From: Alphaproteobacteria bacterium
Lineage (GTDB): Bacteria; Pseudomonadota; Alphaproteobacteria; GCA-2731375
Length of the DNA stretch: 32,053 nucleotides
Assembly (NCBI GenBank): GCA_029937535.1
Contig: JAPYPT010000022.1
Location: forward strand, 1 to 32,053
Reading direction: 5' to 3'
Positions 1 to 32,053 of the stretch are shown here, piece by piece. A program made the position numbers and the translations under genes. Position 1 is the stretch's first letter; the number at the start of each line of letters is the position of its first letter. The notes below the pieces were generated by a model. The model was not told the DNA's origin and did not search any database. It worked only from the letters and a program-made list of their open reading frames with translations.

Positions 1-1260
1 GCCTACGACTACACCGTGTTGGCCGGCACCCAAGGGCGGCGCAACCACTACAAGCAGGATCGCATGTTCGAGCTGGCCACTCGCTTCAAAATGCCCTTGA
101 TCCTGTTTGCCGAGGGCGGCGGCGGCCGGCCCGGTGACGACAATGTGGGCCCGCGCGTGGCCTTCGATACCCACACCTTCACCACCTTCTCCAGATTGAG
201 CGGCCTGGTGCCCATGGTGGGGATCAACAATGGCCGCTGTTTTGCCGGCAATACGGCGCTCTTGGCCTGTTGCGATGTGATCATCGCCACGGAAAGTTCC
301 ACCATCGCCATGGGCGGGCCCGCGATGATCGAGGGCGGGGGCCTGGGCATCTACACGCCCGAGGAGGTGGGTCCCATGTCGTTCCAGGTGCCCAACGGCG
401 TGGTCGATATTCTGGTCAAGGACCAGGAAGAATCGGTTGAAGTGGCGAAAAAATACCTGTCCTACTTCCAAGGACCCATCGACCATTGGGAAGCCCACGA
501 TCAACGCCCTCTGCGCCATGTGGTGCCTGAAAACCGCGTCCGTCTGTACGATATGCGGGAGGTTATCGAAACCTTGGCCGACAAGGATTCAATTCTGGAA
601 ATCCGAGAAAAATTCGGCATCGGGGTGATCACCGCCTTCATCCGGATCGAGGGCAAGCCCATGGGCCTGATCGCCAATAATCCCCACCATTTGGCCGGCG
701 CCATCGACTCGGACGGGGCCGACAAGGGCGCGCGTTTTCTGCAACTTTGCGATGCCTTCGATATTCCGGTTCTGAGCCTGATGGATTGCCCCGGCATCAT
801 GGTTGGCCCGGATGTGGAACGCACGGCCCTGGTGCGCCATTCCACCCGCATGTTCAATACCGGCGCCAATATGACGACGCCGCTGTTCGGCGTCATCGTG
901 CGCAAGGCTTATGGCCTTGGTGTTCAGGCCATGTGCGGCGCTTCCTCCCTCGTCGGCTTCTTCACCGTGGCCTGGCCGACGGCGGAATTCGCCGGCATGA
1001 ACATCGAAGGCGCGGTAAAGCTGGGCCACCGCAAGGAGCTCATGGCGATCAAGGACCCGGACGAACGATTGCGGGAATTCGATGACCGGGTGGCAAGCGC
1101 CTATGAAACCGCCCGCGCCGTCAATGCTGGAACGGGCGGCGGCCTGGACGATGTCATCGATCCGGCGGAAACCCGCGCCTGGATCGCCAACAGCCTGCGC
1201 CGCCTGCCGCCCGTCCCACCGCGGGACGGCAAGAAATATCCCTATATCGATACCTGGTGA
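1..1260 (+). CDS. Acyl-CoA carboxylase carboxyltransferase (beta) subunit, 5' end outside window
   Basis: The reading frame is open from the first base, so the gene starts upstream; about 419 residues are visible, ending at TGA 1258-1260. This is the C-terminal part of a biotin-dependent carboxyltransferase of the acetyl/propionyl-CoA carboxylase beta type, which moves carboxyl from carboxybiotin to an acyl-CoA. Visible family marks are the crotonase-fold stretch with GRCFAGN and AMGGPAMIEGG, the second-half IANNPHHLAGAID region, the LMDCPGIMVG acyl-CoA loop, and a terminal tail ending YPYIDTW. No biotin carboxylase partner lies downstream on this strand; the next genes run the other way. It could be the CT half of a longer single-chain carboxylase whose start is not seen. 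The family is clear; the substrate is not. Confidence 0.88.
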   Translation, partial: AYDYTVLAGTQGRRNHYKQDRMFELATRFKMPLILFAEGGGGRPGDDNVGPRVAFDTHTFTTFSRLSGLVPMVGINNGRCFAGNTALLACCDVIIATESSTIAMGGPAMIEGGGLGIYTPEEVGPMSFQVPNGVVDILVKDQEESVEVAKKYLSYFQGPIDHWEAHDQRPLRHVVPENRVRLYDMREVIETLADKDSILEIREKFGIGVITAFIRIEGKPMGLIANNPHHLAGAIDSDGADKGARFLQLCDAFDIPVLSLMDCPGIMVGPDVERTALVRHSTRMFNTGANMTTPLFGVIVRKAYGLGVQAMCGASSLVGFFTVAWPTAEFAGMNIEGAVKLGHRKELMAIKDPDERLREFDDRVASAYETARAVNAGTGGGLDDVIDPAETRAWIANSLRRLPPVPPRDGKKYPYIDTW

Positions 1261-1266
1261 GGAAGC

Positions 1267-1366
1267 GGCGGATTAATACGGGGACGGAATACTTATATCG
1301 TCCTCCGGTGTGGAAAGCTTCTCGGACGGTGACGATATAAGTATTCCGTCCCCGTATTAATCCGCC
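1267..1366. repeat. Perfect 36-bp inverted repeat with 28-bp loop
   Basis: Arms 1267-1302 and 1331-1366 are exact reverse complements over 36 bases, both carrying the core GGGGACGGAATACTTAT. The left arm begins 7 bases after the stop of the upstream carboxyltransferase, in the gap between convergent genes. It could act as a two-way transcription terminator or RNA stabiliser. Its length and perfect match are more like a recent REP/MITE-type palindrome than an ordinary terminator. No transposase is near. Confidence 0.9.
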
Positions 1367-1404
1367 CACCTCGGACGCTTGTGATTGGCCGAGGCGGAGC
1401 ATTG

Positions 1405-1433
1405 TGGGGACATGTACTTGTTACGTGTCCCCA
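1405..1433. repeat. Short palindrome with TGGGGACA / TGTCCCCA ends
   Basis: Twelve-base arms 1405-1416 and 1422-1433 pair with one mismatch around a 5-base loop. It shares the GGGGAC start with the arms of the larger inverted repeat 39 bases to the left, so the two may belong to one repeat class. It lies between convergent genes, so terminator use is also possible. Confidence 0.7.
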
Positions 1434-1471
1434 GAATGGGGGCAACCGCTCTGAACGGGAGCGGCCGTGCA

Positions 1472-3457
1472 TTAATCCGCTGCTTCCTCCAGCACCACCA
1501 GCAATTCGCCATTGTCGACCTGATCGCCGACGGCCACGCGCAATTGTTTCACGATGCCGGGAACAGGGGCCGTGATGCGGTGTTCCATCTTCATGGCCTC
1601 CAGGATCAGCAGAAGCTGGCCTTGTTCCACTGTCGCGCCTTCCTCCACATGGGTCGCGGTGACGTTGCCCGGCATGGGCGCCACCAGGCCGCCGGTGAAT
1701 TCCGCCCCCTGGCTGTCGGGGAAACGGGGCAACTCTTCCAACTCAACACCGCCGCCGCGTCCGTGCACCAGCCACCGGTTGCCGTCCGGCGTCACCGATA
1801 GATTGACCCTCGCGCCACTGATCTCCAGGTCGATGCTCCCGTCCTTGACGGAAAACACCACCGCCGTGTAGCTGTCATCACCGACCGCTATCTCGAACGA
1901 GCCGTTGCGCCGGGCGCGGTAGGATACGGCGAGTTCGCCACCGTCATGGCTGAAGTTTACCCGCTCCGGCGGCATGATGGAGTTGCGCCAGCCACTGCCG
2001 ATACCGCCCAAGACCGGCGCCTCGGCCCGCCGGCGGGACTGGGCATAGATCACGGCCGCGATGGCGGCCTGGTGCAGCTCAGCCTCGGCGGTCTTGCCTT
2101 GGCGGTCGGGTGCAACCCGTTCGATGAAATCCGTCGTTGTATCGCCGGCAATGAACGCCGGCGTGCGCAAGGTGGCGACCAGAAAATCCCGGTTGTTGGT
2201 GACGCCTTGCAGGCGGGTGTTTTCCAACACCCGGGCCAGGCGGCGGGCGGCCTCCGCCCGGCTCGGGGCCTTGACGATGACCTTGGCGATCATGGGGTCG
2301 AACTCGACACCGATTTCGCTGCCCGACTCTATGCCGGCGTCAAAGCGGGCGTTGGTGGCGGTATCGGGTTCCCAGGCGATGACCCGGCCTGGCGACGGCA
2401 GGAAATCATTGCTGGGATCCTCGGCATAAATCCGCGCCTCGATGGCGTGGCCGTCGATGGAGAGATCGTCCTGGGTGTAGCCAAGCGCCTCGCCCTCGGC
2501 GATCCGCAATTGCTCCCGCACCAAGTCCAGGCCGGTGATTTCCTCCGTCACGGGATGCTCTACCTGCAGACGGGTATTAACCTCCAGAAACCAAAAATCG
2601 TCGCCATCAAGCAGGAATTCCACGGTCCCGGCGGAGGCATAGCCGATCTTCCGCGCCGCCGAGAGCGCCGCCTCGCCCATGCGGGCGCGCAGGGCGGCAT
2701 CGACGGCCGGCGACGGCGCTTCCTCGATGACCTTCTGATGGCGGCGCTGGATCGAACATTCCCGTTCGAACAGATGCACCAGGTTGCCATGCAGATCGCC
2801 CAGGATCTGGATCTCCACATGGCGCGACGATGTCAGCCAGCGTTCCAGAAACAGGGTGTCATCGCCAAAGGCGGCGCCGGCCTCCCGCCGCGCGCCATCG
2901 ACGGCGTCGGCCAGCTCGGCCTCTTCCCCGACCACGCGCATGCCGCGCCCACCGCCCCCGGCGGAGGCTTTCACCAATACGGGATAGCCGATTTCCCTTG
3001 CGGCGGCGGCGATATCGTCGTTTGGGCCAAGCTCCCGCGCCGGCAGGGTCGGGACCCCCGCCGCCACCATCAACCGCTTGGCCGATAGTTTGTCGCCCAT
3101 GGCGGCGATGGCCTCGGGCGAGGGACCGACCCAGGTCATGCCGGCGGCCTGCACTTCCCGGGCGAAGGCGGCGTTCTCGGCCAGGAAGCCATAGCCCGGA
3201 TGCACCCCGTCGGCGCCGGCGCGTTTGGCCGCCTCAATCACCTTGTCCATGTCCAGGTATGTTTCAGCCGAGGTCCGGCCGCCCAAGGCAATGGCGCTGT
3301 CGGCTTCGCGCACATAAGGCGCGGTGGCGTCACCGTCGGCATAGATGGCAACGGTGGCGATGCCCATTTCGTGGGCGGTGCGGATGATGCGCCGGGCAAT
3401 CTCGCCGCGGTTGGCGATCAACAGTCGGGTGATGGGCCTTTGCATTACATCCGCCAT
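1472..3457 (-). CDS. Acyl-CoA carboxylase alpha subunit (biotin carboxylase plus biotin carrier domain)
   Basis: A 661-residue protein that carboxylates its own biotin with ATP and bicarbonate for the partner carboxyltransferase encoded just upstream. Order of parts: biotin carboxylase N-terminal domain (LLIANRGEIA near 12-21, HPGYGFLAEN 86-95), ATP-grasp domain with the glycine-rich loop KASAGGGGRGMR at 163-174, a linker of about 150 residues, and a C-terminal biotinyl domain with EAMKMEH, the attachment lysine being K623. The length is normal for methylcrotonyl-, geranyl- or propionyl-CoA carboxylase alpha chains. The start overlaps the previous gene by 13 bases. An AAGGAG box 8 bases ahead supports ATG 3457 over the in-frame ATG at 3445, which shares its A with the upstream stop. 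Cytoplasmic; the acyl substrate is not decided by sequence. Confidence 0.95.
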   Translation of the reverse strand: MADVMQRPITRLLIANRGEIARRIIRTAHEMGIATVAIYADGDATAPYVREADSAIALGGRTSAETYLDMDKVIEAAKRAGADGVHPGYGFLAENAAFAREVQAAGMTWVGPSPEAIAAMGDKLSAKRLMVAAGVPTLPARELGPNDDIAAAAREIGYPVLVKASAGGGGRGMRVVGEEAELADAVDGARREAGAAFGDDTLFLERWLTSSRHVEIQILGDLHGNLVHLFERECSIQRRHQKVIEEAPSPAVDAALRARMGEAALSAARKIGYASAGTVEFLLDGDDFWFLEVNTRLQVEHPVTEEITGLDLVREQLRIAEGEALGYTQDDLSIDGHAIEARIYAEDPSNDFLPSPGRVIAWEPDTATNARFDAGIESGSEIGVEFDPMIAKVIVKAPSRAEAARRLARVLENTRLQGVTNNRDFLVATLRTPAFIAGDTTTDFIERVAPDRQGKTAEAELHQAAIAAVIYAQSRRRAEAPVLGGIGSGWRNSIMPPERVNFSHDGGELAVSYRARRNGSFEIAVGDDSYTAVVFSVKDGSIDLEISGARVNLSVTPDGNRWLVHGRGGGVELEELPRFPDSQGAEFTGGLVAPMPGNVTATHVEEGATVEQGQLLLILEAMKMEHRITAPVPGIVKQLRVAVGDQVDNGELLVVLEEAAD

Positions 3458-5076
3458 GTGCCGAACTCCTTGGTGCCCGCGACCACTTGGTTGTGGCAGG
3501 TGGAGAGCGCGATGGCGATCACCGTGCGGGTATCGCGGGGGTCGATCATGCCGTCGTCGGAAACCCGTGAGGTGGCGTACAGGCCTTTCGAGCGTTCCTC
3601 GGCCCAGTGTTCGGCAAGGCCGGCGCGCTTGGCGTCCGCCTCCTCGTCGAACTCAAGGCCCCGGCGTTCCGCCGCCCGGCGCTGGACGATGGACATCACG
3701 CCGGCCATTTGTTTCGGCCCCATGACGGCGATCTTGGCGGTGGGCCAGATGAAGGTGAAGCGGGTGCCATAGGCCCGTCCGCTCATGCCGTAATTGCCCG
3801 CGCCATACGAGGCGCCGACGATGATGGAGATGTGCGGCACCGTGGAATTGGACACCGCGTTGATCATCTTCGAGCCGTTCTTGGTAATCCCGCCCTGCTC
3901 GAAATCGGTGCCGACGATATAGCCGGTGATGTTGTGCAGAAACACCAACGGCACGTCGATCTGATTGCAAAGCTGAATGAACTGGGCGGCTTTTTCCGAG
4001 GATTCCGACATTAATGGCCCATTATTGGCAACAATGCCGATGGGATAGCCGTGCAGGGAGGCCCAGCCCGTCACCAAGGTTGGCCCGTACAGGGGCTTGA
4101 ACTCCTCGAAGCGGGAGCCATCGACGATGCGGGCGATGATGTCGCGGATATCGAAGGGCACGCGCAGATCCTCGTTGACGATGCCCAGCAGCTCCTCTTC
4201 ATCATACAGCGGCGCGTCATTGGGCAGGGTCGGGCCGGGGCCCTGCTTGCGCCAGTTCAGATGCGCGACCACCTCGCGGCAGATGCGGATGCCGTCCACC
4301 TCGTCCTCGGCCAGATAGTCGCCCAGGCCGGAGGTGCGCGTATGCATTTCGGCCCCGCCCAGGCTTTCTTCGTCGGCGTCCTCGCCAGTGGCCATTTTCA
4401 CCAGGGGCGGGCCGCCCAAGAAGACCTTGGACTGGCCTTTAATGAAGATATTGTAATCGCTCATGCCGGGCTGATAGGCGCCGCCGGCGGTGGAGGCGCC
4501 GAAAACCACGGAGATGGTTGGAATGCGCATCTTTGACAGTTCGGTGATTTCATAAAACAGCCGCCCGGATTCGGCGAAATGTCCACCCTCGCGGCGGATC
4601 GCGGCCTCCGGATCGCCGCCGCCCTCGCCACGTAGATCGGCGCCGGCGGATTCCACGAACTGCACGTACGGCAGGCGGTTTACCCGGGCGATCTCCAGCC
4701 CCCGCATCAGTTTCTTGGCGTTGAACTGGTTGAAGGCGCCGGCCCGGACGGAAGGATCATGGCCCAGGATCAGACATTCCGTGCCCTCGATCACGCCCAG
4801 GCCGACCACGAAGCCGGAACCGACGTTGAAGTTAGAGCGCCAAGCCGCAAGCGGGCTGATTTCCAGAAACGGCGAATCCCGGTCCAGCACCAGGGCGATG
4901 CGTTCCCGGATCGGCATTTTGTCGCGGGCGGCCAGGCGCGCCATGGCCTCCTCGCCGCCACCCTGGGCGACCTCCTCGTGCAACTCGTCGAGGCCGGCCA
5001 GCGTTTGCAGCATGTTGTCGCGGTTGACTTGGAATTCGTCCGATCGCACGTCCAGCGTCGTGGCAAGTACGGGCAT
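3445..5076 (-). CDS. Acyl-CoA carboxylase carboxyltransferase, methylcrotonyl-CoA carboxylase beta-like
   Basis: A 543-residue carboxyltransferase, normal length for the MCCase/geranyl-CoA carboxylase beta family. The N-terminal half has RLAARDKMPIRERIALVLD and FGASTAGGAYQPGMSDY. The C-terminal half has the oxyanion/CoA segment HNITGYIVGTDFEQGGITK and GASYGAGNYGMSGRAYGTRF, then FIWPTAKIAVMGPKQMAGVM. These are hallmarks of the MCC-type branch rather than propionyl-CoA carboxylase. It is the middle gene of a minus-strand operon: the lyase-like gene ends 47 bases upstream and the biotin carboxylase overlaps its 3' end, implying coupled translation of the two subunits. Together they suggest carboxylation of a 3-methyl-branched enoyl-CoA followed by lyase cleavage, as in leucine or acyclic terpene breakdown. 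That pathway assignment is an inference. Confidence 0.93.
   Translation of the reverse strand: MPVLATTLDVRSDEFQVNRDNMLQTLAGLDELHEEVAQGGGEEAMARLAARDKMPIRERIALVLDRDSPFLEISPLAAWRSNFNVGSGFVVGLGVIEGTECLILGHDPSVRAGAFNQFNAKKLMRGLEIARVNRLPYVQFVESAGADLRGEGGGDPEAAIRREGGHFAESGRLFYEITELSKMRIPTISVVFGASTAGGAYQPGMSDYNIFIKGQSKVFLGGPPLVKMATGEDADEESLGGAEMHTRTSGLGDYLAEDEVDGIRICREVVAHLNWRKQGPGPTLPNDAPLYDEEELLGIVNEDLRVPFDIRDIIARIVDGSRFEEFKPLYGPTLVTGWASLHGYPIGIVANNGPLMSESSEKAAQFIQLCNQIDVPLVFLHNITGYIVGTDFEQGGITKNGSKMINAVSNSTVPHISIIVGASYGAGNYGMSGRAYGTRFTFIWPTAKIAVMGPKQMAGVMSIVQRRAAERRGLEFDEEADAKRAGLAEHWAEERSKGLYATSRVSDDGMIDPRDTRTVIAIALSTCHNQVVAGTKEFGTWRM
3466..3471 (-). promoter_or_regulatory. Ribosome binding site that fixes the biotin carboxylase start
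   Basis: AAGGAG lies inside the 3' end of the carboxyltransferase gene, 8 bases ahead of ATG 3457. It favours the start that overlaps the upstream gene by 13 bases over the TAATG start at 3445. Confidence 0.7.
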
Positions 5077-5123
5077 GTGTTTACTCCGGCGTTACAGTTT
5101 TGTGAGGGTGTGTGATTGGCGGC

Positions 5124-6206
5124 TCAGCGGCCCAGCGCGTCGCCGTCTTTCCACGGCGAGAGCTGACCGGCATAGACTTCCGGCCCCTTGCGGAAATGGG
5201 CGGCCTCTTCCAGGGTCTCGACAAACGGCATATTGGCGGGATAAAGCCGATCGCCCCGGGGCAGGGCGCCGGATTTCGAGACATGGCCCCAAAGGGGGTG
5301 TCCGACGACTTCCTCGGCAATCGCCGCCGCCTCGATCAATTTGTCCAGATCATAGCCGGTTTCGATGCCCAGTTCGTGGCACAGGTTCACAAAATCCTCG
5401 GTCGGCACGTGACCGGCGGCGCGCCCGTTGCCGCAATAGGGGCAGCCGCCCATGCCGCCAATGGATGTGTCGAACTCCCGAACGCCCAATTGCAGGGCTT
5501 CGTAATAGCTGGTCAGGGTGGCGCCACGGCTGTCATGGAGATGCATGTGAAAATCCGTGATCTCGGGATATTTGTCCTTGATCGCCACCAGGGTCTCGCG
5601 CACCACGTGGGGCATGTTCCAGCCCATGGCGTCCAGGAAGGAGCATTTATTGACCTTGATGCCTGCGGCATGCCACTTGCCGATCAGCAGATCCAACAGT
5701 TCCATGCGTTGGGCCAGGGTGAACGGGCCTTCGAAGTTGGAGCCGAAGGGATTGCCCAGGCCGACGGCGCCGAATTCCGCGCCGGCCTCCCGCGCCGCGG
5801 CGACGGCGGCATCCACGCCGGCGATCTGTTCGGCCTGGGTGCGGTTGTAGTTGCGCCGCGCGAAGGTGTCGCACAGTTCCACATTGGTGCGGTGGCGCCG
5901 GCCGCGCACGTCGATTTTCGGATAGTAGGCATCCGCCCGGTCAAAACCGCGTTTGTTGAAGATTGCGGCGGTATATTTTATGCCCGGCTTTGGTACGAAA
6001 CGTTCCGCGATTTCGTCGATGCAGGCCATGGACGGCGTCCATTTGGGGTGTGCGAAGGAACCGATGGAAATGACCTTGGCGCCGGTCTCGCCGAGGGCAT
6101 CCAGCAGCCGCAGTTTTTCGTCCACGGAAATATCGGCGCTTTCGATCTGCAGACCTTCGCGCATGGTGTCGTCTGTGATGACAACGGATTTCGGCAGCAT
6201 GCTCAT
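5124..6206 (-). CDS. HMG-CoA lyase-like DRE-TIM metallolyase
   Basis: A 360-residue enzyme of the HMG-CoA lyase/isopropylmalate synthase (DRE-TIM) superfamily, expected to split a 3-hydroxy-3-methylacyl-CoA into acetyl-CoA and a keto product. Seen: TDDTMREGLQ (catalytic Arg16 with the metal Asp just before), metal-ligand motif HLHD at 222-225, and GMGGCPYCGNG with Cys255 where HMG-CoA lyases have GGCPYA. It is about 60 residues longer than typical bacterial lyases of this family and the active-site loop reads PYCGNGRAAGHVPTED, so it may be a sub-family with a different substrate. ATG 6206 is chosen because GGAGGAG sits 5 bases ahead (6212-6218); an upstream in-frame start at 6245 lacks this. 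First gene of the carboxylase operon, divergent from the phosphodiesterase. Confidence 0.88.
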   Translation of the reverse strand: MSMLPKSVVITDDTMREGLQIESADISVDEKLRLLDALGETGAKVISIGSFAHPKWTPSMACIDEIAERFVPKPGIKYTAAIFNKRGFDRADAYYPKIDVRGRRHRTNVELCDTFARRNYNRTQAEQIAGVDAAVAAAREAGAEFGAVGLGNPFGSNFEGPFTLAQRMELLDLLIGKWHAAGIKVNKCSFLDAMGWNMPHVVRETLVAIKDKYPEITDFHMHLHDSRGATLTSYYEALQLGVREFDTSIGGMGGCPYCGNGRAAGHVPTEDFVNLCHELGIETGYDLDKLIEAAAIAEEVVGHPLWGHVSKSGALPRGDRLYPANMPFVETLEEAAHFRKGPEVYAGQLSPWKDGDALGR

Positions 6207-6284
6207 ATCGGCTCCTCCATGAAGTGTCAGGCTATTATCTAGCAAGTGATGAATGATGAGTCGAACTTCTGCTATGCTCTGTTG

Positions 6285-7271
6285 ATGAAATTCGCGCCAT
6301 CGGCTCTGCTAATCCTACTGATCTGGTCTGCCCCGGCCTTGGCCGGCGGTTTTGATTTGCAAGGTCATCGCGGCGCCCGCGGCCTACTCCCCGAACATAG
6401 CCTGATCGGCTTCGCCAAGGCGCTGGCCATCGGTGTTACCACGCTGGAATTCGATGTTGGCATTACCCGTGATGCCACGTTCGTGGTTAGCCATGAACCG
6501 AGGCTTTCGCCCAACGTGACGCGAAACAAACGCGGCGAATGGCTGGTGGCGCCGACGCCGGCCATCCGTGAGCTGTCCTTGAAGAAATTGCAGCAGTACG
6601 ATGTGGGTCGGATCGCGCCGGGAACCCGTTATGCCCGCCGTTTGCCACATCAGGTTGGCAGCGATGGGGTGCGCATCCCCACTTTGGCCCAGGTCGTGGC
6701 CCTGACAAGGAAATTGGGCAACAAAACAGTTCGTTTCAACATCGAGACCAAGATCCGGCCGGATCGCCCGGATGAGACCATGCCCGCGAACCTTTTCGCC
6801 GTCATGTTGTTGGGCGAGATCGAGGAGGAAGGCATTGGCGATCGGACCACCATCCAGTCATTCGATTGGCGGACATTACGCGCCGTGCAAGCCTTCGCGC
6901 CGCACATACCGACTGTCTATCTCACCGCGCAACGGAAATGGCTGGATAATATCCAGGCCGGCAAACCCGGCCCATCGCCCTGGACGGCGGGACTTGATAT
7001 CGACGACCACGGCGGCTCCGTACCCCGGTTGATCAAGGCGGCGCGGGGCAAAATTTGGTCGCCTTACCACAATGATCTGAAACCGCATACCCTGCGCGAG
7101 GCGCATGATCTGGGCCTCAAGGTCGTTGTCTGGACCGTCAACAAGCGCAGCCGGATGAAAAAACTGATAGAGATGGGCGTGGACGGTATCATATCCGACT
7201 ATCCGGACAGATTGCGCGCCGTGATGGCCGAAAAAGGGCTGCCGCTACCCGCCGCGACCCCGCCTCGTTAG
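6285..7271 (+). CDS. glpQ: Secreted glycerophosphodiester phosphodiesterase (GlpQ type)
   Basis: A 328-residue precursor that hydrolyses glycerophosphodiesters to sn-glycerol 3-phosphate and an alcohol, probably in the periplasm. The start at ATG 6285 gives a clean signal peptide (MKFAPSALLILLIWSAPALA, cleavage near residue 20). Longer in-frame starts at 6246 (GTG) and 6249 (ATG) would bury it, though no strong ribosome site marks any choice. GDPD catalytic marks are GHRG (His28, Arg29), LEFDV (Glu55, Asp57) and SHE (His70); the C-terminal part has VVVWTVNK and the DGIISDYPD signature. Its 3' end overlaps the convergent glycerol-3-phosphate dehydrogenase gene by 27 bases, and that enzyme would use its product. 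The symbol is given by family resemblance. Confidence 0.92.
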   Translation: MKFAPSALLILLIWSAPALAGGFDLQGHRGARGLLPEHSLIGFAKALAIGVTTLEFDVGITRDATFVVSHEPRLSPNVTRNKRGEWLVAPTPAIRELSLKKLQQYDVGRIAPGTRYARRLPHQVGSDGVRIPTLAQVVALTRKLGNKTVRFNIETKIRPDRPDETMPANLFAVMLLGEIEEEGIGDRTTIQSFDWRTLRAVQAFAPHIPTVYLTAQRKWLDNIQAGKPGPSPWTAGLDIDDHGGSVPRLIKAARGKIWSPYHNDLKPHTLREAHDLGLKVVVWTVNKRSRMKKLIEMGVDGIISDYPDRLRAVMAEKGLPLPAATPPR

Positions 7272-8768
7272 GTACGTGCCGACTGCGGCGTGTTGCGCCT
7301 GATCGAGATGCAGGCCGCACTTGGTACGGCGCCACAATATGTCATCGGCGGTAACCGCCCATTCATGCTCCACCAGATAGTCGATTTCCCGTGCCGTCAG
7401 GCCGGCGCCGAAATCCTGGCCCAGATCGGCGATGGTTTTGGCGGCGCCCAGGACTTCCCCGGCCAGCGCGCCATGGCGCCCCACAAGGCGGTCAATCAGA
7501 TGGCTAGGTATTTCGGGATAATCATTGCACAGCGCGGCGATACATCCCGCCACGCCGCCCGTGCCCAGGTCACCGCCGGGCAATGGCGCGGACGCTGTCC
7601 AAGGATCGCCCGCGTCCGGAAAATAGGTGTTCACGCGTGCCATGGCGGCTTCCGCCAGGCGCCGGTACGTTGTGATCTTGCCGCCGAAAATGGACAGCAT
7701 TGGCGCCTGCGCGCCGTCTTCGCCGCCATCCAGTTCCAGAACATAGTCCCTGGTCACCGCCGATGGATCCGCCCCGCCGTCGCCGAACAGGGGGCGTACC
7801 CCGGCGAAGGACCAACACAACTGTTCGGGTGCAATTTGCCGCCCGAAATAGACGTTCACGGCATCGCATAGATACGCGATCTCATCGGTGGAAATCTCCA
7901 CCGCGCCGGGATCGCCGTCAAATTCCACATCCGTGGTGCCGATCAGGGAATATTGACCTTCATAAGGAATAACGAAAATCACCCGCCTGTCCGTGTGCTG
8001 CAGAATATAGGCCTGTTCACCGTCATAAAGACGCGGGACGACGATGTGACTGCCTTTTATCAACACGGTTCGCCGGCTTTGTTCGGGGTTGGGGGCGGCA
8101 TCCGTCACGGCCAATACCTGTTCCACCCAAGGCCCCGCCGCGTTGATCAGAACCTTGGCGCGTACCGCCTCGTTCCGGCCGTGGCGGTCAGCGAGGTCGG
8201 CCCGCCAAAGACCGCCCTCGCGCCGCGCGGAGAGCAGCTTGGTGCCCGTCATGATCCGTGCGCCAAGCCGGGCCGCGCTCATGGCGTTGATGATGACCAG
8301 ACGGGCGTCGTCGACCCAACAGTCGTGGTAGGCGAAGCCCTTGCGGATGTGCGGCCGCAGGATTTTGTCCCCGCCGGCGCGGGATAGGTTCAGGGAGGTT
8401 GCGTTGGGCAGGGAGGGATGGGGTCCCAAATGATCATAGAAAAACAGCCCCAGGCGCACCAGCCAGGCCGGTCTGATGGTGTTGACCAGAGGCAGGACGA
8501 AACGCATGGGCCGGACCAGGTGCGGGGCGGCGTGCAACAGCACTTCGCGTTCGGCAAGGGCCTCGCGCACCAGACGGAATTCAAAATATTCCAGATAACG
8601 CAGGCCGCCGTGGATCAGCTTGCTGCTGGCGGAAGAGGTGGCGCCGGCCAGATCGCCCATTTCACATAAAGCGACCGACAGGCCCCGCCCGGCGGCGTCC
8701 CGCGCGATGCCAACGCCGTTGATGCCGCCGCCGACAATGAGCACGTCATGGGTCTGAATTTCCGGCAA
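7245..8768 (-). CDS. glpD: Aerobic glycerol-3-phosphate dehydrogenase
   Basis: FAD enzyme of the inner-membrane surface that oxidises glycerol 3-phosphate to dihydroxyacetone phosphate and passes electrons to quinone. It closely matches E. coli GlpD in recalled motifs: the dinucleotide fold VGGGINGVGIARDAAGRGLS, ATSSASSKLIHGGLRYLEY, CWVDDARLV, LIKGSHIVVPR, IGTTDVEFDGDP, GVRPLFGDGG and the C-terminal VEHEWAVTADDILWRRTKCG. The start is uncertain. No ATG lies before the FAD motif; TTG 8768 leaves about 10 residues ahead of it, as in known GlpD, giving 507 residues. Another TTG at 8855 would add 29 residues without family resemblance. Neither has a good ribosome site. Tail-to-tail overlap with the phosphodiesterase suggests a linked glycerophosphodiester-use pair. 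Confidence 0.94.
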   Translation of the reverse strand: MPEIQTHDVLIVGGGINGVGIARDAAGRGLSVALCEMGDLAGATSSASSKLIHGGLRYLEYFEFRLVREALAEREVLLHAAPHLVRPMRFVLPLVNTIRPAWLVRLGLFFYDHLGPHPSLPNATSLNLSRAGGDKILRPHIRKGFAYHDCWVDDARLVIINAMSAARLGARIMTGTKLLSARREGGLWRADLADRHGRNEAVRAKVLINAAGPWVEQVLAVTDAAPNPEQSRRTVLIKGSHIVVPRLYDGEQAYILQHTDRRVIFVIPYEGQYSLIGTTDVEFDGDPGAVEISTDEIAYLCDAVNVYFGRQIAPEQLCWSFAGVRPLFGDGGADPSAVTRDYVLELDGGEDGAQAPMLSIFGGKITTYRRLAEAAMARVNTYFPDAGDPWTASAPLPGGDLGTGGVAGCIAALCNDYPEIPSHLIDRLVGRHGALAGEVLGAAKTIADLGQDFGAGLTAREIDYLVEHEWAVTADDILWRRTKCGLHLDQAQHAAVGTYLTRRGRGG

Positions 8769-8922
8769 GATGCTGGCCCGCTTTTCGTTGTTCAGTCTTG
8801 CGTTTATATCACCTCGCGGCGTTCGCGAGGCGTCCGCATGAGACTCCCCCGCCAAGAGGTGTTAGGTTCGCTTAACCGCGTTCGCGGCGTAAATCAGCGA
8901 GACATCGTGAAAGGAACGACCC

Positions 8923-9345
8923 TTGGAACCCGAACTGTTACGGCCCCTGCCGAAACCCATGACTCCCGAGGCCAAACCCTACTGGGACGGCTTGCGGGAC
9001 GGGAAATTGATGCTGCCCGAATGCAACGACTGCGGCAAGGCGTTCTTCTATCCGCGTATCGCCTGCCCTCATTGTCATTCCCGTAACGTCGGCTGGACCC
9101 AGGCCAGCGGCAAGGGCAAGCTGTATTCCTTCCAGATCGCCTACCGGGCCCTGAACCCGGCCTTTAAGATCCCGCCGCCATACGTCCTGGCCATGGTTGA
9201 GTTGGAGGAAGGCCCCCGCCTGATGTCCAACCTGATCAATATCGAACCGGACCCGGATATCATCAAGTGCGACATGGCGGTCGAGGTCGTGTTCGAAAAA
9301 CAGACCGACGAAGTCACCATCCCGCTGTTTCAGCCGGCGAGCTAA
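8923..9345 (+). CDS. Zn-ribbon/OB-fold acyl-CoA-binding protein (DUF35)
   Basis: A 140-residue protein with an N-terminal rubredoxin-like zinc ribbon (Cys34, Cys37, Cys48, Cys51) followed by an OB-fold ending in VEVVFEKQTDEVTIPLFQP. DUF35 proteins pair with thiolase-like enzymes, for example archaeal acetoacetyl-CoA thiolase/HMG-CoA synthase complexes and steroid side-chain aldolases, where they bridge subunits or bind the CoA part. That fits here: a thiolase gene begins 12 bases downstream. The start is TTG 8923 with AAAGGA 8 bases ahead; ATG 8959 is an alternative that would remove 12 residues and keep the zinc ribbon. First gene of a plus-strand operon running to the GlcG-like gene. Confidence 0.9.
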   Translation: MEPELLRPLPKPMTPEAKPYWDGLRDGKLMLPECNDCGKAFFYPRIACPHCHSRNVGWTQASGKGKLYSFQIAYRALNPAFKIPPPYVLAMVELEEGPRLMSNLINIEPDPDIIKCDMAVEVVFEKQTDEVTIPLFQPAS

Positions 9346-9357
9346 GGAAAGCGTAGA

Positions 9358-10503
9358 ATGAAAGAATTATCCAACTCCGTCGCCATTGTGGGTGTCGATG
9401 AATCCGATGAAATCGGCAAGCTGCCCGACGTCAGCCTAACTAGTCTGCATCTTCAGGCCGTACACAATGCCATTGCCGATGCCGGACTGAAGGTTTCGGA
9501 TATTGATGGTGTTTTCACCGCTGGGCAGCATTCGCCGGCCATGTTGGGCGAGGCCCTGGGCATCACCCCGCGCTATGTGGACGGCACCTCCGTGGGCGGC
9601 TGTTCATTTATCATAATGGTCGGGCATGCCGTCGCCGCACTGCATCATGGTCTATGTGATGTGGCGGTGATCTCGCACGGTGAAAGCGGCCGCTCGGGCA
9701 CGGGCGTAACCCGGGCGCGGGATACCTCGCTCAGCGGCCAGTACGAAATGCCCTATGGGTTTGGCGGCGCGCCGACCTATTTCGGCATGATCACCAACCG
9801 TCATATGCATGAATACGGCACCACGCTGGAAGATTGGGCACAAGTCGCCGTCTCCACGCGGGCTTGGGCCGGATTAAATCCCAAGGCCATGTTCCGCGAT
9901 CCGATCACCGTGGAAGATGTGTTGAACTCCCCTAAATTGTTCTACCCCTTCAATTTGTTGAACATCTGTCTGGTCACCGATGCCGGCGGCGCCGTTGTCC
10001 TGACCCGCGCCGACCGGGCCAAGGATTGCGCCAAGAAGCCCATTTATGTCCGTGGCGCGGGCGAGGGCACGGAACACACCCTGGTCACCAACATGACCGA
10101 TATGCCCCTGAGCCACGCGACCAGGATTTCCGGCAACAAGGCGTTCGAGATGGCCGGTGTCACGCACAGTGATTTCGATCACATCATGCTGTACGACGCC
10201 TTTTCCTCCGGCCCGCCAATGATGTTGGAATCCCTTGGCTTCGCCGAGCCGGGCGAGGGCGTCCGGATGTTTGATGAAGGCCGTTCGAACCCGGGCGGAT
10301 CACTGCCCATCAATACCAACGGTGGCGGCTTGTCCTATACCCATTCGGGCATGTACGGCATTTTCCCGATCATCGAGGCGGTGCGTCAGCAGCGCGGCGA
10401 ATGCGGTGACCGCCAGGTCCCCGGCGTCAAATGCTCTCTGGTCAACGGCATGGGTGGCATGCTGTCGGCGGCGGGCACCATCGTCCTCTCGCACGAGACC
10501 TAA
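9358..10503 (+). CDS. Thiolase / lipid-transfer-protein-like acyl-CoA enzyme
   Basis: A 381-residue thiolase-superfamily protein of the SCP-x/non-specific lipid-transfer type. The nucleophile region is TSVGGCSF (Cys82), followed by the helix that carries CDVAVISHGESGRSGTG. The C-terminal half has TNGGGLSYTHSGMYG and CSLVNGMGGMLSAAG, the usual His and Cys/Gly catalytic loops. It could carry out thiolytic cleavage or, with its DUF35 partner, a retro-aldol cleavage of a 3-hydroxyacyl-CoA as in Ltp2-type aldolases; the sequence does not settle which. AAGGAAA overlaps the stop of the preceding gene, 7 bases ahead of ATG 9358, pointing to tight co-translation. Confidence 0.92.
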   Translation: MKELSNSVAIVGVDESDEIGKLPDVSLTSLHLQAVHNAIADAGLKVSDIDGVFTAGQHSPAMLGEALGITPRYVDGTSVGGCSFIIMVGHAVAALHHGLCDVAVISHGESGRSGTGVTRARDTSLSGQYEMPYGFGGAPTYFGMITNRHMHEYGTTLEDWAQVAVSTRAWAGLNPKAMFRDPITVEDVLNSPKLFYPFNLLNICLVTDAGGAVVLTRADRAKDCAKKPIYVRGAGEGTEHTLVTNMTDMPLSHATRISGNKAFEMAGVTHSDFDHIMLYDAFSSGPPMMLESLGFAEPGEGVRMFDEGRSNPGGSLPINTNGGGLSYTHSGMYGIFPIIEAVRQQRGECGDRQVPGVKCSLVNGMGGMLSAAGTIVLSHET

Positions 10504-10530
10504 GGGACGGCTTGGAGGAGGGAGCGGGCC

Positions 10531-11589
10531 ATGGATTTCGGTGTCAGTTGCGCCAAGATCGACGAAATCGGCTATGTCGTTCACGCGGAAAATCTTGGCT
10601 ATGATTTCTGCTGGGTCACCGATAGCCAGATGATCCGCTCCAACCCCTGGGCCGTCCTGGCGCTCATCGCGCAGCAGACCCGGACCATCAAGATCGGCAC
10701 CGGCGTTGCCGTGCCTGGCCTGCGTTTAGCCCCGGTGGCGGCCAACGGCATTGCCACCACGGCGCGTCTGGCCCCGGGCCGTACCTTCATGGGGATCGGC
10801 ACCGGCAATACCGCCATGCGGACCATGGGGCAGCGGCCAACGACCATCAAGGCATTCGCCGAATATATCCGTGTGGTCCGCGCCCTGCTGGATGGCGAAG
10901 AGGTTGACTACACCCTGAACGGCGTGACCCAACCCATTCGGTTTCAAAATACCGAGTTGCGTTATCTGGAACTGGATCATCATATTCCCATCCATGTCGC
11001 CGGCTTCGGTCCAAAGGCCCAGGCGCTGGCGGGAGAGCTGGGCGATGGCCTGATCACCGGCATGCCGCGCGGCGGCACCATTCCCTGGGCGCTTGGAAAT
11101 GTGCAGACCGGCGCCGATCGGGCCGGCCGTGATCTGGACGGCTTCCAGACCACCGCCCTGGTTAATCTATTGATGCTGGAGCCCGGCGAAACCCTGGAAT
11201 CCGAACGGGTCATCGCCGAATGCGGCTCTTCCATCATGGCCAACGTGCATTTTCTGGTCGACTGGGTGAAGGAAACCGGCGGCGATCCGCCCGACTTCGT
11301 CAAGCCGATCTGGAATGACTACATGGCCTTTCACAATGCCCGTGATCCCGAAACCCAGCACCAAAAACTGCACGAGAGCCATTACAGCTATCTCGACCCC
11401 GAGGAGGCCCGGTTCATCACCCCGGAAGTCATCCGTAATTTCTGCATCGCCGGCCAGCCGGAGGAGATTGTCGAGCAACTCCACGAACTGGAACGTCAGG
11501 GCTTGAATGCGATCAATTTTATCGCACCCTTGAAGCAGCAATACCGCACGGCGGAGGATTTCGCCGAAAAAGTCATCGCCCGCATGTAA
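10531..11589 (+). CDS. Luciferase-like (LLM class) flavin-dependent oxidoreductase
   Basis: A 352-residue TIM-barrel protein of the bacterial luciferase/F420-dependent reductase superfamily, using FMN or F420. Seen: N-terminal MDFGVSCAKIDEIGYVVHAENLGYDFCWVTDS, the strand IKIGTGVAVPGLR, the glycine-rich GIGTGNTAMRTMGQRP where the cofactor phosphate usually sits, and a C-terminal FCIAGQPEEIVEQLHEL helix typical of the family. GGAGGAGGGAG stands close upstream of the ATG. It lies 27 bases after the thiolase gene and 19 before the GlcG-like gene, so it is probably co-transcribed. Its substrate cannot be read from sequence; a role in oxidising or reducing an intermediate of the thiolase/CoA-transferase pathway is inferred from position. 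Confidence 0.9.
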   Translation: MDFGVSCAKIDEIGYVVHAENLGYDFCWVTDSQMIRSNPWAVLALIAQQTRTIKIGTGVAVPGLRLAPVAANGIATTARLAPGRTFMGIGTGNTAMRTMGQRPTTIKAFAEYIRVVRALLDGEEVDYTLNGVTQPIRFQNTELRYLELDHHIPIHVAGFGPKAQALAGELGDGLITGMPRGGTIPWALGNVQTGADRAGRDLDGFQTTALVNLLMLEPGETLESERVIAECGSSIMANVHFLVDWVKETGGDPPDFVKPIWNDYMAFHNARDPETQHQKLHESHYSYLDPEEARFITPEVIRNFCIAGQPEEIVEQLHELERQGLNAINFIAPLKQQYRTAEDFAEKVIARM

Positions 11590-11608
11590 CATACAAAGGA
11601 GCCAGCAC

Positions 11609-12004
11609 ATGGCATTGACACTGGAAGAGGCCAACCGCATCGCCCAAGGCGCCATCGCCAAGGCTGAGGCGCTGAATATCAAGATCAATGTTGCCGTGTG
11701 CGACGTCGGCGGCCGCCTGTTGGTATTTCAGCGCATGGACGGGGCCATGTGGGCTGGCGTCTACGGCAGCCAGGGCAAGGCCATCGCCTCTGCTTCATTT
11801 GGGCGGCCCAGCGGCGATTTGGCGGAACGCGCCGAACATCCCACATTTCGCGGCATTGTCGCTCATTCGGGCGGCGCCATGATCATGGGCCAGGGCGCGG
11901 TGCCGGTGATCCGGGATGGCGAGGTGCTGGGCGCCTGCGGCGTCGGCGGCGGCACCGGTCAGGAAGACGAGGACTGCGCCGGCGCGGGTGTCGCGCTGCT
12001 GTAG
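11609..12004 (+). CDS. GlcG/HbpS-family protein (DUF336)
   Basis: A 131-residue single-domain protein covering the full GlcG/HbpS fold. Seen: MALTLEEANRIAQGAIAKAE, IKINVAVCDVGGRLLVFQRMDGA, SQGKAIASASFGRPSGDL and a C-terminal GEVLGACGVGGGTGQEDEDCAGAG, all characteristic of DUF336. Relatives bind haem, cobalamin or act beside oxidoreductases, and many stand in catabolic operons without known function. AAAGGAG is placed 8 bases ahead of the ATG. Last gene of the DUF35-to-GlcG operon; a hairpin repeat starts 34 bases past its stop. Confidence 0.9.
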   Translation: MALTLEEANRIAQGAIAKAEALNIKINVAVCDVGGRLLVFQRMDGAMWAGVYGSQGKAIASASFGRPSGDLAERAEHPTFRGIVAHSGGAMIMGQGAVPVIRDGEVLGACGVGGGTGQEDEDCAGAGVALL

Positions 12005-12038
12005 CGGCCAGCCACCCGGCGCTACGACAGGCAAACGG

Positions 12039-12145
12039 CTAGAGCAACCCGCATTCAATTGGATTCAATTGAATACGGATAAATTGCTCTATCTTAAAGG
12101 TTTTAGCGCATGGCCTCGCGTTCAATTGAACGCGACATGCGCTAG
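12039..12145 (+). repeat. Double-hairpin CTAG element, copy A
   Basis: A 107-bp element flanked by CTAG at both ends. Left hairpin 12041-12090 starts AGAGCAA and ends TTGCTCT, with TTCAATTG runs inside; then a linker containing TCTTAAAGG; then right hairpin 12103-12145 with GCGCATG/CATGCGC ends around CGCGTTCAATTGAACGCG. The copy at 26802-26908, in opposite orientation, is identical at 103 of 107 positions by eye. The remaining gap to the next gene (12146-12263) shows nothing else clear. Confidence 0.92.
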
Positions 12146-12263
12146 AAGACAATTCCATTCCCTTGTGGAGATGTTTTGGCTACCATTTGGCTCTAACACA
12201 ATCGAGCCGCGATCCTCCTTGCGGCATCGATCTCCCGCCTTAGAATAATCAGCAGGACAAAAC

Positions 12264-14543
12264 ATGCCCTCTACACTGGATGGGATCACCATTCTCGACC
12301 TCGGCACGGGTCCCGCCGCGGCCCTCGCCACGATGCTATTGAGCGACCAGGGCGCCCGCGTCATCCGCGTTGTCGAACCCGACGCACCGGTGTTCCGCGA
12401 TGGCGGCTTCATTATCTGGGACCGTGGTAAAGAGCGCACGGCGCTTGATTTCGACCGGGAGGGAGACAAATTCCGGGACCTGGTGGCCGGCGCCGATATC
12501 TTGATGGAGGATTTCGCGCCAAGCTCGGAGCGCCAGAACATGGTGGCGCACGACCGTCTGGCGGCGATCAATCCCCGCCTGATCAGTTGCTCCCTCACCG
12601 CCTATGGCAAGCGCGGTGCGTTGAAGGACGAACCGCCTATCGAGGATCTGGTCCTGGCCCGCATGGGCGTCCTTGGCGGCTTGCCGGGGTTTCGGCCCGC
12701 GCCGGTGCATCTGGTGCATCCCCTGCCTAACGTGGGGGCCGCTGTCCTGGCGTGCCTGGGCATTGCCGCGGCATTGTTGGCGCGGGAGGGGACGGGACGC
12801 GGGCGCAGCGTGGAAACCTCTCTGATGGCGGGCGCCCTGCTGTATCATCCCAAGGTCACGGGCGAACATCTCGATGCCCATGTGTTCCAGACCCATCCAT
12901 CGGGCAGCGCGCCGTTTTACAGCCTCTATCAATGCAGTGACGGCAACTGGGTGCAACTGGGCTGCGTCCATGTGCGCTTCATCGCCATTGCCGCCAATCT
13001 GATGGGCATCGGCGATCTGGTGGCCGAACCCCGCTTCAACGTCGGCGGCGGCGGCATGAGCGAGGCGGACGAACAGGAGTTGCGTGATGTCCTCACCCAG
13101 GTCATCGCCACCAAACCCCTGGCCGAATGGTCGGAGGCGTTCGAGGCGGCGGATGTACCTTTTGCGCCCGCTCGGCTGACGGAAGACGGCATGACCGACC
13201 CCCAGGTAATCCACAATGGCATGGTGGTCACCCTGGACGACCCCGAACGGGGCCCCGTGGTGCAGATGGGCGTCGCCCTGGGTATGAGCGGGACGCCGGG
13301 CGCGGTTCAGGGGCCGAGAGCGGGAAGCAATGCGGACATATCGCTCGATCCGATCACCACGGAAGCACCTAACGCCGGAGATCTTGATCCCCTACCCTTG
13401 GCCGGTATCCGGATTTTGGAGATTACCAACCTGATCGCCGGCCCCACGGGGGGCCGCCTGCTGGCCGACCTGGGCGCCGATGTCATCAAGTTGGAGCCAC
13501 AAACGGGTGATCTGTCCCGGCCCATCGGGCGGACCTATTTCTATAACCTGAATTTCAACAAACGTTCGGTCTCGGTCGATACCAGTTCCGATGCCGGCAA
13601 GCAGGTGGTTCAGCGCATCGCCGCTGGCTCGGATGCCCTGCTGGCCAATCTGCGCCCCGGCGCTACGGCCCGCATGGGTATCGGGCCGGAAAATCACCCC
13701 CGTCTGATCGAGACCCATCTAACGGGTTATGGGCCCACCGGTCCCTACGCTAAACGCCCCGGCATCGACCCCCTGGCCCAGGCCTTGATGGGGATGTCCC
13801 GCGCCCAGGGCGGACCGGAAAACGCACCGGTGTTCCCCGCCCAACTGGCGCCCACTGATTATACCACCGGCGCCATGGGCGCCTTCGGCACGGTTTTGGC
13901 GATCTATGCCCGAACCCGTCATGGCACGGTGCAGCGGGTCGATAGTAATCTTTTGAACGGCGCGGTGTTGTTAAGCTCCGCCTGGTTCTCGGACTATGCG
14001 GGCCGGCCGGAGCGCCCCCTTGGCGATCGGGAGCAATACGGCCAAAACCCGTTCCATCGGTTGTTCCGCCTCCGTGACGGCTGGATCTATGCCGCCGCCC
14101 AGACGGATGAACAACGCCACGCACTCTGTCAGGTGGCGGGTGTGGAGATGGCGGTTGCGGCCGGCGATGGTCACCCCAACGAAAGCCCGTTCGCCGCAGC
14201 GCTTGCCGCCGCCTTTGCCGGCCGAGCGTTGGAGGAAACCTTGACGGCGCTGCGCCAGGCAGGCGTGCCTGTCGCCGAAGCGCAGAATGGCGCAAGCGAA
14301 CTATTCCTCGATGATCCGCATACCCAGGCCAATGACATGGTCGCCACGGTCCAACACATTACCGCGGGCAAATTGAGGGTAGCGCACCGCTATATTCAGT
14401 TCGGCGACACCGAACCGGGTGTACGCCGGCCGACGCCGCTGTTGGGTGAACAAACGGACGAGGCGCTCAGGGAAGTCGGCTACAGCGAGGACGAAATCCG
14501 GGCCCTACACACGGACCGCGTGGTTTTGACCGAGACCGCCTGA
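12264..14543 (+). CDS. Two-domain CaiB/BaiF (family III) CoA-transferase-like fusion
   Basis: A 759-residue protein made of two tandem family III CoA-transferase domains, about 1-360 and 378-759, twice the usual length of about 400. Each half begins with the family start (GITILDLGTGPAAALATMLLSDQGA; GIRILEITNLIAGPTGGRLLADLGA). Family III enzymes use an Asp at the end of a VDVSxxD motif to form an acyl-aspartyl anhydride. Here that motif reads VETSLMA (Ala189) in the first half and VDSNLLN (Asn565) in the second, so both catalytic positions look replaced by my alignment. Two-domain relatives such as DddD are active in only one half. It may be a CoA-binding lyase, an enzyme with moved catalysis, or inactive. 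The start has AGGAC about 8 bases ahead. Monocistronic-looking, ending at the palindrome pair before the convergent amidohydrolase. Confidence 0.9.
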   Translation: MPSTLDGITILDLGTGPAAALATMLLSDQGARVIRVVEPDAPVFRDGGFIIWDRGKERTALDFDREGDKFRDLVAGADILMEDFAPSSERQNMVAHDRLAAINPRLISCSLTAYGKRGALKDEPPIEDLVLARMGVLGGLPGFRPAPVHLVHPLPNVGAAVLACLGIAAALLAREGTGRGRSVETSLMAGALLYHPKVTGEHLDAHVFQTHPSGSAPFYSLYQCSDGNWVQLGCVHVRFIAIAANLMGIGDLVAEPRFNVGGGGMSEADEQELRDVLTQVIATKPLAEWSEAFEAADVPFAPARLTEDGMTDPQVIHNGMVVTLDDPERGPVVQMGVALGMSGTPGAVQGPRAGSNADISLDPITTEAPNAGDLDPLPLAGIRILEITNLIAGPTGGRLLADLGADVIKLEPQTGDLSRPIGRTYFYNLNFNKRSVSVDTSSDAGKQVVQRIAAGSDALLANLRPGATARMGIGPENHPRLIETHLTGYGPTGPYAKRPGIDPLAQALMGMSRAQGGPENAPVFPAQLAPTDYTTGAMGAFGTVLAIYARTRHGTVQRVDSNLLNGAVLLSSAWFSDYAGRPERPLGDREQYGQNPFHRLFRLRDGWIYAAAQTDEQRHALCQVAGVEMAVAAGDGHPNESPFAAALAAAFAGRALEETLTALRQAGVPVAEAQNGASELFLDDPHTQANDMVATVQHITAGKLRVAHRYIQFGDTEPGVRRPTPLLGEQTDEALREVGYSEDEIRALHTDRVVLTETA

Positions 14544-14663
14544 GCCTCTGACATGGCTTCGACATGGCTTGCCGGGTCAGGTCTATCGCTATCCGGTTTA
14601 ATTTCAGGCCGTCGCCGTTACCCAATCAGTTGGTCAAATTGGCGCCGATTTATCTCGTGGCCC

Positions 14664-14758
14664 TGGATGCCCGGATCAAGTCCGGGCACGACAAAATAGG
14701 GAAATAATTGGCTGAAAACTGCTAAATTTGTCATGCCCGTGCTTGACACGGGCATCCA
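14664..14758. repeat. Pair of inverted GGATGCCCGG-type palindromes
   Basis: 14664-14694 reads TGGATGCCCGGATCAAGTCC then GGGCACGACAA; 14728-14758 is a variant of it in reverse orientation with its own compensating stem (GCCCGTG/CACGGGC). This palindrome type is scattered between genes in many Alphaproteobacteria. Here it sits between convergent genes, where it may help end or stabilise transcripts. Confidence 0.85.
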
Positions 14759-14794
14759 CCTTGCGGCCGGCCTGAAGCCGTCGGCGGTAAATCT

Positions 14795-15961
14795 CTAACT
14801 CAACCCATACAGCCGGGTCACGTTGTCATGGGTGATCTTCCGGAATTCAGCTTCCGGTACATCCGCCATCAGTTCGCCCAGGACTTCGCGGGAACAGGGC
14901 CAGGTGGAGTCTGAATGGGGGTAGTCCGCCCCCCACATCAGGTTATCCACCCCCAAAATCTCGCGGGTCAGGATGGCGGCCTTGTCGTCCTCCATGGTGG
15001 TGTAAAACTGCCGGCGCCAGATTTCCAAGGGGCGTTCGTTCATGAACGGTCCCCGGCCGAAGCGGTTTTCCCGGGCCACGCCCTGGTCCAGCCGGTCCAG
15101 CCAATGAGCCAGCCAGCCGGCATTGAATTCACTGACGACAAAATTCAGCTTGGGGAATTTCGCCGCCACGCCACGGCAGATCAGCTCCACCAAGGTGCGC
15201 TGTATGGCCGCCGCCGACCCGGCATAAGCGGCCAGGGGGTCGGGGACGGGCGGGCGCAAATGCCCGGGCACGTAGGCATTGCAGCCCACATGCATGGACA
15301 CTGGGATACCCGCTTCCTCCGCCAGGGCCCAGATCGGATCATAGCAATCATCAAAGTAGGGTTTTTCCGCCGGCGAGGTGCAGGGGATGCAAACGCCCTT
15401 GAAACCCTTGCCGATGGCCCGGCGCAACTCCGCCAGTCCGGCTTCCGGGTCTTGCAGGGGGATGGCGGCCAAGCCTTCCAGGCGGCCCTTTGCCTCCCTC
15501 GCATAATCAAACACCCAATCGTTGTAGTTTTTTTGGCAGGCCACCAGCAGCTCCACATTGGGCAGGCTGAACAGGCCGAAAAAACCGGGGTAAAGCAATT
15601 CCAGGGCAATGCCGTCGGCGTCCTGATCCCGATACCGCTTGGCGCCCGAGCGGATGCCCTCCCGCAGTCCGTCATAGCCTTGTTTCAGGATCGCCACGAT
15701 GGCCGGGTCGGTCAGGTCGTCCACTTCCGGTTTGCGGCCCGGCCGGCGGACGATTTTGGCGCCGTCGCGCAGGCGTAGTCCCGCCAGGCCCAACCGTGCC
15801 GCGCCAGTGCCGTGAAGGCCCCGCCTTGGGATCACGATGGCATCGATTTCCTTGCCCGCATCCATGATGCGGGGGGCTTCATCGCCGAATTTTTCGGCCA
15901 GGCCGGCGAAGACCTCCCGTCCCTCCACGACATGGCTGTCCGCCGATATCAAACCTGACAT
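14795..15961 (-). CDS. Amidohydrolase-2 family metal-dependent hydrolase/decarboxylase
   Basis: A 388-residue TIM-barrel protein of the ACMSD/gamma-resorcylate decarboxylase (amidohydrolase_2) family. Metal-site landmarks: ISADSH (Asp8, His10) in place of the older HxH, a mid-protein VSMHVG, VVSEFNAGWL, and the late WGADYPHSDSTWP carrying the conserved Asp. The region LEGLAAIPLQDPEAGLAELRRAI is typical of the family. GGAGGA lies 9 bases ahead of ATG 15961. It is the last gene of a minus-strand run, 31 bases after the cupin gene. Relatives are decarboxylases or hydrolases of aromatic and ring-cleavage products, so an acid intermediate is a plausible but unproven substrate. Confidence 0.92.
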   Translation of the reverse strand: MSGLISADSHVVEGREVFAGLAEKFGDEAPRIMDAGKEIDAIVIPRRGLHGTGAARLGLAGLRLRDGAKIVRRPGRKPEVDDLTDPAIVAILKQGYDGLREGIRSGAKRYRDQDADGIALELLYPGFFGLFSLPNVELLVACQKNYNDWVFDYAREAKGRLEGLAAIPLQDPEAGLAELRRAIGKGFKGVCIPCTSPAEKPYFDDCYDPIWALAEEAGIPVSMHVGCNAYVPGHLRPPVPDPLAAYAGSAAAIQRTLVELICRGVAAKFPKLNFVVSEFNAGWLAHWLDRLDQGVARENRFGRGPFMNERPLEIWRRQFYTTMEDDKAAILTREILGVDNLMWGADYPHSDSTWPCSREVLGELMADVPEAEFRKITHDNVTRLYGLS

Positions 15962-15992
15962 TTTGATTTTTCCTCCGTGATGCGCCTACCCG

Positions 15993-16448
15993 TCAGTCCT
16001 TGAAGCGGCCGGCCTGACAGTTTGCGATGGTCGCGGTGGACAAAACATTATGATCCTTGTCCATGGTTTCGAACAGCCGGCCATCCGCCGTCTGCATGCC
16101 GAAGAATACCAGCAAACCGTCTGGGCCGGCGCGCTCCATATGCAGATCGCCGCCCGGGCTGCGGGCGTAGTCACCGGCCTTGCGAATTTTTTGAATGGTT
16201 TTGCCGTTGGCGCCGGTTTCAAGGATATGCTGCTCGCCTTCGAGCACCAGGGTCGTCGTGGCGGCCAGATGCCGGTGATAATGGCAATAGGCATTTGGCG
16301 CCCATTTGACCAGCAAATCCAGCGCGCCTAGCTCCTCTTGCGCCGCCAATACGGCAATGGCGTAATCAATGTGGTAGTCGAACCGGGGACTGCCCTCGAA
16401 ATGGGTCCATTCGATCTGGCTGGTGTCGAATTCAAACGCGTCCCGCAT
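15993..16448 (-). CDS. Cupin-domain protein (ChrR/dioxygenase-like)
   Basis: A 151-residue small cupin. The first cupin motif reads YCHYHRHLAATTTLVLEGEQ with candidate metal ligands His56, His58 or His60 and Glu70; the second includes DLHMERAGPDG with His103. Similar cupins include the 2,4'-dihydroxyacetophenone dioxygenase-like group, but that is a family hint only. The frame stays open far upstream to 17033, inside the MFS gene. The start at ATG 16448 is preferred because CGGAGG ends 7 bases ahead and the upstream frame is antisense-like filler on the MFS coding region. It lies between the transporter and amidohydrolase genes in the same direction and may handle the same substrate. Confidence 0.86.
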   Translation of the reverse strand: MRDAFEFDTSQIEWTHFEGSPRFDYHIDYAIAVLAAQEELGALDLLVKWAPNAYCHYHRHLAATTTLVLEGEQHILETGANGKTIQKIRKAGDYARSPGGDLHMERAGPDGLLVFFGMQTADGRLFETMDKDHNVLSTATIANCQAGRFKD

Positions 16449-16485
16449 ATGGCATCCTCCGGTCGTTGTTGGCTCAAACTGTAAC

Positions 16486-16520
16486 TTAGCATGCAAAAGC
16501 CACATGGAAAATTGCTCTAA
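16486..16520 (-). repeat. Shrunken copy of the double-hairpin element
   Basis: Read on the minus strand, these 35 bases start TTAGAGCAATTTTCC and end GCATGCTAA, the two termini of the longer element with the middle missing. The stop codon (TAG) of the MFS gene at 16517-16519 is part of it. Confidence 0.6.
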
Positions 16521-18010
16521 TGGCGGGGCGGGCGCACCGCCAGGATCAAGGGCATGGCTACCAGCGCCGTCAGAGAGAAAAACATGAAGGCGTTGATATA
16601 GCCGATCAACGAGGCCTGGCGGCCGATCTCGTGGATGATTGGCAAGGTCTGTTGAAGGCCCGGCGCCGCCGCGTCCCAGTTCCAAAGTGCGGGGCGGCCC
16701 GGCTGAACCCGCTCCGCGATCTCGGCGAACGACATTTTTGATGTGCGCAACGCCAAGGCAACCGACAGCGATATGTGCACCGAGCTGCCGAACAGGCGCA
16801 GCAAATGAAAGATCGAGGTGACCAACGGGAACTGGGCCGGCTGCACCGCGCCCAGGGTGATCACGGTCAGCGGAACCCAGACCAGACCAATGCCAAGGCC
16901 GGAAATAAATCCGGTCGTGGCGAGCTGGTAATAGGTGACGTTGATATCGAACATCGCCATCGCCCAGCCGACCCAAACCTGGGCGGCGAAGCCCAGAAAC
17001 AACCAGATGCGTGGATCGTAACGGGACCCCCAAAGCAGAATGACAAAACCAAGGGTCGAGCCCATGCCGCGGATCGCCAGCAGGCCGCCGATCGTGTCCT
17101 CCGGATAGCCGCGCAGGTTTTGCAACATGTTGGGCAGCAGCACGATCGGCGAATAGCTCAACATGCCGAACGCGGCGACCAGCAGCAGCCCGACGACGAG
17201 ATCGCGGTTGGCCAGAATTCGCAGATCGATATATGGCCGGCGCCAGGTCAGGCTATGCACGATGAAGAGATAAAGACAGACCACGCCGGCCAGACATTCG
17301 AGGATGATTTCCACCGAGTCGAACCAATCATTGCGCTCGCCACGGTCCACCATCAATTGGAAGCAGGCGATGGCGATGGAGAAGAAGACAAAGCCGCGTA
17401 GATCCAGGCGGTTGCCGGGCCGTGGCTTATCGTGGGGGATCACCGCCACGACCGCCATGCTGGCCAGGACCGCGAACGGCAGGCAGAAATAAAACACCGA
17501 ACGCCAGCCATATTCCTCCGTCAGGATACCGCCCAGCCAAGGTGCGACAACCGGTCCGATGGTGACGCCGATACCGAAGATCGAGGTCACCACGCCATGC
17601 TGGCTGCGTGGGTAAGAGGCCATGACCAGGGCCATGGTCAAGGGCATCACGGGCGCGCCTAACAATCCCTGAAGACCGCGCAGCAGCACCAGCATTTCCA
17701 GGTTCGGCGCCATGGCGCAGGCCAGGGTCGCCAGGGAAAACCCGATCGTCCCCCAGACGATCAACTGGCGCGAGCCGAACCGGGAAGCCAGCCAGCCGGT
17801 CGCCGGCAGGCCGACGGCGTTGGCGACCAGATAGGAGGTTACGACCCAGGCGACCTGGTCCCGCGTGGCCGACAGCGAGCCCTGGATTTGCGGCAACGAG
17901 ACATTGGCGATGGTGACGGTCATGGCGAGCAGAAAGATCACCAGCACGCTGGCCGCCAATACGGCCGTGCGGCCGCTGGTGTCGAACCCTGTCTGTTCGG
18001 CTACCGCCAT
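16517..18010 (-). CDS. MFS transporter, DHA2 (EmrB/QacA) drug:proton antiporter family
   Basis: About 497 residues with roughly 14 hydrophobic helices, the DHA2 layout. Seen: first helix VLAASVLVIFLLAMTVTIANVSLPQIQGSL, loop motif A-like GWLASRFGSRQLIV, antiporter-type GLQGLLGAPVMPLTMAL, and GIGVTIGPVVAPWLGGIL, matching motif C of proton-driven exporters. Inner-membrane efflux of a toxic or catabolic compound is the likely job. The start is ambiguous: ATG 18010 begins MAVAEQTG. ATG 18040 adds ten residues but lies inside the hairpin of a repeat element, so I prefer 18010; no good ribosome site marks either. The stop codon lies in another copy of the same repeat. Between the monooxygenase and cupin genes. 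Confidence 0.93.
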   Translation of the reverse strand: MAVAEQTGFDTSGRTAVLAASVLVIFLLAMTVTIANVSLPQIQGSLSATRDQVAWVVTSYLVANAVGLPATGWLASRFGSRQLIVWGTIGFSLATLACAMAPNLEMLVLLRGLQGLLGAPVMPLTMALVMASYPRSQHGVVTSIFGIGVTIGPVVAPWLGGILTEEYGWRSVFYFCLPFAVLASMAVVAVIPHDKPRPGNRLDLRGFVFFSIAIACFQLMVDRGERNDWFDSVEIILECLAGVVCLYLFIVHSLTWRRPYIDLRILANRDLVVGLLLVAAFGMLSYSPIVLLPNMLQNLRGYPEDTIGGLLAIRGMGSTLGFVILLWGSRYDPRIWLFLGFAAQVWVGWAMAMFDINVTYYQLATTGFISGLGIGLVWVPLTVITLGAVQPAQFPLVTSIFHLLRLFGSSVHISLSVALALRTSKMSFAEIAERVQPGRPALWNWDAAAPGLQQTLPIIHEIGRQASLIGYINAFMFFSLTALVAMPLILAVRPPRH

Positions 18011-18034
18011 TGGCTCATTCTCAGTCGTCCTCTC

Positions 18035-18135
18035 GAGCATTTCCGAGTAGGAATGCTCCGATTCTTAAGATTAGAGCAATTTTTCCAATCACTTAGTTTA
18101 GCTTCGCGATTCCCGCTAGATCGGAATTACTCTAA
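18035..18135 (-). repeat. Double-hairpin element, divergent copy C
   Basis: Hairpin GAGCATTTCC/GGAATGCTC at 18035-18058, a linker CTTAAGAT, then a long inverted repeat TTAGAGCAATT/AATTACTCTAA spanning 18071-18135. Order, linker and the AGAGCAATTTTTCC start match the minus strand of copy A (CTTTAAGATAGAGCAATTTATCC), while the stems differ but still pair. The stop codon of the monooxygenase gene (18132-18134) is inside its terminal repeat. Confidence 0.75.
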
Positions 18136-19805
18136 TCGCCGGCAAGCGCCTCAAGCCTCGTGGGCGTCAGGGTAAAACCTTCGTAGCCCTTGGCCGCAAT
18201 TTCGTCACAGGTCCGCTTGTAGCGGTCAAAGCCGCCCACATAAGGCATGAATATGCGCGGCTTGCCCGGAATATTGGCGCCCATATACCAGGAATTGGCC
18301 AGCGGATAGAGCGTCCCATCCGCCACTTCGTTGTTATGGGTGACCCATTCGTCTTCGGCTGTTTGATCAGCCTCGATCCGTGCCAGGCCATGCGTTTGCA
18401 AATACGTCAGGCAATCGACAATCCAGTCCGTATGCTGTTCACAGGCCAGGATCATCTGCGCCTTGACCGAGGGGCTTTGCGGTCCGGTGATCAGGAACAT
18501 ATTGGGGAACCCGGCCATCATCAGGCCAAGATTGGAGCGCGGGCCATCGGCCCATTTGTCCGCCAATTTCACACCCTTGGCGCCGGTTAGGTCAATATCG
18601 AGAAGAGCGCCGGTCATGGCATCGAAGCCGGTGGCGAAGACGATGGCGTCAAAGTCGTACTCGGCGTCCCTGGTGCGTATGCCGGCCGGCGTGATCTCCT
18701 CGATGGGCGCCGCCCTGGCATCGACCAGGGTGACGTTGTCGCGGTTGTAGGTTTCGTAATAGTCGCTATCCAGGATCAAACGCTTGGTCCCGATGGGGTG
18801 GTCCTTGGGGGCCAATAGTTCGGCGATCGCCGGATCGTTGACCGTGGCGCGGATCTTATTGCGCACGAATTCCGATGCCGTATCGTTGGCCGCCTTGTTC
18901 ACCAGCAGGTCGTTGTAGGCATACAGGAAGGAGATGGAGCCCCCCTCCGCCCATTTTGCCTCATAGGCGGCCTCGCGCTCCTCCGCCGAGACTTCAAGGG
19001 CGGAATTGGTCGGCGGCGGGAAGCCGGCAATGCCAAAGGGGGTGTCATAGGCCGCTTCCCGGCGTTCGGCGTATTCCGCCTTGTGGCGCTTCTCCACCCC
19101 GGCATCCAGCGGTGCATTGCGGGCCGGCAGGCTGAAGTTCGCGGTGCGCTGAAAAACGTGCAGGTGTTTTGCCTGTTTGGCGATAATCGGGATCGACTGC
19201 ACGCCGGAGGAACCGGTGCCGATGATACCAACCCGCAGGCCGGAAAAGTCGACGCCTTCATGGGGCCACAGACCGGTGTGGTACCACTTGCCCTCGAAGC
19301 GTTCCAGACCGGCAAAGTCCGGCACACGAGGCGTTGAAAGGTTGCCCGTGGCCATGATGCAGTAAGGGGCCGATACAGCGCCGTGCTTGTCGGTGACGAG
19401 GGTCCAGAGGTTCGACGTCTCGTCGAATTGGCCGGAGAGGACACGGGTATTGAAGCGGATGTCCCGGCGCAAATCAAAGCGGTCGGCCACATGATTGACA
19501 TAGCGCAGGATTTCCGGCTGTGTGCCATAACGCTCCGGCCATCGCCATTCCTGCTGCAGGTCCTCGGAGAAGGAATAGGAATATTCCATGCTCTCCACAT
19601 CGCAGCGGCAGCCCGGGTAGCGGTTCCAATACCAGGTGCCGCCCACATCCGCCCCCGCCTCGAAGACCCCGACGTTAAGCCCCATACCGCGCAGACGGTG
19701 CAGCGCATAGAGGCCACCGACCCCCGCGCCGACAATGATCGCATCAAATTGCGAAGCGGATTTTTCCGCGGTCCCCTTAGTTTCGGTTGCCGATTGTGAT
19801 GACAT
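18132..19805 (-). CDS. Flavin-containing Baeyer-Villiger-type monooxygenase (first copy)
   Basis: A 557-residue FAD/NADPH monooxygenase related to cyclohexanone monooxygenase, which inserts oxygen next to a ketone to give an ester or lactone. FAD site GAGVGG at 26-31; GGTWYWNRYPG at 55-65; the Baeyer-Villiger fingerprint FEGKWYHTGLWP at 170-181 fits FxGxxxHxxxW(P/D) exactly; NADPH site GTGSSG at 196-201; late motif IVFATGFDAMTGALL. One oddity is GCRCDVES where relatives, including the second copy in this window, have GARCDVES. GAGGAGC stands 8 bases ahead of ATG 19805. It precedes the MFS, cupin and amidohydrolase genes on the same strand. A paralogue of nearly equal length lies at 22839-24506. 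Confidence 0.95.
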   Translation of the reverse strand: MSSQSATETKGTAEKSASQFDAIIVGAGVGGLYALHRLRGMGLNVGVFEAGADVGGTWYWNRYPGCRCDVESMEYSYSFSEDLQQEWRWPERYGTQPEILRYVNHVADRFDLRRDIRFNTRVLSGQFDETSNLWTLVTDKHGAVSAPYCIMATGNLSTPRVPDFAGLERFEGKWYHTGLWPHEGVDFSGLRVGIIGTGSSGVQSIPIIAKQAKHLHVFQRTANFSLPARNAPLDAGVEKRHKAEYAERREAAYDTPFGIAGFPPPTNSALEVSAEEREAAYEAKWAEGGSISFLYAYNDLLVNKAANDTASEFVRNKIRATVNDPAIAELLAPKDHPIGTKRLILDSDYYETYNRDNVTLVDARAAPIEEITPAGIRTRDAEYDFDAIVFATGFDAMTGALLDIDLTGAKGVKLADKWADGPRSNLGLMMAGFPNMFLITGPQSPSVKAQMILACEQHTDWIVDCLTYLQTHGLARIEADQTAEDEWVTHNNEVADGTLYPLANSWYMGANIPGKPRIFMPYVGGFDRYKRTCDEIAAKGYEGFTLTPTRLEALAGD

Positions 19806-20207
19806 CGCTCGATGCTCCTCGAAATTCCTTTGATTTAGCCGTAATTGTCCGAAGACTCTCGGCTATTGATGACATTGGTAGCATGAAGCGGGCGATACGG
19901 CGACTGCGGCCCGCGAATCCGGTTTTCGCGGGGCGGTGATATTTCGGTCCTCGCGAGTTTGAAAATTCGTGCTCGCTGACCGTCAAATTTTCGCCGCTAT
20001 ATTGCCGTCAAAATTCAAGCTGAATGGCCTATCCAATATACGACACGAACTCCTTGTGGTGTTGGACACGATTGCGGCAGCAGCTTGAGGTGGTTCGGGT
20101 CAGTCTCGGATAACCAAACCCAAAGGGCCACCCACCTTCATCTTGCGTGCAGTTGCGCAGCGCCGTCTGGCTTGACGATACTCATGACATACGGCCCAAT
20201 TCGGCTT
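19806..20207. other. Intergenic gap between sensor kinase and first monooxygenase
   Basis: About 400 bases with no convincing gene. Short frames on both strands (for example 19777-19986 minus and 20085-20297 plus) lack ribosome sites and recognisable motifs. The promoter of the monooxygenase run probably lies here, but I cannot point to certain -35/-10 boxes. Confidence 0.5.
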
Positions 20208-22136
20208 TCATTGGATTGCGCGGCTCAATTGCGGCGTTTTGCTGGGAATAGCCACCGTCACGATTGTTCCAATTTCGACCTCGCTTTCGATGGTTAGTTC
20301 TCCTTCGTGAAGGTCCACCAACAACTTCACAATCGCCAATCCGAGGCCGGTGCCTTCTTGAGATTTATGGGGGTCGGGATCACTCCTGATAAAGGGTTCA
20401 GTGAGCCTCTGGACCCGATCCGCCAAAACGCCTTCGCCGGTATCACAAATTTCGAAGACATGATGGCAATTCGAGGCAGTTGCCTTGAGTGTAACATGGC
20501 CATTCTCGGCCGTGAACTTGACGGCGTTGGAAAGAACATTGAGCAGAATTTGTTTTAAGGCACGCCGGTCGGCGAACAGGGGCTGCACGTCCGCGGATAT
20601 TTCAACCGAGTAAGTGATGCCTTTGAGATCAGCCGCCGTGGCAATAAATCGACGGCAGTCATCGATAATTTCATGAACGATCAAGCTTTCCTTGACCAAA
20701 GGATATTTCCCCGCCTCGATTGCCGAGAGATCAAGGATATCGTTGACCAAACTCAATAGATGATTGCTGCTGGCACTAATATCGTCCGCATATTCTTTGT
20801 ATTTTGGCGAGCCAAGGGGGCCAAAAAGCTCGCCAGTCAACATTTGCGAAAATCCGCTGATAGCGTTAAGAGGCGTCCGAAGTTCGTGGCTCATATTAGC
20901 AAGAAATTGCGATTTGGCACGGTTCGCTCTTTCTGTCTCTGCCAGGGCTTCGTCGCGCCTTTTTTCGGCCCGTTTTTGTACGGTGATATCGGTTCCAATA
21001 CCTCGATATCCACAAAATTTTCCATCCTCGTCGAACACTGGAACGCCGCTAATCGAAAGGTAAACTAATTCTCCCTCGGAGCGCTCGCGAGAATGCACAA
21101 AGTTGCGGAAAGGACGGTGCGCGGCAAGATCTTTGAGGTGTTGGCGGTAGGCATTCGGATCGGCTCGATTTTCAATTTCAGATACTTGGCGGGTTTTGCC
21201 GAGGAGCCAATCGGACGAAACCCCGGTGACGTCGGTGAAACGATCGGAAAAGAACGAAAACCGGAGTTCTCGATCCATCTCCCAAAAATAGTCCGAGGAA
21301 GCGCTGGCAAAATCCTTGAACCGTTCTTCGCTTTCTCGAAGCGCGTGCTCGCGTTCCTTCAAAGTCGTGATGTCAGTGCGAATACCGACTGTGGCCCCGT
21401 CTACAGTCTTGCGTTCGTAAACGCGCAACCAGCCGCCGCTTTTTAACTGCTGTTCAACCGAAACCGTTGGGTTTCGAAACGCGACCAACCGTTGTTGGAT
21501 CCATTCTTCTTCCCGTCCCGCTGCCTCGGGATGTTGTCCACGTTTGACCGCGATGCGGATTATGTCTTCGACGGTCGCCCCTGGCACCATTTTGTCGGCA
21601 ACAATCGGGTGTAGCTCCCTGTATTTGGAATTACACAGGACCAGACGGTCATTGGCATCGAACAATACAAAGCCGTCGGATAGGGCTTCGATCGCGTCGG
21701 TCAAAAGTTCATGTGACGTCGTCGTCACTGCCTTCGCCTGCTTAAGTTCATCCACGAGACGCGTCTGCTGCTCGTTTTGTCTAAGGTGTTGCTTGTGGAG
21801 CTGGGCAAATCGGCTGATCAGGAGAAATATTCCAAGGAACAATAGAAGGGAAACAATAACGATCCCAATCCATATGTAGCCAAGATGAAACTCTCTCATC
21901 AGCGCCATGGATCGTTCCGTGCCGAGGAAAATGGGGAACAGGTGCATGGTGGCGAAGTCGTAGAGATACATCAATGCCAGGGTGGCCAACGCACCTATGA
22001 TGATCGCTGCCGGAAACAAGCCGCCCAACTGGGACAAGAGCTGGCGGTTCCGGAACAAGAGGACAGAGCTGCCGAGGGTGAGCAGGATGACAATGACGTC
22101 GATGATCGTCATTGTAACGACCGATTGCCAAATCAT
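20208..22136 (-). CDS. Membrane sensor histidine kinase with two PAS domains
   Basis: A 642-residue orphan sensor kinase. Three N-terminal membrane helices (about 8-28, 40-60, 87-108), a coiled-coil-like stretch (110-145), PAS 1 (about 146-262), PAS 2 (about 270-390), then a HisKA domain with MSHELRTPLNAI (phospho-acceptor His417) and a HATPase domain with LLNVLSNAVKFT (N box, 531-542), DTGEGV (565-570) and GTGLGLA (595-601). There is no receiver domain and no response-regulator gene next to it. The start is ATG 22136, with GGGAG 8 bases ahead; a TTG at 22151 is less likely. It stands between the two monooxygenase genes, so sensing of their substrates is possible but only by position. Confidence 0.94.
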   Translation of the reverse strand: MIWQSVVTMTIIDVIVILLTLGSSVLLFRNRQLLSQLGGLFPAAIIIGALATLALMYLYDFATMHLFPIFLGTERSMALMREFHLGYIWIGIVIVSLLLFLGIFLLISRFAQLHKQHLRQNEQQTRLVDELKQAKAVTTTSHELLTDAIEALSDGFVLFDANDRLVLCNSKYRELHPIVADKMVPGATVEDIIRIAVKRGQHPEAAGREEEWIQQRLVAFRNPTVSVEQQLKSGGWLRVYERKTVDGATVGIRTDITTLKEREHALRESEERFKDFASASSDYFWEMDRELRFSFFSDRFTDVTGVSSDWLLGKTRQVSEIENRADPNAYRQHLKDLAAHRPFRNFVHSRERSEGELVYLSISGVPVFDEDGKFCGYRGIGTDITVQKRAEKRRDEALAETERANRAKSQFLANMSHELRTPLNAISGFSQMLTGELFGPLGSPKYKEYADDISASSNHLLSLVNDILDLSAIEAGKYPLVKESLIVHEIIDDCRRFIATAADLKGITYSVEISADVQPLFADRRALKQILLNVLSNAVKFTAENGHVTLKATASNCHHVFEICDTGEGVLADRVQRLTEPFIRSDPDPHKSQEGTGLGLAIVKLLVDLHEGELTIESEVEIGTIVTVAIPSKTPQLSRAIQ

Positions 22137-22838
22137 AATGTTGTCTCCCAACGTCAGGATACATTCAAGATTTTGACCAAAAACCCGCTAAAGTAACGCC
22201 GCATCCAGATGCCTTTTTTTTCTCACGGATCGACAAACCAAATTAGTTTGCGGTGAAATAGACCGTGTGTCGTAGCTTTTACGTGCGTCGTCTCGATACT
22301 GTGTTCGACGTCATTATTGATGTCTGCGGCGAATTATCATGCCACCTGCGATCCCAAAAGTGACCATGTAGGGCTGGACCACCAACCGCTTCCAAGGAAC
22401 GGAAAAGAGCCGTCGATACTACGCGCGCTATTTGGTAAACGACGATAGGCGTTTCAGGACCTATGGAAAAACTCCTACTCGGCAAATTGTTATTAGTTGT
22501 CGAATTATCCTTAATTTTCGTTAAGTAGGCGTTCAATAATTCGTGAATTACTCATAACGATTTGGCGCCCGGTGGCGGTATCAAGCCAACAGCGGCGGTG
22601 CACGGCTCCCACCCGCCGGCATCAAGGCGCCCTTTTTGGTGGTTCAGAAACTTTATATTAGTACAGCTTGATTTTCGCTTATGGCACATGGCAACCGAAG
22701 AAATAAATATGTGTACGGCAACCCGATTGGTAGTGGATGTCTGAATTAACCGGATGGGGACACAAAATTCGTTGTACCGTCCGGGCGAAATCGTCTGTAA
22801 AATGGACCTATAACAAAATGCATTCAGAGGAGACGTCC
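22137..22838. other. AT-richer divergent intergenic region
   Basis: About 700 bases between the minus-strand kinase and the plus-strand second monooxygenase. Composition is visibly richer in A and T than the flanking genes. No frame with convincing motifs was found; a 60-codon frame at 22562-22744 looks like chance. Both divergent promoters and any operator should lie here. I see no clear palindromic operator. Confidence 0.5.
22827..22832 (+). promoter_or_regulatory. Ribosome binding site supporting a GTG start
   Basis: GAGGAG lies 6 bases before GTG 22839. It favours that start over ATG 22818 and the farther TTG-type start at 22737. The resulting N-terminus (MSSQV) matches that of the paralogue (MSSQS). 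Confidence 0.75.
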
Positions 22839-24506
22839 GTGTCCAGTCAGGTATCCAGTTCGTCGAGCTATTCGAATGTCAAACCAAGTGTCGTTGACGT
22901 TATTGTTGTGGGGGCCGGTTTTTCCGGCCTGTATCTGTTGCACAAGCTGCGCGCCCTGGGGCTGCGGACACGTGTGTTCGAGGCTGCGGGCGATGTGGGT
23001 GGTACCTGGTATTGGAACCGTTATCCGGGCGCCCGCTGCGATGTGGAGAGCATGCAGTATTCCTATTCCTTCTCGGAAGAACTGCAGCAGGAATGGAAGT
23101 GGAGCGAGCGTTTTTCCGGTCAGCCGGAAATTCTGGAATATGCCCAGCATGTCGCCGAACGCTTCGATCTGCGCCGCGATATCGACTTCGATACCCTGGT
23201 GACAGTGGCGCATTTCGACGAGGGGAACGGCCAATGGCGGGTCGAGACCAACCACGGCGAGCACCTGACCGCACAATTCGTGGTCATGGCGACGGGCTGT
23301 CTGTCGTCCACCCAGGTGCCGGATTTCAAGGGGCTGGACAGCTATCAGGGCAAAACCTACCACACCGGTGACTGGCCCCATGAAGGGGTCGATTTCACCG
23401 ATCAGCGGGTTGGCATCATCGGTACCGGCTCCTCGGCCATTCAGGCCATTCCCGTGATCGCGGAGCAGGCGGCGCATTTGACCGTGTTCCAGCGCACGCC
23501 GAACTATTCCATTCCCACCCGTAATGGTCCCATGACGCCCGACTACGAACAATCATGGAAATCGGACTACGCAAAATTCCGGGCGGACGCGCGGCAAACC
23601 CGCGTCGGCGTGTTGGCGAACCTGAACGATGTCTCGGCCATGTCCGTAACGGAGGCGGAACGTCAACGCATTTTCGAGGAACGGTGGGAGATCGGCGGTA
23701 CCTATTTCATGGCCGCCTTCAACGATCTGCCAATCGATCAGGCCTCGAACGACAAGGCGGCGGATTTCGTCCGCGACAAGATCCGCGCCATCGTCGACGA
23801 TCCCGTCAATGCGGAACTGCTGGCGGCGAAGGGTTATCCCATCGGCACCAAGCGGATCTGCGTCGACAGCCAATATTTCGAAACCTTCAACCGCGACAAT
23901 GTCACCCTGGTCGATGTCAGCAAGGCGCCGATCGAGGCGCTGACGCCGGACGGACTGGTCACCGGCGGACAAGATTACGCCTTTGACGCCATCGTCTTCG
24001 CCACCGGGTTCGACGCCATGACGGGAACGTTGCTGAAGATTGATATTCAGGGGCGCGGCGGGCGGACCCTGGGCGATAAGTGGCAGGCCGGACCGCGCAC
24101 CTATCTTGGCCTGATGGTGGAAGGTTTTCCGAACATGTTCATGATCACCGGACCCGGCAGCCCGTCCGTCCTCTCCAACATGATGGTTTCCATCGAACAG
24201 CATGTGGATTGGGTGACGGACGGCATTGAATACCTTCGAAATAACAATCTCGATACCATGGAACCGGACCGCGCGGCCGAGGATGCCTGGGTCACGCATG
24301 TCAACGATGTCGCCTACGAGACACTCTATCCGCAGGCGAATTCCTGGTACATGGGGGCCAATATTCCCGGCAAGCCGCGCCTGTTTCTGCCCTATATCGG
24401 GGGCGTCGATGCCTATCGCGCGAAATGCGACGAGGTCGCTGCCGCCGGTTACGAGGGCTTCGCCCTGCAAGTGGTGGGACAGCCCGAAGCCGTGTCGGCC
24501 GAGTAG
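22839..24506 (+). CDS. Flavin-containing Baeyer-Villiger-type monooxygenase (second copy)
   Basis: A 555-residue paralogue of the first monooxygenase, with the same motif order: FAD site GAGFSG at 25-30, GGTWYWNRYPGARCDVES, fingerprint YQGKTYHTGDWP at 169-180 (Tyr for the first Phe), NADPH site GTGSSA at 195-200, and IVFATGFDAMTGTLL. The start is GTG 22839: a GAGGAG box is 6 bases ahead, the N-terminus becomes MSSQVSSSSS, closely like the MSSQSATE start of the first copy, and the lengths become 555 and 557. ATG 22818 would add seven residues and place the GAGGAG inside the gene. An alpha/beta-hydrolase gene follows after 51 bases, a common partner for cleaving the ester made by such enzymes. 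Separated from the first copy by a sensor kinase gene. Confidence 0.95.
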   Translation: MSSQVSSSSSYSNVKPSVVDVIVVGAGFSGLYLLHKLRALGLRTRVFEAAGDVGGTWYWNRYPGARCDVESMQYSYSFSEELQQEWKWSERFSGQPEILEYAQHVAERFDLRRDIDFDTLVTVAHFDEGNGQWRVETNHGEHLTAQFVVMATGCLSSTQVPDFKGLDSYQGKTYHTGDWPHEGVDFTDQRVGIIGTGSSAIQAIPVIAEQAAHLTVFQRTPNYSIPTRNGPMTPDYEQSWKSDYAKFRADARQTRVGVLANLNDVSAMSVTEAERQRIFEERWEIGGTYFMAAFNDLPIDQASNDKAADFVRDKIRAIVDDPVNAELLAAKGYPIGTKRICVDSQYFETFNRDNVTLVDVSKAPIEALTPDGLVTGGQDYAFDAIVFATGFDAMTGTLLKIDIQGRGGRTLGDKWQAGPRTYLGLMVEGFPNMFMITGPGSPSVLSNMMVSIEQHVDWVTDGIEYLRNNNLDTMEPDRAAEDAWVTHVNDVAYETLYPQANSWYMGANIPGKPRLFLPYIGGVDAYRAKCDEVAAAGYEGFALQVVGQPEAVSAE

Positions 24507-24557
24507 GGCCGCGCCGCCGGTCGTTCAAATTTAGCCATACGGAACAGCGGGGCTGGG

Positions 24558-25571
24558 ATGGCCGGTTATCAGGTCTACGATTTGGGCGATGTCGTGCTGC
24601 AATCGGGGATCACCTGCCGCGGCGCCAAACTGGCCTATACGACCCATGGCGAATTGGCGCCCGACAAATCCAACGTGATTGTCTATCCAACGCCGTTCGG
24701 CGCCCGGCATGGTGATATCGAAGGGATCGTAGGGGAAGGCCGCCCGCTGGACCCGTCGAAATACTTCATCGTCATCATCAACCTGTTCGGTAACGGGCTA
24801 TCGTCCTCGCCCAGCAATGCCGTGCCACCCCAAGATCGTGGCCGGGCGCCGCGCTTCACGATTTACGACAATGTGATGGCGCAGCATCGATTGTTGGAGG
24901 AGGTCTTCGGGATTGAACGCATCGCCCTGGTTTACGGCCGCTCCATGGGGGCCATTCAGGCCTTCCACTGGGGCGCCTTGTTTCCGGACCAGGTCGCGCG
25001 GATCTGCTGCATTTGCGGTGCGGCCCGGCCCAGCCCGCATAACCGGGTGTTCCTGCAAGGCCTTCGGGCGGCGCTGACGGCGGATGAAACCTGGCGCGAT
25101 GGCTGGTTCCATAGCCCGCCCCGGCGCGGCCTTTTGGCCATGGCCCGTGTTTATGCCGGCTGGGGGATGAGCCAGGCGTTTTACCGCGAGGAGACCTGGC
25201 GGCACATGGGCTATGCCTCAATGGAGGATTTTGTGGTCGACCGCTGGGAGGGCTTTCTGCGCCGCTCCGACGCCAACGATATCCTTGCCATGCTGTGGTC
25301 CTGGGATCAGGCGGACATCAGCACGAACGATATCTACCACGGCGATTTCCATGCCGCATTGGCCGCCATCCAGGCCAGGGCCCTGGTGATGCCGTCACAA
25401 AGCGATCTTTACTTCAGGGTCGAAGACAACCGCCGCGAGGTTGCCCGCATGCCGAACGCCGAATTGCGCCCGATCCCATCGATCTGGGGCCACATGGCCG
25501 GCTCCTGGCCGGAAAGCGCCGAAGACGGCCGCTTCATCGATGCGGCCGTGCACGAGCTCCTGGCCTCCTGA
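24558..25571 (+). CDS. Alpha/beta-hydrolase, homoserine acetyltransferase-like
   Basis: A 337-residue alpha/beta-hydrolase of the homoserine O-acetyltransferase (MetX-like) branch. Nucleophile elbow YGRSMGA with Ser129; candidate acid Asp283 in SQSDLYF; catalytic His312 in IWGHMAG. The N-terminal LAYTTHGELAPDKSNVIVYPTPFG and NLFGNGLSSSPSN are typical of MetX-like proteins, but many members are esterases or acyl hydrolases rather than methionine enzymes. Placement directly after a Baeyer-Villiger-type monooxygenase and before an acyl-CoA dehydrogenase supports ester cleavage during ketone breakdown (inference). GGGGCTGGG precedes the ATG closely. Confidence 0.9.
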   Translation: MAGYQVYDLGDVVLQSGITCRGAKLAYTTHGELAPDKSNVIVYPTPFGARHGDIEGIVGEGRPLDPSKYFIVIINLFGNGLSSSPSNAVPPQDRGRAPRFTIYDNVMAQHRLLEEVFGIERIALVYGRSMGAIQAFHWGALFPDQVARICCICGAARPSPHNRVFLQGLRAALTADETWRDGWFHSPPRRGLLAMARVYAGWGMSQAFYREETWRHMGYASMEDFVVDRWEGFLRRSDANDILAMLWSWDQADISTNDIYHGDFHAALAAIQARALVMPSQSDLYFRVEDNRREVARMPNAELRPIPSIWGHMAGSWPESAEDGRFIDAAVHELLAS

Positions 25572-25638
25572 TTTCCGCCGCGCCGAAATGGTGCTACGCT
25601 GAATTTATCCCAATAAGAGCCGAAAAGGACCGTTCGCC

Positions 25639-26805
25639 ATGACGACGGAATATGCCGAAGACGAGCGGATGATCATCGATCTCGTCAAAAAATTCGTCGA
25701 GAACGAATTGATGCCCCTGGAAAAGGCGGTGATGGCGCGGGAGGCGGCGGGTGGACCGCATGCGCTGACGGCGGAGGAGGAGGAGCCTCTGCTGGCGCAA
25801 TGCAAGCAGCTTGGCCTTTGGGCCCTGGACGCACCGGAGGAAGTGGGCGGCGTCAATTTGCGGACACCAGTCATGCTGGCAATCCAGGAAAACCTCAAAA
25901 GCACGGTGACGCCGTTTATTTTCCCGCCAGATTCACCGAATTTGCACATGCTGATGGCCGTGGCCTCGCCCGAGCAGAAGGTGAAATACATGCAGCCCTA
26001 TGCCCAGGGTGAGATGAAGTCCTGTATCGCCATATCCGAGCCGGGCGCGGGCGGCGATCCGGCGGATATGAAAACCGCCGCCGTCCGCGACGGCGATAGT
26101 TGGGTCATCAACGGGCGCAAGATCTGGGTCTCCAACGTGCCGAAATCGGACTTCATCATCCTCATGGCGGTGACCGATCCGGACAAGGGCGCGCGCGGCG
26201 GCATTACCGCCTTCATCGTCGATCAAGGTACGCCCGGCTTCATGATCGAGCGGGAAATTCCCATGCTGGGCGGGGCCCGGACTTACGAACTGGTGATGGA
26301 TGATCTACGGCTCAAGGACAGCCAGGTGCTGGGAGAGGTCGGCCAAGGCTTCGCGCCCATGCAAAAACGCCTGACCGTGCGCCGTTTGGAAATGGGCGCC
26401 ATGTGCGTCGGCATGGCGGAACGGGCGCTCAAAATGATGTGTGAACATACCCAGCAGCGCCAAACCTTCGGCGCGAAATTAAGCGACCGCCAGGCCATCC
26501 AATGGTGGATCGCCGATGCCGCCACCAAAATTCACGCCACCCGCCTGATGGTCATGGACGCGGCCCAAAAACAGGACCGGGGCGAGGATGTCCGCACCGC
26601 CGCCTCGATGATCAAGGTCTTCGCCACGGAAATGGCGACCGAGGTCCTGGACAACGCCATGCAAAGCTTTGGCGCCATGGGCATGTCCCGCGAGTTGCCC
26701 TTCGCCATCATGTCGCAACGCCTGCGCCTGGCGCGGATTTACGAGGGCCCATCGGAAGTTCACCGCATGGTCATCGCCCGGCGGACCTTGAAGGAATACG
26801 GTTAG
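25639..26805 (+). CDS. Acyl-CoA dehydrogenase
   Basis: A 388-residue FAD flavoenzyme that makes a trans-2-enoyl-CoA. N-terminal helical domain, then the beta-domain motif CIAISEPGAGGDPADMKTAAV, WVINGRKIWVSNV, the substrate region LRLKDSQVLGEVGQGF, and the C-terminal QTFGAKLSDRQAIQ with IYEGPSEVHRM, where Glu369 is at the usual catalytic-base position. AAAAGGA is 8 bases ahead of ATG 25639. It is the last gene of the monooxygenase-hydrolase run (67-base gap). Its stop codon TAG (26803-26805) lies inside the inverted copy of the double-hairpin repeat, so the element defines the C-terminal end of the protein. Confidence 0.95.
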   Translation: MTTEYAEDERMIIDLVKKFVENELMPLEKAVMAREAAGGPHALTAEEEEPLLAQCKQLGLWALDAPEEVGGVNLRTPVMLAIQENLKSTVTPFIFPPDSPNLHMLMAVASPEQKVKYMQPYAQGEMKSCIAISEPGAGGDPADMKTAAVRDGDSWVINGRKIWVSNVPKSDFIILMAVTDPDKGARGGITAFIVDQGTPGFMIEREIPMLGGARTYELVMDDLRLKDSQVLGEVGQGFAPMQKRLTVRRLEMGAMCVGMAERALKMMCEHTQQRQTFGAKLSDRQAIQWWIADAATKIHATRLMVMDAAQKQDRGEDVRTAASMIKVFATEMATEVLDNAMQSFGAMGMSRELPFAIMSQRLRLARIYEGPSEVHRMVIARRTLKEYG

Positions 26806-26908
26806 CGCATGTCGCGTTCAATTGAACGCGAGGCCATGCGCTAAAACCTTTAAGATCGAGCAACTTATCCGCATTCAATTGAATCCAATTGAATGCGGGT
26901 TGCTCTAG
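26802..26908 (-). repeat. Double-hairpin CTAG element, copy B (inverted relative to copy A)
   Basis: Reverse complement of the 12039-12145 element with 103 of 107 positions equal. The four differences are at a stem base (GAATGCGG for GAATACGG), two bases around TTGCTC, and the final base (TTAG end for CTAG). Both hairpins are intact. It overlaps the last codons of the acyl-CoA dehydrogenase gene by four bases. Confidence 0.92.
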
Positions 26909-26950
26909 GTCGTTCTCGGTATGGAACGCAACAAGGCTGCGACGGCAGCC

Positions 26951-26995
26951 CGGCGCCCCTGCGCCGCCCGCGCGGAGCGGTGCGCCCTTGCGCAC
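26951..26995. terminator. Two small GC hairpins between convergent genes
   Basis: CGGCGC/GCGCCG (26951-26966) and GTGCGC/GCGCAC (26980-26995) each form a perfect 6-base stem with a 4-base loop, in the gap between the acyl-CoA dehydrogenase and epimerase genes. No clear T run follows, so terminator function is only possible. Confidence 0.4.
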
Positions 26996-27014
26996 AAGCG
27001 TGAGCGAAAATAGT

Positions 27015-27425
27015 CTATTGATGATCGGCTGGCAATTCGGCCAGCTCGATCAGGATATTGCCTGTTGAGACCGGGTCGAGGAAGGCAATGCGGCTGCCGC
27101 CGTGGCCGCCCTTCGGCGTCTCATCCAATAATTTCACGCCCTTCTCGCGCAATTCCACCAGGGCGGCGTCGATATCCTCGACCTCGAAACACAGGTGGAA
27201 CAGGCTTTGCCCCCGCTCGGCGATCCATTCCGACACCGGAGAGGCTGGGTCGTCCGTCTGCAACAATTCCAGTGATGTTTCACCGACGGGAAACATGGCC
27301 AGTTTTGTGGTGCCGATGGTTTCCTCGTAGTCGAGTTTGAGATCGAGGGTACGCTCCAGCATGGCCATGGATTCCGCCATATCGTGAACCGCGATGGCGA
27401 TGTGTTCCACGCGTTTGATTTTCAT
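27015..27425 (-). CDS. mce: Methylmalonyl-CoA epimerase (VOC fold)
   Basis: A 136-residue glyoxalase/VOC-fold protein matching methylmalonyl-CoA epimerase in length and motifs: KRVEHIAIAV (metal His8), VGETSLELLQ (Gln56 region), LFHLCFEVEDI (His77), and the late ILIELAE (Glu127), with the family loop KGGHGGSRIAFLDP. It interconverts the R and S forms of methylmalonyl-CoA on the route from propionyl-CoA to succinyl-CoA. GGGAGACA lies just ahead of ATG 27425. No mutase gene is in the window. It is divergent from the CoA-transferase gene, with about 210 bases between them. Confidence 0.92.
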   Translation of the reverse strand: MKIKRVEHIAIAVHDMAESMAMLERTLDLKLDYEETIGTTKLAMFPVGETSLELLQTDDPASPVSEWIAERGQSLFHLCFEVEDIDAALVELREKGVKLLDETPKGGHGGSRIAFLDPVSTGNILIELAELPADHQ

Positions 27426-27634
27426 CGCAAATGTCTCCCTACCGTTGATTGCAATTTTGCACGAATAATAGATGGAAAAGTCATTCCATGGAAAATTATA
27501 TGCGGGCCGCTGACTCCGGGCGGTGTGCTTGCGGCGGGATGGGCGAGCTGATCTAATCGAGGCATTGTATGGAAAACCGGTTTTTGAATATGCGTGATGG
27601 TACCCAAATCATCGCCCTCCTGGCGTAATCAACG

Positions 27635-28867
27635 ATGCATCGTATTCTGGATGGTGTGCGTGTACTTGATCTGACGCAGTTTTTTTCCGGTCCCCAGGCG
27701 ACGCTGTTTCTGGCCGGTCTTGGCGCCGAAGTCATCCGCGTCGATTCCCCGGCCTCCGCCGACACCATTGCCGCCGCGCCGCCCTATGCCGGCCCGCACG
27801 GTGTTTCTCTGGAGCGCCAGTCGCCCGATGATCTGAACGTGAACTATCTCAAACGCGCGCGCGGCAAGAAGGCCATTTGCCTTGACCTGAAACAACCCGA
27901 CGGCGTCGCCTTGTTCATGCGCCTGGTCGACAGGGCGGATGTGGTGATCGAGAATTTCAGCGTCGGCGTGACCGCGCGCCTGGGCATCGACTACCCGGCC
28001 ATCGCGGCGCGCAATCCGCGCGTGTTCTATTGCTCACTCACCGGCTATGGCTCCAGCGGCCCGGACAAGGACCTCAAAGCCTTTGATATCACGGAGCAGG
28101 CGGCGGCCGGCCTGATGAGCGTGACCGGCCTGCCCGGACAGCCGCCCCTGAAAGCCGGGACCGCGCTGTCGGATGCCATCGCCGGCACCTTCGCCATGTC
28201 CGGTGTCCTGGCCGCCCTCTATGACCGCGAGAAGACCGGCGCGGGGCAGTACGTTGATGTTTCAATGGTCGATTGCCTGTTTTCGCTTCTCTACGACGAC
28301 CCGATCGATTGGTACGAACGGATGGGCGTTCCGGTGCGGCAGGGTAACCGTATCCAGCGGTTTTCGCCGATCAACACCTATCGCACGAAGGATGGCTGGG
28401 TTGTTCTGGGTGCCGCGACCACCGAGCAGTGGCGGGGCATGCTCAAGGCCATTGGCCGGCCAGAATTGATTGATGACGCCGATTGGGGCCGCATCGAATG
28501 GCGCCTCGCTCACAACGACGCGGTGGACCGGCTGGTACAGAGCTGGGCCGAAACCGTCGATACCGCCGGGGCGGTTTCCCATGCGCGCGCAGAAGGCGCC
28601 ATCGCCGCCGCCATTCACGGCCCGGAAGATTTGGCTGCCTGGCCCCATTTGCGTGAACGGGGCATGTATGTGGACCTGGACCATCCGACCCTGGGGCCCT
28701 TGGCCGGCATCGGCGCGCCTGGATTTCCGCTCAAATTCAGCGACGCCGAGACGGGATACCACTCCCCCGCGCCATTGCCCCGCAGCCACGCGGAGGAGAT
28801 CCTCGGCGGCCTTCTAGGGCTGGACGAAGACGAAATTCGCCGCCTCGAAAAAGCGGGTATCATTTAG
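27635..28867 (+). CDS. Family III CoA-transferase (CaiB/BaiF), single domain
   Basis: A 410-residue family III CoA-transferase of normal length. N-terminal HRILDGVRVLDLTQFFSGPQATLFLAGLGAEVIRVD, then RGKKAICLDLKQPDG, CSLTGYGSSGPD, and the catalytic motif YVDVSMVD with Asp213 in place, unlike the two-domain protein at 12264-14543. The late DGWVVLGAATTEQWRGMLKAIGRPEL is typical. It transfers CoA between acyl-CoA and a free acid; the substrate is unknown. ATG 27635 fits the family start (MHRILDGVRVLDL), though there is no strong ribosome site. Followed by a remnant-rich AT-rich stretch. Confidence 0.94.
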   Translation: MHRILDGVRVLDLTQFFSGPQATLFLAGLGAEVIRVDSPASADTIAAAPPYAGPHGVSLERQSPDDLNVNYLKRARGKKAICLDLKQPDGVALFMRLVDRADVVIENFSVGVTARLGIDYPAIAARNPRVFYCSLTGYGSSGPDKDLKAFDITEQAAAGLMSVTGLPGQPPLKAGTALSDAIAGTFAMSGVLAALYDREKTGAGQYVDVSMVDCLFSLLYDDPIDWYERMGVPVRQGNRIQRFSPINTYRTKDGWVVLGAATTEQWRGMLKAIGRPELIDDADWGRIEWRLAHNDAVDRLVQSWAETVDTAGAVSHARAEGAIAAAIHGPEDLAAWPHLRERGMYVDLDHPTLGPLAGIGAPGFPLKFSDAETGYHSPAPLPRSHAEEILGGLLGLDEDEIRRLEKAGII

Positions 28868-29210
28868 GCTGGCGGCGTTTATCGAGCGCAAACTAGTTAT
28901 GACATTTTCAATTCTTGGACATTGCCGGGACAGCGGACAAATCGGCTTGGCCCTGACGTCTGTAACCATGGGCGTGGCTGCCCGGTTCTCGTCATCGACA
29001 ACGCTGGTTTCCTAGCATTGGGTTATGTATGAAATTGCAGCTTCCGTGTCCCCAATTTCCGCCGCCGCGGAACTCTTCACACACAAATTCATACGGCCGT
29101 GATTTTTGGGTTCAAAATCGTGCAGATTGAAACCAGAGATCGCGGCAAGCAGTGCAATGGCGGGATTGGTACTCTCAATCACCAATACCCAGACTATCCG
29201 CCATGGTTTC
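28868..29210. other. Intergenic stretch with gene remnant
   Basis: About 340 bases between the CoA-transferase and cytochrome c genes. The first third holds a truncated DUF1028 start (28899-29015); in the rest I see no gene or clear repeat. Confidence 0.5.
28899..29015 (+). pseudogene. Truncated DUF1028 N-terminus, remnant 1
   Basis: An ATG frame of 38 codons reads MTFSILGHCRDSGQIGLALT, continues SVTMGVAAR, then loses resemblance and stops at TAG 29013. Intact DUF1028 proteins start in the same way (TFSI...GQLGVAV...VGAR...) and run to roughly 220 residues or more. Only the first 28 or so residues are recognisable, so this is taken as a broken copy. A second, similar remnant lies at 30006-30119. 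Confidence 0.6.
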
Positions 29211-29642
29211 CTATTTTAGGGTTTCCAAATATCCCAACAAATTTTCCAATTTCTTGCCTTTGATTTTCTTTGCATTCATTTTCAAACTCGCTTTGGACTT
29301 TCCGATCAATGACCCGATGTATTTTTTGCGTTTGTTATTGGACATGACCATATACTTTGAAAATGTTTCTTTGTCCCAAACCAGGCCCTTTTTTCCAGCC
29401 GCAATCATATCAGGCTTGAATTTGTAACCTTCCGCTGTTCCCGCGACGCGGCCGATAATTCCAAATAAAGTCGGACCAATTTTGTTCTTACCAGCCACGA
29501 AAGCGTGACATTGTTTACAGCTAGATTTAGCGACCTTTTTGCCGGCGGCTAGGTCTGCCGCATGGGCGTTGGCCATAAAGCCAAACAACATGGTTAGCAC
29601 CAATAAAAAACACGTCGTGGTGGTTTTCTTGTCAGTTCTCAT
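29211..29642 (-). CDS. Small periplasmic c-type cytochrome
   Basis: A 143-residue precursor. Signal peptide with a hydrophobic core (CFLLVLTMLFGFMANAHA, cleavage near residue 28), haem motif CKQCH at 42-46, GPTLFGIIGR, the GYKFKPDM segment, and a C-terminal SLKMNAKKIKG ... LLGYLETL, where Met122 is the likely sixth haem ligand. The layout is that of class I cytochrome c2/c552, but the mature part is unusually rich in lysine and the usual TKMxFxG loop is altered. Base composition is AT-richer than the catabolic genes on the left. AGGGA lies 8 bases ahead of ATG 29642. It stands alone between two DUF1028 remnants. An electron carrier role is likely; the partner is unknown. Confidence 0.88.
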   Translation of the reverse strand: MRTDKKTTTTCFLLVLTMLFGFMANAHAADLAAGKKVAKSSCKQCHAFVAGKNKIGPTLFGIIGRVAGTAEGYKFKPDMIAAGKKGLVWDKETFSKYMVMSNNKRKKYIGSLIGKSKASLKMNAKKIKGKKLENLLGYLETLK

Positions 29643-29834
29643 TTCCTAAATCCCTAGTACAACGATGTTCAACGGCATTGACCGGCGAATCGCCAATTTC
29701 CTCTAAGGGGACTTTGGTGCGCGGGCAATCTGTTCGCAACTACTCAACAACACACTCAAACACTCATACAGCGCCCATTTACCCTTTTGAGTCTGCCATT
29801 TCCAGGCATTTATATCCACATCCAAGCCACGACA

Positions 29835-29937
29835 CTAGAGCAATTTTCAATTAATCTGAGTTGCCTGCACGACCCGAATAATTGGATCAATTGCTCTTCT
29901 CCCAAGAGTCCGAGCATGCCTAAGAGGAACATGCTTT
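29835..29937 (+). repeat. Double-hairpin element, divergent copy D
   Basis: Starts CTAGAGCAATTTTCAATT and closes its first inverted repeat at AATTGCTCT (29889-29897). After a short linker a second hairpin, GAGCATG/CATGCTT, spans 29912-29936. Order and orientation match copy A, although most inner bases differ. Confidence 0.65.
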
Positions 29938-30005
29938 GTAAAAATTTTAGCGTTGTTCCGGGCCGACTTGGATTGTCCACTCAGAATTTTTTTCGTGACT
30001 TTATT

Positions 30006-30119
30006 ATGACTTTTTCAAGTCTTGGACATTGTCGGGACAGTGGACAAAACGGCTTGGCGCTGGCATCGGTAGCCATGGGCGTGGGGGCACTCCCCGCGCC
30101 GTCACCGCCGGTGCCTTGA
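30006..30119 (+). pseudogene. Truncated DUF1028 N-terminus, remnant 2
   Basis: A 37-codon frame beginning MTFSSLGHCRDSGQNGLALA, then SVAMGVGAL, followed by a proline-rich tail and TGA. The first 28 or so codons closely match remnant 1 at 28899, including many silent positions, and then both diverge. It is a second fragment of the same gene start, about 1.1 kb away and in the same direction. Confidence 0.6.
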
Positions 30120-30159
30120 ACATATCAGACGTTTGCGTCCAGAGAGTATTAAAACTGCA

Positions 30160-31257
30160 ATGCAAGAATTTGATCGTTCGAGCCAAAACGAAATCGATAA
30201 AGTCCAAAAACGTGAGGAAAGAATTGGACAATCATGTGCGGGCCTTTCCGAACAAGATGGATATAGAGCCTACTCAAAAAAATTAAGATCGGAAATAGAG
30301 GATATTCTTCGCCAGCTAAAAGGTGCAACATTGGAGACGGTTGTCGCGAAACCAAGGCGTAAAGATCTTACGCCGAGTGAACGACTTGCTAAAAAGGAAC
30401 GACTTGCCGAAAAGAAACGTTTGTCTCAAAGGCCTCCGTTGGCGCAAAGCCTAACGGAAAAAACAAGAGAAAATGGCATGTCCCGTAAGCAAAAATCTGT
30501 ACTGAATGATAAAGATTCCAAGTTATTACAAAGTTTGACGGTAAGCGGTGTGTCTGCACCAAAACGCCAAGTAAGTTTCATGGCGCGTTTAGGCAAATTA
30601 GCCAAAAAAATTATTTTACGAGATAAATATATGTCTAATTGTAAAGGATATCGAAATCATATTTATCGGGACACCGTAAAACGTTTGCATGCAGAATTTT
30701 TGGAGCAGGTAAATAGAAGTGGATTAAAATTTAAGGCGAAATTCGTTCCCCACAGTATTTCTAAATATGAAAAAGCATATCATTCCGAAGCTAAATCAAA
30801 GCGTAATTGTGGTGAGTGGAAGTTTAAAAGTTTTGAACGTTTTGTAAAAATTAATGCGAAATATTTTGATCCCTCACCACTCACGGCAGCTCAAGTGAAA
30901 TCGAGAAGTGAAAAGTTGCTTGGATATTGTGAGTCTGGCCACAGTACAATCTATGATTGCGAATGTATTCAAAGGGAATACTTCAGTCGTCGTACCCCCT
31001 ATAAAGACACTAAAAACATAGTTTCTGTACTAGAGGGTTTACTTGAAATGCCTACCTGTCTCAATGTAGCAGGTATGAGGAAAAAATATTCTAAAGGCTG
31101 TGAAAGATATGTGAAATTACGGCAAGAAAAAGGCCTCGACACTAAACCGGGTTATTGCAATTGCGTTTCAAATAAGTGGATAGAAAAGTATACTTTGAGA
31201 CCTAACCCTCGTGCGGAAAGTGTTATTTATAAATGGGCAAAGCGTGCTTGCGAATAG
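30160..31257 (+). CDS. Unrecognised lysine-rich protein with repeated CxC motifs
   Basis: A 365-residue protein that I do not recognise. Residues 1-120 are highly charged and probably helical, with a basic stretch at 65-90 (TPSERLAKKERLAEKKRLSQ). Residues 135-250 are basic with scattered aromatics. The C-terminal 115 residues hold nine of eleven cysteines, including GYC...YDCECIQREYF (257, 267, 269) and GYCNCVSNKWIEK (333, 335), which look like two diverged copies of one motif. No signal peptide or membrane helix is visible. The gene is strikingly AT-rich (many AAA, ATT, TTA codons) beside GC-rich neighbours, suggesting acquisition from elsewhere. The start is uncertain: ATG 30160 is used; TTG 30133 is possible; neither has a strong ribosome site. 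Confidence 0.7.
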   Translation: MQEFDRSSQNEIDKVQKREERIGQSCAGLSEQDGYRAYSKKLRSEIEDILRQLKGATLETVVAKPRRKDLTPSERLAKKERLAEKKRLSQRPPLAQSLTEKTRENGMSRKQKSVLNDKDSKLLQSLTVSGVSAPKRQVSFMARLGKLAKKIILRDKYMSNCKGYRNHIYRDTVKRLHAEFLEQVNRSGLKFKAKFVPHSISKYEKAYHSEAKSKRNCGEWKFKSFERFVKINAKYFDPSPLTAAQVKSRSEKLLGYCESGHSTIYDCECIQREYFSRRTPYKDTKNIVSVLEGLLEMPTCLNVAGMRKKYSKGCERYVKLRQEKGLDTKPGYCNCVSNKWIEKYTLRPNPRAESVIYKWAKRACE

Positions 31258-31451
31258 TCCGAAACGATTTGCAGACATTGAATTGTTGCGTGATGGAAAC
31301 TGTCGACTGAATACTATCTCAAAGTATGCCTTTCAGCACAGTTAGGCCACCATCTCGGAAATTTGGTCCTAGAAATCGCAACTCTGATGGCGTGCGTGGT
31401 CGTGACGCTGCCGTGTAATACCTGTCCCATAGCGCCTCCCGTGTGTTTGGA

Positions 31452-32053
31452 TCAGTGAAAGATATCTGCGCCCGCCACCCGCCAGGTTTTCACATCCAAC
31501 CGGGCAAACGGGCGTCTGACCGAACCCGGCGCAATGCCGGCCCGAAGGGCGCTCAATATGCCGGCGGCCTCCCAGTAATTTTCGGCCACAAAAAGCTGGT
31601 TTTCCCGCCACGGCAGGCGGCTTAGGTCCCCGGCCTTGAGGCCGCTGCCCTCGCGCACGGCAATGACGGGGATGCCCTGCTCCAGCGCGGCCAGGGTGGG
31701 GAGGCCGATGCATCCATCCGGCAACACCAGACAGGAGATATCCCGGGCCGTCAGGACGCCGCCGGCCGTCATATGGTCGGGATCGGTAACAATTCTGGGG
31801 GATTGTTTCAGGCCTTTCAGGACGCATTGAAAAAACGACGATGAAATGGCCTCCGCCGCCATGCGCGGGTCGACCCGGCCCGGATCCTCGTTCAGTATTT
31901 CGCGGGATTCCATCATCGGCGCATGGGCCGAGGGGACGTTGAAGCAATGGGAAACCGCGTGGGTCAGCATGGCCTCGATGCCGCCCCAGGGGTTGATCAT
32001 GCCGCCTTCGCTGTTGAAATATTCCGCGTGAAAGCCGTCCGGCACGCCGATCA
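31452..32053 (-). CDS. DUF3326 protein, N-terminal part outside window
   Basis: The frame is open to the right edge, so the gene begins beyond the window; about 200 C-terminal residues are seen. They match the C-terminal half of the DUF3326 family as I recall it: GGIEAMLTHAVSHCFNVPSAHAPM, AAEAISSSFFQCVLKGLKQSP, CLVLPDGCIGLPTLAALEQGIPVIAVRE, then NQLFVAENYWEAAGIL. Family members in cyanobacteria and proteobacteria are about 350 residues long and have no settled function; the GIPVIAV segment suggests a nucleotide- or sugar-binding alpha/beta fold, which is only an impression. The base composition returns to the GC-rich style of the left part of the window, so the AT-rich stretch ends before this gene. 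Confidence 0.75.
   Translation of the reverse strand, partial: IGVPDGFHAEYFNSEGGMINPWGGIEAMLTHAVSHCFNVPSAHAPMMESREILNEDPGRVDPRMAAEAISSSFFQCVLKGLKQSPRIVTDPDHMTAGGVLTARDISCLVLPDGCIGLPTLAALEQGIPVIAVREGSGLKAGDLSRLPWRENQLFVAENYWEAAGILSALRAGIAPGSVRRPFARLDVKTWRVAGADIFH

Follow-up and report, generated by a model that had tools for sequence, protein, structure and literature searches.

Near the end of a contig from a draft genome, a long AT-rich reading frame stands among genes of a different composition, which raises the question of whether it is a genuine gene, where its DNA came from and to which proteins, if any, its product is related. The window, i.e. the whole stretch of 32,053 nucleotides analysed, is the entire contig, one of 534 in the assembly. 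The frame, referred to below as the orphan, and its surroundings are arranged as follows:

27635–28867, plus strand: CoA-transferase family III gene, left host flank (library match)
28897–28977, plus strand: 5′ end of a DUF1028 gene, copy 1 (within the small reading frame 28899–29015)
29211–29642, minus strand: cytochrome c-type gene, flanked by the two DUF1028 pieces (library match, context)
30004–30084, plus strand: 5′ end of a DUF1028 gene, copy 2 (small reading frame 30006–30119), directly upstream of the orphan
30085–30125, no strand: composition junction, where GC-rich debris ends at about 30119 and the AT-rich DNA of the orphan starts
30160–31257, plus strand: orphan, 365 residues (ATG at 30160, stop codon ending at 31257; TTG at 30133 as a possible alternative start; no stop in frame back to 30073)
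31452–32045, minus strand: DUF3326 gene truncated at the contig end, right host flank (library match)

The orphan is a genuine coding frame, because its 394 open codons from position 30073, in DNA of about 40% GC, far exceed what chance would provide. Its GC contents at the three codon positions (0.46, 0.40 and 0.31, counted from the TTG at 30133) are unlike those of the neighbours. Among 209 non-overlapping frames of at least 300 codons in 458 kb sampled from its own genome, composed of the window and at most 20 kb from each of 47 other contigs (13 masked contigs were dropped), the orphan has the lowest GC3 with 0.32; the median is 0.75 with a standard deviation of 0.07, and the next lowest value is 0.49. 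The latter belongs to a frame on another contig (L208, C135, 17551–18675), whose product we take by eye to be sulfotransferase-like. In the same sample, nine of 1762 composition windows fall below 45% GC, six of them within the block of the orphan. A further gene of the contig, encoding a PAS/histidine kinase (20208–22151, minus strand), also lies below its neighbours with ca. 50% GC and a GC3 of 0.58.

The region upstream of the orphan contains an 81-bp repeat, whose two copies (28897–28977 and 30004–30084) are 88% identical and of which no third copy was found in the own genome. The repeat corresponds to the first ca. 29 codons of a DUF1028 gene and aligns, beginning at their start codon, with the intact DUF1028 proteins found in the genus. 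Matches of the two copies to PF06267 cover profile positions 1–31 (E = 8.8e-5) and 1–28 (E = 0.017), both under the curated cut-off, and the remainder of the gene was not found in the block. Both pieces stop after 37–38 codons, break at the same codon and are followed by AT-rich DNA. A mobile repeat was rejected in favour of DUF1028 coding debris; the gene debris reported in the initial annotation is real, and its repeat element is the broken 5′ end of a gene. DUF1028 explains the repeat near the orphan as debris only and lies outside the orphan protein. On the other side, the DUF3326 gene is present in three of eleven genomes of the genus, the own one included, and matches the same-genus genomes at 85%, and in the surrounding sequence retrieved from the two relatives nothing else from the last 5.5 kb of the window aligns. 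Judged from these surroundings, the orphan lies where host debris and AT-rich DNA meet at a rearranged junction. The cytochrome c-type gene at 29211–29642 (minus strand), which is Lys-rich, has a GC3 of 0.51 and shares about half of its residues with cytochromes of the genus, may be part of the same acquired block. Rfam and tRNA scans found no entries.

The orphan is absent from the ten same-genus genomes, so that homologues in the same place in all close relatives, which would have spoken against an acquired origin, were not found there. Together with the composition and the unshared DUF3326 neighbourhood, this supports horizontally acquired DNA, whether it represents a gene or a piece of one. 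The odd codon usage and the acquired origin had both been proposed from the sequence alone and are corroborated here.

At the protein level the orphan falls into distinct parts, of which the following need to be distinguished:

30520–30894, plus strand: basic middle, residues 121–245 (28 Lys and Arg, nine Asp and Glu)
30883–31254, plus strand: eight-Cys C-terminal domain, residues 242–365, homologous to a Micavibrio-type family by profile
30928–31059, plus strand: module 1, C257-x9-C267-x-C269-x30-C300, defined by Cys spacing
31099–31251, plus strand: module 2, C314-x18-C333-x-C335-x28-C364, defined by Cys spacing; three helices predicted

Eight of the eleven cysteines are among the final 122 residues (binomial p = 0.009), and the middle of the protein, whose overall pI is 9.9, is strongly basic, as the initial annotation had described. 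The two similar CxC units noted there are real as well; their mutual alignment by sequence alone is weak (shuffle p = 0.02–0.06), but the same two-module Cys pattern recurs in the relatives described below. A signal-like hydrophobic start was not found: within its first 60 residues no 12-residue stretch exceeds a hydropathy of 0.58, as against at least 2.2 in the relatives that have such a start.

Searches with the full orphan returned essentially the orphan itself: this was the sole match in its own genome, in one of 96 relatives, in one of 15 genomes of the order and in one of 398 genomes of the phylum, and in the class (three of 385 genomes) it was accompanied by two stop-ridden chance matches; the relatives, order, class and phylum draws overlap. 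Phages and plasmids gave nothing for the full orphan, and the matches to its C-terminus found there (P0002 and P0003) were set aside as chance. Species-level and viral contigs scanned with peptide patterns gave no match to the orphan, such single-sequence patterns reaching close relatives only. The N-terminal 240 residues match nothing in the searches. In 800 kb sampled from a same-genus genome, five of 879 frames carry a loose Cys pattern; none looked alike when read and none matched the family profile introduced below. Pfam, NCBIfam and PHROGs contain no credible match, and the parts of the literature open to our search yielded nothing on the eight-Cys domain.

The relationship emerged from the C-terminal 125 residues, which in the class gave matches in 12 of 385 genomes at E ≤ 0.1, the orphan included. 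One of them, L126 (E = 0.024), encodes a protein of 169 residues that begins with a signal-like stretch and carries eight cysteines in the order seen in the orphan. A search with this protein in its own order, which is very likely that of Micavibrio, gave matches in 95 of 142 genomes; for good genomes the figure is 75 of 98, and for genera 37 of 54. A family profile built from the best 30 of the matching loci (L137–L166) scores the orphan C-terminus with 33.2 bits, a value reached by none of 19,757 scored shuffles with fixed cysteines (20,000 made; best 27.9 bits). Good scores among 10,011 background frames are confined to two members of the family and to the orphan, which is contained in several loci; the background hit L071 is the orphan itself in shortened form. 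Of the eleven other class matches to the C-terminus, an all-frame scan with the profile recognises two (L126 and L133), and the remaining nine, unrecognised, are taken as chance. An additional member was found on plasmid p_3 of Rhizobium leguminosarum (QND22997.1, P0004) by tblastn with a Micavibrio-type query rather than the orphan (E = 1e-7); it scores 65.8 bits with the family profile and matches the orphan in a single pairwise comparison with E = 3e-5. Inclusion of this protein in the profile raises the orphan to 40.3 bits (0 of 19,993 Cys-fixed shuffles reaching this score). Since L126 had been chosen for its resemblance to the orphan, the profile was rebuilt without its genus, whereupon the orphan scores 43.2 bits with and 39.8 bits without the Rhizobium member (0 of 4,996 shuffles each), and its reversed sequence 0.2–0.3 bits. 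One hhalign comparison of family and orphan gave a probability of 95 and E = 2.3e-8. In an alignment of 15 rows, the eight cysteines and R278 are invariant and N338 is nearly so. Based on these profile comparisons we regard the homology of residues ca. 242–365 with the eight-Cys family as established, despite an identity to the relatives of only 16–21%. The earlier statement that no known domain is recognisable thus agrees with the curated libraries, but a profile of uncurated alphaproteobacterial proteins recognises the C-terminal third. Neither Pfam nor PHROGs contains a family convincingly covering the 15 alignment rows, and NCBIfam has none for L126.

The family domain consists of two modules of the form C-x(9-18)-CxC-x(28-32)-C, to which the orphan conforms, separated by a linker of 13 residues that is identical in length in 29 measurable relatives and the orphan; some relatives carry three CxC units. 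The Micavibrio-type relatives thus share with the orphan the Cys order, the linker, the invariant Arg, the nearly invariant Asn and a significant profile match. They differ in being mostly 170–300 residues long, with a signal-like start, host-like composition and a conserved neighbourhood, in contrast to the 240-residue basic N-terminal part, the missing signal and the debris-filled surroundings of the orphan, and the first spacing in module 1 is 11 residues in the relatives and nine in the orphan. A strongly hydrophobic stretch near the start is present in 28 of the 30 best loci and in the Rhizobium protein, as judged by a hydropathy rule and not by a signal-peptide predictor, and the relatives are therefore probably exported. 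The genes conserved beside these 30 loci encode SapC (21), an HTH/coiled-coil protein (25) and, on the other strand, an acyl-CoA dehydrogenase (25). This neighbourhood was not found at the orphan, which is surrounded by the cytochrome c gene, DUF1028 debris and DUF3326. The HTH/coiled-coil gene upstream of the relatives, considered as a source of the N-terminus of the orphan, gave no match. Like the orphan, QND22997.1 is larger and ends in this domain, but it has a signal-like N-terminus, and its N-terminal part is unrelated to that of the orphan. As the latter is devoid of a signal-like start, we assign it to the family by its domain only and not as a whole protein.

Structure prediction was informative for module 2 only. 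The full-length model is poor (pLDDT 41), while a single-sequence model of the C-terminus shows module 2 as three helices with block pLDDT values of 62–83 and no reliable structure for module 1. A fold search with this low-confidence model yielded a best Z of 5.3, which is common for helical bundles, and no convincing match among solved folds. In a PDB profile search Pumilio appeared with E = 0.0083 without a single significant stretch, and was discarded with the remaining chance matches. Outside module 2 the model is of low confidence, and the disulfide clamp discussed below is a prediction from the signal-like starts of the relatives.

We propose, with a probability of about 0.6, that the orphan is an acquired gene, or the 3′ part of one, encoding a helical domain of the envelope that is clamped by disulfides and carries a basic extension. 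Foreign DNA would have entered between host genes, at the rearranged junction in which the DUF1028 debris is likewise located. The C-terminal third would constitute an eight-Cys, two-module helical domain otherwise present in small, probably exported Micavibrio-type proteins and in the Rhizobium plasmid protein. In these relatives each C..CxC..C module is most likely a short unit of three helices held together by disulfides. Disulfides need the oxidising cell envelope, and the envelope location and the clamping are suggested by the signal-like starts. The long basic, mostly helical region of the orphan might perhaps suit an anionic partner, e.g. an envelope polymer or nucleic acid. Because the AT-rich DNA starts ca. 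40 bases before the ATG and a signal sequence is missing, the orphan copy may have lost the 5′ end of a gene for a larger exported protein, or it may be a version rewired for the cytoplasm. We slightly prefer truncation, which is consistent with GC-rich host debris reaching to about 30119 and with promoter-like sites no commoner than chance (promoter and terminator scans gave chance numbers, with no promoter-like site listed upstream of the orphan on its strand); the frame, however, is intact over 365 codons, which is unusual for a dead fragment.

Alternatively, the orphan might be a complete, functional cytoplasmic protein in which a metal, e.g. zinc, is bound by reduced Cys pairs and nucleic acid by the basic region, in line with the missing signal sequence, the high pI and the intact frame. 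We consider this unlikely, since 28 of the 30 best domain relatives appear to be exported proteins, for which disulfides are more plausible than zinc, and no zinc or nucleic-acid family was matched; matches to BRCA1 RING are at chance level (E = 0.2–0.9). The metal- or nucleic-acid-binding function suggested in the initial annotation has gained no support. An assembly chimera, with an AT-rich piece from another organism in the sample, would fit a draft of many contigs, the abrupt change of composition at about 30120 and the nearby contig end. It is nevertheless very unlikely, because host-type sequence on both sides (CoA-transferase; DUF3326) and host-type DUF1028 pieces interleaved with AT-rich ones would require several false joins. 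A phage or defence gene, also suggested initially, is highly improbable: the AT-rich DNA near debris and a PADLOC match of the Cys domain alone to Cas3e (E = 0.0073, 13 bits; unconvincing as evidence of membership) are outweighed by searches of phages, plasmids and viral contigs that gave no credible match (six viral-contig scans, three with orphan and three with family queries) and by the conserved chromosomal neighbourhood of the domain family in the Micavibrio order.

A profile built on uncurated relatives makes the seeming orphan recognisable, and the orphan in turn shows the domain outside the Micavibrio-type lineage in a different protein context. The eight-Cys domain is common in the inferred Micavibrio order, yet without a convincing Pfam, NCBIfam or PHROGs match among the members tested. 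It is conceivable, though unlikely, that it represents an undescribed envelope domain, present in most of a lineage to which epibiotic predators belong, and that this domain spread horizontally to other alphaproteobacteria, was joined to new N-terminal parts including that of the orphan, and possibly acts as a surface-contact or predator–prey factor. The conserved, probably exported Cys-rich protein beside SapC would be a target for gene removal.
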